64,000 nucleotides of DNA. Source: Draconibacterium orientale (GTDB lineage Bacteria > Bacteroidota > Bacteroidia > Bacteroidales > Prolixibacteraceae). Of the stretch, positions 1 to 64,000 are shown piece after piece (within the stretch, counting starts at the first letter, position 1; each line of letters begins with the position of its first letter). The stretch is taken from the NCBI RefSeq assembly GCF_000626635.1, contig NZ_CP007451.1, positions 4,384,501-4,448,500 of the forward strand, in the 5' to 3' direction. Made by a program: the position numbers and the translations under genes. The notes beneath the pieces were generated by a model. It was not told the DNA's origin. It ran no database searches and saw only the letters and a program-made list of their open reading frames with translations.

Positions 1-2
1 AG

Positions 3-3000
3 ATGGCATTTGTAAATAAGATCCTGGGAAAATTGCTGGGAAACAAATCGGAGCGGGATATTAAAGAAATAACTCCTATCATCAATAAAATAAAAGAGGA
101 ATACGAAAGAATCTCCAAATTATCTCATGATGATCTTAGGGCCGAATCGGCGAAATTAAAGCAAATTATAGCCGACCGAATTAAACCTGAAGAAGACGAA
201 ATTGCTGCTTTAAAAGTAGAAGTTGAAGAAGTTGAAATTCAGGAAAGCGAAAAGATATACGAACGTATCGACAAGTTGGAAGAAAAAATTGATGAGAAAA
301 TAGAAGAAGTTCTCAATGAAATTCTGCCAACTGCCTTTGCTGTAGTAAAAGATACAGCACGACGGTTTGCAGAAAATGAAGCTATTGAGGTTTCTGCCAA
401 CGATTTCGACCGCGATCTTTCGACAACCCGCGACAGCATTAAAATTAACGGAGACAAAGCCATATGGGAAAACAGTTGGTTAGCCGGAGGAAACCGGGTA
501 ACCTGGAACATGGTTCACTACGATGTGCAGCTGATTGGTGGTGTGGTACTTCACCGGGGGAACATTGCCGAGATGGCAACCGGAGAAGGAAAAACGCTGG
601 TAGCAACTTTACCTGTGTTTTTGAATGCACTTACCGGAAAAGGGGTACACATTGTAACGGTGAACGATTACCTGTCGAAACGTGATGCCGAGTGGATGGG
701 GCCAATATACGAGTTCCACGGATTATCGGTTGATTGTATCGATAAGCACCAGCCAAACTCTGAAGCACGAAGAAAAGCATACAACTCGGATATTACATTC
801 GGAACCAACAATGAATTTGGTTTCGATTATCTGCGCGATAACATGGCCATCAATCCCGAGGATTTGGTGCAGCGCAAACATCATTATGCCATTGTCGATG
901 AGGTTGACTCGGTGTTGGTTGATGATGCACGTACGCCACTTATTATTTCGGGGCCGGTACCAAAAGGCGATAACCAGCAGTTTGAAGAACTGAAAGTTTA
1001 CGTAGAAAAATTATACCGGGCGCAGCGCGAATTGGTCAATAAAATATTTATTGATGCCAAGCGCCTGCTTACCAAACCCGATGCAACTTCCGACGAGAAA
1101 AAAGAAGGTGGTTTGCTTTTATTGCGTGCCCACAAAGGGATGCCTAAAAACAAATCGATCATTAAATTTTTGAGCGAGGATGGCATGAAAGCTGTTATGC
1201 AAAAAACAGAAAACCTGTACATGCAAGAGAACAGCAAAAACATGCACATTGTAACCGATCCGCTGTTTTTTATTATCGAAGAGAAACAAAACTCGGTAGA
1301 GCTTACCGATAAAGGTATCGATTTGATTTCTGCCGGTTTTGAAGATGCTGAATTCTTCGTTTTGCCTGATATGGGTGGAAAAATGGCCGAGCTGGAAAAC
1401 AGTGAGAAAGCGCCGGAAGACATTCAGCTTGAAAAAGATAAGTTACTGCAGGACTACGCGATAAAATCAGAGCGAGTTCATACCATAAACCAGTTGTTAA
1501 AAGCATATGCCATGTTTGAAAAAGATGTGGAATATGTGGTGATGGACAATAAGGTGAAAATTGTTGACGAACAGACCGGTCGTATTATGGAAGGTCGTCG
1601 TTATTCTGATGGATTACACCAGGCAATTGAAGCCAAAGAGCAGGTGAAAGTGGAAGCTGCAACGCAAACTTTCGCAACCATTACGCTTCAGAACTATTTC
1701 AGAATGTACCACAAACTGGCCGGTATGACCGGTACTGCTGAAACGGAAGCAGGCGAGTTCTGGGACATCTACGAACTGGAAGTGGTGGTAATTCCCACCA
1801 ACCGTCCGATTGTTCGCGACGACAGGGAAGACATGGTTTTCAAAACCAAGCGCGAAAAATACAATGCGGTAAGCGACGAAATTGTTGAACTAAACAAAAA
1901 AGGTCGTCCGGTATTGGTGGGTACAACTTCGGTTGAAATATCGGAGTTGTTAAGCCGAATGCTGAAAATAAAAGGTATTAAGCACAACGTTTTGAACGCG
2001 AAATTACACGCACGCGAGGCTGATATTGTTGCCGAAGCCGGTCAGGCCGGAGCAGTAACAATTGCAACTAACATGGCAGGTCGTGGTACCGATATCAAGC
2101 TGACCGACGAGGTTAAAAAAGCCGGTGGTTTAGCAATTATTGGTACCGAACGTCACGACTCCCGACGTGTTGACAGACAGTTGCGAGGACGTGCAGGACG
2201 CCAGGGAGATCCGGGGTCTTCGCAATTCTACGTTTCGCTGGAAGATAATTTGATGCGTTTGTTTGGCTCCGATCGTATTTCCGGAGTAATGGACAAGCTT
2301 GGTTTGGAAGACGGAGAGGTGATTCAACACTCCATGATTTCGAAATCGATTGAACGGGCGCAGAAAAAGGTTGAGGAGAATAACTTCGGTATTCGTAAGC
2401 GTTTGCTTGAATATGATGATGTAATGAACTCGCAGCGCGAAGTGATTTACAAAAAACGTCGCCATGCATTATATGGCGAACGTTTGGAAGTTGATGTGCT
2501 GAACATGATGTACGACTCGGTTGAAGAGTTGGTAAATGAATACCACGGTTCCGATATGTTCGAAGATTTCAACATGGAACTGATGCGTTTGCTTTCGCTG
2601 GAATCGCCTGTTAGTCAGGAAGAATTTAAGAGTTTGAATGCTGCAGCGGTAACCGAGAGTATTTACGAAAAAATGATCAACAATTACAACCGTAAAGTTG
2701 AAACCATTGCGCAACAAGCTTATCCGGTAATTAAAAATGTTTACGAAACCAAAAAAGAGGTTTACAAAAATATTGTTGTCCCGATAACCGATGGAAAACG
2801 TGTATTCCAGATTATTTGTAACCTTGAAAAGGCCTACAATAATAAAGGTAAGGAATTGGTAAAATCGTACCAGAAACAAATTGTGCTGAACACGATCGAT
2901 GAATCGTGGAAAGAACAACTTCGCGAAATGGACGAATTAAAACAATCGGTACAAAATGCTACTTACGAGCAAAAAGACCCATTGTTAATTTACAAGTTCG

Positions 3001-3326
3001 AGTCGTTTAACCTGTTTAAGATAATGGTTGCCAAAGTGAATAAGGATGTTGTTTCAACCTTAATGAAAGGACAGATTCCGATTCAGAGCCCGGAGCAGGT
3101 TCGTGAGGCAGAAGTACGACGTAGAACGGATATGAGCCGTTATAAAACACAGAAGTCAGAACTTCCATCGGCCGAAAATGCCATGGAAGGAGCCAATACA
3201 AATACGGCCGAAAAGGCCAAACCACAGCCTGTTAAGGTTGAAAAACGTGTTGGTCGTAACGATCCTTGTCCTTGCGGAAGCGGCAAAAAATACAAACAAT
3301 GCCACGGTAGAGGTGGTGACTTATAA
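3..3326 (+). CDS. secA: Protein translocase subunit SecA
   Basis: SecA is the ATPase that pushes preproteins through the SecYEG channel at the inner membrane. The Walker A segment [11 protein letters not shown] lies near residue 195, the [15 protein letters not shown] helicase II region near residue 300, and the [10 protein letters not shown] motif near residue 690. The C-terminus ends in the zinc-binding SEC-C motif [14 protein letters not shown] (about residues 1089-1102), which contacts SecB or ribosomes in other bacteria. At 1107 residues it is longer than the roughly 900 of Escherichia coli, as is usual in Bacteroidota. The ATG is at the very edge of the window, so the promoter and start context cannot be checked. 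lgt follows after 9 bases, suggesting one transcript for protein export and lipoprotein modification. Confidence 0.98.
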
Positions 3327-3335
3327 TCAAACTAC

Positions 3336-4166
3336 ATGATGAATATGATCAGTTTACTGAACTTCATTCACTGGAATGTCGATCCTGAAATTTTTAGCCT
3401 CGGGCCACTGTCAATACGATGGTATGGGTTATTGTTTGCCTCAGGATTTTTAATTGGCTATTACATTGGCGAAAAAATGCTAAAATCAGAAAATGTAAAC
3501 CAGAAATGGATCGACAGTCTGTTCTTTTACATTATTATCGCCACGGTTGTTGGTGCACGTCTCGGCCACGTTTTCTTTTATGGATGGGATTATTACTCGC
3601 AAAATCCGGGCGAAATAATAAAAGTTTGGCATGGCGGACTGGCCAGTCATGGCGGGGCGCTTGGTATTTTAATTGCCATGTACCTGCATTCAAAATGGAT
3701 AACCAAACGAACCATGCTATGGACACTCGATCGCATTGTAGTTCCAACGGCTTTGGTTGCAGCATTTATCCGCACCGGAAACCTTATGAACTCTGAGATA
3801 TACGGAATTCAAACAGCATTGCCGTGGGGTATAATTTTTGAAAGAAACGGCGAAACCGTAGCAAAACACCCTACACAGGTATACGAAGCATTAGCTTACC
3901 TCATTTCGTTTGGTGTGTTAACGTATTTATATTGGAAAACAAGTGCCAAAAACCGTCCGGGTTTATTGCTGGGCGCATTTTTCGTTCTTATTTTCTCAGC
4001 TCGTTTCTTTATCGAGTTTATAAAAGAAGACCAGGAAGCATTTGAAGCCGGTATGGCATTGAACATGGGGCAGTGGTTAAGTGTTCCTTTCGTTGTTATT
4101 GGCGCACTATTGGTTTACAGAGCGATAACGAAACCGGAAGTGGTTTTCAAGAATAATAAAAATTAA
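3336..4166 (+). CDS. lgt: Prolipoprotein diacylglyceryl transferase
   Basis: Lgt transfers diacylglycerol from phosphatidylglycerol to the lipobox cysteine of prolipoproteins, the first step of lipoprotein maturation in the inner membrane. The Lgt signature is visible as RTGNLMNSEIYG near the middle, with the HPTQVYEAL segment after it and FSARFFIEFIKEDQ near the C-terminus. About seven hydrophobic segments fit the integral membrane fold. Three candidate ATGs (3336, 3339, 3345) lie close together and the first is used. Several lipobox proteins in this window (at 7509, 9504 and 10048) would be its substrates. Confidence 0.97.
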   Translation: MMNMISLLNFIHWNVDPEIFSLGPLSIRWYGLLFASGFLIGYYIGEKMLKSENVNQKWIDSLFFYIIIATVVGARLGHVFFYGWDYYSQNPGEIIKVWHGGLASHGGALGILIAMYLHSKWITKRTMLWTLDRIVVPTALVAAFIRTGNLMNSEIYGIQTALPWGIIFERNGETVAKHPTQVYEALAYLISFGVLTYLYWKTSAKNRPGLLLGAFFVLIFSARFFIEFIKEDQEAFEAGMALNMGQWLSVPFVVIGALLVYRAITKPEVVFKNNKN

Positions 4167-4201
4167 TGTTAAAACTGAATAAAGGAGCTGCAAGTATTTT
4201 G

Positions 4202-4228
4202 TTGTAAAACTGAAAATAACTTATTTTG
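4202..4228 (+). promoter_or_regulatory. Putative promoter for the SlyD-like gene
   Basis: TTG at 4202-4204 is followed after 16 bases by TTATTTTG at 4221-4228, close to the Bacteroidota TTG/TAnnTTTG pattern, 23 bases before the ATG. The -7 box is not a perfect match. Confidence 0.35.
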
Positions 4229-4251
4229 CAGATCATTAAGAATTAAAGAAT

Positions 4252-4842
4252 ATGTTAGAGATTGGAAAATATAAAATGGTGAAGTTGACGTACGATCTTC
4301 GTATCGACAACGAGCAGGGAGAACTGGTTGAGCAGGCAACAACTGAACAACCTTTAGAGTTTCTTTACGGAGCAGGTATGATGCTACCAAAATTCGAATC
4401 TGAATTGATCGGCTTAAAACAAGACGATCCATTCACAATTAAAATTGATAGCACAGAAGCATACGGTGCCGTAAACAACGAAGCAATTGTTGAATTGCCC
4501 AAAAATGTGTTTTTGGTGAATGGTGAATTCGACGCAGAATTGATTAAAGTTGGAAATACTGTACCAATGATGAGCAGTAACGGTCAGCGTTTAAACGGAT
4601 TGGTTTTAGATGTAAACGATGAAACTGTTAAAATGGATTTTAACCACCCATTGGCGGGCGAAGATTTGTTTTTTGCAGGTAAAGTTATTGACGTTCGCGA
4701 AGCATCAGACGAAGAAGTTGCGCAAATCCTTTCAGGTGGAGGAGGTTGTGGCTGTGGCAGCGGTGGCGGATGTTCTACCGATAGCTGTGGCGACGGTTCA
4801 TGCGGAACCGAAAGCGGTGGTGGCTGCGGCTGTGGCTGCTAA
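4252..4842 (+). CDS. slyD: SlyD-like FKBP-type peptidyl-prolyl isomerase with Cys/Gly-rich tail
   Basis: This is a cytoplasmic FKBP-fold prolyl isomerase and chaperone of the SlyD family. The FKBP part begins with MVKLTYDLRID, and continues with PLEFLYGAGMMLPKFE and DSTEAYGAV; an IF (insert-in-flap) chaperone region follows with the NHPLAGEDLFFAGKV segment typical of SlyD. The last roughly 35 residues are almost only Gly, Cys, Ser and Thr, with repeated CGCG and CGDGSCG units. In SlyD of enteric bacteria a His/Cys-rich tail binds nickel and supports hydrogenase maturation; here the tail is Cys-only, so metal binding is inferred, and no hydrogenase genes are nearby. A terminator follows. Confidence 0.9.
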   Translation: MLEIGKYKMVKLTYDLRIDNEQGELVEQATTEQPLEFLYGAGMMLPKFESELIGLKQDDPFTIKIDSTEAYGAVNNEAIVELPKNVFLVNGEFDAELIKVGNTVPMMSSNGQRLNGLVLDVNDETVKMDFNHPLAGEDLFFAGKVIDVREASDEEVAQILSGGGGCGCGSGGGCSTDSCGDGSCGTESGGGCGCGC

Positions 4843-4875
4843 TAAATTTTGATAATAAGTTCAATTTAATTATTT

Positions 4876-4917
4876 TAACCCTGTTTTCATCTTACAATGG
4901 AAACGGGGTTTCTTATT
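4876..4917 (+). terminator. Intrinsic terminator after the SlyD-like gene
   Basis: AACCCTGTTTTC (from 4877) and GAAACGGGGTT (from 4900) form an imperfect stem with a loop of about 10 bases, followed by TTTCTTATTTT. Confidence 0.75.
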
Positions 4918-5014
4918 TTATAGAGCTGATTGTGTGAAAATCAACTACTTTTCCTGTAGATGCCAATAACACAAGATGTAATTGTTACAAAAAGTAACAA
5001 ACAATATTTTACAG

Positions 5015-6088
5015 ATGAACACTTTTGGAAAGATATTTCGCTTAACCTCTTTTGGCGAATCTCACGGACGAGGAATTGGTGGTATAATCGATGGTTGTCC
5101 GGCAGGGGTTGAACTCGATATAGATTTAATTCAAAATGACCTGGCCAGAAGAAAACCAGGACAGTCGAAAATTACAACACAACGTAAAGAACCGGATCAG
5201 GTAGAGTTTCTTTCTGGTGTATTTGACGGAAAAACCCAGGGAACTCCAATTGCGTTTGCTATTTGGAACAAAGACCAACACTCGAACGATTACAACGATC
5301 TAAAAGATGTATTCCGTCCGTCGCACGCCGATTATACCTACACTAAAAAATACGGTACACGCGATCATCGCGGAGGCGGCAGATCATCGGCACGCGAAAC
5401 TATAGCACGTGTTGTAGCCGGAGCAATTGCCAAACAAATTCTGGCAAAAGCAGGTGTTTCTATTCAGGCTTTTGTTTCTCAGGTTGGAGAAATTAAATTG
5501 CAAAAAAGCTACAAAGAACTTGATCTCACTGCAACCGAGAATAACATTGTACGTTGCCCCGATCAGGAAGTAGCAGAGCAAATGATAGCCCGAATTGAAA
5601 AAGCCGGGCGCGAACACGATACCGTTGGTGGTGTAATTACCGGTGTTGCTACCGGAGTGCCTGCAGGCTGGGGCGAACCCGTTTTTAATAAGCTGCATGC
5701 CGACATGGGCTTTGCAATGCTCGGAATTAATGCCGTAAAAGGATTTGAGTACGGTTCCGGTTTTGACGGAACAAAACTCAGTGGGTCGGAACATAACGAT
5801 ATTTTTATAAAAACAGACGAAGGCGTTCGTACAAAAACAAATAACTCAGGTGGCATTCAGGGAGGAATCTCCAACGGCGAGGACATTTATTTTAATGTTG
5901 CTTTTAAGCCCATCGCTACCTTATTAAAAGAACAACAAACGCTCGACAAGGATGAGCAAAACATAAAAATTAATCCAAAAGGAAGACACGATCCTTGTGT
6001 GCTTCCACGTGCTGTTCCTATCGTTGAGGCAATGGCTGCATTAGTTCTGGTTGACCACTTTTTACTAAATAAACTTAACACAATTTAA
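5015..6088 (+). CDS. aroC: Chorismate synthase
   Basis: AroC converts 5-enolpyruvylshikimate-3-phosphate to chorismate, the last step of the shikimate pathway, using reduced FMN. The N-terminal TSFGESHG motif, the central [21 protein letters not shown] region ([12 protein letters not shown]), and the C-terminal [18 protein letters not shown] motif are all present. I place the start at ATG 5015 (MNTFGKIFR), the family norm, not at a TTG 33 bases upstream. The TAA is separated by one base from the next gene's ATG, so translation coupling with the DUF134 gene is likely. Confidence 0.97.
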
Positions 6089-6089
6089 T

Positions 6090-6506
6090 ATGCCAAGAAG
6101 AAAAAGAAACAGAAGGATCCAGGTACCTCCGGTAATTAAAGGTATGTCGGTTTATGGTGTTCGCGGACGAAAAACAAATGAAGTTATTTTACACCTCGAA
6201 GAATACGAGGCAATTCGTTTGCTGGATTACCAAAATCTTACACAGGAAGAAGCTGCCGTTTTTATGGATGTTTCGCGCCCGACACTTACCCGTATTTACG
6301 AAGAAGCCCGAAATAAAGTGGCAACGGCTTTTGTTGAGGGGAGAGACCTTATTTTCAGAGGCGGTGATGTTTATTTTGATAAAAACTGGTTCAGATGCAA
6401 CAGTTGCAAAGCAAGTTTTAGCGATTACTCTGAAAAGAATGAGAAATGCCCTGTATGCAACTCCGAAGACCTGGTTTCGCTTAACGACTTCTATATGGAT
6501 AAATAA
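6090..6506 (+). CDS. DUF134 (UPF0251) family DNA-binding protein
   Basis: The protein has 138 residues. Residues about 10-95 carry the DUF134 domain: a basic start, then VYGVRGRK, LEEYEAIRLLDYQNLTQEEA and a sigma-70 region-4-like helix-turn-helix in VFMDVSRPTLTRIYEEARNK. The C-terminal part has two Cys pairs (CNSC near residue 105 and CPVC near residue 123) that look like a zinc ribbon. The family is thought to act as transcriptional regulators, but no target is established here. It starts one base after the aroC stop and so appears to be in the aroC transcript. GTG/TTG alternatives were not needed. Confidence 0.88.
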   Translation: MPRRKRNRRIQVPPVIKGMSVYGVRGRKTNEVILHLEEYEAIRLLDYQNLTQEEAAVFMDVSRPTLTRIYEEARNKVATAFVEGRDLIFRGGDVYFDKNWFRCNSCKASFSDYSEKNEKCPVCNSEDLVSLNDFYMDK

Positions 6507-6542
6507 AAGCTTTTTAGCAGGCTTTTGTTAGAAAAAGACAAG

Positions 6543-6673
6543 AAAAAACCTCCGGCTCAATAGCCGGAGGTACCCAATTAAGTTGTGATAAAACCAGAGC
6601 CCTAGTACACTAGGATAGGTGCAATATACAACTATATGTTTTTCGTGTCAATACTTGATTTCTCTTATAAAGA
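6543..6673 (-). ncRNA. Candidate minus-strand small RNA
   Basis: The 420 bases between 6506 and 6927 hold no gene. A perfect 10-bp hairpin (6548-6557 with 6562-6571, loop CAAT) is followed by a run of six T only when read on the minus strand, so it terminates a minus-strand transcript although no minus-strand gene lies upstream. A TAnnTTTG box (TAAATTTG, complement of 6674-6681) sits about 125 bases upstream on that strand, without a clear -33 TTG. Inside are two further small hairpins (ATATAGTTGTATAT and CCTAGTGTACTAGG). I do not recognise the RNA. It could instead be antisense to the aroC-DUF134 3' end. Confidence 0.4.
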
Positions 6674-6824
6674 CAAATTTACCTTAAATAAACTCCCGAA
6701 TCGTAAACCTCATGCGGTTTGTATTGACTATCAATATTTTCCAATAATGTTAATATTTAATAGTTTTTGTTAAACTGCTAATCAGTCCATTTATCATATA
6801 TTTACCTTCCAAAAGAGTTTATCC

Positions 6825-6926
6825 ATGAAACGACCATGAATTTTAACATTTTAAAATTGGCTCAGGCCGAACTTCGTTTCATCGGGAGTTACATCTTATA
6901 CCAATTAAATAAACAATTTTAATAAG
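6825..6926 (+). promoter_or_regulatory. Conserved leader/upstream element, copy 1 (PepSY operon)
   Basis: This 102-base stretch directly before the PepSY gene has three blocks that recur at matching distance before msrB (8520-8623, minus): ATGAAACGACCATGAATTTT at 6825, CATCGGGAGTTACATC at 6880-6895 and TAAACAATTTTAATAAG ending at the ATG. ATGAAACGA (6825-6833) can pair with TCGTTTCAT (6874-6882), making a long hairpin that ends exactly at the second block. It may be a structured 5' leader or a shared regulator site. Confidence 0.6.
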
Positions 6927-7478
6927 ATGAAAATTCGGAAATTACTACGCATTTTACACCGCGATTTTGGGTACTTTATTGTGGCTATGACAATTGTTTA
7001 TGCCGTGTCGGGAATCTATTTAAACCATCGTCACGACTTCAATCCCGATTATAAAATTATCATTACAGATTTTAAGCACGATTTGCAGCCGCAAGAATCG
7101 TATCCGGATGACGAGATTCAAAAAATTGTGGAAAAGGTTCAGCCCGATGTGGTGTATAAAAAACATTACGTTGACAACGATGGCGATATAAAGGTGTTTA
7201 TTGCCAATGGAGAAGTAATAATTTATTCCGGCTCTGGAGAAGGAAGAATGCGCTATCTGCAGCGTCGTCCGTTGATATTTGGTATGAACAAACTTCACCG
7301 GGCAACTCTCGGAACTGCCTGGAAATGGGTGAGCGATACAATGGCCGTTATTCTGTTGTTTGTAGCTGTTTCTGGCTTGTTTATTCTGAAGGGAAAAAGA
7401 GGTTTGCAACGTTGGGGATGGTGGTTAACAGTTGCCGGCTTAGTAGTTCCTTTAATCTTTGTAATTTTATATCTTTAA
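6927..7478 (+). CDS. PepSY-associated transmembrane protein
   Basis: This 183-residue inner-membrane protein looks like the PepSY_TM_like_2 group: MKIRKLLRILHRDFGYFIVAMTIVYAVSGIYLNH at the N-terminus is the typical first helix with HRD and NH. A periplasmic PepSY-like region follows (residues about 40-105), then FGMNKLHRATLGTAWKWVSD and two C-terminal membrane helices. Relatives are often found near iron or copper uptake genes or flavin-linked redox proteins, but nothing here fixes the substrate. The gene is followed after 30 bases by a lipoprotein, probably its partner. Its upstream region is shared with msrB. Confidence 0.8.
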   Translation: MKIRKLLRILHRDFGYFIVAMTIVYAVSGIYLNHRHDFNPDYKIIITDFKHDLQPQESYPDDEIQKIVEKVQPDVVYKKHYVDNDGDIKVFIANGEVIIYSGSGEGRMRYLQRRPLIFGMNKLHRATLGTAWKWVSDTMAVILLFVAVSGLFILKGKRGLQRWGWWLTVAGLVVPLIFVILYL

Positions 7479-7508
7479 CCAACATAAAAAATCCAAAACA
7501 TCAAGAAA

Positions 7509-8009
7509 ATGAAAAAAATTGCATTAATTAGTTTGTTAGCGGTAATTCTGTTTGCCTGTGGTCAGCAAACAAAAAAGCAGGAGGCTAAAGTTGAACCAGA
7601 GAAGTCAGCAGTAGTGCTAAGTGTTGACGAACTTCTTCAGAAAGCGCCTGAGTTAGCCGATAACGAAGTGGTTGTAAAAGGAACAGTATTTCATGTTTGC
7701 CAGCACGGCGGTGAACGTTGTTTTTTAATGGGAAGTACCGAAGATATCTCAATACGTGTTGAAGCCGGTGAAAAACTCGGAGCTTTTACGCAGGAGCAAA
7801 TGGGAAGCGAATTGGAAATTACAGGTATTCTGAAGGAAGTTTTAACCGAAGCCGATGCTCACAATCCGGGTAAAGAGCATGGTGAAGCAGAAGGCGAAGT
7901 TGAAGATGCCGAAACAGCAGCAGCGCATGAAGTTCTTGCTGAAAATCAGGCAGCGGCAGAGCGCGTGTTTTTTATTGAAGGACTGAAGGTAAAAGAAATG
8001 ACAGAGTAG
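7509..8009 (+). CDS. Putative lipoprotein, OB-fold-like
   Basis: The 166-residue product starts with a lipoprotein signal peptide, MKKIALISLLAVILFACGQQ, with lipobox LFAC (Cys at about residue 17). The mature part has VVVKGTVFHVCQHGGERCFLMG, where two Cys and a His lie close together, then a strand-rich region (DISIRVEAG, LEITGILKEV) resembling an OB fold. An acidic, Glu/Ala-rich stretch follows and the protein ends in ERVFFIEGLKVKEM. The two Cys and the His could bind metal or form a disulfide, which is inference. It is cotranscribed with the PepSY protein and converges on msrB. Confidence 0.75.
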   Translation: MKKIALISLLAVILFACGQQTKKQEAKVEPEKSAVVLSVDELLQKAPELADNEVVVKGTVFHVCQHGGERCFLMGSTEDISIRVEAGEKLGAFTQEQMGSELEITGILKEVLTEADAHNPGKEHGEAEGEVEDAETAAAHEVLAENQAAAERVFFIEGLKVKEMTE

Positions 8010-8028
8010 TCAGGCAATACACTCAATA

Positions 8029-8066
8029 CAAAAAAAGGAAAACAATTATTGTTTTCCTTTTTTTGT
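8029..8066. terminator. Bidirectional terminator between lipoprotein gene and msrB
   Basis: AAAAAGGAAAACAAT and ATTGTTTTCCTTTTT form a near-perfect stem with A-run and T-run flanks, so it works for both converging transcripts. The msrB stop codon lies inside the hairpin. Confidence 0.85.
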
Positions 8067-8519
8067 ATCCTTTTCCGCCGGAATAAAATCGAGCGAAACA
8101 GAATTAACGCAATGCCTGGTGTTTTTATCGGTAAAACCTTCACCCATAAATACATGCCCCAGATGTCCGCCACAATTGGCACAGGTAATTTCGGTTCGTC
8201 GTCCGTCGGCATCAACCGTTCGTTTTACTGCACCGTCAATCTCATCATCGAAACTTGGCCAGCCACAATGCGAATCAAATTTATCGGTCGATTTATACAA
8301 GGCTGCCCCACATTGTTTACACACATAAGTGCCATTTTCTTTATAATCCGTGTACTTTCCGGTGAACGGGCGTTCCGTTCCTTTTTCTAAAATTACGTAG
8401 CGTTCAAATTCTGTTAATTTGTTGTATTCCATTTTTTTAGTGTCTTTATTTTGTTGCTCATTTTGGGCGTAACTTACAAAACTTAAACCGAGAATAAATA
8501 ATAATACAATTGTTTTCAT
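8046..8519 (-). CDS. msrB: Exported peptide-methionine (R)-S-oxide reductase
   Basis: MsrB reduces methionine-R-sulfoxide in oxidised proteins. A signal peptide, MKTIVLLFILGLSFVSYAQ, precedes the domain, so the enzyme acts in the periplasm. The domain shows YVCKQCGAALY and TCANCGGHLGHVF (the two zinc Cys pairs), HCGWPSFDDEI, and RHCVNSVSLDF with the catalytic Cys. At 157 residues it is a single MsrB domain without MsrA. Its leader shares three sequence blocks and a hairpin with that of the PepSY-lipoprotein operon, which suggests joint control, perhaps by oxidative or envelope stress (inference). Confidence 0.96.
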   Translation of the reverse strand: MKTIVLLFILGLSFVSYAQNEQQNKDTKKMEYNKLTEFERYVILEKGTERPFTGKYTDYKENGTYVCKQCGAALYKSTDKFDSHCGWPSFDDEIDGAVKRTVDADGRRTEITCANCGGHLGHVFMGEGFTDKNTRHCVNSVSLDFIPAEKDTKKGKQ

Positions 8520-8623
8520 CTCATTAAAATTGTTTAGATCATTTGTATTCGATGTAACTCCCGATGAATTTTAATTCTTCATGTTTATGAAATTTGAAGA
8601 ATAAAAATTCATGTTCGTTTCAT
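8520..8623 (-). promoter_or_regulatory. Conserved leader/upstream element, copy 2 (msrB)
   Basis: Read on the minus strand this begins ATGAAACGAACATGAATTTT, then an 18-bp hairpin with one mismatch (8564-8581 with 8595-8612), then CATCGGGAGTTACATC (8566-8551), then TAAACAATTTTAATGAG up to the ATG. The blocks and spacing match copy 1 at 6825-6926 within two bases. Confidence 0.6.
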
Positions 8624-8723
8624 ACACCTATAACAACCGGAACTCGTGGTGGTTTAACTGCATGCGTTAAGAAATATAAAGAACGAACCTGAATAATACT
8701 ACCTTTGAGCATTTAAACAAAGC

Positions 8724-9407
8724 ATGAATATTCCAGTACTATATCAAGACGAAGCGATAATTGTTGTTGAGAAGCCGATTGAGCTTCCGGTTCATAAAAA
8801 TGATTTTATGCCCAACGATGCGCCATATTTAACCAAATTAATTGGCGATGAAACGGGGAAGTGGATTTATAATGTACATCGTTTAGACTCGAAAACTTCG
8901 GGAGTGATGGTTTTGGCATTATCGTCGGAAGTGGCCAGTGTTTTAACCAAACAGTTTGAGCAGAAGGAGGTACAGAAAACCTACTACGCCATCGTGCAGG
9001 GAAATCCGGGAGAGGGAACGTTCGACTCGAAAGTGTTGGTAAAAAAGAAATCGAAGTTTAAAAAGCCGGCTGTAACACATTATAAAACTTTGCGCACCGT
9101 TCAAACAAAATTGGCTTCGAAAGACAAAACAGATATTGAATTGAGTTTGGTGGAAATTAAGCCCGAAACAGGACGCTGGCACCAGTTGCGCCAGCATTTT
9201 GCCAAAAACAGGTTTGATATTATTGGCGACACGCATCACGGCGATTTTGCGTTGAATAAAATTATTCTGGCTGATACTGATATTCGTCGGCTTTTCCTGC
9301 ATGCCGGGAAGCTTGAATTTAAGCATCCTGTAACTTCAGAAACGGTTTCTTTTGATTCACCAATTCCTGAAGAATTTGATCGGCTGCTAAACTTTTATGA
9401 GTCCTGA
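8724..9407 (+). CDS. truC: RluA-family pseudouridine synthase, TruC-like
   Basis: The protein isomerises uridine to pseudouridine in RNA. The catalytic motif HRLDSKTSGVMVLA (Asp in RLD) is near residue 53, and ETGRWHQLRQHFA with IIGDTHHGD resembles TruC, which acts on U65 of tRNA. There is no S4 domain, and its 227 residues match the TruC subgroup. The exact RNA target is inferred from that similarity. It stands alone as a single gene with no tight operon partner. Confidence 0.85.
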   Translation: MNIPVLYQDEAIIVVEKPIELPVHKNDFMPNDAPYLTKLIGDETGKWIYNVHRLDSKTSGVMVLALSSEVASVLTKQFEQKEVQKTYYAIVQGNPGEGTFDSKVLVKKKSKFKKPAVTHYKTLRTVQTKLASKDKTDIELSLVEIKPETGRWHQLRQHFAKNRFDIIGDTHHGDFALNKIILADTDIRRLFLHAGKLEFKHPVTSETVSFDSPIPEEFDRLLNFYES

Positions 9408-9503
9408 TTCACTCAGATTGTCACGTTTTCTGGTTAATTGATAAAGTTTTTGATTTTCATGTAACGATATTTAGTGCTTTACGTCTTATTCAAAAACAAA
9501 GAC

Positions 9504-10007
9504 ATGAAACGTATAGCTTTAATTTTATCGGTAGGTCTTTTTTTAATGACCTCGTGTGTTTACGAATCGGGCGTATCAGAAGCCTATTCCAAATACCGTT
9601 TTAAAGATGGTGTAACTACGGTTTCGGTGCCGGGCTGGGTAATTCATCTTGCAGCCGGAATTGGCGATTTGGAAGAGAGCGAACGGGATTTACTGAAAAG
9701 TATCGATGGAGTTAAAGTGATTGCTGTTGAAGACAATAATTTGAATGCCCGAATTGATTTACATGAAGAATTTTACAAAAAAATCAGCGAGAAGAAGGAT
9801 TACGAGCAGCTTATGGTTGTTCGGGAGGAAGATCAGAGCGTAACCATTTTTGGCCGTATGGATGAATCGTTAATAAAAGAAATGGTGATTTTGGTTGGTG
9901 GCGACGACAATGCCCTGATTTACGTTAAAGGCGAAATCAGTCCTGAAATTCTAAATAATCAGATTGATATCTCGAATCCCGATCGTTTTTTAAGCTTTAA
10001 ACATTAA
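9504..10007 (+). CDS. DUF4252 family lipoprotein
   Basis: ATG 9504 gives a lipoprotein signal MKRIALILSVGLFLMTSC with lipobox LMTSC, so the GTG 30 bases upstream is unlikely. The 167-residue product has the alpha/beta pattern of DUF4252: GWVIHLAAG, LLKSIDGVKVIAVED, LMVVREEDQSVTIFGR and IKEMVILVGGDDNALIYVKGEIS. This is the usual form of the family in Bacteroidota, whose function is not known. The protein is predicted to be anchored to a membrane facing the periplasm. Confidence 0.85.
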   Translation: MKRIALILSVGLFLMTSCVYESGVSEAYSKYRFKDGVTTVSVPGWVIHLAAGIGDLEESERDLLKSIDGVKVIAVEDNNLNARIDLHEEFYKKISEKKDYEQLMVVREEDQSVTIFGRMDESLIKEMVILVGGDDNALIYVKGEISPEILNNQIDISNPDRFLSFKH

Positions 10008-10042
10008 TCAGGGCACTGTTGATGACAGTTGCTAATAGCACA

Positions 10043-10074
10043 GTTCTTTAGTTTTCGCTAAAGAACTTTTTTTT
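10043..10074. terminator. Terminator between DUF4252 gene and sulfatase
   Basis: GTTCTTTAG (10043-10051) and CTAAAGAAC (10058-10066) are a perfect 9-bp stem with loop TTTTCG and eight T after it. The converging sulfatase stop codon lies inside it. Confidence 0.85.
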
Positions 10075-11436
10075 ATGTATTTCTGCGTAGCCCAATAATT
10101 CTTCTGCAATGTCGGGATGCTGAAGAATGACGTTCGTTGTTTCGTACGGATCATTTTCCATGTCAAACAGCGAAAGCTCTATTTTGGCCGAATAATCATA
10201 TTTTCCGGGTATTCCATCTTTGCCTTTTATATCCGTCATTGTGCGGTAATTATGCGGAAGATGTAGTTTCCATTTTCCGTTGCCCGATAGTACTGCCTGA
10301 AATTCGCTGTTGTTGGTAAAAGCATAATAATCGTGCGGATTTGTAGCATTGGGTTTTCCGGAGATAATGTCCCAAACGTTTTTTCCGTCTATTTCGGTTT
10401 CGGGAAGCGGAATGTTGGCCACCTCGCAAAGTGTTGGCAGCAAATCGATGGTCATTAAGGCCTGCGTCGATTGCCGGTTACCTTTTAATTCTGCCGGATA
10501 CTTGATAATTGTTGCCGAGCGCGTTCCTCCATCAAAGGTTGTACCTTTTGCTTCGCGAAACGGTGTTGTTCCGGCGTGGTTGCCATAAGAAATCCACGGG
10601 CCGTTATCCGATGAGAAAATCACAATCGTATTCTCCTCAATTCCATTGTCTTTTAATGCCTGGTTTATTTGTCCAAGCGACCAGTCAAGCTCGGTTAAAA
10701 CATCAGCGTATAATCCTTTGCCGGTTATGCCTTCAAACCCGGGGCCGCAAAACAGCGGAACATGCGACATGGCGTGTGGAACGTACATTAAAAACGGTTC
10801 ATCTTTGTGTTTCGAAATAAAATCAACCGCATGTTCGGTGTACCATTTGGTCAGCATTCTTTGGTCGGCCGAATCTACATCTTCAATAGTAATTTCGCCG
10901 TTCTCCCAAAATTGCAGAGGCCATTGTCCCCAGTAATCCGGGCTTTCAGGATGATGCCTCCACATATCGTTGGAGTACATCAAACCGCAGGTTTCATCAA
11001 ATCCCCGGTTTTGAGGCCGTGTTTCCGGTTGATCGCCACAATGCCATTTGCCAAAAAGTGCCGTTTTATATCCGGCATTATTAAATACTTCGCCAATGGT
11101 GGGGAAAGTTGTTTCCAGCCCGCGACCGCCGGGGCCGTGTGCACCAAAAACTTTTGTTCGTCCGGGGTAACAGCCCGAAATAAGTGCCGAACGCGATGCC
11201 GAACAAACAGCCTGTGGTACATAAAAATTACGGAACATTATTCCTTCTTCTGCCAGTTTTGTTACGTTAGGCGTTGCAATACGGGTTTGCCCGAAAGGAG
11301 AGAAATCGGAATACCCCGAATCGTCGAGAAAGATAATTACAACATTGGGTTGTTTGGTTGTTTGAGAATTATTGGAACATGAGTTTAGAAACAAAGCCAA
11401 TACAAACAGGCAAAGAAGTTGGTGTAAGTTCATCAT
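10048..11436 (-). CDS. Arylsulfatase-type sulfatase, lipoprotein
   Basis: The product belongs to the formylglycine-dependent type I sulfatases. A lipoprotein signal (MMNLHQLLCLFVLALFLNSC) is followed by NVVIIFLDDSGYSD with the metal-binding Asp pair, then CSASRSALISG, which fits the C-x-A-x-R maturation motif and keeps Cys for conversion to formylglycine. GKWHCGD and FSSDNGPW complete the active site. Bacteroidota use such enzymes on sulfated polysaccharides, and marine members have many; there is no SusC/SusD pair, glycoside hydrolase or anSME gene nearby, so the substrate is unknown. The length of 462 residues is normal. Confidence 0.93.
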   Translation of the reverse strand: MMNLHQLLCLFVLALFLNSCSNNSQTTKQPNVVIIFLDDSGYSDFSPFGQTRIATPNVTKLAEEGIMFRNFYVPQAVCSASRSALISGCYPGRTKVFGAHGPGGRGLETTFPTIGEVFNNAGYKTALFGKWHCGDQPETRPQNRGFDETCGLMYSNDMWRHHPESPDYWGQWPLQFWENGEITIEDVDSADQRMLTKWYTEHAVDFISKHKDEPFLMYVPHAMSHVPLFCGPGFEGITGKGLYADVLTELDWSLGQINQALKDNGIEENTIVIFSSDNGPWISYGNHAGTTPFREAKGTTFDGGTRSATIIKYPAELKGNRQSTQALMTIDLLPTLCEVANIPLPETEIDGKNVWDIISGKPNATNPHDYYAFTNNSEFQAVLSGNGKWKLHLPHNYRTMTDIKGKDGIPGKYDYSAKIELSLFDMENDPYETTNVILQHPDIAEELLGYAEIHKKKFFSEN

Positions 11437-11536
11437 TTTAAGTTTTAGTATCAGCTAAATTAGCATTAATCTAATTGTCGTAAAATGATTTATAGAAGAG
11501 TAATATAAGTTTTTTAAATTAGGCGAAAGATTTAGT

Positions 11537-13135
11537 ATGAATTTTACCACACAGATTATACTTTTATTGGGCGGACTGGCATTGTTCCTGCATGGGATGA
11601 ATGTAATGACCGACGGCTTAAAAGCTGCCGCCGGAAGCAAAATGAAGTCGTTCTTACAAGGAATGACACGTAACCGCTGGACTTCGCTGGTGGCAGGAAC
11701 CGGAATTACAGCAGTTATACAATCTTCGTCGGTAACCACAGTTTTGGCTGTGGGATTTGTCTCTGCAGGTTTAATCTCTTTTCAAAGCACACTTGGAATT
11801 ATTTTGGGGGCCAACGTTGGTACCACTATCACAGCACAGATTATTGCTTTTAAAATTACAAAAGCCTCGTGGATAATGATTGCCGGCGGATTTTTGGCCG
11901 GGTTTCTATTTAAAAATAAAGTGGTTAAAAATGTAGGTACAATTATTCTTGGCCTCGGTTTGGTTTTTCTGGGAATGAGCGTGATGAGCGATGCAACCGC
12001 GCCGTTAAAAAGCTACGAACCTTTTTTAGACCTCATGGAAGGCCTCGATAATTACCTTTACGGAATATTGATTGGGGCGTTATTTACGGCATTGGTACAA
12101 AGTTCTTCGGCAACCACCGGAATTGTAATTATTATGGCTTCGCAGGGATTAATAGCTATTGAACCGGCCATCGCCATTATTATGGGTGCCAATATTGGTA
12201 CCTGTGTTACGGCAATTTTATCGGCATTGGGCAAACCGAAGGCGGCAGTGCGGGTGGCTGTTTCGCACGTTCTCTTTAAGGTTATTGGAGTTGTACTTTG
12301 GTATGCCTTTATTCCTCAATTGGCTCATTTGGTCGATGCCATTTCTCCAGGTAGTGAAGCACGACAGGTGGCAAATGCGCATACCATTTTTAATTTGGCC
12401 AATACTTTTCTGTTTATCTGGCTGGTAACACCCATTTCAAAACTCGTGGTTTGGTTGGTTCCCGAGAAGAAAAAGAAAGAGGAAAGACTATTTCCGGAGT
12501 TACACCAATTTTATTTAGAAGATGTTAATCTTGCTTTGGATTTATCGCAAACTTCCATTGCCAAACTGGGAGAAAGCGTACTTGAAATATTAAAAGCAGG
12601 TGTTCCGATGGCCTTAACCGGAAAAGAGCACGAATTGGTTGAGCTGCGTTATAAAGATACATTTATAGATAGGGGACATGCCGAAATTTTAACTTTTCTG
12701 CAAATCATACAAAGCCAGTCGATAAGTAAAAATCAAAGCCATATTCTTGAGCGGCAGATTGAGGCTGTAAATGTGATGGAATCGGCAGCCGATGTGGTTA
12801 CTACATCGTTAGTTGAAGCCGCACAACATCGGATAGAAAAAAGCTTTGAAGTAAGCAGCGATACGGTGCAGCGCATAGCAGTTGTTCATAAATTGGCGCT
12901 TGAAGCTTTTTTTATGGCAGTACAATTTTACACCGAAGATGATATTTCAGCAGATGATACACTGGCCAAAGAACAGTTTAAAAAAGAACTTCAGGACGTT
13001 CGGTTATACCTGGTTGAAAGATTATCGGTAAGCGATGAAAACCGTATTGATATTTATCGTTTTGAATCGGAAGTACTGGAGGGCATAAGGCGAATACATG
13101 CTTTGGCAAGGCGGTTAAAAAGAAAGGCTGGATAA
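11537..13135 (+). CDS. Na+/phosphate cotransporter family protein with PhoU-like C-terminus
   Basis: The 532-residue membrane protein has two Na/Pi-cotransporter repeats, each with the QSSS motif: AVIQSSSVTTVLAVG near residue 60 and ALVQSSSATTGIVIIM near residue 190. About eight to ten hydrophobic helices are visible up to residue 310. From about residue 330 a soluble helical PhoU-like region follows. The family imports or exports phosphate with sodium in animals; in bacteria a role in phosphate balance is likely. The gene is divergent from the sulfatase with 100 bases between them. Confidence 0.92.
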   Translation: MNFTTQIILLLGGLALFLHGMNVMTDGLKAAAGSKMKSFLQGMTRNRWTSLVAGTGITAVIQSSSVTTVLAVGFVSAGLISFQSTLGIILGANVGTTITAQIIAFKITKASWIMIAGGFLAGFLFKNKVVKNVGTIILGLGLVFLGMSVMSDATAPLKSYEPFLDLMEGLDNYLYGILIGALFTALVQSSSATTGIVIIMASQGLIAIEPAIAIIMGANIGTCVTAILSALGKPKAAVRVAVSHVLFKVIGVVLWYAFIPQLAHLVDAISPGSEARQVANAHTIFNLANTFLFIWLVTPISKLVVWLVPEKKKKEERLFPELHQFYLEDVNLALDLSQTSIAKLGESVLEILKAGVPMALTGKEHELVELRYKDTFIDRGHAEILTFLQIIQSQSISKNQSHILERQIEAVNVMESAADVVTTSLVEAAQHRIEKSFEVSSDTVQRIAVVHKLALEAFFMAVQFYTEDDISADDTLAKEQFKKELQDVRLYLVERLSVSDENRIDIYRFESEVLEGIRRIHALARRLKRKAG

Positions 13136-13158
13136 TCATTTTCGGCGCTTCTGAAAAG

Positions 13159-13320
13159 TAATACCAATTTGATTATAAAATGCCGTATTGGATATGCCGG
13201 TTATTTTCCGTTTGTACAAGGCGAAAAATTATAGCATAGCCGAGCTACGTTATAATTTTTCAACACAGTAGAAACGGAAAATAACAAATTTATATGCGGC
13301 ATTTGGGGTCAATTTGGTTT
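13159..13320. repeat. Palindromic intergenic element, MITE-like
   Basis: About 160 bases form nested inverted repeats. The outer ends are ATACCAATTTGA (from 13161) and TCAATTTGGTTT (to 13320), with ATGCCG and CGGCAT inside. Inner arms are GTTATTTTCCGTTT and AAACGGAAAATAAC, and the innermost are GAAAAATTATA and TATAATTTTTC around a 16-base centre. No reading frame is present. A collapsed relative with the same ends lies at 63089-63115. Confidence 0.7.
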
Positions 13321-13321
13321 A

Positions 13322-13355
13322 AAAAGAGGCTTGCTCCTTTGAACAGCCTCTTTTC
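13322..13355. terminator. Terminator between Na/Pi transporter and hrpB
   Basis: AAAAGAGGC and GCCTCTTTT pair around a 15-base loop with A and T runs on the two sides, so it can serve both converging genes. Confidence 0.75.
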
Positions 13356-13391
13356 GTTTATATCTATGCGATTGCTTTTTCCCGATTATTC

Positions 13392-15881
13392 TTATGAGTT
13401 GTTTTTCCGTTTTACACCACGCACCGGCTCAGCTTCCAACGGATTATCCGGCCAGTGGTGTTTCGGATACCGTGCTTTCAATTCCTTTTTTACTTCGAAA
13501 TAGGTAGTATTCCAAAAGCTGTTCAAATCATCGGTTACCTGAACAGGCTTAAAGCCTGGCGACAGAAGATGCAGCAGAATTTTTACCTTTCCATTGTTAA
13601 CGGTTGGCGTGTCGAGCAAACCAAATACTTCCTGTAAGCGAACGGCCAAAATCGGTGATTCGCCGTTTGAAGCATATTTAAGCTTAATGTTCGATCCGCT
13701 GGGAACCTGCAGCCGCTCCGGTGCGAGCTTATCCAATAGTTGCTGCAATTCGTAAGGCAGATAATTTTGCAGCACTTTTTTCAAATCGATTTTTTTCAGG
13801 TCTTCCGGCTTTTTTACCTCGTTAAGGTAAGGCGAAAGCCATTCGTAGTTTGTGGCAAGAAGATGACTTGTACTAACATCGGGCCAATTATTTGATGCAT
13901 CCCATAATCGTAAACTATTGATGCGGTTTTGCCATTGTTCCACTTCCTGATTAAAATCGAGCAGCCAGGCACCTTCTTTTTTTAGGACATCAGAAATCGC
14001 CTTTATTTTCTGGTCGATATTATAGTTTTGCAATGGTTTTTGTTGAAGAATAATGCTGCCAATTCGTAATTCCGAAAAAGCAGAAAAACCGCCTCTTTTT
14101 GTATCCCAGCTGATGGATTCAACCGTTTTAACCATCGGAGCAAGATCACGAGGATTTAGTGGCGATGCCAGAAATATACGGCCAACTCCATCGCGGGCAT
14201 TTACACTTGCGATCGACAGCCAGTCTTCATGCGCCAGGTCGTCTTCGTGCCCGGCAGCCGCAATATTTCCGTTAGCCAGTTTAAATTGGGCATTGTTGCC
14301 GGGAGTGGCGTGAGCAATGCGTTGAGGGTAGGCATAAGCCAGCAATAAACCGGTTTCAAACGGATCAGTAGTTGAATTGTCTTCATCAATATTGAGCATT
14401 TTCTGGTATTGCGCAGAAATTTTTGCAATGTGTTTCAACCGTTTGTTTTTTAATGTTCCGGTACGGTAACGGCGCAAAGCTTCAATACGTAAATTTATGT
14501 CTATTCCGGCATCGCGGTTCAACGGATCGCGTTCTTCCAAAATGGCCGCAATATCGCAGGCCAGTGCTGTAAAATTATCGTTTTGTGCCAGAAGTAACAT
14601 GTGTGCCAGTCGGGGATGACAAGGCAGATGATGAATTGCTTTTCCGTGCGCTGTAATTGTTCCATCAGCGATGGCATCCAGTTGTTCCAGCAATTCATTA
14701 GCTTGCAGAACGTGACCTTTTGGCGGGGGAGTGAGCCAGGTCAATTTATTAATATCGTCAACTCCCCATTTGGCCATTTCAAGTACCAGCGAGGCCAGAT
14801 CAGCTTCTTCAATTTCCGGTGTGCGGTGTTTATTCAGGCGATGATGCGTTGCTTTTGTCCACATGCGATAACAAACGCCGGGGCCAAGCCGGCCTGCTCG
14901 TCCGGCCCGCTGATCGGCCGAATCCAAGGTTATTTCTGCCGTTTCAAGTCGCGACAATCCTGTGTTGGGATTGAATTTCAGCGTACGGCTAAAACCGCAG
15001 TCAACAACAACTTTTACGCCTTCAATGGTTAAGCTGGTCTCGGCGATGGATGTAGCAAGAATAATTTTACGCCGTCCATCGCGGCTGGGCATTATTGCGG
15101 CAAACTGTTTGTGTGGCGGTAGCTGTCCGTAGAGCGGATGAATAGCAATTCCTTTGTGTTTATTTCGAAGAATTGCTTCGGTGTTTTTTATTTCTCCTTC
15201 GCCGGGAAGAAACACCAGAATATCGCCATCATGTTTTTCAACTGCTTTTGTAATTACGCGGCTGGTTAATTCAGGAAGAAGCTTTAGGTCGTTATCGCCT
15301 TCATAATGAATTTCAACAGGATACTGACGTCCTTCACTAACCACCGACGGTGCACTAAGCAGCTGTGTAAGTTGTGGCATATTTAGTGTTGCCGACATAA
15401 TCATGATGCGCAAATCAGGGCGTAAAATCTGCTGTGCCTCGCGCGAAAGCGCCAAAGCTACATCGGCAAAGAGACTGCGCTCGTGAAACTCATCGAAAAT
15501 AACCATGCCTATGCCTTCCAATGCATTGTCGCTTTGCAGCATACGCGTTAAAATGCCCTCGGTAACTACTTCCAATTGGGTGGATTCGCATACACAGTTA
15601 TCAAAACGAATGCGGTAACCAACCCGTTTTCCCACCGGCTCACCTAAAAGTTCGGCCAGGCGGGTAGCAATAGTTTTGGCAGCCAGACGGCGCGGTTCAA
15701 GCATGATAATTTTTTGTCCTTTTAGCCAGCATTCTTCCAATAGTACAAGTGGAATAACGGTGCTTTTTCCGGCTCCGGGAGGTGCGTGTACGATTAAGGT
15801 ATTTTCTTCTTGAAGGTGCTGCTTTACCTCGTGGATTACATCAACGATGGGTAAATTGGTAGTATGTGGATCGAAACTCAA
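13392..15881 (-). CDS. hrpB: ATP-dependent helicase HrpB
   Basis: HrpB is a DEAH-box RNA helicase-like protein. Motif I is APPGAGKSTVIPL near residue 38, motif II is FDEFHERSL near residue 127 (DEFH in place of DEAH, as usual for HrpB), motif III is MSATLN, and motif VI is DQRAGRAGRLGPG near residue 315. A helicase-associated domain and the HrpB-type C-terminal domain follow. The length of 829 residues is typical of the family. Its cellular RNA substrate is not defined; inactivation is mild in the species studied. It stands convergent to the Na/Pi transporter. Confidence 0.95.
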   Translation of the reverse strand: MSFDPHTTNLPIVDVIHEVKQHLQEENTLIVHAPPGAGKSTVIPLVLLEECWLKGQKIIMLEPRRLAAKTIATRLAELLGEPVGKRVGYRIRFDNCVCESTQLEVVTEGILTRMLQSDNALEGIGMVIFDEFHERSLFADVALALSREAQQILRPDLRIMIMSATLNMPQLTQLLSAPSVVSEGRQYPVEIHYEGDNDLKLLPELTSRVITKAVEKHDGDILVFLPGEGEIKNTEAILRNKHKGIAIHPLYGQLPPHKQFAAIMPSRDGRRKIILATSIAETSLTIEGVKVVVDCGFSRTLKFNPNTGLSRLETAEITLDSADQRAGRAGRLGPGVCYRMWTKATHHRLNKHRTPEIEEADLASLVLEMAKWGVDDINKLTWLTPPPKGHVLQANELLEQLDAIADGTITAHGKAIHHLPCHPRLAHMLLLAQNDNFTALACDIAAILEERDPLNRDAGIDINLRIEALRRYRTGTLKNKRLKHIAKISAQYQKMLNIDEDNSTTDPFETGLLLAYAYPQRIAHATPGNNAQFKLANGNIAAAGHEDDLAHEDWLSIASVNARDGVGRIFLASPLNPRDLAPMVKTVESISWDTKRGGFSAFSELRIGSIILQQKPLQNYNIDQKIKAISDVLKKEGAWLLDFNQEVEQWQNRINSLRLWDASNNWPDVSTSHLLATNYEWLSPYLNEVKKPEDLKKIDLKKVLQNYLPYELQQLLDKLAPERLQVPSGSNIKLKYASNGESPILAVRLQEVFGLLDTPTVNNGKVKILLHLLSPGFKPVQVTDDLNSFWNTTYFEVKKELKARYPKHHWPDNPLEAEPVRGVKRKNNS

Positions 15882-15921
15882 TTTATCAGATTTAAAACCG
15901 CAAAAGTAGGGCGTTTTTATA

Positions 15922-15957
15922 TAAAAACAGCGGATGAATTAAAACTCATCCGCTGAA
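15922..15957 (-). terminator. Terminator after exonuclease III gene
   Basis: CAGCGGATGA (15928-15937) and TCATCCGCTG (15946-15955) are a perfect 10-bp stem. Read on the minus strand it is followed by TTTTTATATAAAAAC, so it ends the exonuclease III transcript before hrpB. Confidence 0.85.
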
Positions 15958-15978
15958 AAATATTTTATGCTTTGCTAA

Positions 15979-16746
15979 TTAACCGGCAATTTCAATGGCC
16001 ACCGGACAATGGTCGGAGCCCATAACTTCGTTCAGAATGTATGCTTTTTGTACTTGTGGAATGAAGTTTTCGGAAACGAGGAAATAATCGATTCTCCAGC
16101 CTACGTTTTTGCCGCGCGCTCCGGCCCGGTAGCTCCACCACGAATATTTATCGGTAACATCGGGGTAAAAATGGCGAAAGGTATCAACCAGCCCACCTTG
16201 TGTAAAGCGGTCCATCCCGTCGATCTCTTCCTGCATAAAGCCGGCCGATTTATTGTAGTTTGGCTTTGGCCGTGCCAAATCAATAGGGCGGTGGGCTACG
16301 TTAAAATCGCCACACACCACAACCGGTTTCGCTTTTTCCCGTTCTTTCAGGTAGTTGAAAAAGGCCAGATCCCATTCCTGCCGGTAATCCAAACGTTTTA
16401 ATTCGCTGCCCGAGTTGGGTACATACACATTTACCAAATAAAACGTTTCATATTCCAGACATAAAACACGTCCTTCGGTATCGTGATCATCAATTCCCAT
16501 GTCGCGCGAAACGCTTAGCGGTTCCGACTTCGAAAGGATTGCCGTGCCGGAGTAACCTTTCTTTTCGGCCGAATTGGAATAAATATGATAGCCGCTAATT
16601 GGCGCCAGTGTTTCAGCAACCTGGTCATCCTGCGCTTTGGTTTCCTGCAGGCAAAATATGTCGGCATCCAATTGTTTAAAATCTTCAAAAAAATTCTTTT
16701 TGGTAACGGCACGAATTCCGTTTACATTCCACGATATGAGCTTCAT
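15979..16746 (-). CDS. xth: Exodeoxyribonuclease III
   Basis: This is an AP endonuclease and 3'-5' exonuclease of the EEP (exonuclease-endonuclease-phosphatase) fold used in base excision repair. It starts with the family signature MKLISWNVNGIRA, with the catalytic Glu in FCLQETKAQ near residue 35, GDFNVAHRPIDLARPK near residue 148 and the final GSDHCPVAIEI with the active-site His. The 255-residue length matches the ExoA branch. It is transcribed away from the long empty region at 16747-17237. Confidence 0.96.
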   Translation of the reverse strand: MKLISWNVNGIRAVTKKNFFEDFKQLDADIFCLQETKAQDDQVAETLAPISGYHIYSNSAEKKGYSGTAILSKSEPLSVSRDMGIDDHDTEGRVLCLEYETFYLVNVYVPNSGSELKRLDYRQEWDLAFFNYLKEREKAKPVVVCGDFNVAHRPIDLARPKPNYNKSAGFMQEEIDGMDRFTQGGLVDTFRHFYPDVTDKYSWWSYRAGARGKNVGWRIDYFLVSENFIPQVQKAYILNEVMGSDHCPVAIEIAG

Positions 16747-16826
16747 TTTTTTCTTTCAAATTAATATTTGCGGTTAAAATACTAATTACAGTTAAACCGG
16801 GGAAGTGTTCAAAATAAAAAGCAATA

Positions 16827-16988
16827 AAAAACCCGGACGAAAGCCCGGGTTAGAAATTATACTATTTTTAAATTTTTGGAGTATGCTAATTGTATATTAG
16901 AACGAGTTGTTAGCAATAATCAGCAATGATTAAGGGGATCATAAATTTATAATTCGACTTGGTTTTCCTGGCGATATTATTCAATAAA
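16827..16988 (-). ncRNA. Candidate minus-strand small RNA upstream of exonuclease III gene
   Basis: The 490 bases between 16746 and 17238 hold no gene. AACCCGG (16830-16836) pairs with CCGGGTT (16845-16851), and on the minus strand the hairpin is followed by TTTTTTATTGC, a terminator without a gene in front of it. A full Bacteroidota-type promoter (TTG, 17 bases, TATCTTTG) lies upstream on the same strand at 17020-16993. The predicted RNA is about 160 nt. It could also be an attenuated leader of the exonuclease gene 80 bases downstream. I do not recognise the family. Confidence 0.4.
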
Positions 16989-16992
16989 TGCT

Positions 16993-17020
16993 CAAAGATA
17001 TTTCTGAAATTATTTTACAA
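16993..17020 (-). promoter_or_regulatory. Promoter for candidate small RNA
   Basis: Minus-strand TATCTTTG (complement of 16993-17000) fits TAnnTTTG exactly, and TTG (complement of 17018-17020) is 17 bases upstream. Confidence 0.5.
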
Positions 17021-17184
17021 TTCATAAGCACCTATGATACATATCATAAGGGTAACATTGACAGAAAAGTCACGTATATCGCATGAAAAGTTAACCTTTT
17101 ACATTTTGACATAATATGTCACCTTTGGGTTAACAAAACAATAAAGAATTGCTGTTTTATGGTTAATTCTGAAATTTCAATCGA

Positions 17185-17212
17185 TTGATTAAACTTCAAT
17201 TCTGTATTTTTG
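17185..17212 (+). promoter_or_regulatory. Promoter for the PPi-PEPCK-like gene
   Basis: TTG at 17185-17187, 17 bases, then TATTTTTG at 17205-17212, a complete TAnnTTTG promoter. The predicted transcription start (about 17219) is some 19 bases before ATG 17238, which favours that ATG as the natural start. Confidence 0.65.
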
Positions 17213-17289
17213 TTTAAGAACTAGAAATATAATTATTATGAATAAAAAAATCCGCTTCCTCAAAACAAACGAGAAGAGATCGCCGCGAT

Positions 17290-20200
17290 ATGATTCATTA
17301 CATTAATTTGCAGTTGGCTTCCTTAGGTCAGCCAACGTTTAATGATGATTCAGACTCGGGCACAAAATACGCCAATTCAAAATTTCAGGTATTAACCGAA
17401 GGCCTGGTAAAAAGTTTCCGCGAAAAATCGCGCTTACTAAGCGAGCACATGTCTCCGGCCGATGCACGGATTCAGCATTTTATCGATGATTACTTAAAAG
17501 AGCTTGAATTTGATAAGCCTTATCGTTTGCCAAATAATACACTGGTGCTGAATCAGAAAAAAATGGCGCGCGAACTGAGTCTGCCACCAAACGACAATGA
17601 GTTTAAAAGCGATTTACTGAGTTCGTACCGTTTAAAGCAAGGAGTTTTGAATAATCCTGCTGCAGATAAGCGCACCACAAAAGGAACGTTCCATATTGTA
17701 CGTGGCGGACTTCCGGTACCTGCCGATAAAAAAGAAGTGCCGAAAATTACTTTCGCACACCTGTTGCATAACGCACTAAAACCTACTGATGAGTTAATGA
17801 CTTTGCCTTTTACATCGGCACAAGATGAGAAAGCCAAAGTGATGGTGTCGTTGCTGTTGCGTCCCGTAGTGTGCCCTGAAGTGCCGGGTATAGTTAGTGA
17901 AAAGAGTATGGAAGTACGCTTTTTTGCACCGGGAAGTTTGGTGAGTAACCTCGACTTTGTTGAAACCATTTTTGGAAATGCCGGCGACCCCAACCTGGCG
18001 GTAAACGATGCTGCACTTGATGTTGAGCACTGGACCGGCCACACCGGATGTATAATTTTAGCACCACACCTTACGAAGCTTAAGAAAAAGGATGTTGGTT
18101 TGCCACATTATGATGATGCATCGGAGCGCCAGAAGCGCGACGGCATGTGCTGGAAAGATGAGAATGAGTTGTACAACGATGGTTCAGCATTTAAACTAAC
18201 CTGTCGCGATGAACGCGGCGTAGTGGTTACACTTATTGCCGATAATTATTACGGGTATTCCAAGAAAGAGATAAAAACACAAATCAGCTATTCGGCCAAC
18301 CTGTATGGTTTGGTTGAAGAAGAACATGCCGGTGGCGCTATTGCTTTCCCGCGCGGAAATATGAGCGACAGTGTTTTTGGAACCAATTTCACCAAAAAAT
18401 TCGATCAGCCTTATTCGTTCGATGAAGCGAAAAAACTGCTGGGCAACCGCATCGAGGTACAGGAAGGAAATTATGCCATCGATAAAAGATATCCGGATGT
18501 GGTTTACATTCCTGAAAACGCCGACATTGATGTGGAGAAAAGTTCGGTAAGCTGGAAATACAAAAACAAAGACTACAGCCTGAAACTGTCGCCAAATAAA
18601 GTTTACGTTCATCCTACCGGGCATAAATTTCAATTGGTAAAACATCCAACACAAGCTATGTGGCGTATTATCGACACCGCACCGGAAGGAATGTTCTGCC
18701 ATAAGCCAAGCACGGTTTCCGGAGGTGGAAAATCCGAGATCTCAAAATCGATGCAAAATGCCATTAAATATGGTTCGTTTTATATCGAAAACCTGGAGCA
18801 GGTTGAAAACATGGTGGATGAAATCATTAACAAAGATTATTCGAACCGATGGAAAGAGGTGCGCCCCGATGCCGATCCGTCGCGTTCGTTCCTGAGCAAA
18901 GAACGTACGTTGGGATCGGCTGTGAAATTATTAACGCCATCCGATCAGTACAGCGACGAATACAATAAATTTCTGAAAGATTTGCCCGACAATGTTCGCA
19001 CACTGGCCTTTTTTGTTAAACGCCACTACCGCGGTAATGAAGAGAGAGGATTAAAATGGCGCGAATTATTTAATGTTGAAATAGTAAATGGCCGCCCCGG
19101 AAATGTGTTGCGATACAAACACAACCCGATTGTAGCCAGTTATGTACGCATTGGATTTAACGAAGAAGGACGCTGGTATTTGCATAAACTGCGTTCGGAT
19201 TTTGTACCGTCGATGAAAATTCAAACTGAGGATGATATTTCGGCAACTATTACAGTACCGTCAAACCGCCTGAAGGATTTGAATGCGGAATACAATAACC
19301 CAAGCGTAAAACTGGTTGCCAATTGCGAGAGCTATTTATTTCAGCGTCCTGATGAAGCAGTAATCAGAGGTTACGATAAGGAAGCAGAAAAGGAAATTGT
19401 GGATAATAACACCTTCCTGACGAATTACGAGCCGCTAACCCGCGAGAATGCTATCGAACTGATTGACGAGGCGATTAGTTTCGAGAAATATACCAAACCG
19501 GTTAAAAACTTTATTAAAGAGGTGGCTGAAAGCGATAGCGATAACTACTTTGTTACACCTTCGCATCCGAGAATTGTGGACGGCGAGCCAACAAAGAACC
19601 CTCGTTACCTGCAACGCAACATATTTAAGGAGGAAACACAAGACTCGTACCTCGGTGAAATTGGTGTGCGCTTGTTCCGAAAAATAAAGGACAAAGATCC
19701 GGTGGTTTGGCCTGTTAACGCCGTATTGCCCGGACGAAGAAACAATCCTGTCGATAAAAAAGCCGGAATTCGCCCGCTGGCAGTTTATAATCCGATTCAT
19801 TACCAGGAGCTGCCTGAGTTGTTTATGGATTTTGTGGCAAGTATTACCGGAAAATCGCCATCAACCACCGGTGCCGGATTGGAAGGAGCGCTAACCAAAG
19901 GGCCGTTTAACATGCTGGTGCCAACCACCGACCTGAACAACGCCTTGTTGTCGTATATTCTTACCGAATACCAGGGATTTAGTTCGGCAGCAGGTTATAT
20001 TGGCTCGGAAAACCGTTTTGACCACGATATCAGTATTCTTATTCCTGAAATTTGGGCACGTTTGGTGCCTGAAGATCGCGATCCGAAAAAACTGATTGAA
20101 AATGGCTGTTTGGAAAAACTGGAGGACTTTGAATACAAAGGACAAAAAGTACTGGCCAGCCGTTTGGGCTACCGGATTACCAAAAACTTCGCTTTCCGTT

Positions 20201-20712
20201 GTATGAACCGCTTGTTCGACGAGCCGCTGGCGGTATTTAACGAGCGCATGTTAAAGCCCGAGCTTCAGGGAATGGACGATTATGTTGACGGCATAAACAA
20301 CATTACCGAAGCGATGCAACGTGCCGCGCTGCCATTCTTCGAAGATGGAAGCGTTGAATCTGCTATTCCGCCGCTGAAAGTGTTGCTGCATGTTATGGCT
20401 TATGGCCATTTCGAAGGCAAAGATATCAGCGATCCGGAGCTGCGTAAACTTTTCGAAAGGGAAGAGGTGCTAAAAAGCGACTGGTATAAAGCCCGCCTGA
20501 AACTGAAGCAAGAGAGGGATATGGCATTCCTTGTGGAGCAAATTGCTTACTTGCAGGAATTTAAAAACAACGAAAACAATGCTGTGCTGGTTGCCGAAAT
20601 GGATATTGATGGGCGCATTGCGAAGGCTAAAGAGCACCTGAAATATGTTGAGTCGAACCAATACCTGAAAGACCTGGTTGGTACTATTGGTGCCGATCCG
20701 CTGTGTAAATAA
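17290..20712 (+). CDS. Putative PPi-type phosphoenolpyruvate carboxykinase
   Basis: The 1140-residue protein resembles the large PPi-dependent PEP carboxykinases known from Propionibacterium and Entamoeba, which interconvert oxaloacetate with PEP using pyrophosphate. The basis is recall of family length and segments such as INLQLASLGQPTF and SPADARIQHFIDDYL near the N-terminus. TVSGGGKSEISKS near residue 475 is a P-loop-like kinase motif. There is no signal peptide or membrane segment. The upstream ATG 17238 is better placed behind the promoter but is one base out of frame: removing one A from the A7 run at 17244-17250 would join MNKK to this frame, adding 17 residues. A strong terminator follows. 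An ATP- or GTP-type enzyme is excluded by size. Confidence 0.65.
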   Translation: MIHYINLQLASLGQPTFNDDSDSGTKYANSKFQVLTEGLVKSFREKSRLLSEHMSPADARIQHFIDDYLKELEFDKPYRLPNNTLVLNQKKMARELSLPPNDNEFKSDLLSSYRLKQGVLNNPAADKRTTKGTFHIVRGGLPVPADKKEVPKITFAHLLHNALKPTDELMTLPFTSAQDEKAKVMVSLLLRPVVCPEVPGIVSEKSMEVRFFAPGSLVSNLDFVETIFGNAGDPNLAVNDAALDVEHWTGHTGCIILAPHLTKLKKKDVGLPHYDDASERQKRDGMCWKDENELYNDGSAFKLTCRDERGVVVTLIADNYYGYSKKEIKTQISYSANLYGLVEEEHAGGAIAFPRGNMSDSVFGTNFTKKFDQPYSFDEAKKLLGNRIEVQEGNYAIDKRYPDVVYIPENADIDVEKSSVSWKYKNKDYSLKLSPNKVYVHPTGHKFQLVKHPTQAMWRIIDTAPEGMFCHKPSTVSGGGKSEISKSMQNAIKYGSFYIENLEQVENMVDEIINKDYSNRWKEVRPDADPSRSFLSKERTLGSAVKLLTPSDQYSDEYNKFLKDLPDNVRTLAFFVKRHYRGNEERGLKWRELFNVEIVNGRPGNVLRYKHNPIVASYVRIGFNEEGRWYLHKLRSDFVPSMKIQTEDDISATITVPSNRLKDLNAEYNNPSVKLVANCESYLFQRPDEAVIRGYDKEAEKEIVDNNTFLTNYEPLTRENAIELIDEAISFEKYTKPVKNFIKEVAESDSDNYFVTPSHPRIVDGEPTKNPRYLQRNIFKEETQDSYLGEIGVRLFRKIKDKDPVVWPVNAVLPGRRNNPVDKKAGIRPLAVYNPIHYQELPELFMDFVASITGKSPSTTGAGLEGALTKGPFNMLVPTTDLNNALLSYILTEYQGFSSAAGYIGSENRFDHDISILIPEIWARLVPEDRDPKKLIENGCLEKLEDFEYKGQKVLASRLGYRITKNFAFRCMNRLFDEPLAVFNERMLKPELQGMDDYVDGINNITEAMQRAALPFFEDGSVESAIPPLKVLLHVMAYGHFEGKDISDPELRKLFEREEVLKSDWYKARLKLKQERDMAFLVEQIAYLQEFKNNENNAVLVAEMDIDGRIAKAKEHLKYVESNQYLKDLVGTIGADPLCK

Positions 20713-20739
20713 GACGTAGATACATAAAGCCAAATAGTG

Positions 20740-20778
20740 AAGGTTCCGTTTGTTGATTCGAACGGAACCTTTTTTTGT
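20740..20778 (+). terminator. Terminator after PPi-PEPCK-like gene
   Basis: AGGTTCCGTT (20741-20750) and AACGGAACCT (20761-20770) form a perfect 10-bp stem with a 10-base loop and seven further T. Confidence 0.93.
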
Positions 20779-20857
20779 GCCTTTCTTGTAAACATTTGCG
20801 CTGCACTGCCGGTTGTTATTCAATAATTAAACGCTGTTAACTAAATAAACAATAGAA

Positions 20858-21478
20858 ATGAACTCAAGAAAACTCTCGATCATTACCGGAGTCAGTTATC
20901 TGATCATATTTTTTGCGGCCATATTTGCCAATTTTGTTATGTTGGAGTCTCTCAAACAAAACCCGCTTGAAACGATCCGGCTTAATCATATGGCTGTGCG
21001 CTTTGGAATATTGGCATTTTTAATCACCGCCTTATTCGATGTGGTAGTTGCCTGGGGGCTTTTTAATTTATATCGCAAGCACCAATTTACACGTTTAAGC
21101 ACCTATTTTCGGTTGATGCATGCCGCAATTATGGGAGTTGCTGTTTTTGCACTGGTGCTTACGTTGAATTTGGATTCGGCAAATGAGATTTTGTACCAGG
21201 TAAATGTGTTTGAAATAATCTGGCTCATTGGTTTATTCTTTTTTTGCGCACACCTGATTTTACTCTCAACTATTATTAAAAAGCCTAAGTGGATTGCAGT
21301 ATTTCTTACCGTTGCCGGAATTATGTATATGGTTGATACAGCAGCACATTTTCTATTGCCCAATTATGCCGAATTGGCCGGAGTATTCCTGGCTTTGGTG
21401 GCTGTGCCAAGTATATTTGGCGAAATGGCATTTACGGTTTGGTTGCTTGTAAAAGGCGGAAAGGAAAATTGGAATTAG
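20858..21478 (+). CDS. DUF4386 family membrane protein
   Basis: This is a 206-residue protein with six clear hydrophobic segments, starting MNSRKLSIITGVSYLIIFFAAIFANF. The pattern KLSIITGVSYLIIFF, FGILAFLITALFDVVVAWGL and a helix with RLMHAAIMGVAVFAL is that of DUF4386, a family of inner-membrane proteins without known function. It is a single gene after a strong terminator, and the ATG has an upstream AT-rich leader but no recognisable ribosome binding site, as is normal here. Confidence 0.85.
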   Translation: MNSRKLSIITGVSYLIIFFAAIFANFVMLESLKQNPLETIRLNHMAVRFGILAFLITALFDVVVAWGLFNLYRKHQFTRLSTYFRLMHAAIMGVAVFALVLTLNLDSANEILYQVNVFEIIWLIGLFFFCAHLILLSTIIKKPKWIAVFLTVAGIMYMVDTAAHFLLPNYAELAGVFLALVAVPSIFGEMAFTVWLLVKGGKENWN

Positions 21479-21643
21479 ATTACTAAGAGATTGATGGAAG
21501 ATTGAATTGGATTGTCAAATTGTTAAACTGATAAATTGTAATTCATACTCATCTGCTTGTGCTGTTTCTTTGTGAAACTTCGTGTTTCTCTTTAGTGGAA
21601 TATTTTAGCATGGAACTATGGATTTAAGATGGAAGGGAGGTGT

Positions 21644-23329
21644 TTAAAATCCGGCAGCTTGCCCGTCTTTTCTCGATTCGGATGCTCCGTAATACACTCT
21701 GTTTCCCTTGTCCCACATAATGGCCTGGTAGCCGCCGTACGGGCCAAGTGCATATCCAATCCGGTGTCCTTTGCTCATTAATTCGCGAATGGTTTGGTAT
21801 TCAAAGCCACTCTCTAGCGAAACGCGACCGCCGTCATTCATTTTTTCACCTGTTGGCTGGCTCGAGCCGTCGTGGCTGATTCGTGGTGCATCACCGGCTT
21901 CCTGCAGGTTCATGCCAAAATCGATCAGGTTGCAAACAATTTGCACGTGTCCCTGTGGTTGCATGGCACCGCCCATTAATCCAAAGCTGATGTAGGGTTC
22001 ACCATCTTTTGTAATAAATGCCGGAATAATAGTATGAAAAGGGCGTTTGTGCGGTTCGTAAACATTCATGTGGCCTTCTTCCAATGAAAACAATTCACCA
22101 CGATCCTGAAGAATAAAACCCAATTTTCCGGGCGTCATTCCCGAACCCATGCCGCGGTAGTTACTTTGAATAAGCGAAACCATATTGCCATCTTTGTCCG
22201 CGGTCGTCAAATAGATCGTATTTCCTTGTTCCAGCTCGCCGGCAGGATAGGAGCGGGCTGCACGGTTTTCATCGATTAATGCCGCTCTTTCTTTTCCGTA
22301 TGCTTTCGAGATCAGTTCTTCAATCGGCAAATTATTGAAATCCATGTCGGAATAATATTTCGCGCGGTCTTCGTAGGCCAGTTTTTTGGCTTCAATAAAA
22401 AGGTGCATGTATTCCGGAGAGCCAAAGCCCATGCTTGCAATATCGTAGTTCTCCAGGATGTTCAGCATCTGTAGCACGGCTGTTCCCTGTCCGTTTGGCG
22501 GAAGCTCCCAAACGTCGTAACCCCGGTAATTGGTAGAAATAGGCTCCACCCATTCTGAATGATGATCTTCAAAGTCTTTCATACTTAAAAAACCTCCCTG
22601 TTCGCGCACATATTTTACAATCTTCTCGGCTATTTCTCCTTTGTAAAATACATCGCGACCTTGTTCTGCAATTAGTTTAAACGTGTTGGCGAGGTATGGA
22701 TTCTTAAATATTTCACCTTTTTTAGGCGCTTTTCCATCGGGCATGAAAATTTCTTCAAAACCCGGGTATTGACTTAAAAAGGTACTGCGCTCCCAGTAGT
22801 AGGCAATAAGTTCAGTTAGTGGAAATCCATTCTCGGCATAAGAAATGGCGGGGTTGAGGACTTCTTTCATCGGCAGACTGCCAAATTTATTGTGTAGCTC
22901 AAACCAGCCGTCAACACACCCCGGTACTGAAATTGGCAGTAGTCCGTACGACGGTATTTTTTCATAACCATTTTGCTTGAAATAATCGAGCGTTAATTCA
23001 TAAGGCGAGCGCCCGCTGGCATTTAAGCCGTATAGTTTTTTTGTTTTAGCATCCCAAACAATGGCAAACAAATCGCCGCCCATGCCGTTTCCGGTGGGTT
23101 CAACCAGCCCCAAAACAGCGTTGGCAGCAATGGCTGCATCAATGGCATTTCCGCCGGCTTTTAAAATGTCAATTGCCGCTTGCGTGGCCAAAGGCTGGCT
23201 GGTACATGCCATCCCGTTTTGTGCGATTACCTCGCTGCGGGTGGCAAACGTGAGGCCGGTTATGCGATCTTGTGCAAATAGTGGAACTGCTAAAAGAATT
23301 GATAAAAGTGATAGCGCTATTTTTTTCAT
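21644..23329 (-). CDS. ggt: Gamma-glutamyltransferase
   Basis: GGT cleaves glutathione and other gamma-glutamyl compounds in the periplasm and is made as a proenzyme that cuts itself. The start at 23329 gives a clean signal peptide, MKKIALSLLSILLAVPLFAQ; an in-frame ATG 24 bases upstream adds eight polar residues and is less likely. The family features are GNAIDAAIAANAVLGLVEPTGNGMGGD in the large subunit, and EQGNTIYLTTADKDGN, where the first Thr aligns with the nucleophile and cleavage point. The later SNYRGMGSGM and YISFGLMGGAMQPQGHVQ segments are also present. The length of about 560 residues is normal. Confidence 0.94.
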   Translation of the reverse strand: MKKIALSLLSILLAVPLFAQDRITGLTFATRSEVIAQNGMACTSQPLATQAAIDILKAGGNAIDAAIAANAVLGLVEPTGNGMGGDLFAIVWDAKTKKLYGLNASGRSPYELTLDYFKQNGYEKIPSYGLLPISVPGCVDGWFELHNKFGSLPMKEVLNPAISYAENGFPLTELIAYYWERSTFLSQYPGFEEIFMPDGKAPKKGEIFKNPYLANTFKLIAEQGRDVFYKGEIAEKIVKYVREQGGFLSMKDFEDHHSEWVEPISTNYRGYDVWELPPNGQGTAVLQMLNILENYDIASMGFGSPEYMHLFIEAKKLAYEDRAKYYSDMDFNNLPIEELISKAYGKERAALIDENRAARSYPAGELEQGNTIYLTTADKDGNMVSLIQSNYRGMGSGMTPGKLGFILQDRGELFSLEEGHMNVYEPHKRPFHTIIPAFITKDGEPYISFGLMGGAMQPQGHVQIVCNLIDFGMNLQEAGDAPRISHDGSSQPTGEKMNDGGRVSLESGFEYQTIRELMSKGHRIGYALGPYGGYQAIMWDKGNRVYYGASESRKDGQAAGF

Positions 23330-23382
23330 ATTGCGATAGAATGATTTATACACCCAGGTTATAACGAAAGCTCTAATCTCAG

Positions 23383-23906
23383 CGGGGTTAGTTCCCCGAA
23401 GCTCTGCTTCGAAAATAATTTTAAATTTGTTATGTGAGCGAATTTATTCATAAGAGTCATAATGTTTCCGTACTTCTTTACCATTTTGTATGTCCAGCTA
23501 AGTACAGGCGAGTCGTTTTTGACAAAGAGGTTGATGAAAGTTTGAAACAAATATGTATTGAAATCTCGAAGCGTTTTGAAATTCTTTTTATTGAGATTGG
23601 TACAGATAACGACCACGTTCATTTTTTGATACAAAGTGTTCCAATGTTGAGCCCAACTAGAATCATTCAGACAGTAAAAAGTATTACAGCGAAACAAATT
23701 TTCAAGCTTCATCCAAAAGTCAGGCAGCAACTGTGGGGAGGAGAATTTTGGACAAAAGGGTTTTATGTTAGTTCGGTTGGAGCTCATGGTGATGAAGATA
23801 CAATTCAAAGATATGTACAAGCACAAGGAAGACAAAAGGAATATCAGAAACTGCATGTTCAGCAACTTAGCTTATTCTGATACCTCGTCAGCTCTGCTGC
23901 GAGGTA
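23383..23906 (+). mobile_element. IS200/IS605-type insertion sequence, tnpA only
   Basis: A single Y1 transposase gene is bordered by imperfect palindromes: CGAAGCTCTGCTTCG at 23397-23411 (with CGGGG/CCCCG just before it) on the left, and TACCTCG...CGAGGTA around TCAGCTCTGCTG at 23881-23906 on the right. The shared AGCTCTGCT core in both hairpins fits the subterminal hairpins of this family. The exact cleavage sites and the target tetranucleotide cannot be read from one copy. No tnpB or omega RNA is present. Confidence 0.8.
23434..23880 (+). CDS. tnpA: IS200/IS605 family transposase TnpA (Y1)
   Basis: TnpA moves its element as single-stranded DNA. The HUH motif is HVHFLI near residue 63, and the conserved Tyr is in KGFYVSSVGAHGDED near residue 117. 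The length of 148 residues is full and there is no internal stop, so the element may be active. The start is GTG at 23434; an overlapping ATG two bases earlier is out of frame. The element lies between ggt and the nuclease gene and disrupts neither. Confidence 0.93.
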   Translation: MSEFIHKSHNVSVLLYHFVCPAKYRRVVFDKEVDESLKQICIEISKRFEILFIEIGTDNDHVHFLIQSVPMLSPTRIIQTVKSITAKQIFKLHPKVRQQLWGGEFWTKGFYVSSVGAHGDEDTIQRYVQAQGRQKEYQKLHVQQLSLF

Positions 23907-23992
23907 GTTCATTTTAAGAAAATTTTATTGCATCAATTTCTTGTTTATTCACGCTAAACTATGAACTTTAAGCCCTGAACGATAACTGAAGT

Positions 23993-26842
23993 ATGGAAAG
24001 ATTTCTCTCGCAATGCGCTAAATTTATTTATCAAAAACATCAAAACGAGTTAAAAGATTTGTGTGTGGTTTTTCCGAACCGAAGAGCCGGCGTATTTTTT
24101 ACTCATTATCTGCAGAAAACGGTTGATGGAGCGGCGATTGGCCCCAATACAACCACGATAAATGAATTGATGGCATCGTATTCGACCATGCAAAAAGGTG
24201 AGAAACTGCAGCTGATTTCTTTGCTTTACGATGTATTCCTGAAACACACGAAGACCACTGAAACCTTTGATGAATTTTACTTTTGGGGCGAAATTCTGCT
24301 GGCCGATTTTAACGACATCGATCGCTACCTGGTAAATGCAAAAGACCTCTTTACCAACGTTTCTGATTTAAAAGAAATCGAATCGGTTTTTGATTACCTC
24401 ACCGATGAGCAGAAAAAGGCGCTGGAGCAGTTCTGGGGAAGTATGGCTGTGGTTGACAAAAAAGGGTTCAAGGAAAAATACATATCGATTTGGGATAAAC
24501 TGTATCCTGTTTACCAGGATTTTAAAAAGCAACTGGCCGAAAAGCAATTGGCTTACCCCGGAATGCAGGATCGGGAAGTGGCTGAAAATCTTGATGATAA
24601 TGAAAAAAGTTTCCCGTACAAAAAATATTATATCATAGGGTTGAATGCACTGAATGCCTGCGAAAAACGATTTTTTAAACATCTGCAAGCCTTAGGGAAG
24701 GCGGAATTTCTTTGGGATTACGATGAGTCATATCTCAACGATCAGCAAAATGAAGCCGGTCATTTCCTGCGAACAAACCTGGTGGAATTTCCACAACCCG
24801 ACGATTTTGAATTGGATACTACGCAGTTTAACCATTGGAAAAACATGAAAATGGTGGCAGTTTCGTCGGTTTACGGGCAGGCACAGCAGATTCCGAATTT
24901 TCTGGATGAAACAAAAAAATCGTACAAAAAAGAGTTTGACAATACGGCGATAGTTCTGGCCGATGAAAGTTTGTTGTTTTCGGCGCTGGGAGCGGTGCCT
25001 GCAAATATCGACAAGGTAAATGTTACCATGGGGTATTCGGTACGAAATTCGGTGGTTTACGGCTTTTTAATGTTGCTGGTAACTTTGCTGAAAAACAAAC
25101 GAAAAGAAGGCGATAATTTCGTGGCCTATTACCGTTATGTAACCGATGTTTTGAATCATCAGTTGTTGGGTGAGACCGAAACCGATGCTTGCAAAGCATA
25201 CATTAATCAGTTGAAAAATTATAACCGAATTACGGTGCCGCTTGCCGATATTGATTTCTCTCCATTGCACCAACAGATATTTACCCTGCCCGAAAAAACA
25301 GCGGATTACAGTTCGTACTTTTTAGATGTATTGGCTGCATTTTATGGTCATTTAAAAGATTCTGAGATTGACAATGCAATGCTTCTGGAATTGATCTATT
25401 CCATTTATCAAGCCATTGAAAAACTAAAAACAGTTGTTGATGATGTATTGAGTGAGCAACAGCGCGAAATTAGTGAGGCTGTTTATTTTCGATTGTTTTC
25501 GCAATATCTTGGACAGGTTTCTGTGGCTTTTGAAGGCGAACCACTGAGTGGAATGCAGGTAATGGGAATTCTGGAAACACGTTGTTTGGATTTTGAAAAT
25601 CTGATCATTCTCGGACTCAACGAAAATAAATGGCCGCGAAAATTCACCGCTCCGTCGTTTATCCCGTTTAATATTCGTTTAGGGTTTGGCTTGCCGGGCA
25701 TCGATGAGCAGGATGCTATGTATGCCTATTATTTCTATCGGCTTATTCAGCGCGCAAAAAATATAACTGCCACTTACAGCGTGGTGAAAGAGGGAATGGG
25801 AACAGGTGAACTCAGTCGTTACGGTTACCAATTGCAATACGATTCGGTGCATAAACCGGCAATGTTGAATCTCGATTTTTCGTTTTCTAATGATCCGGTT
25901 GAGGAAATTCGCATAAAAAGCTCGAAAGACATAGTGGCGAAATTGCTGGCTAATAATTCAGAGGATCATCCGCTTTCGCCAAGTGCCATTAATACTTACC
26001 TGAACTGTAAGTTGAAATTTTACTATCAATATGTAGTGCGCTTGCCCGAGCCGGAAGAGGTAAAAGAAGAGATTGACGGTGTTGTTTTTGGGAATATTTT
26101 TCACGATACGCTGGAAGAGTTGTACAAGCCGTATATAGGTAGAGTCGTTGAGAAAAGTAATATCGAGAAAATTCAGAAAGACCGTGTTTGGCTGGAGAAT
26201 GAGGTGACCAAACAAATTGCCATACATTATTTGAAAAAGAAACTTCCACTTAAAGGCGAAATAAAGCTGGAGGGGAAAACTTTGCTGATTTTCGAAAATG
26301 CCATAACCTATTTACGTCAGCTCTTAAAAATTGACAAAGAAATGGCTCCATTTACTGTTGTTAGTTTGGAGCAGCGCTACAAACGATGGATAAATGCCGG
26401 CGAGAATAAAATATGTGTTGGAGGTATGATCGACCGGGTTGACCGTGCTGATGGCATAACCCGCGTGCTCGATTATAAAACCGGTAACGTAAAGACAACC
26501 AGATTTTCGAAAGTTGAAGATCTTTTTGTACGTGATGCGAAAGATCCCAAAAAGGAGATTTTGCAGGCTTTGATTTATTCGTGGGGATTAGCCACGGAAA
26601 CCAATGCAGCAGAAATTCAGGCGGCCATTTATCCGTTGCGCAGTTTATTTTCCGAGAATTTTACGGCAGCGGTAAAAATGAATTACAAAGACTTTTTCTT
26701 TGACGAAGTAGCTGAAGAATTTGAGGAGGAGTTGGCCGGATTGGTTTCAGAGATCTTTTCGGAAGAAAACGAGTTTGCACAAACCGAACACGACAAAAAG
26801 TGTGAGTACTGCGCCTATCGCGGAATCTGCAGAAGGTTTTGA
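23993..26842 (+). CDS. AddB-like PD-(D/E)XK nuclease
   Basis: The 949-residue protein looks like the AddB-type nuclease/inactivated helicase subunit of a RecBCD-like repair complex. The N-terminus (LCVVFPNRRAGVFFTHYL) is the degenerate helicase domain. The C-terminal nuclease has YLNCKLKFYYQYV near residue 670, GGMIDRVDRADGITRVLDYKTG near residue 810 with the catalytic Asp and Lys, and a terminal cluster CEYCAYRGIC that, with the upstream Cys, would hold a 4Fe-4S cluster. The AddA-type partner helicase is not in this window. Its role in double-strand break repair is by family. Confidence 0.9.
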   Translation: MERFLSQCAKFIYQKHQNELKDLCVVFPNRRAGVFFTHYLQKTVDGAAIGPNTTTINELMASYSTMQKGEKLQLISLLYDVFLKHTKTTETFDEFYFWGEILLADFNDIDRYLVNAKDLFTNVSDLKEIESVFDYLTDEQKKALEQFWGSMAVVDKKGFKEKYISIWDKLYPVYQDFKKQLAEKQLAYPGMQDREVAENLDDNEKSFPYKKYYIIGLNALNACEKRFFKHLQALGKAEFLWDYDESYLNDQQNEAGHFLRTNLVEFPQPDDFELDTTQFNHWKNMKMVAVSSVYGQAQQIPNFLDETKKSYKKEFDNTAIVLADESLLFSALGAVPANIDKVNVTMGYSVRNSVVYGFLMLLVTLLKNKRKEGDNFVAYYRYVTDVLNHQLLGETETDACKAYINQLKNYNRITVPLADIDFSPLHQQIFTLPEKTADYSSYFLDVLAAFYGHLKDSEIDNAMLLELIYSIYQAIEKLKTVVDDVLSEQQREISEAVYFRLFSQYLGQVSVAFEGEPLSGMQVMGILETRCLDFENLIILGLNENKWPRKFTAPSFIPFNIRLGFGLPGIDEQDAMYAYYFYRLIQRAKNITATYSVVKEGMGTGELSRYGYQLQYDSVHKPAMLNLDFSFSNDPVEEIRIKSSKDIVAKLLANNSEDHPLSPSAINTYLNCKLKFYYQYVVRLPEPEEVKEEIDGVVFGNIFHDTLEELYKPYIGRVVEKSNIEKIQKDRVWLENEVTKQIAIHYLKKKLPLKGEIKLEGKTLLIFENAITYLRQLLKIDKEMAPFTVVSLEQRYKRWINAGENKICVGGMIDRVDRADGITRVLDYKTGNVKTTRFSKVEDLFVRDAKDPKKEILQALIYSWGLATETNAAEIQAAIYPLRSLFSENFTAAVKMNYKDFFFDEVAEEFEEELAGLVSEIFSEENEFAQTEHDKKCEYCAYRGICRRF

Positions 26843-26897
26843 AAAAACTGAATATAAAGAGCCGGAATTGCTGAAAACTGTTTACTGATACTGTCAA

Positions 26898-27524
26898 CTA
26901 ATAAACGGCCAGCCAGTCAAAAATCTTTTCCGTTTTACGATAAATACTTTCGTAATCTTCTTTATCGTCGTATTCAAGTGTAATTGTTGGGATATTACGC
27001 TCAACTCCGCAGTAAGTTCCAAATGATCCCGGAGTAGGGTAACCCAAATCTGCAATTACCGGATATTCACAGAATTCAGCTATTTTCTCAGCCAGTACTT
27101 TTGCCGGGCCATCGTAGTTTACGCATTTTAACGGGGCATGCAATGTAAGAATGATGTCGGGTTTTAATTCTTTCAATAATTCGGTCATCTGCCGGGTTAT
27201 AAGTTCCGAACCGGCATGTGTTCCCGAGTAAAATTCATCTTTTTCCGTTTCAATCCAGTTTTTTGTTGGATAGTTGCGGTTCAGATCAACTCCATTATGG
27301 TTTCCACGTACACCGCGTTCTTTCCCCCATGGATTTAAGCAGGGAATAAAATTCAAGTGGTTAGTGACATTTTCAAAGTTAGCGCTCTCGAGATATCTCT
27401 TGATCACATATTCGCCTTGAGGTTCTTCGCCATGAAAAACACCAATTATTAGTATTGTTTTAGCAGTTGTTTGTTTCGAGGGTTTCTTAATTAATTCGAT
27501 TGTGTTGGTTGTTGTATCGCTCAT
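26898..27524 (-). CDS. M14-family zinc peptidase, murein peptide amidase-like
   Basis: The 208-residue protein has the M14 metallocarboxypeptidase zinc site: FHGEE near residue 31 gives His and Glu, and LTLHAP near residue 131 gives the second His. RGVRGNHNGVDLNRNYPTKNW is the substrate-binding Asn-Arg motif, and ITLEYDD near the end carries the catalytic Glu. This arrangement is closest to MpaA, which removes diaminopimelate from murein peptides, and to the small DUF2817-type relatives. There is no signal peptide, so it should be cytoplasmic, fitting peptidoglycan recycling. It lies 3 bases after the trmD stop, in the same transcript. Confidence 0.85.
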   Translation of the reverse strand: MSDTTTNTIELIKKPSKQTTAKTILIIGVFHGEEPQGEYVIKRYLESANFENVTNHLNFIPCLNPWGKERGVRGNHNGVDLNRNYPTKNWIETEKDEFYSGTHAGSELITRQMTELLKELKPDIILTLHAPLKCVNYDGPAKVLAEKIAEFCEYPVIADLGYPTPGSFGTYCGVERNIPTITLEYDDKEDYESIYRKTEKIFDWLAVY

Positions 27525-27527
27525 TGA

Positions 27528-28220
27528 TTATTCTTCTCCCAGATACTTTTTGTAAAGGTCGGGGCGTAACTTTTTAGTACGCTCAATGGCCTGGTCGTGT
27601 TTCCAATCGTCAACCAGTTTGTCGTTTCCACTAAGCAAAACTTCGGGCACTTTCATGCCTTTATATTCTGCCGGACGTGTATAAACCGGTGGGCTTAACA
27701 GGTGATCCTGGAACGAGTCAGTAAGAGCCGATGTTTCGTCGGAAAGCACTCCGGGCAAAAGGCGAACAATTGCATCCGTTATTATTGCAGCGGCCAATTC
27801 GCCACCGGTTAGTACAAAATCGCCCACCGAAATTTCCTTGGTGATATAAGTGTCTCTGATTCGCTGATCAATTCCTTTGTAATGTCCGCAAAGAATGATT
27901 AAATTTTTCTTTAGCGAGAGTTTATTGGCTTCCTGCTGATCAAAAACTCCTCCGTCGGGTGTAGTGAAAATTATCTCATCATAATCGCGTTCGGCTTTTA
28001 ATGTTTCAATAGCTTTTTCAATGGGTTGAATGGCCATTACCATGCCTGCACCCTTGCCAAACGAATAGTCGTCAACTCGTCGGTGTTTGTCTTCCGAAAA
28101 ATCGCGTAAATTATGAATATGTATTTCTGCCAATGCTTTATCCTGCGCGCGTTTTATAATAGAATGTTTAAACGGACTTTCAATAATTTCGGGCAAAACT
28201 GTTATGATATCGATCCTCAT
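27528..28220 (-). CDS. trmD: tRNA (guanine-N1)-methyltransferase TrmD
   Basis: TrmD methylates G37 next to the anticodon of tRNAs reading CNN codons and so protects the reading frame. The knot-fold segments are [12 protein letters not shown] at the N-terminus, [52 protein letters not shown] and [16 protein letters not shown] use ATG 28220, where the family signature begins, and not the one 30 bases upstream. The rpsP-rimM-trmD-rplS order common elsewhere is absent; here it is followed by the M14 peptidase. Confidence 0.96.
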
Positions 28221-28460
28221 TTCTGGAAAAATTTTGCGCAAAGGTAACAATATTTTCAGCTTTGATTACTGTTGGTTATATATCCATTAAACCATGTACT
28301 CTGCCATATTTGCATGCTGCAATTACAAAAGCAGTCAATATGGCATTACTTGAGGGCTCAGAAATGACAAGACCGGTAGGAAAAGTTTGTTGGAACAGGA
28401 ATTGATTTATGGCATGCAGTAATTTGAAAACAAAATTTTAACAACAGAATTAAAAATATT

Positions 28461-28467
28461 AGGAGGA
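28461..28467 (+). promoter_or_regulatory. Strong Shine-Dalgarno site before hsp20
   Basis: AGGAGGA seven bases before ATG 28474 is a consensus anti-16S site, which is rare in Bacteroidota and not seen before other genes in this window. Confidence 0.6.
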
Positions 28468-28473
28468 AAAGTC

Positions 28474-28920
28474 ATGAATTTAGTAAGATTTGAAAACCCA
28501 CGTTACAATGTAAACAGAACTTTAGTTGATGAATTATTCAACAATTTCCTGAGAAATGATTACCACGAAAACTATGTAAATACCTGTGGTACATCGCCGG
28601 CAACCAATGTTTTTGAAACAGAAAAAGAATTCAAAATTGAAGTATTGTTGCCAGGTTTTGTAAAAGAAGATCTTCAGTTGAATGTTCACAAAAATGTATT
28701 GACTGTTAAGGTTGAAAAAGAAGAAAAAGAAAACAACGAGGTTTATAAATATGCACACCGCGAGTTTGGCGCCAAAAATTTCGAGAAGAAATACCGTTTG
28801 CCAAAATCGGTTGATGCAGAAAAGATTAGCGCGAAATTTGAAAATGGAATTTTGAACATCGAACTTCCGAAAAAAGAAGAAGCACTTGAGAAAGAGCCCG
28901 TTGAAATTAAAGTATCATAA
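28474..28920 (+). CDS. hsp20: Hsp20/alpha-crystallin family small heat shock protein
   Basis: This 148-residue cytoplasmic chaperone binds unfolding proteins without ATP. The alpha-crystallin domain runs from about residue 40, with FKIEVLLPGFVKEDLQLNVHKNVLTVKVEKEE, then FGAKNFEKKYRLPKSVDAEKISAKFENGILNIELPKKE. The A-x-x-x-n-G-I/V-L box (FENGILNIELP) is intact. It has an unusually strong Shine-Dalgarno site, which suggests high translation on induction. No CIRCE or sigma-32-like box was recognised in the 250 bases upstream. Confidence 0.95.
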   Translation: MNLVRFENPRYNVNRTLVDELFNNFLRNDYHENYVNTCGTSPATNVFETEKEFKIEVLLPGFVKEDLQLNVHKNVLTVKVEKEEKENNEVYKYAHREFGAKNFEKKYRLPKSVDAEKISAKFENGILNIELPKKEEALEKEPVEIKVS

Positions 28921-28949
28921 TTGGTTTTAAGAGGAAAGGTTATAACGCA

Positions 28950-28986
28950 TAAGCCTGTTTTCGTGAAATACGAAGGCAGGCTTTTT
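28950..28986 (+). terminator. Terminator after hsp20
   Basis: AAGCCTG (from 28951) and CAGGCTT (to 28983) with inner TTCG/CGAA pairs form the stem, followed by TTTTGATG. Confidence 0.8.
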
Positions 28987-29048
28987 GATGTGTTTGTGGT
29001 AGAGTGGTTTTTCTGTAAACAATTGAAAGTATTGATGAATTGTAAAAT

Positions 29049-29092
29049 AAAATGGCTGGAACCAATCAATTCTGGTTCCAGCCATTTTTATA
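29049..29092. terminator. Bidirectional terminator between hsp20 and PQQ-like gene
   Basis: AAATGGCTGGAACCA (29050-29064) pairs perfectly with TGGTTCCAGCCATTT (29073-29087), with T-rich flanks in both directions. Confidence 0.88.
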
Positions 29093-29106
29093 TAAGAGAC
29101 AATTAA

Positions 29107-30390
29107 TTATTCTTCAAAACAATATAAACTTTCAAATCCTCTTAAAATAAGTTGTTTATCAACAAAAACAGGCGACGCGTGAAAATCGTCATCCAGTTTG
29201 TTTGAAGCCAGGATTTCAAAAATCTCACCAGCTTTAATAACTAAACAGATTCCTTTAGCGGCAATGTAAATTTTACCATCGGCCCCGGAAGGAGATGAGA
29301 AAATAGTGCTTATTCCTTCCAGTCTTTCTTTGGAGTAATTTACGCTTCCGTCTTTGGCATCCAAACAGGTTATAACTCCATTGTTTGCACGCAAAAAATA
29401 AAGTTTTCCATCCATGAGCAGAGCACATGGTGTATAGGGTGTATCCTGGTTGTATTCCCATATTATTGCGTCAGTTCCGGTGATGTCGCCACTGGCTTTT
29501 GTCAAATCAATTGCCTGCAAAGCTGCTCCTCTAAAGCCACTCGTTACATACAGCATGTTATTTTCAACCATTGGTACCGGAATTACATTGCCAGTCATTC
29601 CGGTTGACGACCATAAAACGTTTCCATTCTCATAATCGTAGCTCCGAATTCCCGTTGTTGCACTGGTTATTACCTGGGTTTTTCCGTTTGCTTCTACAAC
29701 AAAAGGTGTCGACCAGCTGGTGGGTTCGTCGCGTTCCATTTTCCAAATGTCGTTCCCGTTTTTTTTATCAACACAATATATCCATGAGTCACCTTCGTGG
29801 TCCCATTGTATAAAAAGCCGGTCTTTGTAAAGGTACGGCGACGCACCATCGCCAAAGTTCATGCGCTTTTCCATGGTGCCAAAATCGCGTTTCCAGATAA
29901 TATTCCCGTCAAAATCAAGGCAGTAGAGTCCAAACGAACCGAAGTAGGCATAAATCATTTCGCCGTCGGTACAGGGTGAATTCGAGGCCCAGCTGCTTAA
30001 TTCATGTATTTTGCCCTGAGGAAGATCTGTGGCGACAGTTTTCTCCCAGATAATACTACCATCGTTTCGGTTCACCAGAATTACGTTAAAGTTATGTTCT
30101 ACGTTGGGTGACACTTGCGGATCGATAGATGAATCAGTTGGAACAGCTGTTAAAATTATGATTTTGTCCTCGTAAACAATTGGGGTGGCGTTTCCTCTGC
30201 CGGGTATTGAGGTTTTCCATTTCAGGTTTTTGGTTTCGCTGAAATCAACCGGGGGATTTGCTTTTACAGCCACGCCGTTACCCAGTGGGCCGCGCCATTG
30301 CATCCAGTTATCTTCGGCCTTGGGTTGTGCTTTGCTCGTTGAAACAGCAAAAAGAAAAAGAAGAGAAAATAGAAAGATTTGAGATTTCAT
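29107..30390 (-). CDS. Exported PQQ-like beta-propeller protein
   Basis: A signal peptide (MKSQIFLFSLLFLFAVSTSKAQ) precedes a chain of PQQ-like propeller blades. The repeats contain characteristic aromatic-glycine strands: WMQWRGPLGNG, DGSIIWEKTVAT, DGNIIWKRDFGT, NDIWKMERDEPTSWSTP, NGNVLWSSTG and the final KLDDDFHASPVFVDKQLILRG. These proteins resemble BamB and quinoprotein dehydrogenases, but the cofactor-binding residues of true quinoproteins were not recognised, so it is probably a binding or scaffold protein. In marine Bacteroidota such proteins often lie near planctomycete-like sulfatase genes. Length is 427 residues. Confidence 0.86.
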   Translation of the reverse strand: MKSQIFLFSLLFLFAVSTSKAQPKAEDNWMQWRGPLGNGVAVKANPPVDFSETKNLKWKTSIPGRGNATPIVYEDKIIILTAVPTDSSIDPQVSPNVEHNFNVILVNRNDGSIIWEKTVATDLPQGKIHELSSWASNSPCTDGEMIYAYFGSFGLYCLDFDGNIIWKRDFGTMEKRMNFGDGASPYLYKDRLFIQWDHEGDSWIYCVDKKNGNDIWKMERDEPTSWSTPFVVEANGKTQVITSATTGIRSYDYENGNVLWSSTGMTGNVIPVPMVENNMLYVTSGFRGAALQAIDLTKASGDITGTDAIIWEYNQDTPYTPCALLMDGKLYFLRANNGVITCLDAKDGSVNYSKERLEGISTIFSSPSGADGKIYIAAKGICLVIKAGEIFEILASNKLDDDFHASPVFVDKQLILRGFESLYCFEE

Positions 30391-30448
30391 GGTGGAAATT
30401 TTGGTTTATTTTGATTTTGACTGAAAATACACTTTTTAGTTTAAAGCC

Positions 30449-31162
30449 CTAATCGCTTTCTACCTCAAAGCTGTTTACGGTTTCAAATTGCCAGATCTCT
30501 ACCACTTGCGAAACCGGAATTTCGTAAGGCGAATAATTTCGGTTTAACGAAACCAGTAAAAACTTTTTGTCCTCTAAACGTTTGTAAACCAGTTTGAAAA
30601 CCATGCCTTCATCTCGTGTTACAATAATGCAGGCTTTGCCATCTTTTATGCTGCTCCAGTCTTCTGTAAACGAACAGGTTACCCACGAGCCTTCTTTTAT
30701 GGGCAACATCGAATCGCCCAGAATTTGGAAAGTGCGATACGTTTTATCTTCCGGCAAAAACGGAAGCTTGAACTTGGGCAGCGACGCAATAAAATCCAGA
30801 TCGCCGTAACTGTTAGTATAACCGGCCTGTGCTTTTACCGGAACCATTTCAATGTTTTCTTTGCCCTCTTTATCTACCGAGATCGTCAGAAGCCGAAGCT
30901 TTCTTCCGGTAACATCCACATCAAATCCTTTTTCGATCTGCGAAAGTTGTTCTTCCGACAAAACTTCCAGCCGGTATTTAATCAACGCATCAAGCGATAC
31001 ATTAAAATACTCCGACATTTTTATAAGCACCGGAAAAGGCGGCTGCACATTTTTCTCGTAGCCCGAAAGGGTAGTGCGCGTTAATCCAAGCTCTGTTGCC
31101 AGGTCCATTTGCGATTTCCTGCGGCGTTTTCGTAAGAATTTCAGGTTTTGTGCGAAATGCAT
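30449..31162 (-). CDS. XRE-family repressor with S24 (LexA/UmuD-like) peptidase domain
   Basis: Residues 1-62 hold a Cro/CI-type helix-turn-helix (QMDLATELGLTRTTLSGYEK). The C-terminal part is an S24 self-cleaving domain: the Ala-Gly cleavage point is in KAQAGYTNS near residue 114, the catalytic Ser is in GDSMLPI near residue 151 and the Lys is in VFKLVY near residue 200. This architecture is an SOS-type repressor that self-cleaves on RecA filaments, known for CI and LexA relatives. In many Bacteroidota it is divergent from a Y-family polymerase and a second DnaE; here the same genes follow at 32986 and 34345, separated by an IS110 element. Confidence 0.9.
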   Translation of the reverse strand: MHFAQNLKFLRKRRRKSQMDLATELGLTRTTLSGYEKNVQPPFPVLIKMSEYFNVSLDALIKYRLEVLSEEQLSQIEKGFDVDVTGRKLRLLTISVDKEGKENIEMVPVKAQAGYTNSYGDLDFIASLPKFKLPFLPEDKTYRTFQILGDSMLPIKEGSWVTCSFTEDWSSIKDGKACIIVTRDEGMVFKLVYKRLEDKKFLLVSLNRNYSPYEIPVSQVVEIWQFETVNSFEVESD

Positions 31163-31186
31163 AGTTCGTTGTTTTTAGTAATTGAA

Positions 31187-31225
31187 AGATTGCTTCAGTC
31201 GTGAAGCCTCCTCCTTGCCAATGAC
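31187..31225. repeat. REP-like repeat, half interrupted by IS110
   Basis: AGATTGCTTC at 31188 and the stretch up to CCAATGAC at 31225 match the outer parts of the REP-like unit at 32871-32907 (inverted). The reconstructed continuation lies on the far side of the insertion at 32790 (CAATGACTCATT). Confidence 0.5.
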
Positions 31226-31229
31226 AGAA

Positions 31230-31721
31230 TTAATTTACATTCTGACAATTTACTACTTCCATGTTTAGTTCTTTTGCCAATTTGTTTACTGTTCTCATTT
31301 TATTTATCATTATTTGTTCTTCATATAGTTGTACTCCTTGTTCTGCATAGTCAAGCCCTTTTACCATTACGCGCCAGTAAAGGACTGCCAGTTTTCGGGC
31401 CATTGCCTTTATTGCTATTCTTGGACCTTTTCGCCCACGTAATCGTCTTCCAAATGAGCCTATTGCAATGTCTTTACTGTTTATAAGTCCCTGAGCAATT
31501 ACCCTAAAAATCTGCCCTGCCTTTGGTCTGCCTTTTTTCTTTACATTTCGTCGCATTTTTCCAGAGCTATGCTGCCCCGGAGACAGTCCCAACCAGCTTG
31601 TAAAATGTTTTTCACTTGGCCACCTTGTTAAATCAGGACCGGTTTCTGCCAATAATTGCATCCATGTATAATCGGTAATACCTGATATTAAGGTTGCATC
31701 GTTGCCATTAAAAATATTCAA
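31230..31721 (-). CDS. IS110 transposase, C-terminal part (frameshifted)
   Basis: This is the Transposase_20 half: GNDATLISGITDYTWMQLLAETGPDLTRWPSEKHFTSWLGLSPG is the helix-hairpin-helix-type region with the conserved Ser, followed by KMRRNVKKKGRPKAGQIFRVIAQGL. The nominal TTG start at 31721 is not a real start. The same frame runs upstream as KKKRKAVRHHKPNVERLGPN to an A9 run (complement of 31776-31784), where a -1 shift joins it to the N-terminal part. The full protein would be about 430 residues. Confidence 0.75.
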   Translation of the reverse strand: MNIFNGNDATLISGITDYTWMQLLAETGPDLTRWPSEKHFTSWLGLSPGQHSSGKMRRNVKKKGRPKAGQIFRVIAQGLINSKDIAIGSFGRRLRGRKGPRIAIKAMARKLAVLYWRVMVKGLDYAEQGVQLYEEQIMINKMRTVNKLAKELNMEVVNCQNVN

Positions 31722-32536
31722 CAGGTTTGGGCCAAGCCTTTCAACGTTTGGTTTGTGGTGACGTACTGCTTTACGTTTTTTTTTAGATCCTGACCTTTGC
31801 CTGATTCACCAAGCCTGTTGATTACAACATTTATTTTGCTATCACATTCATTAATTTGTTGCAAACAAAAGTTATATCCATCATAAGCCTGTTTTAGCGC
31901 AAATAATCCGGCATCGGTATACTTGCCTTGCAGAGCTTTTATAACCAAATCCTTTTTCTTACTGAGAACACTACGGTGACACAAGCTAACCAGTACCTGC
32001 TTGTCCCGTTCTCCATTTAGGATTGCTTCTATTATTGCCAGCCCACTTGCCCCGTGTATCTGGCTCAAAACTTCTTTAAGCCTGATATTCATTAACGTTA
32101 ATGCCTTTTGCATCTGATTGATGTACATCGCCGAAGAGTTGATGTGGTCTTCCCGTAATCGCAGATAGCTTCTTAACTCTTTTATGTCAGCATCAACAAC
32201 AAGGCACCGGTTTAACAAGCCATGGCTATGTAGTTGTAGGATCCACTGACAATCTTTTACGTCGGTTTTTCGGCCTGGAACTTGTTTGGTTTGGCGACCA
32301 TCCACCAGCCAAACATCGATACCGGCTTCTTCCAGAATGTCGTATAAAATCACCCAGTAAACACCGGTGGCTTCCATCGCAACTGTTTCAACTTTATGTC
32401 CGACCAAATAGTCCCGTAATTTGTAAAAATCTTCGGTAAAAGTTAAATGGCTTACTACCGGCTGCCCCTCTACGGCTGTAAAAACTTTTTTGGCACCAAT
32501 ATCGATGCCCGCTGCATTAGTCCTGATTTTTTCCAT
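31718..32536 (-). CDS. IS110 transposase, N-terminal part (DEDD domain, frameshifted)
   Basis: This is the RuvC-like DEDD catalytic half. AAGIDIGAKKVFTAV carries the first Asp, AMEATGVYW the Glu and KTDVKDCQWILQLHSHGLL the last Asps. After about residue 245, at the A9 run (complement of 31776-31784), the frame yields a short missense tail ending in TLKGLAQTC. A -1 shift at the A-run continues into the C-terminal part. Either programmed slippage or a one-base loss inactivating the element is possible. Confidence 0.85.
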   Translation of the reverse strand: MEKIRTNAAGIDIGAKKVFTAVEGQPVVSHLTFTEDFYKLRDYLVGHKVETVAMEATGVYWVILYDILEEAGIDVWLVDGRQTKQVPGRKTDVKDCQWILQLHSHGLLNRCLVVDADIKELRSYLRLREDHINSSAMYINQMQKALTLMNIRLKEVLSQIHGASGLAIIEAILNGERDKQVLVSLCHRSVLSKKKDLVIKALQGKYTDAGLFALKQAYDGYNFCLQQINECDSKINVVINRLGESGKGQDLKKNVKQYVTTNQTLKGLAQTC

Positions 32537-32796
32537 CTTTTTTAAATCTTAATTTTACTAATGCCCACACCCAAAAGGGCAAATTGACTATATGTCGGCA
32601 GGCTGCCATTCGGACATATTTGAAAAATCAAACAGTACCACTCATTATGCCTCAATCTTTTGGAACCAAACTCGCAAACAGGTTTAAAACACTATACAAA
32701 GAACGGTCAAACTGTGCAGGCTTGCTGCTAAGTTCGGTATATCTACTGTCATTACCTCATTATGCCCATTAAAAATGGGTGGACTCTCGCAATGAC
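32537..32796 (-). ncRNA. Candidate IS110 bridge RNA region
   Basis: The 260 bases before the transposase start contain no reading frame but several hairpins: ATATGTC...GACATAT (32590-32619) around GGCAGGCTGCC, CCCATT...AATGGG (32765-32779), and GCCC...GGGC near 32563-32580. In the IS110 group this end encodes the bridge RNA that pairs with target and donor DNA. Position and structure suggest the same here; the pairing loops were not assigned. Confidence 0.5.
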
Positions 32797-32815
32797 TCAT
32801 TAAATCAGAACGGAG

Positions 32816-32852
32816 GGGAGTTTGGGCGCGGCTTTGCCGCGCCCAAACTCCC
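32816..32852. repeat. Perfect 17-bp GC-rich hairpin
   Basis: GGGAGTTTGGGCGCGGC (32816-32832), loop TTT, and its exact complement (32836-32852). The T-run needed for an intrinsic terminator is missing on both strands. Confidence 0.75.
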
Positions 32853-32870
32853 TATGCACTATTCAAATTA

Positions 32871-32907
32871 CGTCATTGCGATCCGCCAGCCAGCGGAGAA
32901 GCAATCT
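32871..32907. repeat. REP-like palindrome
   Basis: CGTCATTGCGA ... AGAAGCAATCT surrounds TCCGCCAGCCAGCGGA. The outer parts match the repeat interrupted by the IS110 element at 31187-31225, inverted. Confidence 0.55.
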
Positions 32908-32985
32908 TTTCTTCCTACTTTTCCTTCCAAATATAATAAAAAATGACTAAATTATAGTCGAAAAATTGACGAAAATATCGACATC

Positions 32986-34200
32986 TTGAATCGAAATATT
33001 GTACATATTGATCTGGACACCTTTTTTGTGTCGTGCGAAAGGCTGATGAACCGCGAGTTGATTGGTAAACCGGTGTTGGTCGGAGGTACCAGTGGACGGG
33101 GAGTAGTGGCGGCCTGCAGTTACGAAGCGCGGCAATATGGCGTACATTCGGCCATGCCCATGCAAATGGCCCGCCGGCTTTGTCCCGAGGCTATTGTGGT
33201 AAAAGGAAACAGCTCCATTTACAGCAAATTCTCCGATGAGATAACGGATATTATTAAAGAGGAAGCACCGCTTTACGAAAAATCATCCATCGACGAGTTT
33301 TATATTGATGTAAGCGGAATGGACAAATTTTACGGCTGCTACAAATGGGCGCAGGAGTTGCGTCAGCGCATTATCGATCAGACGCATTTGCCTATTTCTT
33401 TTGGGTTATCGACCAATAAAACGGTATCGAAAGTGGCTACAGGCGAGATAAAACCCAATGGTTATCAGCAAATTGAATACGGGCATGAAAAAGAGTTTCT
33501 GGCACCGCTGCCGGTAAAAAAAATCCCGATGGTGGGCGACCAGACTTACAAAATGCTGCTGAGCATGGGAATCCGTTATGTGAAAACCATCCAGGAGATG
33601 CCTATCGAGCTGATGGACAAAGTGATGGGGAAGAACGGCATTGTGCTGTGGAAAAAGGCACAGGGAATCGATAATTCGTTGGTGGAGCCTTATCACGAGC
33701 GGAAATCCATTTCCTCGTCGCTGACTTTTGAGAAAGATACTATTGATGTGCAGGCGCTGAAAAACCTGCTGCTGGCCATGGCTGAGAAACTGGCTTTTTA
33801 CCTGCGCAACGGAAATAAACTAACGTCGTGTGTTACGGTAACCGTGCGTTACTCCGATTTCGATACCCGCACCCGCCAAAAGCGCATTCCCTACACCTCG
33901 CTCGATCATACGCTAATTCAGACTACGATGGAGCTTTTCGATCAGTTGTACACGCGCCGGGTTTTGGTGCGGCTGGTGGGTGTGCGTTTTAGTCATTTGG
34001 TGGGCGGAAGTTACCAGATGAAACTGTTTGAAGACGATACCAAACTGATAAATCTGTACCAGCGCATGGATAAGATCCGGAATCGTTATGGGCAAAATGC
34101 CGTGCAACGGGCCTCAACACTGGGAACCCGCGGAATCGGACAGATGGCAAATCCGTTTAACGGCCAGCCACCGGTAATTCCGGCACACCGGAGGATGTGA
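32986..34200 (+). CDS. dinB: Y-family DNA polymerase, DinB/UmuC type
   Basis: The 404-residue translesion polymerase has the Y-family signatures HIDLDTFFVSCER (first catalytic Asp) near residue 7, SYEARQYGVHSAMP, and YEKSSIDEFYIDVSGMD near residue 100 with the second catalytic pair. A helix-hairpin-helix follows (VKKIPMVGDQTYKML), then the little finger domain. The start appears to be TTG (32986), since no in-frame ATG fits the conserved N-terminus. The region before it has repeated GTCGA and CGAC halves (32957-32981) that could be the S24 repressor's operator. With the next gene it forms a mutagenic repair cassette. Confidence 0.92.
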   Translation: MNRNIVHIDLDTFFVSCERLMNRELIGKPVLVGGTSGRGVVAACSYEARQYGVHSAMPMQMARRLCPEAIVVKGNSSIYSKFSDEITDIIKEEAPLYEKSSIDEFYIDVSGMDKFYGCYKWAQELRQRIIDQTHLPISFGLSTNKTVSKVATGEIKPNGYQQIEYGHEKEFLAPLPVKKIPMVGDQTYKMLLSMGIRYVKTIQEMPIELMDKVMGKNGIVLWKKAQGIDNSLVEPYHERKSISSSLTFEKDTIDVQALKNLLLAMAEKLAFYLRNGNKLTSCVTVTVRYSDFDTRTRQKRIPYTSLDHTLIQTTMELFDQLYTRRVLVRLVGVRFSHLVGGSYQMKLFEDDTKLINLYQRMDKIRNRYGQNAVQRASTLGTRGIGQMANPFNGQPPVIPAHRRM

Positions 34201-34344
34201 ATTAAGTGATGATGATTAACGATTTAAGAATAATGAAGGAAAAAATGATCAGTGAGTAGTCGCAGTGTTCAGAACCAATGGCTAGTGACCAGTGACTGGA
34301 AACTGATTTAGGCATTCTCGCATTAAAGCATTTACGCATTGTTT

Positions 34345-37300
34345 ATGTTACTAAACAGCCATACCTATTACAGCTACAAATTCGGCACACTTTCCATCGA
34401 CGAGTTGATTGATGAAGCGATTGGAAAAGGCTACAATTCGCTGGTGTTGACCGATATCAACAATACTTCAGCCACCATTGATTTTATCCGCCGCTGCGAA
34501 GGAAAAGATCTGCGTCCGGTTGTGGGCATCGATTTCAGAAATGGCGCACAGCAGCAATATATCGGCATTGCCCAAAATAACAGTGGTTTTCAGAAGCTGA
34601 ACGAGCACCTTACAATGCATTTGCACGAAGAAGCTGATTTTGCAGAACGGGCTCCGGAAATGGAGGACGTGTATTTTATTTACCCGGTTGGGAAAGTACC
34701 TCCAAAACTGTTGCACGAGAATGAATTTATCGGTGTAAAACCAACGCAGATAAGTAAAATATTTGGCGACTTGCGAAACCACCGGGAAAAACTGGTTGTG
34801 TTGCAGTCGGTCACTTTTCGCAATAAACGCGATTTTAATATCCACCGGCTTTTGCGTACGATGGACAACAATACGTTGTTGAGTCGCCTGCCTAAAAGCG
34901 AAGAAGCCAGTCCGGATGAGATTATGTTTCCGCAGGAAAAAATCAGGGAGGTATTTCGCGATTTTCCGGATATTATTGAAAATACACAGCGTCTGATTAA
35001 CAGTTGCACCATTCATTTTACCTTTAAAAAAGCCAAAAACAAAAAATGTTTTACCAACTCACCCGAAGAAGATTTTGAATTGCTTACAAAACTAGCGAAC
35101 AAAGGATTGAAATATCGATTTGGCAGTCCTTCGGAGGCTGTGGTTGCAAGAATGGAGAAAGAGTTGCAGGTGATCCGGCAGATGGATTTTGCCTCGTATT
35201 TTCTTATTAACTGGGACCTGGTGGAGTACGCCCGCCGCGAAGGTTGTTACTATGTAGGGCGGGGAAGTGGCGCCAACAGTATGGTGGCCTATCTGCTGCG
35301 GATTACCGATGTCGATCCCATTGAACTGGACCTGTATTTCGAGCGCTTTATCAATCCATCGCGGCAAAGTCCGCCCGATTTTGACATTGATTTTGCCTCG
35401 CGCGACCGCGATCATATTACCCGCTATATTTTCGACCGGCACGGCTGGAATCACACCGCACTGGTGGGAACCTACATCACTTTCCAGTACAAATCAGTAG
35501 TTCGCGAGCTGGGAAAAGTGTTTGGTTTGCCTACGCACGAAATTGAAAAACTGCAAAAGGTAAAAGATTTCAGCAGTCTTGATGATATTGGGAAACTGGT
35601 ATTGCAGTACAGTAAACTGATTCACGGTTTTCCGAGCCATTTGAGTGTGCACTCCAGCGGTATTCTTATTTCCGAGGAGCCGATTAGTGCGTACTCGGCA
35701 ACGATTATGCCGCCAAAAGGTTTTCCAACCGTTCATTTTAGTATGCTCGAAGCCGAAGACATTGGTTTTGCTAAGTTCGATATTTTGGGGCAGCGTGGTT
35801 TGAGTAAAATTCAGGATGCCATTCAGCTGGTGCAGGAGAATGCCGGTGCCGAAATCGATATTCACGACCTGAAAACGTTTAAGGAAGACCCGCAGATAAA
35901 AGAGCTGCTGAAGCATGGAAATACCATCGGTTGTTTTTATGTGGAATCGCCGGCCATGCGCATGTTGCTAACCAAACTGGAGGCCGACGATTACCTGCGT
36001 TTGGTGGCGGCCAGTTCCATTATTCGCCCGGGTGTGGCACAAAGTGGAATGATGCGCGAGTACATTTTGCGTTACCGCGACCGCAGTCGTTGTGTGGCGG
36101 CTAAAGCCGAAGCACCGGCACTTTATAATTTACTGAAAGAAACCTATGGCGTGATGGTGTACCAGGAGGATGTAATAAAAGTGGCTCACCTTTTTGCAGG
36201 TCTCACGCTGGCCGAGGCGGATATTTTGCGCCGCGGCATGTCGTGGAAATTCAAACAGCGCAACGAATTTGGAAAGATCAAAGATAAATTTTTCTCCAAT
36301 TGTGCCGAACGTGGTTATGCCCACGATTTGGTAAAACGTGTGTGGGAGCAGATCGAGAGTTTTGCCAATTACGCCTTTTCCAAGGGGCACTCGGCGTCGT
36401 ATGCGGTGGAGAGTTTCCAGGCGCTGTTTATAAAGGCGTACTATCCGTTGGAATATATTGTGGCAACCATCAATAACGGCGGCGGTTTTTACCGCACCGA
36501 ATTGTATGTGCATGAGGCGCGCATGCACGGGGCAACCATTTTTCCGCCCTGTGTTAACCGCAGCGAAAAACAAACCGTGATTGACGGAAAAGTTATTCAT
36601 CTTGGCCTGGGATTTTTAAAAAGCCTCGAAACAAATACCATAAATACTGTTTTGAAAGAACGTTACCGTGGTGGTTACTACCAAAATTTACAGGATTTTC
36701 TGGAGCGCGTGCCCATTTCGCTGGAGCAGTTGAGTATTTTGATCCGGATTGGCGCCTTTAATTTTACCCGGAAATCAAAAAAGGAACTGTTGTGGAATGC
36801 GCATTTTATTCTGTCGAAATCGAAAAAGACTGCACCCGAACGAACTTTGTTTAAACAGGAAGTGAAGGAGTTTAAAATCCCGGAATTGTATTATCATCCG
36901 CTGGAAAATGCCTACGACGAAATTGAGTTGCTGGGATTTCCGGTTACCTGTTCACCTTTCCATTTGCTGGAAAATATGCCCTTGCCGCCAACCACTGCCG
37001 CCGATCTGCCTTTTCTGATCAACCAGAATGTAGCTATTGTGGGAAGTCTGGTGCATGTAAAGCGCACCCGCACCAACGATGGCAAAATTATGAGTTTTGG
37101 CGTGTTCATCGATTTAAAAGGGCACTGGATCGACACGGTTCAGTTTCCGGAGATTGCCGCGCGTTACCCTTTTTCGGGTGGTGGGTGCTACCTGATAAAA
37201 GGGAAAGTGGTGGAAGAATTTGGTTTCCTCAGTATCGAAGCCGCCGAAATCTACCGCCTGCCCAACGAGAATATGGAAGAACCATCGACACGGTTAAAGG

Positions 37301-37362
37301 CACCGGACAAAAGTAAGTTGCTAAGATCGAATGTTGCTGAGGATGCGAAATTGTTAAATTGA
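34345..37362 (+). CDS. dnaE2: DNA polymerase III alpha subunit, DnaE2-like
   Basis: This 1005-residue C-family polymerase is shorter than the replicative DnaE and lies behind a Y-family polymerase, as error-prone DnaE2 genes do. The catalytic PDFDIDFASRDRDH is near residue 345 and the finger and palm segments RGSGANSMVAYLL and FAKFDILGQRGLSK are intact. The N-terminal PHP domain starts MLLNSHTYYSYKFGTLS, where the usual His-x-His of an active PHP is reduced to one His, so it is probably not a nuclease. The C-terminal OB fold is present, ending near YLIKGKVVEEFG. ATG 34345 is chosen over a TTG six bases upstream. Confidence 0.88.
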   Translation: MLLNSHTYYSYKFGTLSIDELIDEAIGKGYNSLVLTDINNTSATIDFIRRCEGKDLRPVVGIDFRNGAQQQYIGIAQNNSGFQKLNEHLTMHLHEEADFAERAPEMEDVYFIYPVGKVPPKLLHENEFIGVKPTQISKIFGDLRNHREKLVVLQSVTFRNKRDFNIHRLLRTMDNNTLLSRLPKSEEASPDEIMFPQEKIREVFRDFPDIIENTQRLINSCTIHFTFKKAKNKKCFTNSPEEDFELLTKLANKGLKYRFGSPSEAVVARMEKELQVIRQMDFASYFLINWDLVEYARREGCYYVGRGSGANSMVAYLLRITDVDPIELDLYFERFINPSRQSPPDFDIDFASRDRDHITRYIFDRHGWNHTALVGTYITFQYKSVVRELGKVFGLPTHEIEKLQKVKDFSSLDDIGKLVLQYSKLIHGFPSHLSVHSSGILISEEPISAYSATIMPPKGFPTVHFSMLEAEDIGFAKFDILGQRGLSKIQDAIQLVQENAGAEIDIHDLKTFKEDPQIKELLKHGNTIGCFYVESPAMRMLLTKLEADDYLRLVAASSIIRPGVAQSGMMREYILRYRDRSRCVAAKAEAPALYNLLKETYGVMVYQEDVIKVAHLFAGLTLAEADILRRGMSWKFKQRNEFGKIKDKFFSNCAERGYAHDLVKRVWEQIESFANYAFSKGHSASYAVESFQALFIKAYYPLEYIVATINNGGGFYRTELYVHEARMHGATIFPPCVNRSEKQTVIDGKVIHLGLGFLKSLETNTINTVLKERYRGGYYQNLQDFLERVPISLEQLSILIRIGAFNFTRKSKKELLWNAHFILSKSKKTAPERTLFKQEVKEFKIPELYYHPLENAYDEIELLGFPVTCSPFHLLENMPLPPTTAADLPFLINQNVAIVGSLVHVKRTRTNDGKIMSFGVFIDLKGHWIDTVQFPEIAARYPFSGGGCYLIKGKVVEEFGFLSIEAAEIYRLPNENMEEPSTRLKAPDKSKLLRSNVAEDAKLLN

Positions 37363-37390
37363 TAAATTGTATTGTGTCTCAATAGTTTTG

Positions 37391-37512
37391 CGCCATGCTT
37401 TAGCTTGGCGACAATAAATAGAAGAACAAAATGGCTTTAGCCTTTAATTCAAAGTTAAAGGCTAAAGCCATTTATTATCACATCAACTAATCACCGCACT
37501 AAAGTACGGTGC
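37391..37512. repeat. Cluster of three CTTTAG-core palindromes
   Basis: Three hairpins lie within 122 bases: CGCCATGCTTTAGCTTGGCG (37391-37410), a 19-bp perfect stem with GGCTTTAGCC/GGCTAAAGCC at 37429-37447 and 37455-37473, and CACCGCACTAAAGTACGGTG (37492-37511). All have a CTTTAG or CTAAAG centre. The middle one is flanked by A and T runs and may also end the dnaE2 transcript. No gene lies between 37363 and 37665. Confidence 0.65.
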
Positions 37513-37665
37513 AAAAAAAACTTTAATATCTCTTTGTGGCTTAGTGCCTTGGTGTTTAAAATAAACCACCAAGCCAAAAACCACTAATACTTTTACACAT
37601 ATCTTTTCCAATTCAAATTTCTTCTAACTACATTTGAATGGGAGATGAAATCTGCGAGAAACAAT

Positions 37666-38433
37666 ATGGAAAACCTGAAAATAACCATTATACAACCCGA
37701 TATCATTTGGGAAAATGCTAAGGCAAACCTGGAAAAATATTCAGGAATGCTGGAAAACATCAAACAAACTGATGTAATCATTCTCCCCGAAATGTTTACC
37801 ACCGGCTTTTCGATGCAGCCTGAAAAGTTAAAAGAGACAATGGATGGTGCATCGGTAAAATGGATGCAACAAATTGCTTCGGATAAAAATGCAGCACTTA
37901 TTGGAAGCCTGATTATTGAAGAAGCAGGAAAGATATACAACCGTGCGATTTGGGTATTTCCTGAAGGTAAAATTGAAACGTACGATAAACGCCATTTATA
38001 CAGCATGGGGCAGGAGCATTTGCATTATGCTTCCGGAAAGGACAAATTAATTGTTGAATACAAAGGTTGGAAATTCTGTCCACAAATTTGTTACGACCTC
38101 CGTTTCCCGGTGTTTGCGCGAAACCTCGAGGATTACGACGTTGTATTTTATATGGCCAATTGGCCTTCGGCACGGCATCATGTCTGGAAAAACCTTCTTA
38201 TTTCCCGAGCCATTGAAAATCAGGCCTATTGTTTTGGCGTTAACCGCGTTGGCACGGATGGCATCGGTTTAAATTATTTGGGCGATTCAGGCTGCATTTC
38301 ACCCAAAGGTTTTCCCGAATTTATGGGCGACTCTGAAAGCATTCAAACCTATAATATCTCTTATTCCGAATTACACAATTTCAGACAAAAATTCCCCCTG
38401 CTCAACGATCGCGATACTTTCTCAATTTTGTAA
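37666..38433 (+). CDS. Omega-amidase, nitrilase family (YafV/NIT2-like)
   Basis: The 255-residue enzyme has the nitrilase triad: Glu in IILPEMFTTGFSM near residue 41, Lys in YDKRHLYSMGQE near residue 107 and Cys in CPQICYDLRFPVFAR near residue 139. The TTGFSM and HLYSMGQEHLHY segments are typical of YafV, an omega-amidase that hydrolyses 2-oxoglutaramate and 2-oxosuccinamate and helps methionine salvage. ATG 37666 (MENLKITIIQPD) is preferred to 37645 because it matches the family N-terminus. It has a cytoplasmic location. Confidence 0.9.
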   Translation: MENLKITIIQPDIIWENAKANLEKYSGMLENIKQTDVIILPEMFTTGFSMQPEKLKETMDGASVKWMQQIASDKNAALIGSLIIEEAGKIYNRAIWVFPEGKIETYDKRHLYSMGQEHLHYASGKDKLIVEYKGWKFCPQICYDLRFPVFARNLEDYDVVFYMANWPSARHHVWKNLLISRAIENQAYCFGVNRVGTDGIGLNYLGDSGCISPKGFPEFMGDSESIQTYNISYSELHNFRQKFPLLNDRDTFSIL

Positions 38434-38531
38434 GATTCTCTTTTTACCCTCAATCTCATATTCTTTAAACTAAAATTATAGTTGTTTTAATGGTAAGTAT
38501 ATTAGCTGGTTATGATCTTGTAAATACAAAT

Positions 38532-38576
38532 AACTAAATATTTAGTTTGAAAACTAATTTATTAGTTATACTTTTG
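38532..38576 (+). promoter_or_regulatory. Promoter with paired palindromic operators, BlaI type
   Basis: AACTAAATATTTAGTT (38532-38547) is a perfect 16-bp palindrome. AACTAATTTATTAGTT (38552-38567) has the same arms, its centre 20 bp from the first. TTG at 38547-38549 and TACTTTTG at 38569-38576, 19 bases apart, give a full promoter enclosing the second operator. The layout ACTA-N6-TAGT parallels the staphylococcal BlaI site. The blaI gene lies 1.7 kb downstream, so regulation of this promoter by it is likely. Confidence 0.65.
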
Positions 38577-38670
38577 CACACATAACGGATAACTGAATGA
38601 CAGCCATAAGCAAATGTTGTTTTACTGCTAGTGAACGGTAATTTTTAAGTAATAACAAAATTTGATAATT

Positions 38671-39360
38671 ATGGAATTGAAAAAAACACAAAAGGCAGAC
38701 CTGGAGGGAAAAAGAAATACTTTTTTCTTAGTTGGTTTAGTAGTCGCACTCGGAACAATGCTAGCAGCATTTGAATGGACAAGCTCACCAAAGAAAGCAG
38801 ATTCTCTGGGAATGATTCAGTCGCTTGAAATAGAGGAAGAAATTATTCCGATTACACGGGAACCGGAAGTAAAACCACCGCCGCCACCGCCACCACCTAA
38901 AGTAATAGAGGTGCTTAATATTGTTGACGACGATATTGAAATTGAAGATGAACTCATAATTGAGGACACCGAAGCTGATGACGAAACAATTATAGAGGTG
39001 CAGCCAATTGTTGAAAATATGGAAGAAGAAGAAGCGGCCGTTGATGAAATATTTGTGATTGTGGAGGAGTCTCCTGAATTTCCGGGAGGCACGAGGGCTT
39101 TGTACCAATACATCAATTCACATGTTCGTTATCCGGTAATTGCACAGGAAAACGGAATACAGGGAAAAGTATATGTAAAGTTTGTAGTTGATGAGCAAGG
39201 CAATGTAAATAATGCAGAAGTGTTACGTCCGGTAGATGCATCGCTGGATAAAGAAGCGCTGCGTGTGATAAACAGTCTGCCTCGTTTTAAACCAGGTAAA
39301 CAGCGCGGAAAACCGGTTAAGGTGTATTACAATGCACAAATTACATTTAGGCTGGAGTAA
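38671..39360 (+). CDS. tonB: Energy transducer TonB
   Basis: TonB couples the proton gradient of the inner membrane to outer-membrane receptors. There is a short basic N-terminus, a membrane anchor (FFLVGLVVALGTMLAAF, residues about 19-35), a proline run KPPPPPPPPK near residue 70, an acidic spacer rich in Glu and Asp, and a TonB C-terminal domain (SPEFPGGTRALYQYINSHVRYP to the end). I use ATG 38671 rather than TTG 38662. No ExbB or ExbD genes are near. It is the first gene of the BlaI-controlled group. Confidence 0.93.
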   Translation: MELKKTQKADLEGKRNTFFLVGLVVALGTMLAAFEWTSSPKKADSLGMIQSLEIEEEIIPITREPEVKPPPPPPPPKVIEVLNIVDDDIEIEDELIIEDTEADDETIIEVQPIVENMEEEEAAVDEIFVIVEESPEFPGGTRALYQYINSHVRYPVIAQENGIQGKVYVKFVVDEQGNVNNAEVLRPVDASLDKEALRVINSLPRFKPGKQRGKPVKVYYNAQITFRLE

Positions 39361-39393
39361 GCAATTTAAATTTAACCATTAATAAAAAGAATT

Positions 39394-40143
39394 ATGAAGA
39401 ACTTTGTTTTGATTATTTTGGGTTTATTTCTGACAATCAATGTGTTTGCGCAGGATGATAAGGAAAACGTATTTGTGATTGTTGAAGATATGCCTGTATA
39501 TCCGGGAGGAGAGGAGGCTCTTCGCAATGACATTGCAGCGTTGGTAAAATACCCGGTTGCTGCTAAAGAGAATGGAATTCATGGAAAAATTTACATTACT
39601 TTCGTTGTAAACGAAGAAGGTAAAATTGAAGATGCAAAAATAGCTCGAGGCGTTGATCCATCCCTGGATAAAGAGGCATTGCGCGTTATGAATGCACTGG
39701 ATAAAACCTGGAAACCCGGCAAGCAAAAAGGTGTTGCTGTAAAGGTAAGTTATACCGTGCCCATTAACTTTGCCCTTGACAGAGAAGCCGCAAAAGAGGA
39801 AAAAACATCACACGGAGAAGGTGTTAACCAAGTATTTTTTATTGTTGAAGATATGCCCGAATTTCCGGGTGGAGACGAAGCTTTGCGCGAATATATTGCC
39901 AACTCAGTTACCTATCCTGATGTTGCAAAAAAAGATAAGATACAGGGCAAAGTGTATGTTACCTTTGTTGTGGAAAAGGATGGTTCAGTAGGTGAAACAA
40001 AAATAGCGAGAGGCGTAGATCCATCGTTGGATAAAGAAGCACTTCGTGTAATAAAAAATTTGCCCCTGTGGAAACCGGGAAAACAACGTGGTGAACCTGT
40101 TCGTGTTCAGTACACGGTTCCAATAAATTTTGCCTTAAACTAA
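39394..40143 (+). CDS. Exported protein with two TonB C-terminal domains
   Basis: A signal peptide, MKNFVLIILGLFLTINVFAQ, is followed by two tandem TonB-C domains without a membrane anchor or proline linker. The first runs over MPVYPGGEEALRNDIAALVKYP and IARGVDPSLDKEALRVMNAL, the second over MPEFPGGDEALREYIANSVTYP and IARGVDPSLDKEALRVIKNL. The two and those in the neighbouring TonB and BlaR1 proteins are close relatives. The protein may be a soluble periplasmic modulator of TonB or of a receptor, which is inference. Confidence 0.9.
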   Translation: MKNFVLIILGLFLTINVFAQDDKENVFVIVEDMPVYPGGEEALRNDIAALVKYPVAAKENGIHGKIYITFVVNEEGKIEDAKIARGVDPSLDKEALRVMNALDKTWKPGKQKGVAVKVSYTVPINFALDREAAKEEKTSHGEGVNQVFFIVEDMPEFPGGDEALREYIANSVTYPDVAKKDKIQGKVYVTFVVEKDGSVGETKIARGVDPSLDKEALRVIKNLPLWKPGKQRGEPVRVQYTVPINFALN

Positions 40144-40158
40144 TCGCGTATATTTCAA

Positions 40159-40208
40159 CTGTACCTAAAATGATAGTTTATTAACTAAATTTTTAGGTAC
40201 AGTTTTTG
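40159..40208 (+). terminator. Terminator with overlapping BlaI-type operator before blaI
   Basis: CTGTACCTAAAA (40159-40170) pairs perfectly with TTTTAGGTACAG (40191-40202), followed by TTTTTG. Within it AACTAAATTTTTAGGT (40183-40198) resembles the operators at 38532-38567, so the same region may terminate the TonB genes and bind BlaI before its own gene. Confidence 0.6.
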
Positions 40209-40241
40209 TAGTTTAGCAGAAATCAAAAATAAACGAACAAA

Positions 40242-40628
40242 ATGAAGGAACTTACCAAGGCCGAAGAACAGGTAATGCAGTTGCTCTGGAAACTGGAAAA
40301 AGCATTTGTTAAAGACATTATAGAAGAAATGCCTGAACCGAAACCCGCGTATAATACGGTTTCTACAATTGTGCGCATTTTGGAAAAGAAAGGTTTTGTG
40401 GGGCACAACGCCTACGGTAAAACTCATGAGTATTTTCCTCTCATTTCGCGAAAAGAATATACCCGTTCGTTTATGAAGAATTTTATGCGAAATTATTTTA
40501 GCGGATCGTTCCAAGAAATGGTTTCGTTTTTTGCCAAGGAAGACAACATGAGTTTATCGGAACTGGATGAACTGATGGAGGATGTGAAACGCGATATAGA
40601 AAACGAAAACCGGAACACCGATGAATAA
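40242..40628 (+). CDS. blaI: BlaI/MecI/CopY family transcriptional repressor
   Basis: The 128-residue repressor has the winged helix of the family: LTKAEEQVMQLLWKLEKAFVKDIIEEMPEPKPAYNTVSTIVRILEKKGFVGH. The C-terminal half (YTRSFMKNFMRNYFSGSFQEMVSFFAKED) is the helical dimerisation domain, cut by BlaR1-type proteases in the staphylococcal system. Its last codons overlap the M56 peptidase start by 8 bases, so the pair is translationally coupled. It probably controls the palindromic operators at 38532 and 40183. No beta-lactamase gene is near, and the regulated genes are TonB-type. Confidence 0.94.
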   Translation: MKELTKAEEQVMQLLWKLEKAFVKDIIEEMPEPKPAYNTVSTIVRILEKKGFVGHNAYGKTHEYFPLISRKEYTRSFMKNFMRNYFSGSFQEMVSFFAKEDNMSLSELDELMEDVKRDIENENRNTDE

Positions 40629-42039
40629 TTTGGTAAATTTTATTATCGAATCGGGAATAAGCTTGTCGCTACTGGCGCTTATTTACGTGCTGTTTTTACG
40701 GAAAGAAACATTTTTCCGTTTAAACCGGCTTTTCCTGCTTTTTTCCATTTTGTTTTCTGTACTTCTACCATTTTTGCATTTCCGGGTTTACGCACCACAA
40801 TCAAATATGCTGGCCGAAGTTACCGTAACACCGTATCGGAATGTTTTAGAGGCGGTTACCATTTACGGACAAGATCTGTCCGGCGCAATGGTACAATCTA
40901 TCAGTTCAAGCAAAATTATCATTCTTATCTATTTATTGGGATTGATATTTTTTCTAGGCAGAACAATTTTTCGGATCATTCAGATTTTACTGATCATCTC
41001 CAAAAATGAGATTCAATACATTGATAATTATCGTTTTGTGATGGTTGATAAAAAAATCAGCCCATTTTCGTTTTTGGGTTATATTTTTATCAATCCAAAC
41101 AGGAGAAAAGAAGCCGGTTACGAAAAAATGGTGACCCACGAAATGGAACACATCAAACAGGGACACACATTTGATGTACTAATTCTTGAAATTCTTACTG
41201 TTTTTCAGTGGTTTAATCCGTTTATGTGGATGCTAAAACGTGCCATCCGCGAAAATCACGAATACCTGGCCGACCATGCGGTTCTTAACTCCGGAATAAG
41301 TTCGGCTCAGTATAAACAATTGCTTTTAAGTCAGGCAGTTGGTGTGCAGCTGGATATTGCCAATAATTTCAATTCATCGCTGATAAAAAAACGGATTCAA
41401 ATGATTTCAAAAATCCGTTCATCAAAATTGGCCAATCTGAAATATATTTTGGGATTTGTTTCGCTGCTGGCATTGGTTGTAATTTTTGCCTGCGAACAAA
41501 AAGAAGCCGTTCAGGTAAAAAAAGTAGAGGATAGTAACGATCGAAAAATCATCATCCGGTTGGCTGATGAGGGTATGAAACTGGAGGGTAAACAGGATGA
41601 TTTGGAATTTTTACATGCCCTGCTAAACGACAAGAATAAATACGAATTTAATACCGATAGTACCGGCGCTGTTTTTCTGGTAAAAAGTAAAGAGCAAGAG
41701 CCGCGCCAGCTGGAGGAAAATGACCAGATATTTTTTATCGTTGAAGAAATGCCTGAATTTCCGGGAGGCGATTTGGCCTTGCGTAAATACATTGCCAGCT
41801 CGATCAAATATCCTGATATTGCTATTAAAAATGGAGTGCAGGGTAAAGTTTACGTAAGTTTTGTGGTAACAACCGAGGGCACAATTGCCAATGCAAAAAT
41901 AGCGCGGGGAGTTGATCCATCGATAGATAAAGAGGCATTACGTGTGGTTAATTCCTTACCCAAATGGAAGCCCGGATATCAGCGCGGGGAGCCGGTTAAT
42001 GTGAGTTATACCGTGCCAATCAATTTTGTTCTTCAGTAA
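40621..42039 (+). CDS. blaR1: BlaR1-type M56 metallopeptidase with C-terminal TonB domain
   Basis: The protein is a membrane metalloprotease partner of BlaI. Four hydrophobic helices surround a cytoplasmic zinc site, HEMEHIKQGH near residue 172, with downstream ENHEYLADHAVL. After the last helix (LKYILGFVSLLALVVIFA, near residue 280) comes a periplasmic region, ending in a TonB-C domain from about residue 370 (EMPEFPGGDLALRKYIASSIKYP). The usual penicillin-binding sensor is absent, so the signal is unlikely to be a beta-lactam; the TonB-C domain may be the sensor (inference). Such fusions are common in Bacteroidota. Confidence 0.92.
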   Translation: MNNLVNFIIESGISLSLLALIYVLFLRKETFFRLNRLFLLFSILFSVLLPFLHFRVYAPQSNMLAEVTVTPYRNVLEAVTIYGQDLSGAMVQSISSSKIIILIYLLGLIFFLGRTIFRIIQILLIISKNEIQYIDNYRFVMVDKKISPFSFLGYIFINPNRRKEAGYEKMVTHEMEHIKQGHTFDVLILEILTVFQWFNPFMWMLKRAIRENHEYLADHAVLNSGISSAQYKQLLLSQAVGVQLDIANNFNSSLIKKRIQMISKIRSSKLANLKYILGFVSLLALVVIFACEQKEAVQVKKVEDSNDRKIIIRLADEGMKLEGKQDDLEFLHALLNDKNKYEFNTDSTGAVFLVKSKEQEPRQLEENDQIFFIVEEMPEFPGGDLALRKYIASSIKYPDIAIKNGVQGKVYVSFVVTTEGTIANAKIARGVDPSIDKEALRVVNSLPKWKPGYQRGEPVNVSYTVPINFVLQ

Positions 42040-42091
42040 ATTTATACAGAAAAATACCTCTTCAACCGATAATACTAATGAATAAAAGAAT

Positions 42092-43342
42092 ATGCGATTA
42101 AATCTTTTAACCCTATTAATCATCATGTTGTGTGCTGTTGGCACCACAATGGCACAGCGCAAAATCGATCTGCTTATAATTGAAAAGAGCTACGATAAAG
42201 CTTTGCAAGAGATCGAAAAGGAGCTGGCTGCAAATCCTTCGGCTGAATTGTTTTATAAAAAAGGATTGGTTTATAAAAACCTGCAGGATTACCAACAAGC
42301 ACTAGAGGCTTTTTTGAACGGACTTCAGCACGATGCCAACAATATTACAATGCTGGAAGAAACGGCCGAATGTTTTTCAATTTTGGGCAACAACCGCGAT
42401 GCTGTTGCATTTTACGAGAAAGCGCTGCAGGTTGAGCCGAATAACCTGGCTTTGGCCGGAAAGCTCGGACGCGTTCACATTAATATGGATGACTATAAAA
42501 CAGCGTTCAACGTTTTCTCCGGAATTTATGAAAAGGATTCGAGTAACGTTTACTGGAACAAACAGTTGGCGTATTGTTCGTACCGTGTTTTTCAACGCGA
42601 AAAGGCACGCGATCTGTACGAAAAAGTGCTTGAGGCGAATCCCCGCGATCATGGAACTTACATAAATCTGATACACTGTTATAACTGGAAAAAGGAGGCC
42701 AACGAAATAATGGCTACCATCGATTCAGGCCTGGTACAGTTTCCGGCTGATAAAGACTTGCTGTTTGAAAAGGCGATGTTCTTTTATAAAACAAAACGTT
42801 ACGGGCCGGCAATGTTACAGTTCGAGAAATACCTGGAGCAGGAAAAACAACCGGCTTTTGAAACATTGATGAATTACGGTATTTGCACTTACTTTGCCGA
42901 GCAGGAAGCGAAGGCACTGGATATTTTTGGCGACTTAAAATTGCTCAATCCGAACGATCCGCTGGTAATGTACTACCAAAGTTTGTGTAATCGCAAACTG
43001 AAAAATTACGACGATGCCATTGAGCTGATGACTTTTGCAATTGAGGCAACAGTACCCGATTATGTGTCGGAAATGTATCATCACCTGGGTCAAATGTATG
43101 GTCAGCAACGACAGTTTAAAGAATCGATTGATGCATTGAAAAAAGCTTACGAACTGAATCCCGGGAAAACAGAAGTGCTTTTTGAAATTGCAACCACTTA
43201 CGAAGAATATAACTCGAATAAAACGCTGGCAATGAACTATTATCGGATTTATTTGACTGAATCGGGTGAAGGTGCGAAAAATGCCATTTATGCATTGGAG
43301 CGGATTGAAAAATTAAAAGAGGATCTGTTTTTTGATGAATAA
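42092..43342 (+). CDS. Exported tetratricopeptide repeat protein
   Basis: A signal peptide (MRLNLLTLLIIMLCAVGTTMAQ) is followed by about ten TPR units, seen as repeated AxxxF/Y..GxxY helix pairs such as DKALQEIEKELAANPSAELFYKKG, DAVAFYEKALQVEPNNLALAGKLG, KARDLYEKVLEANPRDHGTYINL and ESIDALKKAYELNPGKTEVLFEIA. It should act as a periplasmic or outer-membrane scaffold. It follows the BlaR1 gene by 52 bases and may belong to the same operon. The partner is unknown. Its 416 residues end opposite the LuxR-type regulator. Confidence 0.85.
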   Translation: MRLNLLTLLIIMLCAVGTTMAQRKIDLLIIEKSYDKALQEIEKELAANPSAELFYKKGLVYKNLQDYQQALEAFLNGLQHDANNITMLEETAECFSILGNNRDAVAFYEKALQVEPNNLALAGKLGRVHINMDDYKTAFNVFSGIYEKDSSNVYWNKQLAYCSYRVFQREKARDLYEKVLEANPRDHGTYINLIHCYNWKKEANEIMATIDSGLVQFPADKDLLFEKAMFFYKTKRYGPAMLQFEKYLEQEKQPAFETLMNYGICTYFAEQEAKALDIFGDLKLLNPNDPLVMYYQSLCNRKLKNYDDAIELMTFAIEATVPDYVSEMYHHLGQMYGQQRQFKESIDALKKAYELNPGKTEVLFEIATTYEEYNSNKTLAMNYYRIYLTESGEGAKNAIYALERIEKLKEDLFFDE

Positions 43343-43357
43343 TTTGGTGAAACCCAA

Positions 43358-44305
43358 TTAATTTTCACCTGTTTTTTCGCGTACCAGATTGGCCAACTGA
43401 ACCCGGCTTTTTACGCCGGTTTTGGTGAAGATCCGGTGGTTATGGTCTTTTACCGTTTGTAAGGTGATAAACAATTTATCGGCAATTGCTTTGTTCGATT
43501 TTCCGCTGCAAATTTCCTGAATGATCTCTGCTTCACGTTTCGATATTTCGTAAAAGCTGCAAAACGACTGAAAATCCATGTTCCCATTTTCGGGCGTGGT
43601 TTGATTGTTCAGGCGAATAATTGCCGGAAGAACCAGGTTGCTGGCAAACAAAACAACCAGGGCTATACAAGTAGAAATATATCCGAACCGGTTGAAAAAG
43701 AACATCACGCAGGAATAAAGTAAGGTGGCTGCAAAAACAATCAGTACCTGATTTTTGTCGAGTCCGCTTTCCTTTAACAAACCTGCGTCTTTTGTTTTTC
43801 TGAAAAACGGTAACAGGAAAAACAAATGCACCACCAGATTTAATACTACTAAAATCCGTACTACAAAAAGATCTGCATTTTCAGGCACATAGATATATTC
43901 TTTCTGAATGAGAAAAACCAGGGCAAAAGCCAACACTACAAAAGTAGGAAAGAAGGTAAAGATGAAGGTTTTTGTTAGCCGGCGTCCGTTGCAATTATTG
44001 GCAAATTTTAAAAGCATAAACCAGCTAACCACCATAAACGGTATTCCAATAATGGGTATAAAAACGGCCAACTTGGCACTTAGAGCCTCGCCAATATTTA
44101 AATCGGCAATAACCATCCGGAGGCTTATATTTCCCCATACTCCATAAAAAAGAAAGGAAAAAAGAAATATTTGCTGATACAGCAAAGTAGTGAAAATTGG
44201 CTTTTTGTTTTGCTGGTATTGCTGGTAAGCGAGCATTATTCCTAAAGCCGAAATTCCGGCAGAAACAATAAATGTAACGATGTATGCTAAAATTTTTATC
44301 CACAT
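43358..44305 (-). CDS. Membrane-anchored LuxR-type transcriptional regulator
   Basis: Seven or eight hydrophobic segments occupy residues about 1-225, starting IKILAYIVTFIVSAGISALGIMLAY. The C-terminal 65 residues are a LuxR helix-turn-helix: ISKREAEIIQEICSGKSNKAIADKLFITLQTVKDHNHRIFTKTGVKSRVQL. The combination suggests membrane-bound sensing with direct DNA binding. It is divergent from the membrane protein at 44526, and two ACTAC-N4-GTAGT dyads lie between them. Its signal is unknown. Confidence 0.87.
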   Translation of the reverse strand: MWIKILAYIVTFIVSAGISALGIMLAYQQYQQNKKPIFTTLLYQQIFLFSFLFYGVWGNISLRMVIADLNIGEALSAKLAVFIPIIGIPFMVVSWFMLLKFANNCNGRRLTKTFIFTFFPTFVVLAFALVFLIQKEYIYVPENADLFVVRILVVLNLVVHLFFLLPFFRKTKDAGLLKESGLDKNQVLIVFAATLLYSCVMFFFNRFGYISTCIALVVLFASNLVLPAIIRLNNQTTPENGNMDFQSFCSFYEISKREAEIIQEICSGKSNKAIADKLFITLQTVKDHNHRIFTKTGVKSRVQLANLVREKTGEN

Positions 44306-44309
44306 AAAA

Positions 44310-44374
44310 ACTACTTAAGTAGTGCAACGCAATTTTACGCACTTTGCGCTTGTGGCGCTAACTACGAAAGTAGT
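44310..44374. promoter_or_regulatory. Two dyads between luxR-type gene and membrane protein gene
   Basis: ACTACTTAAGTAGT (44310-44323) is a perfect 14-bp palindrome starting 5 bases before the regulator's ATG. ACTACGAAAGTAGT (44361-44374) has identical arms, its centre 51 bp away. They fit an autoregulatory operator, or a BlaI-like site, since ACTAC-N4-GTAGT is the staphylococcal BlaI core. Confidence 0.5.
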
Positions 44375-44525
44375 GAAAAACCTAAATCCAACTTTAGTAG
44401 GAAGGATTTTTTTTGAGATATGCAGTAGATTTGAATAACAATTACAAAAAACAATGTTCAGGCATCGGAAGGTGCCACTTAGAAAACAGAAAACATTAAA
44501 AACAAAAACATTAAAAACAAAAACA

Positions 44526-45239
44526 ATGGAAAGCTTAAAGTATTTTAATTTGAGACCATCGGCAGGTGGAAGTTTTAGTTACGCCTGGAGAAAAATATTT
44601 GAAAAATCATTCCCGACACTTCTGGTGGCCGTAATAATTGTTGGGCTACTTAATGGCCCCGGCTATGGTTTTAAAGGCGAATGGAATGGAGGTGACTTTA
44701 ATAACATTGGTTTATTTCTTTTTCCGATAGCTTTATTCGCACTGGCATATGGTTTCTTGTTTGTGCCTGTAATTAAATACGGCGAAAAGCGGCTTTTTTT
44801 AGCTGCCATAAGAGACGAAGAAACGGATCTGAAAGTAATGTTCGAAGGTTTTAAAACGCAGTACCTAAATATTGTTTTAGCCAATTTAATTGTAGCAGCA
44901 TTGGTAACCGTAGGAATTTTTATGCTGATAATACCCGGTATTATTGTGGCATGCCGCCTGGCTTTTGTTCCTTACCTGGTTATGGACAAAGAACTGGATG
45001 CCATAAAAGCTATTGAAAAAAGCTGGCAAATGACACGCGGTTACGGTTGGACCATTTTCGGAATGGCCATCTTATCCTTCTTTATTTATATTGCAGGCTT
45101 AATCGTGTGTTTTGTGGGAGTCATTTTTTCACTAATTTGGGTTCATGCAGCATTTGCAACACTTTATGCTTCGGTTGACGGAGAAAAGGAAGATGACAAT
45201 CCAATCCCAATTTTAGGAGTTAACGAAGTAGAAGAATAA
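44526..45239 (+). CDS. Membrane protein of unknown function
   Basis: The 237-residue protein has five or six hydrophobic helices and begins MESLKYFNLRPSAGGSFSYAWRKIFEKSFPTLL, which resembles the DUF975 and YciC-like group of membrane proteins. RLAFVPYLVMDKELDAIKAIEKSWQMTRGYGW is the characteristic amphipathic segment in that group. ATG 44526 is chosen; a TTG 72 bases upstream lies in a low-complexity AAACATTAAAA repeat. It may be controlled by the divergent LuxR-type regulator. No function is assigned. Confidence 0.75.
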   Translation: MESLKYFNLRPSAGGSFSYAWRKIFEKSFPTLLVAVIIVGLLNGPGYGFKGEWNGGDFNNIGLFLFPIALFALAYGFLFVPVIKYGEKRLFLAAIRDEETDLKVMFEGFKTQYLNIVLANLIVAALVTVGIFMLIIPGIIVACRLAFVPYLVMDKELDAIKAIEKSWQMTRGYGWTIFGMAILSFFIYIAGLIVCFVGVIFSLIWVHAAFATLYASVDGEKEDDNPIPILGVNEVEE

Positions 45240-45259
45240 AAAACAAAACATGTTCAAGC

Positions 45260-45298
45260 TTAGGGCCCGGATTTTTCCGGGCTTTTTGTTTTTATATA
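45260..45298 (+). terminator. Terminator after membrane protein gene
   Basis: GCCCGGA (45265-45271) and TCCGGGC (45276-45282) are followed by TTTTTGTTTTTAT. It shows that the following gene starts after it. Confidence 0.9.
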
Positions 45299-45339
45299 GT
45301 TTCGTTTGTGTATTTTGGCATTTCATTTCCACTAAAAAA

Positions 45340-48222
45340 ATGAAGAAACTACTTTTATTATTTCTTGTATTTGCAACTTATGTCGCACAAGCTCAGTATT
45401 TCGATACAGGGCAGGATCCGGCATCGCTGAAATGGCGGCAAATTAATACCACAAATTTTCAATTGATTTATCCCGATTATTATGAAAATCAGGCGCAGGT
45501 TCTGGCTCAGAAACTGGAAATGGTTTACGATTTCGGGAGTTATTCGTTAAAATACAAGCCGGGTAAAATATCGGTAATTCTTCATACGCAAACGGTACAA
45601 TCGAACGGTTTGGTGGCTTATGCTCCCAAACGGTCGGAATTTTATACCACACCACATCAGGGAATTTATCCGCAAGATTGGTTAGAACAGCTGGCTTTAC
45701 ACGAATTCCGACATGTGGTGCAAATCGATAAATTAAACGCCGAATTACCCAAAATCATTGAAGCCGTATTGGGAGAACAGGGAACTGCGTTAGTGTTCGG
45801 AGCTTATCTTCCGTGGTGGTTTATTGAAGGCGATGCCGTTGTAACTGAAACGGCATTAGGCAACTACGGGCGCGGACGATTCCCTTCATTTCTGATGGAA
45901 CATCAGGCGCAGGTTGTCGATAACAAAACTTTTTCGTACGATAAAGCTTACCTCGGATCATTTAAAGATTACGTACCCAATCACTATCAACTGGGTTATT
46001 ATCTGGTAGCTAAGTCAAGAGAACGATACGGAAGTGAAATCTGGGAAAAGGCAATAAAAAGAGTAGGAACGAAACCTTTTTCGATAACGCCTTTTGATAA
46101 AGCGCTAAAATTGGAAACCGGTTTAGGAAAGGTGCAACTTTACGAATCGATATTCGACAGCCTGGCAACGGAGTGGAAAAATACCGATGCTCAATTTGTA
46201 GAACCTTCGTTAACACAACTCTCGCAAAAAAATAAAACCTACACCAATTATTTATACAAACACTGGCTTAACATTGATGAGTTGATTGCCTACAAAACGG
46301 GCCTGGATGTGATTCCCTCTTTTGTCAGGATTAACACGAAAACAGGAGATGAAGAACGCCTGATAATTCCGGGTTCTATTTTTGAAGAATCGGTAAATTT
46401 TGAAGGAGAATGGATCGTTTGGGCCGAAAAAATACCCGATGTTCGCTGGTCGCACAGCGGACTTTCACAAATTAGAATCTTAAACGCGAATACAAAAAAA
46501 ATGTACTCTGTTTCGCCTGAATTTAAAGCATTTGCCCCGGTTCTCTCACCCAATTTAAAAGAAGTTGCAGTTGTTGAAACCGATTTTTCCAGTAAAAATT
46601 ATTTAACGGTTTATGATATCTCAAGCGGAAAAATGAAATACCGCTTCCAGACTGACAATAACAATTATTTCTTTTCTCCGGTTTGGTTAAACCCGCACGA
46701 ATTAATTTATGTGCTATTGGATGAGAACGGAAAACATATTGCGAAAGTCGATCTGCGAAATAATGAGCAGACTTTACTTCCGGGAACCGAACTGGGAAAG
46801 ATTAAACAATTAAAGGTTGCAGGAAACAACTTGTATTTTATTAGCAGTTACTCGGGCAAAAATGCACTTTATGTGTACGATTTATTCAGTTCTGAAATTG
46901 AACAAGTATACGAACCTCGTTTTGACGTTGCTTATCCGGCCATTAACCCAAAAGGAACAATTGCATTGAGCGATTACACCGGAGATGGTTTTCGTATTAT
47001 CGAATTTAAACCGAAAAAAACAATGGCGTTAAATGAGGTAATTCGCGGCAGCTGGCCACTTGCAAACTCCATGCAACAACAAGAACCTGGTGTTGTCGAC
47101 TTTACGCGCGTTGATACTACAGAAGTGTTTGTGTCGCAAACCTATAACAAAGCAAAGCATCTTTTTAATTTTCACAGTTGGGCGCCTGTTTTTGTCGATC
47201 CCGACGATTATGAGTTTTTGCCCGGCGTAAGTTTGATGTCGCAAAATAAGTTAGGTACAGCATTTACCACCTTGGGGTATAAATGGGACACCAGCGAAAA
47301 AACAGGTCATTTTTATGGAAAGTACACCTACAAAGGTTGGTTCCCTGTTTTCGATTTCGAAGTAACGGGGGGTAAACGCGCATCGCAATATTGGTTAATT
47401 CGTGAGTACCAAAATCAGGAAGGCCAGGTGGTTAAAAGAGATACCACGCTCCAGGATTATAAATGGAATGAGACAACTTTTAATGCCAATATGCGTATTC
47501 CTTTAAATTTGTCGCAAGGAGCATTTTCACGCCTTTTGCAACCTGAAGTGGAATACCAGTTGGCACATTACGGTAAGGAACAGTCAACCCCGGATGAGTT
47601 TAACTCAGGTAATTATCAATCGTTATCGTACCGTTTGTACTACTACCAGTTGCTACGCAAAAGCCACCAGGATATTTACCCAAATTTTGGATTGGCCTTG
47701 GAAGGGAATTTCCGACACTCGCCCTGGCAATCAAACGAAATGGGGCAATTAGCAGCAGCGGCAGCTACCGTGTATCTACCCGGCCTATTGAAAAATCATG
47801 GCATTCGTTTATATGGAGGTTTGCAGGATAAAAGCTCCGGAAACCTTTTTGGATTCTCTGATGCGATCCGCTTTCCACGAGGATGGACAAAAATAGAAAC
47901 CGAACAATTGCAATCCTTATCGCTAAATTATGCGCTGCCACTTATTAATCCCGATTTAAGTATTGGCGGAATTACCTACGTGCGTAGAATCAGTGCAACC
48001 TTATTTGCTGATTACGCAAACTTGCAAGGAGGTTACCATGGCGGTGATGCACCTACAAAATTTAATGTCGATATATCATCGTATGGTGTCGAGTTGTTAG
48101 GCGATGTAAATTTCTTCCGATTTTATGCTCCGGTAAAAATAGGAGTCAGAGCATCGTATCTTAAGGAACTGGAAGATGTTGGTTTTGATTTTTTACTGTC
48201 TGTTGATTTTAATTCGTTATAG
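45340..48222 (+). CDS. Secreted gluzincin-like metalloprotease with propeller and outer-membrane barrel regions
   Basis: ATG 45340 opens a signal peptide, MKKLLLLFLVFATYVAQAQ; an upstream in-frame ATG at 45250 lies inside the preceding terminator and is rejected. Residues about 20-260 look like a peptidase-MA-type gluzincin: LALHEFRHVVQ (HExxH at 121-125) with a downstream WWFIEGDAVVTE as the third ligand. Then comes a long WD40/TolB-like region (repeats such as VWAEKIPDVRWSH, FAPVLSPNLKEVAVVETD, ALSDYTGDGFRII). The last 300 residues are rich in alternating aromatic beta strands and end in FLLSVDFNSL, resembling an outer-membrane beta-barrel. The function is not known; surface proteolysis is inferred. 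Confidence 0.75.
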   Translation: MKKLLLLFLVFATYVAQAQYFDTGQDPASLKWRQINTTNFQLIYPDYYENQAQVLAQKLEMVYDFGSYSLKYKPGKISVILHTQTVQSNGLVAYAPKRSEFYTTPHQGIYPQDWLEQLALHEFRHVVQIDKLNAELPKIIEAVLGEQGTALVFGAYLPWWFIEGDAVVTETALGNYGRGRFPSFLMEHQAQVVDNKTFSYDKAYLGSFKDYVPNHYQLGYYLVAKSRERYGSEIWEKAIKRVGTKPFSITPFDKALKLETGLGKVQLYESIFDSLATEWKNTDAQFVEPSLTQLSQKNKTYTNYLYKHWLNIDELIAYKTGLDVIPSFVRINTKTGDEERLIIPGSIFEESVNFEGEWIVWAEKIPDVRWSHSGLSQIRILNANTKKMYSVSPEFKAFAPVLSPNLKEVAVVETDFSSKNYLTVYDISSGKMKYRFQTDNNNYFFSPVWLNPHELIYVLLDENGKHIAKVDLRNNEQTLLPGTELGKIKQLKVAGNNLYFISSYSGKNALYVYDLFSSEIEQVYEPRFDVAYPAINPKGTIALSDYTGDGFRIIEFKPKKTMALNEVIRGSWPLANSMQQQEPGVVDFTRVDTTEVFVSQTYNKAKHLFNFHSWAPVFVDPDDYEFLPGVSLMSQNKLGTAFTTLGYKWDTSEKTGHFYGKYTYKGWFPVFDFEVTGGKRASQYWLIREYQNQEGQVVKRDTTLQDYKWNETTFNANMRIPLNLSQGAFSRLLQPEVEYQLAHYGKEQSTPDEFNSGNYQSLSYRLYYYQLLRKSHQDIYPNFGLALEGNFRHSPWQSNEMGQLAAAAATVYLPGLLKNHGIRLYGGLQDKSSGNLFGFSDAIRFPRGWTKIETEQLQSLSLNYALPLINPDLSIGGITYVRRISATLFADYANLQGGYHGGDAPTKFNVDISSYGVELLGDVNFFRFYAPVKIGVRASYLKELEDVGFDFLLSVDFNSL

Positions 48223-49340
48223 ACAAATTCAAAAAGTAACATCTCAACGAAAAACAAGCATTTTCCATTACTGAGTTGAAAATTGTGCTGATTTATCGCT
48301 GTTTTTTCTATTTCATTGTATTTGGCAACTGAGTTGTTTTAGTGTTAACTAATTAAATTCATGCAGTTTGACCAGGGTAATTGCTCTGTTTAAGCTTCTG
48401 AGAATACGCCATTTTTTCGTTTACGTCTAATTATGCGTAAATATTTAGCGCATTTTTAGCTAAAGCACAAAATGAAAAGAACCGGAGCTTTTTCAGATAA
48501 TAGGAATAGAAATTTTGTCAGGCAGTAGATTTCGACATTCCTTATCGATGTTCGATTCCATTAGTGTCCACTATAAGTAATTTAAATTACTTGCAATAGT
48601 CGGAATGAAAGGCGACCCGGGAGACTGGATGGTGGTGTGGATAATTTTATAAAACCATAATTTGCTGTTATTGGCAGCGTAATGCAAAGAAGCGAAAGAA
48701 TCTTTTTCATTAGCCTATTTGTAGTGCACACTTGTGATTCGGACTGATAAATTTTATTGTAATGTTCAGTATTCAAGTACACTCTTGTAAAATTCACAAG
48801 TAGTTATTTAAAAGCAGATAGAGATGTAAAATAATTGCAAAATAAGACGAATACATTTGTGTCACACTGGCAAATCTAAATAGATTACATATGTGTCATC
48901 TATGAAAATTGAATCAAAGAGTTAAGTTCATCTTTTTAAATTACTATTGCAGCTTATTTGTATATATGTAACAAATGAAGAGGAGAGTGTTTAAATAAAT
49001 AAAGCCCTATTTTACAAAGTGGAATATTTACGCTGAAAATCAATATGTATAAATATACAAAGCATGTAAATTAATTTATCTATCTTTATTTTAGGATATT
49101 ACATGTTTTACATGAAGTAATATACAGAATCAATACACTATATCAGCTATTTCGCATCAGCTATTTAAATAAAACACAGTTATAGCGCTCAATTCTAATG
49201 TATTACCAAGTACTTCTTAAGTGATTTATCGCCTTGTGAATACCTATTTGAAGTTTGTTATGTATTTACATTTAATTAAAAGGTGTTGTTAAATTCGAAA
49301 ATAATATTTACATTTGTTTTTGAAGCATACACGAAGTCTG
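48223..49340. other. Gene-poor AT-rich region before the XRE gene
   Basis: No convincing gene occurs in these 1.1 kb. There is a perfect 18-bp palindrome AAGTAATTTAAATTACTT at 48575-48592, and two copies of TACAWATGTGTCAY (48852-48865, as TACATTTGTGTCAC, and 48896-48909, as TACATATGTGTCAT). A further TACATTTGTT occurs at 49309-49318. Confidence 0.6.
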
Positions 49341-49366
49341 TTGGACGCATGACAAATGTATCTTTG
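49341..49366 (+). promoter_or_regulatory. Putative promoter and operator of the XRE gene
   Basis: TATCTTTG at 49359-49366 fits TAnnTTTG, with TTG at 49341-49343 15 bases upstream. GACAAATGTA (49351-49360) between them matches the recurring TACAWWTGTR motif, so the regulator may control itself. Confidence 0.5.
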
Positions 49367-49382
49367 CAACACACTTTTAAAA

Positions 49383-49808
49383 ATGAAAGACCGAATTAAA
49401 AATTTTATCGATGCAAAAGGAATCTCAGCCGGCGAACTGGCTGCCGTTCTGGATGTGCAACGATCTAATATCTCACATATTCTTAATGGTAGAAATAAAC
49501 CAGGTGCTTCCTTTATTGAGAAGTTACTTCTGGAATTCCCTGACTTAAACGCTCGCTGGCTACTTACAGGCGAGGGCGATATGTTTAGCGGAAAAGTATC
49601 AGTTGATGATAATCGGCAACAAATACTGCCAATAGCTGAGGAAACTATTAAACAGCAACCATTGACTGAAAAGCCAGCTAAGAAAAACATTGTACCAATA
49701 GTACCAGAGGAGAATAGTGAAAAATCGATGACTACATCAAATAGCGATATAGATAAAATGATTATTGTATATCGTGATGGTACGTTTAATATATATAACC
49801 AACGCTAA
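49383..49808 (+). CDS. XRE-family helix-turn-helix regulator
   Basis: The 141-residue protein begins with a Cro/CI-type helix-turn-helix: ISAGELAAVLDVQRSNISHILNGRNKPG (residues about 13-40), then FPDLNARWLLTGEGDMFSG, the phage-repressor-like end of the domain. The second half is a polar linker followed by a short C-terminal strand pair (DKMIIVYRDGTFNIYNQR). There is no S24 peptidase. ATG 49383 is chosen; earlier codons add only a short extension. It sits in an operator-rich, gene-poor stretch. The function is unknown. Confidence 0.85.
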   Translation: MKDRIKNFIDAKGISAGELAAVLDVQRSNISHILNGRNKPGASFIEKLLLEFPDLNARWLLTGEGDMFSGKVSVDDNRQQILPIAEETIKQQPLTEKPAKKNIVPIVPEENSEKSMTTSNSDIDKMIIVYRDGTFNIYNQR

Positions 49809-50025
49809 GAAATTGTATAGAAATGTATATCGTCAATAGAACATACCATTATATAGTATCACTTATTTATAATGGAGTTTTGCCAAACCGTGGTTAAATC
49901 GGAAGAAATAAACCGGGTGCGGGCGATTAAAAATACAAAAACATTTGTTTGTAATATGTTGTAGAGAATTGTAATCGTTATTACTAAAAGGTATTTGGCC
50001 TCCAAACGGTGGTTAAACCAGAGTA

Positions 50026-50062
50026 ACAAAGAGGACTGTAACAATACGGTCCTCTTTTGTTT
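50026..50062 (+). terminator. Terminator after XRE gene region
   Basis: AAAGAGGAC (50028-50036) and GTCCTCTTT (50049-50057) form the stem, followed by TGTTTATG. Upstream lie two copies of CCAAACSGTGGTTAAA (49883-49898 and 50002-50017), which may belong to the XRE 3' end or a small RNA. Confidence 0.7.
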
Positions 50063-50296
50063 ATGTGTAAATCCCTCAAGTTTACTTTTGTAATACATAT
50101 TTGTAACTTGTCTGATTTGCAATCATCTAAACACAGGGAGCACAAAAGTAAATATTTTTACAAAAATAATCTGCAAAATGTTTGCATATGTGAATTAATG
50201 TTTTCATATTTGTAACAACAAAAGTAAACAACAATACGACAGGATGATTAAAACCATATAGATTCAATTTACAAACCCAATTTAAGTTGATAAATC

Positions 50297-50342
50297 CAGA
50301 AGTCGCTTGGCCACTATATTTAGTGGCCATTTCTGGTTTTCA
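50297..50342 (+). terminator. Hairpin, possible terminator
   Basis: TGGCCACT and AGTGGCCA (50309-50329) pair perfectly around ATATTT, enclosed by CCAGAA/TTCTGG, followed by TTTTCAGG. No gene precedes it within 480 bases. Confidence 0.5.
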
Positions 50343-50395
50343 GGAGTATGTTTTTTAAAAATTGAATTTAATTGTAAAAAAACTAAAATTCTGTT

Positions 50396-50429
50396 TTGTA
50401 ACCACGAAATTTATAGATACATTTGTACA
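50396..50429 (+). promoter_or_regulatory. Promoter and operator upstream of pyrK
   Basis: TTG at 50396-50398, 19 bases, then TACATTTG at 50418-50425, a full TAnnTTTG promoter. TACATTTGTACA (50418-50429) also matches the recurrent operator motif. The transcript would reach a terminator at 50478 and, beyond it, pyrK. Confidence 0.55.
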
Positions 50430-50477
50430 CATATTAACAAAGACCCTTATTTTTTACCTAATTTAAATATTACATAG

Positions 50478-50507
50478 AAGACCGTTATTCAACGGTCTTT
50501 TCTTTTT
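50478..50507 (+). terminator. Terminator or attenuator in the pyrK leader
   Basis: AAGACCGTT (50478-50486) and AACGGTCTT (50491-50499) with loop ATTC, followed by TTCTTTTTG. It lies 64 bases before pyrK and about 45 bases after a predicted transcription start. Confidence 0.7.
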
Positions 50508-50545
50508 GTGTCAATTCGTAGCAGTTAATTCAACAATTATTCTAT

Positions 50546-50553
50546 TATCTTTG
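50546..50553 (+). promoter_or_regulatory. Possible second -7 box for pyrK
   Basis: TATCTTTG, 18 bases before the pyrK ATG, fits TAnnTTTG but has no clear TTG upstream. Confidence 0.4.
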
Positions 50554-50570
50554 CGGCAAAATCAGAATAC

Positions 50571-51347
50571 ATGCCAAAAAAGTTTGTTAAAGAATTCAAC
50601 GTAATTGAAAATAGTGCGCTAAACGCTACAAACTTTCTTATCAAAGTGCAATCGGATACCGAATTTCCGGTGATAAAGCCAGGACAATTTGTAAATATTG
50701 AGGTTAAGGAAGCGCAAGAAATCTTTCTTCGGCGCCCTTTTTCAATATTTGAGGTCGATTACGAGAATAATGTAATCTCGATGATCGTAAAAATACTGGG
50801 GCGGGGATCGCGAAAACTTACTGAGGTAAAAGTAGGAAGTAAACTCAGCATGGTTTACCCACTGGGAAAAACCTTTACCTATCCTTCATCTGACGATAAA
50901 ATTTTGTTGATTGGCGGAGGCAGCGGCGTTGCACCAATGCTTTTCTTAGCCAAAGAATCGGGTTTGCCGGTTGAAAATGTTGACATTTTACTGGGAGCAC
51001 GATCAAAAGAAGACCATATAAATGTAGATAGTTACAAAAAATATGCGAATTTACATTATGCTTCAGAAGATGGTTCGCTTGGTGAAAAGGGATTTGTTAC
51101 GCAGCATTCTGTATTTACCAATAACTTAAATTCATACACTAAAATATATGCCTGTGGCCCGGATGGAATGATGCGCGCCATTGCAAAAGAAGCAAAAGCT
51201 GCCAATGTATTTTGCGAAGTATCGCTCGAAAACCTTATGGCCTGCGGTTTTGGTGTGTGTTTGTGCTGCATTGAGCCAACAACAAAGGGAAACCTGTGTG
51301 TGTGTACTGATGGTCCGGTGTTTAACATTAATGATTTGAAATGGTAG
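50571..51347 (+). CDS. pyrK: Dihydroorotate dehydrogenase electron transfer subunit
   Basis: PyrK carries FAD and a 2Fe-2S cluster and passes electrons from dihydroorotate (via PyrD1B) to NAD+. The FAD part has [13 protein letters not shown] near residue 47 and the NAD domain has [17 protein letters not shown] near residue 115. The C-terminal Cys motif, CGFGVCLCC ... [12 protein letters not shown], supplies the iron-sulfur cluster. The stop overlaps the pyrD start by 7 bases, a coupled pair. The product has 258 residues. Confidence 0.96.
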
Positions 51348-52252
51348 ATTTAAAAGTAAAATTACACGATATAGAATTTAAAAATCCGGTAACACTGGCA
51401 TCGGGAACCTGCGGTTTTGCGCGCGAAACCGCGGAATTCTTCGAACCCGGCCTGTTGGGAGGTTATTTTCTGAAAGGCACAACACTTAAAAACCGCGATG
51501 GTAATAACTACCCGCGAATGGCCGAAACCCCGTCGGGCATGTTAAACGCTGTGGGTTTACAAAATAAAGGCATCGATTACTTTATTGAAAACATTTACCC
51601 TGAGATTGTTGACTATGATACACAATTGATTATAAATGTAAACGGATCTACTGTTGAAGATTATATTGCATTAACTGAAAAGGTTAATGAACTGGATAAA
51701 ATAAACGCCATTGAACTGAATATCTCGTGCCCTAACGTTAAAGAAGGCGGAATGGCCTTTGGTGTTAGTTGTCCGGGAGCAGAAATGGTTACCCGCGAAG
51801 TGCGCAGGGTTTACGATAAAACAATGATCGTGAAATTGTCGCCAAATGTTACCAACATTACTGAAATTGCCAAGGCTGTAGAAGGACAGGGGGCTGATGC
51901 AGTATCGTTGGTAAATACCTTTTTGGGAATGGCCATTGATGCCGAAAAAAGAGAACCACTTTTATCTACAATAACCGGCGGATTATCCGGTCCGGCAATA
52001 AAACCCATTGCATTACGTATGGTTTGGCAGGTTGCTAACGCTGTTAAAATTCCGGTTGTTGGAATTGGCGGAATAATGACTGCTGCCGACGCCATTGAGT
52101 TTATGTTGGCAGGAGCTTCAGTAGTGCAGGTTGGTACAGCCATATTTAAAGACCCGATGATTCCGGTGAAGATTGTTGAAGGCATTGAAGATTATCTGAA
52201 ACGCCATAATATGCAGTCGGCCAGTGAATTAATTGGCGCTTTACAAGTGTAA
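51341..52252 (+). CDS. pyrD: Dihydroorotate dehydrogenase, class 1B catalytic subunit
   Basis: PyrD oxidises dihydroorotate to orotate in pyrimidine synthesis. The FMN-binding barrel shows [47 protein letters not shown] with the catalytic Cys found in class 1B enzymes, and [18 protein letters not shown] segments ([13 protein letters not shown]). The family ends with [28 protein letters not shown]. It works with PyrK as a heterotetramer. Its 303 residues are normal. Confidence 0.96.
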
Positions 52253-52371
52253 TGTACATTTATTTCCATGTACTTCTGTATATCACTTTTGTCATTCGAT
52301 AAAATCTATCTGAGATAAATACTATTTAGTACGATTTTTCCCGATTTTCGCCTTTAAAATACTTTTAACTC

Positions 52372-52379
52372 TATTTTTG
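52372..52379 (+). promoter_or_regulatory. -7 box for the E2-E1 operon
   Basis: TATTTTTG at 52372-52379, 90 bases before ATG 52469, fits TAnnTTTG. A TTG at the usual distance is not seen. Confidence 0.4.
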
Positions 52380-52468
52380 CACAAAATTAAAATTGCAATC
52401 TGAACATTTCAATTTTAGTTCTGTTGTATTAAGTGCAAATAGCAAAACAAAGATTTAAAGTATTTATT

Positions 52469-53749
52469 ATGGCAAGTTTTAATATCGTTATGCCTAAACT
52501 GGGCGAAAGTATCCAGGAAGGCACCATTACAAAATGGTTCGTTAAAGAGGGAGACACTATTGAAGAGGATGATATGCTTTTCGAAGTTGCTACTGACAAA
52601 GTAGATTCAGAGATCCCGTCGCCGGTTGATGGCGTAATCACAAAAATTAATTATCCGGAAGATAGTCTGGTTGCAGTTGGAGAAGTTCTGGCTGTGGTAA
52701 GTCTCGATGGAGAGGTTGAAGAAACTGCTACAACCAGCGATGCACCTGCGAAAGCAGAAACAGCCGAAGCTTCGGTTGATAACAGTAGAAAACTTTCAAA
52801 CCGTTTCTATTCGCCTTTGGTAAAAACCATTGCTCAAGAAGAAGATGTTTCGTTTGACGAGCTGGAAAGCATTGAAGGATCGGGCGTTGGAGGCCGCGTT
52901 CAGAAGAAGGACATTATGGCCTATCTGGAAAACAGAGACAGTTCTGCCGCTCAGCCTGAAGCTAAAAAAGAAAGTAAACCTGCAGCACCAGCAGCACCTG
53001 TTGCAGAAAAGAAAGCAGCACCTCCGGTTTCAGTGGGAGCAGGCGATACCGTTGTTGAAATGGATCGCATCAGAAAACTGATCGCTGACCACATGGTGAT
53101 GTCGAAACAAGTGTCGCCACACGTAACTTCTGTTGTAGAGGCCGATGTTACGGAACTGGTATTGTGGAGAAACAAAAACAAAGACGCTTTCCAGAAAAAA
53201 TATGGCGACAAAATTACGTTCATGCCAATTTTCACAGAAGCAGTTGCAGCTGCATTGGCCGAATTTCCAATGGTGAACTCATCGGTTAGCGGTGAAAAAA
53301 TCGTAATGAAAAAAGATATAAACGTTGGAATTGCAGTTGCCAAGCCCGATGGAAACCTGATTGTTCCTGTAATTAAAAATGCAGAACAGCGCAACCTGGT
53401 TGGTTTAACAAAAGAACTGAACCGATTGGCTGATGCGGCACGTAACAATAAACTCGATCCGTCCGATATTCAGGGTGGAACATTTACTATTACCAATTTC
53501 GGATCGTTTGGAAATATTATTGGAACACCAATTATCAACCAACCGCAAGTTGCAATTCTGGCAACAGGAATTATTGAGAAAAAACCAGCCGTTTTGGAAA
53601 CACCAAGCGGCGATGTAATTGCAATCCGTCACAAAATGTACCTGTCGTTATCATACGACCACCGTATTATTGATGGTGCACTTGGAGGCGCTTTCCTGCG
53701 TCGCATTGCTGATCATCTGGAACAATTTGATACAAACCGCGCAATATAA
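52469..53749 (+). CDS. 2-oxoacid dehydrogenase E2, dihydrolipoamide acyltransferase
   Basis: The protein transfers the acyl group from E1 to CoA in a branched-chain type complex. Residues 1-78 are a lipoyl domain, with the modified Lys in FEVATDKVDSEIPSP near residue 44. A Pro/Ala linker and a peripheral subunit-binding domain (YSPLVKTIAQEEDVSFDELESIEGSGVGGRVQKKDI) follow, then an Ala-rich linker and the catalytic domain, ending in LSLSYDHRIIDGALGG with the catalytic His-x3-Asp-Gly. I use ATG 52469; a GTG 36 bases upstream lacks homology. E1 follows 6 bases on. Pyruvate or 2-oxoglutarate as substrate is not excluded. Confidence 0.92.
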   Translation: MASFNIVMPKLGESIQEGTITKWFVKEGDTIEEDDMLFEVATDKVDSEIPSPVDGVITKINYPEDSLVAVGEVLAVVSLDGEVEETATTSDAPAKAETAEASVDNSRKLSNRFYSPLVKTIAQEEDVSFDELESIEGSGVGGRVQKKDIMAYLENRDSSAAQPEAKKESKPAAPAAPVAEKKAAPPVSVGAGDTVVEMDRIRKLIADHMVMSKQVSPHVTSVVEADVTELVLWRNKNKDAFQKKYGDKITFMPIFTEAVAAALAEFPMVNSSVSGEKIVMKKDINVGIAVAKPDGNLIVPVIKNAEQRNLVGLTKELNRLADAARNNKLDPSDIQGGTFTITNFGSFGNIIGTPIINQPQVAILATGIIEKKPAVLETPSGDVIAIRHKMYLSLSYDHRIIDGALGGAFLRRIADHLEQFDTNRAI

Positions 53750-53755
53750 TTTATT

Positions 53756-55807
53756 ATGAAGGATTTAAAAGTACCAAAGCAATATACAATTAAGAAAACT
53801 CCGAAGGAGACGCTGGAAAATTGGTACCGGTTAATGAAAATTGGCCGTGCACTCGACGAAAAAGCACCCAATTATCTGAAACAGGCCATTGGTTGGTCGT
53901 ACCACGCTCCTTATGCCGGACACGATGGAATTCAGCTGGCTATCGGACAGAATTTTGAGCAAAAGAAAGACCATTTATATATGTATTATCGCGATATGCT
54001 GACTGCTCTTGCGGGCGGAATGACATCGGAAGAAATTATATTAAACGGTATTTCTAAAGCTACCGATCCATCAAGCGGTGGTCGCCACATGTCGAATCAC
54101 CTGGCAAAACCCGAGTGGAACATGCACAGTGTGTCGTCGGCAACCGGAAACCACACCTTGCATGCCGTTGGAACCGCCCGTGCCATTAAATATTATGGCG
54201 AGAAAGCGGTTTCTATCAGTAGCCAAGGCGAATCATCGGTTAGTGAAGGTTACGTTTACGAAGCGATTACCGGTGCCGATAAAGAAGAATTGCCTGTAAT
54301 TTTTGTGGTTCAGGATAATGGTTATGGTATTTCGGTACCTAAAAAAGACCAGACTGCGCAACGAAAAGTGGCCAATAACTTTTCCGGGTATAAAAACCTG
54401 CGTATTATCCACTGTAACGGTAAAGATGTTTTCGATTCGATGAACGCCATGGCCGAAGCCAAACGTTATGCCATAGAGGAAAGCAAACCCGTATTACTGC
54501 AGGCCAACTGCGTGCGCATGGGGTCGCACTCCAACTCCGACGACCATTTGCTTTATCGTTCAGATTCGGAAAGAAACTACGTGGTAGAATACGATCCGCT
54601 GGCAAAATACAGAAGGTTGTTATTGCGTTACGAGCGATTTGCTGAAGAAGAGCTGAATAAAATTGACGAAGAAGTAAAATTAGAAATAAAAGCTTCGCAT
54701 AAAGCGGCGATGGCTGCACCGGATCCCGATCCTGCATCGATTTACGATCATGTATTTTCTGATCCGTTTGTTTCGGAGAAATACCCTGAAGGATTGCATA
54801 ACGAAGAAGGCGAGAAGACGAAGTTTATTACAGCACTTAACGAGACTTTAAAGGCTGAATTCCGTCATAATCCGGATACTTTTATCTGGGGGCAAGACAT
54901 GGCCAACAAAGATAAAGGTGGTATTTTCAACGTATCAAAAGGCATGCAGGCCGAGTTTGGCGAGAAGCGCGTATTCAACGGCCCTATTGCTGAAGATTTC
55001 ATACTTGGAACAGCAAACGGAATGTCGCGATACGATAAAAAAATCCGTGTTGTAGTTGAAGGTGCTGAGTTTGCCGACTATTTCTGGCCGGCAATGGAAC
55101 AGTACGTTGATACCAGTCACGACCTGTGGCGATCGAACGGTAAATTTTCGCCAAATGTAACCATTCGCCTGGCATCAGGTGGTTATATCGGTGGTGGAAT
55201 GTACCACTCGCAAAACATTGAAGGTTCGCTGGCAGCCATTCCGGGAGTACGTATTGTTTATCCGTCGTTTGCCGATGATGCAGCCGGATTGTTGCGTACA
55301 TCGATGCGTTCAGAAGGATTAACCATGTTTATGGAGCCAAAAGCACTTTACCAGGATCCAAAAGCTGCAACTGTAGTGCCTGACGATTTTGAGGTGCCTT
55401 TCGGAAAAGCACGAGTTCGCCGTGAGGGTAGCGATTTAACCATTATTACTTACGGAAACACAACGCACTTAAGCCTTGACGCTGCTAAAAAACTGGCAGA
55501 GGAAGGAATTGCTGATGTTGAAGTTGTCGATCTGCGTTCACTTATTCCGCTGGATGAAGAAACCATTTTAAATTCGATTAAGAAAACCAACAAAGTGTTG
55601 GTTGTTCACGAAGATAAAGTGTTTGGAGGCTTTGGTGGCGAGTTAAGCGCACTCATCAACGAAAAAGGTTTTGAATACCTCGATGCACCAATTAAACGTG
55701 TAGGTTCGCCATTTACGCCGGTTGGTTTCAACCGTATTCTTGAACAGGCGATCTTACCAAATAAAGAGCGTATTTACACAGCAGCAAAAGAATTAATTGA
55801 ATACTAA
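53756..55807 (+). CDS. 2-oxoacid dehydrogenase E1, fused alpha and beta subunits
   Basis: This thiamine diphosphate enzyme decarboxylates a 2-oxoacid, probably branched-chain. Residues about 1-335 are the alpha-type half (YHAPYAGHDGIQLAIG, GGRHMSNHLAKPEWNMHSVSSATGNHTLHAVGTA, GESSVSEGYVYEAI, VVQDNGYGISVP). Residues about 350-683 are the beta half (FIWGQDMANKDKGGIFNVSKGMQAEFG, NGPIAEDFILGTANGMS, VVHEDKVFGGFGGEL). The one-chain fusion is typical of Bacteroidota. The E2 partner lies directly upstream; E3 is not in the window. Confidence 0.93.
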   Translation: MKDLKVPKQYTIKKTPKETLENWYRLMKIGRALDEKAPNYLKQAIGWSYHAPYAGHDGIQLAIGQNFEQKKDHLYMYYRDMLTALAGGMTSEEIILNGISKATDPSSGGRHMSNHLAKPEWNMHSVSSATGNHTLHAVGTARAIKYYGEKAVSISSQGESSVSEGYVYEAITGADKEELPVIFVVQDNGYGISVPKKDQTAQRKVANNFSGYKNLRIIHCNGKDVFDSMNAMAEAKRYAIEESKPVLLQANCVRMGSHSNSDDHLLYRSDSERNYVVEYDPLAKYRRLLLRYERFAEEELNKIDEEVKLEIKASHKAAMAAPDPDPASIYDHVFSDPFVSEKYPEGLHNEEGEKTKFITALNETLKAEFRHNPDTFIWGQDMANKDKGGIFNVSKGMQAEFGEKRVFNGPIAEDFILGTANGMSRYDKKIRVVVEGAEFADYFWPAMEQYVDTSHDLWRSNGKFSPNVTIRLASGGYIGGGMYHSQNIEGSLAAIPGVRIVYPSFADDAAGLLRTSMRSEGLTMFMEPKALYQDPKAATVVPDDFEVPFGKARVRREGSDLTIITYGNTTHLSLDAAKKLAEEGIADVEVVDLRSLIPLDEETILNSIKKTNKVLVVHEDKVFGGFGGELSALINEKGFEYLDAPIKRVGSPFTPVGFNRILEQAILPNKERIYTAAKELIEY

Positions 55808-55818
55808 AAATCGGAAAA

Positions 55819-56321
55819 ATGAGTAAAACCGCAATTATATACAGTTACAATACTCAAAAATCGAAAAAGGTAGCGGAAAAAATTATTGCTGCTTTTGGCG
55901 AGAAAGAGATTGAAGCAGTTAATGCTGAAGAGCTTAATAAAGAGGTGTTGAATAAATATGACAATTTTATTCTTAGCGCACCAACCTGGTTCGATGGCGA
56001 ATTGCCCAACTACTGGGATGAGTTCGTTCCTGATTTGGAAGAGATGGACCTTAAAAGAAAAAGTTTGCCATTTTCGGATTGGGAGATCAGAAAGGATACA
56101 CCGAGAATTTTTGCGATGCCATAGGTTTATTGGCTGAAATACTTGAAGAGTGTGGAGCAACAATCGTTGGACAAACCCCGGTTGAGGGATATACCTTCGA
56201 AGCATCGCGCGCACAACGAGGCGATAAGTTTATCGGATTGCCGATTGACCAGGAAAACCAGGCTCGTAAAACAAAAGAACGGGTAGAAGACTGGGTAGCA
56301 CAACTCAAAAAAGAGTTTTAA
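55819..56321 (+). pseudogene. fld: Flavodoxin, disrupted by a one-base frameshift
   Basis: Two overlapping frames make one flavodoxin. The first covers the FMN phosphate loop (AIIYSYNTQKSKKVAEKI) to WFDGELPNYWDEFVPDLEEMDLKRK, then goes into missense and stops at 56124. The second frame carries the rest, IFGLGDQKGYTENFCDAIG through VEGYTFEASRAQRGDKFIGLPIDQENQARKTKERVEDWV. Adding one A to the A5 run near 56057-56061 restores DLKRKKFAIFGLGDQKGY. In the intact family this small electron carrier serves reductases in low iron. The gene is either lost, recoded or misread. A strong terminator follows. Confidence 0.85.
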
Positions 56322-56377
56322 AGTTAATATTATCGATTTCAGAAAAACTCTTGCTATATAAGGTTTTTCTATTTGCA

Positions 56378-56411
56378 TAAAGGCCGTTGGTGTTGACCAA
56401 TGGCCTTTTTA
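56378..56411 (+). terminator. Terminator after the flavodoxin gene
   Basis: AAAGGCCGTTGGT and ACCAATGGCCTTT pair around GTTG with one mismatch, followed by TTACATTTTC. A weaker AGAAAAAC/GTTTTTCT hairpin lies just before (56341-56370). Confidence 0.85.
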
Positions 56412-56429
56412 CATTTTCTATACATCTGA

Positions 56430-56559
56430 TACAAATGTAATATTCATGAAAGGGCCGAATTATTTGGCTTTCATCAAAACTAGGCATGACCAACATATTC
56501 TATTGATTACAAATGTGTAATATATTCAGGTTACAAATGTATTCACTTTTGTAACCTGA
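56430..56559. promoter_or_regulatory. Operator cluster upstream of pyrG
   Basis: TACAAATGTA (56430-56439), TTACAAATGTGTAA (56507-56520), and a 34-bp inverted repeat with 12-bp arms TCAGGTTACAAA (56526-56537) and TTTGTAACCTGA (56548-56559). These repeat the motif found around the XRE gene and pyrK. Confidence 0.5.
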
Positions 56560-56749
56560 TTATAATCCATATTTACTGCTTCGCTTTTTTTGATATTTCT
56601 TGACAACTGATTAGTGACTTTAAAATACACGCAGGAAAACGATTTAATTATTGTTAAATAGAAAAGGGTTTTTAATAGCTCATTGTTATTAACTATTTGC
56701 TATATCGGTTAAATTGCCCGTTCATTAGTTTTCGGTTCGTATTAATTGA

Positions 56750-58390
<1,641 letters not shown>

Positions 58391-58396
58391 TAGAAA

Positions 58397-60346
58397 ATGG
58401 ATAGAAAATCGATTATTGGAATCGTTCTGATCTTTGTAATTCTGGTTGTATTTTCATGGATCAACCAGCCATCGGAAGAAGAAGTTGAAGCTGCGAAGCA
58501 ACGACGCGATTCCATAGCACAAGTTGAAGCACAACAAGCACTGGAGCTGCAGAAAATGCAGGAACAGCAAGAAATGCAAAATGCGGCTATGGAAGCCGAC
58601 ACTGCAGTTCAGAATCAAATAATGCAACAGAAAACAGAGGAACTTGGTGTTTTTGGAGCTGCATCAGTTGGTACAGAGGAGTTTACCACTCTCGAAAACA
58701 ACCAGGTTAAAATCACCTTCTCCAATAAAGGGGGACGTATTTACTCGGTTGAGCTGAAAGATTATGAGCGTTATGACTCTACACAATTGATTCTTTTTGA
58801 TGGTCCGGAAACACTTTTTGGTCTGAATTTCTTTGCACAAAACAGAAGCATAACCACTGATAACCTTTACTTTAATCAGGTTGGAGGTGCAAAAGATGTT
58901 GTGGTAAACGGTCCGAAAGTGCGTAAAGGTGACGAAGGCCGAATTAAGTTTAACAAAGAAAATCCGGGCGAAACCGAGTCAGTAACTTTCCGTTTGGAAG
59001 TTGCACCGGGTAAATTTATCGAGTATGTTTATACCCTGGCATACAACTCGTTTATGGTTGATTTTGATGTGAATATGCAGGGAATGGACAGCTACATTTC
59101 ACGGAATCAATCGTATCTGAATTTTAGCTGGGCCTTTGATGTACCACGTCAGGAACACTATTCGCGATTTGGCGAAGACCGTTATACTTATATGACCTAT
59201 AAGTTTTTTGAAGACGAGGTTGATAACCTGGATAAAAACAAATCCGACGAAGAGAACCTTTCAACAAGTGTTAAATGGATTAGTTTTAAGCAGTTATTCT
59301 TTAATTCAACTATAATTGGCGACGAAGCATTCCCAAATGCTATGGTACGTCAGGAGAAGTACGACTACGAAGACAACCAGAATTATCTTGGAAATTTCAG
59401 GGCCGATATTGCTATTCCTTTCAACGGAACACAAAGTGAAAAGATGGGTATGCAGTTTTATTTTGGTCCGAATCACTATCAAACCCTGAAACAATACGGG
59501 CTTGATATGGAGCGCCAGATCGATTTGGGATACGCCATTGTTCGTCCGGTAAACCGTTACGTTATCATTCCGGTATTCAACTGGTTACGCCGTTCAATCG
59601 ATAATTTTGGTATCATCATTCTGCTGCTTACTCTGATGATTAAAGTGGTATTGTTCCCGTTTACCTACAAATCGTATATGTCGCAGGCAAAAATGCGTGC
59701 ATTAAAACCTGAGGTTGACGAAATAAATGCCAAGTTTCCGGGGCAGGAAAAAGCCATGGAAAAACAGCAGGCAACAATGGCGCTGTATCGAAAGGCCGGC
59801 GTAAACCCAATGGGTGGTTGTTTACCAATGGTATTACAGATGCCGATTTTGTTTGCGATGTTCTTTTTCTTCCCAACTTCAATCGAGTTAAGAGGACAAA
59901 GTTTCTTGTGGGCGCACGATTTATCAACCTATGATTCGATTCTGAGCTGGGATTTTACCATTCCGTTAATCGGAAACTTTATGGGTAACCACCTGAGCTT
60001 ATTTACGATATTAATGACCATTACAACAATCATTTCTACCAAGTTAAGCCAGTCGGCAACTACAAGCCAGGGAATGCCGGGAATGAAAACCATGATGTAC
60101 ATTATGCCACTAATGTTCTTCTTCCTGTTGAACAGTTATCCATCGGGTTTGAGTTATTACTATTTCCTTGCTAACTTGATTACTATTGGCCAGACTTATC
60201 TGATTCGCTCGTTTGTTGACGATGGTAAGATTAGAGCACAGCTGCAAGCCAATAAAAAGAAACCGGCGAAAAAGCAGTCGAATTTCCAGAAACGTTTGGA
60301 AGAAATGGCTAAACAACGCGGGGTTCAAGCACCAAAAAGAAAATAA
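58397..60346 (+). CDS. yidC: Membrane protein insertase YidC
   Basis: YidC inserts proteins into the inner membrane alone or with SecYEG. The N-terminal anchor (SIIGIVLIFVILVVFSWINQPS) is followed by a coiled Glu/Gln-rich stretch and a large periplasmic beta domain (residues about 95-380). The conserved core starts at NRYVIIPVFNWLRRSIDNFGIIILLLTLMIK, then the cytoplasmic hairpin YMSQAKMRALKPEVDEINAKFPGQ, and MGGCLPMVLQMPILFAMFFFF with the hydrophilic groove. It ends in a basic tail. The length of 649 residues is usual for Bacteroidota. A bidirectional terminator follows. Confidence 0.97.
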   Translation: MDRKSIIGIVLIFVILVVFSWINQPSEEEVEAAKQRRDSIAQVEAQQALELQKMQEQQEMQNAAMEADTAVQNQIMQQKTEELGVFGAASVGTEEFTTLENNQVKITFSNKGGRIYSVELKDYERYDSTQLILFDGPETLFGLNFFAQNRSITTDNLYFNQVGGAKDVVVNGPKVRKGDEGRIKFNKENPGETESVTFRLEVAPGKFIEYVYTLAYNSFMVDFDVNMQGMDSYISRNQSYLNFSWAFDVPRQEHYSRFGEDRYTYMTYKFFEDEVDNLDKNKSDEENLSTSVKWISFKQLFFNSTIIGDEAFPNAMVRQEKYDYEDNQNYLGNFRADIAIPFNGTQSEKMGMQFYFGPNHYQTLKQYGLDMERQIDLGYAIVRPVNRYVIIPVFNWLRRSIDNFGIIILLLTLMIKVVLFPFTYKSYMSQAKMRALKPEVDEINAKFPGQEKAMEKQQATMALYRKAGVNPMGGCLPMVLQMPILFAMFFFFPTSIELRGQSFLWAHDLSTYDSILSWDFTIPLIGNFMGNHLSLFTILMTITTIISTKLSQSATTSQGMPGMKTMMYIMPLMFFFLLNSYPSGLSYYYFLANLITIGQTYLIRSFVDDGKIRAQLQANKKKPAKKQSNFQKRLEEMAKQRGVQAPKRK

Positions 60347-60365
60347 TATACCAGTTGTATAAAGC

Positions 60366-60402
60366 AAAGCCGGCTAAGAAATTTCTTAGCCGGCTTTTTT
60401 GT
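60366..60402. terminator. Bidirectional terminator between yidC and the barrel gene
   Basis: AAAGCCGGCTAAGAA and TTCTTAGCCGGCTTT form a perfect 15-bp stem (60366-60395) with no more than a short loop, followed by six T on the plus strand. Confidence 0.93.
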
Positions 60403-60428
60403 ATTGATGTTGTGCTATGTTTTCGTCG

Positions 60429-61067
60429 TTAAAACAGTAATCCCAGGCTTACTGAGGCCATTTTGTTATGCAAATCGGCTTCTGATTTATATACTTCAAC
60501 AAGTCCCATGTCGTAGTTTAAGCCTACTTGTAAAGCCTTTTGATTAAATACCGGAAACTCCATTCCCAGCTCCAGTCCTAAGCCGGCATCAAAATCTTTG
60601 GTATCGTTTTTCATATCAAAAGTTGCGTCATCCAGTTCTCCTTCAGCATCAAGCATGTAGCTTAAGTAGGGGCCAATAGCAAAATACAGACGTTGTCCCT
60701 TTTTAAACCCGGCTTTTTCTCCTGCCGAAAATTCAGCTTTTACCGGAAGCGATAAATACTGAAGTTTGTTCGTTACATCCATATCTTCTTCCGTAAAACT
60801 GCGTCCTTTTTGTTGATATTCCAAACCACTCTTTAAGGCAAAACCTTCTGTAATCTGGTACTTTCCAACAAAGCCTATAGTTGGGCTAAAGCGTACATCG
60901 CAATTATTTGCAAGTTCCAGTAAATCAGACTGACAGGCTGCACCTGCGCCAAATTTAATTCCATAACTCATTTGAGCTTTTGATGCCAGTGAAAGGCCCA
61001 TAGTTAAAACTCCAACCAGTATTAGGCTGTAAAGTGTTTTTCCTGAATAATTTGTTTTCTGTTTCAT
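60429..61067 (-). CDS. Outer membrane beta-barrel protein, PorT-like
   Basis: The 212-residue product has a signal peptide (GKTLYSLILVGVLTMGLSLASKAQ) after a short basic start. The mature part is made of alternating beta strands that fit an eight-strand barrel of the OmpX/PorT type: SYGIKFGAGAAC, FSPTIGFVGKYQITEGFALKSGLEYQQKG, LQYLSLPVKAEFSAG, LYFAIGPYLSYMLDAEG and the end VGLNYDMGLVE ... ASVSLGLLF, with a C-terminal aromatic residue. The family is abundant in Bacteroidota; its role is not assigned. The TetR-type gene is just upstream on the same strand. Confidence 0.85.
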   Translation of the reverse strand: MKQKTNYSGKTLYSLILVGVLTMGLSLASKAQMSYGIKFGAGAACQSDLLELANNCDVRFSPTIGFVGKYQITEGFALKSGLEYQQKGRSFTEEDMDVTNKLQYLSLPVKAEFSAGEKAGFKKGQRLYFAIGPYLSYMLDAEGELDDATFDMKNDTKDFDAGLGLELGMEFPVFNQKALQVGLNYDMGLVEVYKSEADLHNKMASVSLGLLF

Positions 61068-61148
61068 CTTAATTTTGTTTTCTATTTAATATTGTTTTGT
61101 ATTATTTGAACTATAACCTAAAATATTCGAATTATGATATAAAATTTT

Positions 61149-61724
61149 TTAGGTACAAATACCGTAAAAGAACATATCAATTACATTATTGATTTTTGTT
61201 ATCGATTCCTCGCTGGTTTTCGATTTGGTTAATAAGGGAACTTCAAAACCAATCATACAGGTAAGAATCGCCTCACTGGTAAAATTGGCATCAACAGGTT
61301 TAAATTCCTTTCGTTTAATACCTTCGTTTATAATTCCGGTAATCATTTCAATCTCAAAATCCCGGTAATTATTCTGTATTTTTTCAATAAAAGCAAAAGT
61401 TGCCAAAAAATTGTCGTTTAAAGCGGTTGCCAGGTTCCCACGTTGCACAAATCGTTTCATTCTAATATTCACATAACTTCTCAGCTTTTCAACTGCCGAG
61501 TGCGTTGCATTTATTACCTTATTTATTTCGGCTATCAATTGTTTTGCTTCATGTGCAACAACAGCTTCAAAAACCTCTTCTTTATTCTTGAAATAATAGT
61601 AAAGCGAACTTTTTCCTTTTCCTGCAGCGAAAGCAATGTCGTCCATGGTTGTTTTTTTAAAACCATAATGTTCAAAAATTATTCCGGCTGCTTCAATAAT
61701 CTGTTGTTTCGAGTTCGCGCTCAT
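61149..61724 (-). CDS. TetR/AcrR family transcriptional regulator
   Basis: The N-terminal helix-turn-helix reads KQQIIEAAGIIFEHYGFKKTTMDDIAFAAGKGKSSLYYYFKNKEEVFEAVV, typical of TetR. The C-terminal region is the ligand-binding and dimerisation domain and does not identify a ligand. I start at ATG 61724 (MSANSKQQ), since 33 bases of upstream extension lack family support. It may control the barrel protein downstream (82-base gap), itself, or the divergent gene at 61909. Confidence 0.92.
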   Translation of the reverse strand: MSANSKQQIIEAAGIIFEHYGFKKTTMDDIAFAAGKGKSSLYYYFKNKEEVFEAVVAHEAKQLIAEINKVINATHSAVEKLRSYVNIRMKRFVQRGNLATALNDNFLATFAFIEKIQNNYRDFEIEMITGIINEGIKRKEFKPVDANFTSEAILTCMIGFEVPLLTKSKTSEESITKINNVIDMFFYGICT

Positions 61725-61895
61725 AAGTATTTCTTTTATTCGACGATTTTGGTCCAAATGTACAAGAATTTTTCATGATACTTATATTCTATCCCCTGAT
61801 ATGAGAAAATATTATTCTGAACTGTCAATATTAAAAAGTGAAACGAATTATGATATTTAGTTACATACTTCTGTTTAGGAAAAACTATTGTTTTC

Positions 61896-61903
61896 TATTT
61901 TTG
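61896..61903 (+). promoter_or_regulatory. -7 box of the DUF2490 gene
   Basis: TATTTTTG ends 5 bases before ATG 61909, so the transcript would be nearly leaderless, or the box is fortuitous. TTG lies only 3-6 bases upstream; a TG at 61872 is at the usual distance. Confidence 0.35.
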
Positions 61904-61908
61904 CAGGC

Positions 61909-62556
61909 ATGCAAAAGTTATACGTAATAGTATTATTGATTTTTACAGGCATTAACAGTTTTGCACAAGACGACCGATCGTTTGAACTCTGGAATAAAAA
62001 TCAGGTTGAAATAGAACCCTGGAATAAAATAAGTATTACTGTTTCCGAAAAAATACATTATTCACCTAAGCGCACAACACTCGATTTAAAATATGGTGAA
62101 ATTTTAGTCGGACACCAGGTTTTAAATTGGATGGAATATGGTGTAGGTTCCAGGTTAAGCTATACAAATCTTCAGGTTGGTGAGTGGTTGCCGGAAAACC
62201 GTCCGATGCTTTTTGTGAACCTGGGAAAAGACATTGGCAAGTTTGAATTTGATTTTTACAACCGTCTCGAATACCGAACTTACAAAGAATTAAATAATTA
62301 CTTCAGATACCGACAGTCGTTACGTATGAAATTTCCGGCGATTACCGAGTGGGGATTGCAATTTTATGTGCAGAACGAATCGTTTATTAAACTAAATGGC
62401 GAGGGCACACATTTAGCTCGGTTTTATGCGGGATTTACAGCTTTTGAAAAGGAGCACCTGGAAATAAAAATTTACTATGCACTGCAGAAACAAGAACTGC
62501 AGAATCATTGGTTAACGGCTGATATTCTTGGCTTAAATTTGAGCTTCGATATTTAA
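61909..62556 (+). CDS. DUF2490 family outer membrane protein
   Basis: A signal peptide, MQKLYVIVLLIFTGINSFAQ, opens the 215-residue product. The rest is a series of beta strands with alternating aromatic residues: ISITVSEKIHYSP, LVGHQVLNWMEYGVGSRLSY, PMLFVNLGKDIGKFEFDFYNRLEYRTY, YFRYRQSLRMKFPA, and an end with ALQKQELQNHWLTADILGLNLSFDI. That pattern is typical of DUF2490, a probable barrel of unknown function. ATG 61909 is preferred to a TTG 21 bases upstream. Confidence 0.8.
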   Translation: MQKLYVIVLLIFTGINSFAQDDRSFELWNKNQVEIEPWNKISITVSEKIHYSPKRTTLDLKYGEILVGHQVLNWMEYGVGSRLSYTNLQVGEWLPENRPMLFVNLGKDIGKFEFDFYNRLEYRTYKELNNYFRYRQSLRMKFPAITEWGLQFYVQNESFIKLNGEGTHLARFYAGFTAFEKEHLEIKIYYALQKQELQNHWLTADILGLNLSFDI

Positions 62557-62634
62557 TACCGAGCTCCTGACGATTAAACTAAACCCTTAAGGTGCAGTCT
62601 AATCTGTTGATTTTTAGAATTAAAAACAGATAGC

Positions 62635-63027
62635 ATGAAAAGATTAGCATTTTTATTGGTAGCAGTTCTGATAGGAACTACTGTGGCAATGGCCCAAAAC
62701 AGGGGAGGGCAACGTCAGTTCGACCCTGAGGAAATGGCAAAAAGACAAACGGAACAATTTAAAACAGAGTTGGAATTAAATGATACGCAGGCCGAAAAAA
62801 TGGAAAAGGTTCTGCTGAAGTCCTACAACGAAATGACAACTTTGCGCCAGGAAATGACCGGAGAAGAAGACCGCACAAAAATGCGGGAAAAAATGACAGA
62901 ATGGAGAGCCAATCAACAGAAAGAGTTAAAGAAGATTCTAACCGATGAGCAATTCGCAAAATATGAAAAACTGATGGAAGAAAGAAGAGCCAACAGAAGA
63001 GGAAGACCTGGTGGTGGAAGACAATAA
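62635..63027 (+). CDS. Periplasmic helical protein, Spy/DUF4890-like
   Basis: The 130-residue product has a signal peptide (MKRLAFLLVAVLIGTTVAMAQ). The mature part is highly charged and helical, with ELELNDTQAEKMEKVLLKSYNEM and LKKILTDEQFAKYEKLMEERR; these two LxxxQ-type repeats resemble Spy and CpxP chaperones. The end is an Arg/Gly-rich tail, RRANRRGRPGGGRQ. A role as a periplasmic stress chaperone is inferred from the fold only. It is followed by its own terminator. Confidence 0.8.
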   Translation: MKRLAFLLVAVLIGTTVAMAQNRGGQRQFDPEEMAKRQTEQFKTELELNDTQAEKMEKVLLKSYNEMTTLRQEMTGEEDRTKMREKMTEWRANQQKELKKILTDEQFAKYEKLMEERRANRRGRPGGGRQ

Positions 63028-63044
63028 AGTTGAGAAGAATACAC

Positions 63045-63079
63045 AAAAGGGATTGGCGTAATGTTGATCCTTTTTTTTG
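63045..63079 (+). terminator. Terminator after Spy-like gene
   Basis: AAAAGGGAT (63045-63053) and GATCCTTTT pair with a one-base bulge, followed by a run of T to 63078. Confidence 0.75.
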
Positions 63080-63088
63080 CCCCAAACT

Positions 63089-63115
63089 AATACCAATTTG
63101 TGGTCAATTTGGTAT
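63089..63115. repeat. Collapsed copy of the MITE-like ends
   Basis: ATACCAATTTG directly followed by TGGTCAATTTGGTAT, an almost perfect palindrome. These match the outer ends of the element at 13159-13320, without its middle. Confidence 0.5.
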
Positions 63116-63289
63116 AAATCCCATTTTTTATGGCGTATTTTATGAATCATTTTTATCGGATAAATGACCGGATTTATTTTTACAATGAATCAAAAAAGGG
63201 TAGAAGCTTATAGCCAAAAGCCTTGTTCATTTTATGCACTGCGCTTTTTGCTTTCCAATTTCGCATAAAACAGACTGCTGTTTCATTGC

Positions 63290-63328
63290 AAACAAAAAAG
63301 CCCTCCGCTATTGCGAAAGGCTTTTGTC
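63290..63328 (-). terminator. Terminator after tRNA-Pro
   Basis: On the minus strand AAAAGCC and GGCTTTT pair around a loop of about 18 bases containing CGCAATAGCG, followed by TTTTTTG. It lies just behind the tRNA 3' end. Confidence 0.8.
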
Positions 63329-63332
63329 TCTG

Positions 63333-63406
63333 TCGGGATGACAGGATTTGAACCTGCGACCCCGTCGTCCCGAACGACGTACGCTACCGGACTGCGCTAC
63401 ATCCCG
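63333..63406 (-). tRNA. tRNA-Pro (anticodon CGG)
   Basis: On the minus strand the acceptor stem is CGGGATG/CATCCCG with discriminator A. The anticodon stem CGTCG/CGACG encloses the loop TTCGGGA, giving anticodon CGG, which reads CCG. The T-arm has GGTTCAAATCC and the D-arm has AGCGCAGTCCGGTAGCG. The 3' CCA is not encoded. The length is 74 nt. Confidence 0.97.
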
Positions 63407-63526
63407 AATTGAGCCCGCTAATTTAAGTAAATTTTAAAAAATATGTTACTAAATTTCTTGTAAAATTTCAGGAATGTTGTTTCGTAAAAATCTACTATAT
63501 TGAGCATAAATTCAATACCCTGAAAA

Positions 63527-64000
63527 ATGAAAGATTTGGAGAAGGTAGAACTAAAGATAATCGGTACGATTTCCACACCACATAAAACCATTGCCAACAT
63601 TCCAATCCAGTCGGTTGGGGCAGCAGCGTACACCGGCATCATTGAACTGGTACCACATTTAACAGCGGGATTGGAAGGACTGAAGGGCTTTTCGGATTTA
63701 ATTTTACTTTATCATCTTCATCGTGTTGATGGCTATAAACTAAAAGTAAAACCTTTTATGGACGACAAAGAGCATGGTGTTTTTGCCACACGATCGCCCA
63801 AACGACCGTCGCCAATTGGTATCTCAACCGTTGAGTTACTCAAAATTGAAGGGAACAAAATCTGGTTTTCAGGTGCCGATATGCTGGACGGAACACCGCT
63901 GATCGATATCAAACCCTTTTTCAGGCAAGTGGATAACCGCCCCAATGCAATTTGTGGTTGGCTGGATTCGAAAGATGATGATTTTCCCGCCAAACAACGT
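63527..64000 (+). CDS. trmO: tRNA threonylcarbamoyladenosine methyltransferase TrmO-like, 3' end outside window
   Basis: Translation from ATG 63527 stays open for 158 codons to the end of the window, so the gene is cut at its 3' end. TrmO (TsaA, UPF0066) adds a methyl group to t6A37 in tRNA-Thr with S-adenosylmethionine. The family motifs are KIIGTISTPHKTIANIPIQ at the start, YTGIIELVPHLTAGLEGLKGFSDLILLYHLHRV, HGVFATRSPKRPSPIGIST near residue 90, and MLDGTPLIDIKPFF near residue 125. The missing part would be only a short C-terminal region, since the family averages 160-230 residues. Confidence 0.9.
   Translation, partial: MKDLEKVELKIIGTISTPHKTIANIPIQSVGAAAYTGIIELVPHLTAGLEGLKGFSDLILLYHLHRVDGYKLKVKPFMDDKEHGVFATRSPKRPSPIGISTVELLKIEGNKIWFSGADMLDGTPLIDIKPFFRQVDNRPNAICGWLDSKDDDFPAKQR

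Follow-up and report, generated by a model that had tools for sequence, protein, structure and literature searches.

Why should two different genes, on opposite strands of the same 64,000-nucleotide stretch of Draconibacterium orientale DNA (the whole of which is called the window below), be preceded by the same leader? One of the two encodes a PepSY-type membrane protein (6927..7478, + strand, 183 codons), and the other is msrB (8046..8519, - strand, 157 codons), whose product contains RHCVNSVSLDF; both names are carried over from an earlier note on this DNA. That note described three blocks in the same order and at nearly equal spacing before 6927 (+) and 8519 (-), and all of them lie where it placed them. 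Block 1, ATGAAACGA[C/A]CATGAATTTT, is at 6825-6844 (+) and 8604-8623 (-); block 2, CATCGGGAGTTACATC, is at 6880-6895 (+) and 8551-8566 (-), 55 and 57 bases from block 1 in the two leaders; and block 3, TAAACAATTTTAAT[A/G]AG, is at 6910-6926 (+) and 8520-8536 (-). Allowing up to three mismatches, CATCGGGAGTTACATC has 3 matches in the window (2 of them exact) against 0.28 expected from shuffles, so the sharing is not due to chance, and its exact matches in the whole 5.13-Mb genome are the two leader copies only. A repeat finder returned two inverted pairs here, 56 nt at 88% and 34 nt at 79%. The answer favored in this article, with a probability of roughly 0.8, is that both leaders belong to one family of non-autonomous mobile hairpins, which insert at ATGAA and mostly at the start codons of genes.

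Counted with the ATGAA on both sides, copy A occupies 6825..6931 (+), a net insertion of 102 bp at the PepSY start codon; its subtype is CTT/AAG. Its left ATGAA (6825..6829) is the original start codon of that gene, which now opens a four-codon frame (ATG AAA CGA CCA TGA). It is included in the left arm of stem I, ATGAAACGACCATG (6825..6838), whose right arm is GAGTTACAT (6886..6894), both being placed from aligned copies and covariation. Between them lies a 21-bp segment, GGCTCAGGCCGAACTTCGTTT (6859..6879, exact edges ambiguous), which is missing from the orthologous copy of a sister genome (G005); segments related to it are found in loci L112 and L014. Downstream of stem I comes the XYZ arm CTTAT (6895..6899), which pairs with the stretch preceding the right start codon, then the conserved tail TAAACAATTTTAAT (6910..6923), which would lie where ribosomes bind ahead of the newly made start codon. 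The zyx triplet AAG (6924..6926), complement of the XYZ triplet CTT, is followed by the right ATGAA (6927..6931), to judge from the reading frame the present start codon of the gene. Copy B has the same plan on the other strand (8515..8623, -), with a net insertion of 104 bp of subtype CGA/GAG at the msrB start codon. Aligned copies place the stem I arms ATGAAACGAACATG (8610..8623) and GAGTTACAT (8552..8560), and together with covariation the XYZ triplet CGA (8549..8551), opposite which the zyx triplet GAG (8520..8522) forms tandem G.A; the right ATGAA (8515..8519) is, by its frame, the present start of msrB. A local inverted duplication was rejected as the origin of the pair, given the different subtypes of the two copies and the dispersal of the family, and a small protein encoded by the leader (FIGSYI) was dropped as a candidate, its frames differing between copies.

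Relatives tell what these sites look like when they are empty. At the PepSY gene, 26 of the 29 readable orthologues have no recognisable copy, and the empty site ...tttatccATGAAAATTCGG is seen in L042 and other relatives. The three filled sites are those of the genome of the window (G000), of its sister G005, where the copy is in the same place (L040), and of G019, where it is an independent one. The msrB gene is likewise free of any recognisable copy in 29 of the 32 orthologues read, the empty site being ...gttgttataagtggtATGAAAACAATTG in L149; it is filled in G000, in G001 by two different copies in tandem, and in G015, at the edge of a contig, by what is probably a degenerate copy. Orthologous sites are found both empty (...ATGAAAATTCGG) and filled (...ATGAA^ACGA...AAG^ATGAAAATTCGG, with ^ marking the junctions), and the junctions are exact, as is expected of a mobile element. 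In G020, an independent insertion is present at the lipoprotein gene of the same PepSY-msrB neighbourhood. Copies A and B were inserted separately, as members of a dispersed mobile family, at genes that in relatives mostly show no recognisable copy. The association of the leader with msrB and PepSY genes, which the earlier note proposed to look for, is not supported by the orthologues, and a regulon shared by the two genes was set aside since most orthologues show no copy. Outside the window's genome, msrB is filled in 2 of 31 orthologues, against about 2% of ATGAA-starting genes (an estimate, from 28 copies over roughly 1,460 ATGAA starts), so that the repeated msrB hits are not clearly above chance.

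How large is the family? Its members measure about 70-130 bp. The pattern of their right end occurs in 35 of the 37 genomes of the genus, with at least 20 matches each in 20 of them; in the window's own genome there are 33 matches, against one for the reversed control. A search with copy A gives a best hit at E<=1e-3 in 30 of the 37, of which that in G016 is not an element, and in none of 24 genomes of other families. At wider scales the spread reaches 22 of 198 genomes of the order and, patchily, 28 of 395 Bacteroidota genomes, with at least 118 element-bearing stretches in named records. Copies also follow one another in tandem arrays: at a site with a single copy in G012, G030 has three. 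No clear case of a long, gene-carrying form emerged from the 1.75 Mb of loci scanned, in which 8 left ends lacked a core and 13 right ends lacked a strict left end; in L379 the left end lies about 0.4 kb before the core, in what looks like an interrupted copy. The preference for gene starts is marked, in searches that required or favored ATGAA: among 63 copies with a long flank, the right ATG opens at least 98 codons in 57, against an expected start share of 0.31 if only gene interiors are closed (155 start versus 340 intergenic non-start ATGAA sites). Among the 56 copies with a short flank, an early stop follows the right ATG in 16, and 8 of these then run into another copy.

The structure of the leader was the other claim to be followed up. 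Both leaders fold better than their shuffles, with z -3.17 for copy A (0/200 as good) and z -2.37 for copy B (4/200), and the minimum-energy folds include the 9-bp stem ATGAAACGA/TCGTTTCAT in copy A and a long interrupted stem in copy B. The former had been taken for a pairing kept through sequence change; it is not conserved, because it needs the 21-bp segment, which the G005 copy of this insertion lacks. What does covary is the foot of the hairpin, stem I, in which ATGAAAC pairs with GTTNCAT: N and its partner N' occur as G-C and C-G, AAC/GTT gives way to AAT/ATT, and, on the coding strand, AT/AT or GC/GC can take the place of the tandem GA/GA. Minimal copies keep this structure with a different inner stem, GTCCCGA/TCGGGAC, and the shared GAGTTNCAT, in which the earlier note saw a possible ECF-type promoter, can be accounted for as an arm of the stem that is conserved. 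A second stem, overlooked previously, is made in copy A by CATCTTAT and ATAAGATG, and encloses the start codon itself. Its pairing, CAT-XYZ with zyx-ATG, is formed phylum-wide at 320 of 354 positions among the matches listed, compared with 163±8 after shuffling (maximum 191 in 2000 shuffles), and this count is independent evidence since the search pattern left zyx unconstrained. In the genus set, which omits the 23 of 119 copies whose core does not end in CAT, the figures are 297/384 against 187±7, or 65/84 against 36±4.5 when each arm pair is counted once; the shuffles behind all these comparisons leave the relatedness among copies in place. One alignment (A1) is 93.2% paired, compared with 17.6-39.2% when slid, and on one of five measures, the number of pair types, it does not exceed its shuffles (345/500). 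Another (A2) was picked for having at least two of three triplet pairs formed, so its counts are not independent evidence. By itself, the covariation fits a hairpin at a circle junction or stem II of the integrated copy, as DNA or as RNA, equally well. Of the structured leader proposed in the earlier note, the structure stands, with covarying pairs, and the regulatory role shared by msrB and PepSY is not supported: most orthologues show no recognisable copy and many unrelated genes carry one.

Could the copies nevertheless be kept as cis-acting RNA regulators of msrB, PepSY and other genes, with stem I as the sensor and stem II covering the start codon? The folds of copies A and B do place the start codon within a stem whose pairing covaries, copies sit mostly at gene starts and in the sense orientation, and the PepSY-lipoprotein-msrB neighbourhood has been struck several times independently in the genus. 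Against this stand the copy-free orthologues and the near-background rate of repeated hits described above, as well as the diversity of the genes behind the copies, many of them unrelated. Moreover, among the phylum-wide matches listed, at least 100 codons follow the right ATG in 81 of 118 copies, but 37 have no such frame and 8 are directly followed by another copy. In Rfam 15, neither leader was matched at E<=1 (window 6000-9500), and 12 chosen loci gave nothing over gathering scores. A regulator would still require a means of inserting exactly at ATGAA, and this explanation is considered very unlikely. On the reading as a mobile hairpin, mobility is shown, as far as sequence comparison can establish it, by the exact empty sites, the tandem arrays, the patchy distribution, the gene-start preference and the covarying structure. 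An effect of integrated copies on translation is likely but secondary, since the XYZ/zyx pairing is predicted to hold the start codon in a stem.

The mobile hairpin would turn ...ATGAA^gene into ...ATGAA^ACGAN..hairpin..GAGTTNCAT-XYZ..tail..zyx-ATGAA^gene. In front, the original start codon would remain, often opening only a few codons, and the gene would presumably be restarted from the copied ATGAA behind the A/T-rich tail of the element. What moves would be a single nucleic acid strand in its folded state, and a circle or tandem is the probable intermediate: at such a junction zyx and XYZ would lengthen ATGAAAC/GTTNCAT and merge both stems into a single uninterrupted hairpin, one arm of which contains the insertion point ATGAA^AC. 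The enzyme would act in trans. Which one? Among the 14 largest protein families beside the 118 element-bearing stretches listed, no recombinase or transposase family stood out.

A Y1 (HUH) enzyme, moving the element as a single-strand element of IS200/IS605 or REP type, would account for the order and polarity of the non-coding strand (TTCAT - linker - guide - hairpin - TTCAT, with TTCAT as the cleavage site) and for the guide-like pairing with the insertion site. Y1 genes were found in 31 of 35 genomes, and three of the four without a hit (G023, G037, G057) have no element match. The two do not always travel together: G189, with two model matches, gave no Y1 hit, and G015, with 15 Y1 hits, has a probable degenerate copy but no match to the right-end pattern. 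Nor is a subclass shared: the element-rich genomes G034 and G036 (91% complete) yielded one Y1 gene each, which belongs to subclass 1.2 in the former and is a 2.6-like RAYT in the latter. Thirty Y1 loci scanned for the end patterns with up to 2 mismatches held no full element and, in seven loci, a partial look-alike; 20 further RAYT loci had no element directly beside the RAYT, the two copies in L318 lying kilobases from its RAYT genes. Across the Y1 loci scanned, a full element lies beside the gene only in L409, which had been fetched for its element. Subclass 1.2 was rejected as a partner, as in 33 loci an element was found at the start only in that same selected locus. Many of the Y1 genes whose flanks were inspected have palindromes of their own; the flanks of 15 RAYT genes carry other sequences, many of them GC-rich palindromes. 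Two RAYT genes of G000 (4997877, 5014142) were rejected likewise, having their own palindromes despite the elements that separate them, at 5001631, 5004424 and, as a weak match, 5008810. An IS200 element, of which G031 has three identical aligned copies, differs from the hairpin element in its ends; a relative of it lies in the window. Tandem GA pairs, in addition, favor folding of the coding strand, and orientation relative to replication shows no significant bias (22/49 co-directional versus 61/107 ATGAA genes, p=0.17, for 28 places in G000 judged credible by eye and 21 pattern hits in G029), so that the copies do not show the preference for the lagging strand that a single-strand transposon should have. 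A Y1 enzyme is accordingly a doubtful candidate.

A tyrosine recombinase acting on the folded hairpin, as the integron integrase does on attC, with a crossover at ATGAA^AC, would explain the tandem arrays and the identical ATGAA on both sides. The joined form does resemble the attC layout, in that a GA/GA step and a second stem accompany the 7-base arm pair ATGAAAC/GTT[A/C]CAT and the terminal part varies. Yet ATGAAAC does not fit the consensus RYYYAAC, no recombinase family stands out beside the elements, and the integron integrase model TIGR02249 has no match above its cut-off in the 15 genomes tested. Matches below the cut-off occur in all 15, but also in all 14 control genomes, and are therefore uninformative; such an enzyme is unlikely. 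Less probable again, and by a good measure, is copying through RNA, in which a reverse transcriptase would turn the folded transcript back into DNA. The gene-start bias would follow from it, as would the RNA-like tandem GA/GA and its exchange on the coding strand; tandem GA pairs can, however, form in single-stranded DNA too. Of 23 genomes tested, 9 gave no RVT_1 hit; five of these 9 (G002, G009, G094, G179, G372) have at least 10 element matches and are rated 99-100% complete. As the general enzyme, the integron integrase, one common Y1 subclass and a reverse transcriptase do not fit. It is tentatively proposed, at less than even odds, that the family may represent a separate class of Bacteroidota mobile DNA: a minimal hairpin, as short as about 70 bp, that would find start codons through GTTNCAT-XYZ/ATGAA pairing, pass through a folded circle or tandem junction, use a kind of enzyme so far not connected with such elements and rebuild the start codon.

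If true, an element that targets start codons and brings a replacement initiation region would be an unusual lifestyle for selfish DNA in dense bacterial genomes. It would change the 5' ends of genes, and with them start-site annotation, short upstream frames and translation; should the family be a class of its own, many unrelated genes would come under a stem that holds the start codon. The covarying XYZ/zyx triplets predict which changes break movement and which restore it, offering a clean test system, and the enzyme becomes an answerable question in a phylum, the Bacteroidota, abundant in guts and coastal sediments.

How does the element compare with known systems? No description of such a family was found in searches of the open-access literature, and phage, viral-contig and plasmid sequences gave no match to the element queries used. 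REP/REPIN sequences and their RAYTs are similar in being short dispersed hairpins moved in trans, with many copies per genome, dimers and arrays (PMC3733652, PMC6006769). They are described with a GTAG or CGTC tetranucleotide tag, in contrast to the foot ACGA/GAG of the element in its 52- and 64-copy consensus (PMC3733652). The element also differs by inserting at ATGAA start codons and by its two split covarying stems, and no RAYT gene was seen flanked by it. Miniature IS200/IS605-type elements share the lack of terminal inverted repeats, a fixed insertion motif and a guide 5' of the hairpin foot that base-pairs with the cleavage site (PMC6006769). The element has instead one hairpin (stem I) and a long-range stem rather than a hairpin near each end, its guide is longer, covarying and 5' of the foot only on the non-coding strand, and no Y1 subclass is common to element-rich genomes. 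MITEs of DDE type are likewise small and non-autonomous with a short repeated sequence at their ends, but in aligned copies the ends of the element, 5' ACGANCATG and 3' ...TTTTAATzyx, are not inverted repeats, and its sole insertion motif is ATGAA. Integron attC sites, finally, are folded, with two paired boxes, a variable terminal part and the core RYYYAAC / GTTRRRY, and the element resembles them, or an empty cassette, in all but the last of these features, as well as in its arrays and in having the same core on both flanks. No integron integrase passes the cut-off in the 15 genomes; the core of the element is ATGAAAC / GTT[A/C]CAT, and its targets are start codons dispersed over the genome.

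The leaders of a PepSY-type gene (6927, forward strand) and of msrB (8519, reverse strand) had been read in the earlier note as a structured RNA leader or operator common to both. The three shared blocks lie where that note placed them, and both leaders are stabler when folded than shuffled sequence (z -3.17 and -2.37); in the 5.13-Mb genome, CATCGGGAGTTACATC is matched exactly only in these two leaders. Judged by sequence comparison with relatives, both leaders are insertions, of net size 102 and 104 bp. Upstream DNA was read at 30 loci carrying PepSY orthologs, of which 29 are readable (L066 ends too near the gene). Three are filled. Besides the window genome, its sister G005 has the insertion, in the same position, and G019 has a copy that differs from the window's and is broken up by another palindrome. 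A recognisable copy is missing from the remaining 26. An empty site in G024 (L042) reads ...tttatccATGAAAATTCGG, and the filled site of the window ...tttatcc ATGAA / ACGACC...AATAAG / ATGAAAATTCGG, with slashes marking the junctions. For msrB, 30 fetched loci and the G001 and G019 orthologs readable within PepSY loci make 32, again with three filled. These are the site of the window genome, that of G001, where a tandem of two unlike copies ends exactly at the msrB start (L064:260-460), and that of G015, whose probable degenerate copy lies by a contig edge (L171:1-134). No copy is recognisable in the 29 others, such as L149 (...ataagtggtATGAAAACAATTG). Besides L171, the loosest patterns also matched the msrB loci L161 and L169, which proved spurious on closer reading. 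In G020 the lipoprotein gene that follows PepSY has a copy at its start (L065:2070-2180); like those at msrB in G001 and G015, it arose independently.

A special association with msrB and PepSY genes is not clearly supported by this comparison. Outside the window genome, 2 of 31 msrB orthologs are filled, as is 1 of 27 further readable PepSY orthologs when G005 is counted together with the window. Genome-wide, filling is about 2%, a rough estimate based on about 28 credible copies and roughly 1,460 ATGAA starts in the window genome (scaled up from 155 in 544 kb), so the copies of this neighbourhood are not clearly above chance.

The element has a common plan: ATGAA / ACGA-N-CATG ... variable ... 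CATG-N'-GAG-TT[A/C]-CAT-XYZ-AT ... A/T-rich tail ... AT-zyx / ATGAA-gene. In stem I, the left arm ATGAAACGANCATG pairs with CATGN'GAGTT[A/C]CAT, including a tandem GA/GA step and one mismatch, an A facing A or C, that is conserved in 90 of 96 copies. In stem II, CAT-XYZ-AT pairs with AT-zyx-ATG, the start codon of the gene included, and one CAT is common to both stems. The XYZ triplet and its complement zyx change in step, giving the subtypes CTT/AAG, ATG/CAT, ACT/AGT, ACG/CGT, CTG/CAG, GTG/CAC, CCG/CGG, CAG/CTG, TCG/CGA and others; the copy before msrB is of subtype CGA/GAG, with a tandem G.A pair in this position.

The covarying pairs that had been sought are found both in XYZ/zyx and in stem I. 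The strongest pairing test is an independent set from named genomes (at least 118 stretches), collected with a pattern that left zyx unconstrained: in the 118 distinct elements listed, 320 of 354 triplet positions pair, versus 163±8 and a maximum of 191 in 2000 shuffles. Within the genus, a fuzzy pattern extracted 119 distinct copies from the fetched loci, and the 96 with a core ending in CAT were tested, leaving out 23. Here 297 of 384 positions are paired, versus 187±7 after reassigning the right arms among copies; the values are 235 of 256 versus 142±7.5 without the CGAAT-arm copies, and 65 of 84 versus 36±4.5 (maximum 54 in 5000) with each arm combination counted once. In an alignment of 52 copies chosen for intact ends, 93.2% of cells are paired versus 17.6-39.2% when slid, and all five stem II pairs vary on both sides; four of five measures beat all 500 shuffles, while the number of pair types was reached by 345. 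Shuffling leaves the kinship of the copies in, but because there are many separate triplet pairs, a single inherited change is an insufficient cause of the pairing. As for stem I, 44 of the 49 copies without the long inner stem have G-C or C-G as their N/N' pair. Twenty regions of relatives were read for this stem, L506 and L513 being off pattern and some others fitting partly: AAC/GTT becomes AAT/ATT in L505, L507, L508, L509 and L512, and the GA/GA step becomes AT/AT in L285 and L510 and GC/GC in L501 and L502. The coding strand allows stable tandem GA pairs, whereas the other strand would have TC/TC, so the coding strand is more likely the one that folds, as RNA or as single-stranded DNA.

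Internal pieces seem to be exchanged or lost between copies. The 9-bp stem described for the PepSY leader is indeed present in the window, but its bases are the 21 bp missing from the G005 copy. A module like GGCTCAGGCCGAACTTCGTTTCA (window 6859-6879; also L112 and L014) recurs in some copies and is absent from that orthologous one. In minimal copies the whole inner part is swapped for another stem, e.g. GTCCCGA/TCGGGAC (L142, L226, L262). Other short palindromes (CCGTCAGCTGACGG; CCTGCC...GGCAGG) lie inside element copies at L116, L057, L065, L101 and L025, as though small repeats of a second kind inserted into the element.

Of the 63 genus copies with a long flank, 57 have a right ATG that starts a frame of 98 codons or more, and two of the six exceptions precede another copy. 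Among 56 short-flank copies, 40 are open to the fetched end and 16 are not, eight of the latter having a further copy behind them. Counted over the window and 480 kb of two genomes, ATGAA stands at 155 gene starts, 340 intergenic places and 1363 places inside genes; the expected share of starts is 31% if gene interiors alone were closed. Phylum-wide the preference is weaker, since 81 of 118 listed elements stand at frames of at least 100 codons; several of the Anaerophaga, Marinilabilia and Thermophagus copies read precede no gene. The strictness of ATGAA is partly imposed by searches that required or favoured it; still, the DNA query made from the PepSY copy ended at ATG, and AA comes next in all 29 elements among the 30 loci read.

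That query has a best hit at E<=1e-3 in 30 of 37 genus genomes, its own included (one, L037 in G016, is not an element), and in none of 24 genomes that represent other families in the order. A right-end pattern matches 35 of the 37, at least 20 times in 20 of them, though not all matches are good copies; the window genome gives 33 matches versus 1 for a reversed control. Before one gene, G030 has three tandem copies (L012) versus one in G012 (L013), a case of array growth at a single site. Covariance models, with rough E-values and the top 10 or 20 candidates scored in each genome, extend the range. A model built on genus copies detects the element in 22 of 198 genomes and 18 of 150 genera of the order (E<=1e-4), with ATGAA on left and right in all 26 loci read out of 30 (the right one of L279 seen in a separate reading), and a second one in 28 of 395 phylum genomes and 16 of 171 genera (E<=1e-3), other classes included. 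Among the matches listed are Marinilabilia, Anaerophaga, Thermophagus, Parabacteroides, Sunxiuqinia and Puteibacter records, as well as Dysgonamonadaceae and Paludibacter MAGs. An exact-pattern search of viral contigs gave no match, nor did searches of phages and plasmids. Scattered lineages with high copy number fit mobility.

We commit to the reading that the element is a mobile hairpin moved in trans, an effect on translation being a by-product. In a circle or tandem, zyx would adjoin ATGAAAC on its left, and XYZ would adjoin GTTNCAT on its right; the two stems would merge into a single hairpin, AT-zyx-ATG-A-AAC-GA-N-CATG ... CATG-N'-GA-GTT-N-CAT-XYZ-AT, whose arm contains the insertion point ATGAA/AC. 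Such joining would explain why the stretches on either side of the tail covary. In an integrated copy the same XYZ/zyx pairing closes a stem around the start codon, and the pairing data fit both structures.

As for the enzyme, integron integrase scored above cut-off in none of 15 genomes. A Y1 transposase is present in 31 of the 35 genomes screened, and three of the four genomes lacking one also lack an element match, which speaks for a Y1 enzyme as mover; but the element-rich genomes G034 and G036 each have a single Y1 gene, which belongs to subclass 1.2 in G034 and is a 2.6-like RAYT in G036 (subclass names follow PMC6006769), and many inspected Y1 genes carry their own palindromes. Where PMC6006769 treats subclass 1.2, generally no typical IS200 end structures are reported. 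In these Bacteroidota, orphan subclass 1.2 genes (Y---Q--HH; L183-L205, L301-L317) are nonetheless often flanked by short palindromes that vary with the lineage, and in a single case, at a locus selected for the element, a copy lies exactly at such a gene's start codon (L409:183-272). The window has its own IS200/IS605-type Y1 gene (23464-23826, forward strand; G000:C1:4407964-4408326), whose ends are unlike the hairpin element; it has relatives in G031, four with loci fetched. No RVT_1 match was obtained for 9 of 23 genomes, and five of these nine have ten or more element matches; the window genome has ten RVT_1 matches, of which five have identical scores and are perhaps recent intron copies. 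Element orientation shows no bias relative to replication. None of the 14 largest protein families beside listed elements looks like a transposase or recombinase; we take them to be common types, e.g. SusC-like and kinase-like proteins.

The element has no match in Rfam, and no description of the element was found in the open-access papers searched. REPs, IS200/IS605 miniatures and attC sites are alike in kind, but each fails at least one of the defining features tested. We place the element among the miniature hairpin mobile elements, as a novel variant, and see a fair chance that it forms a separate class.
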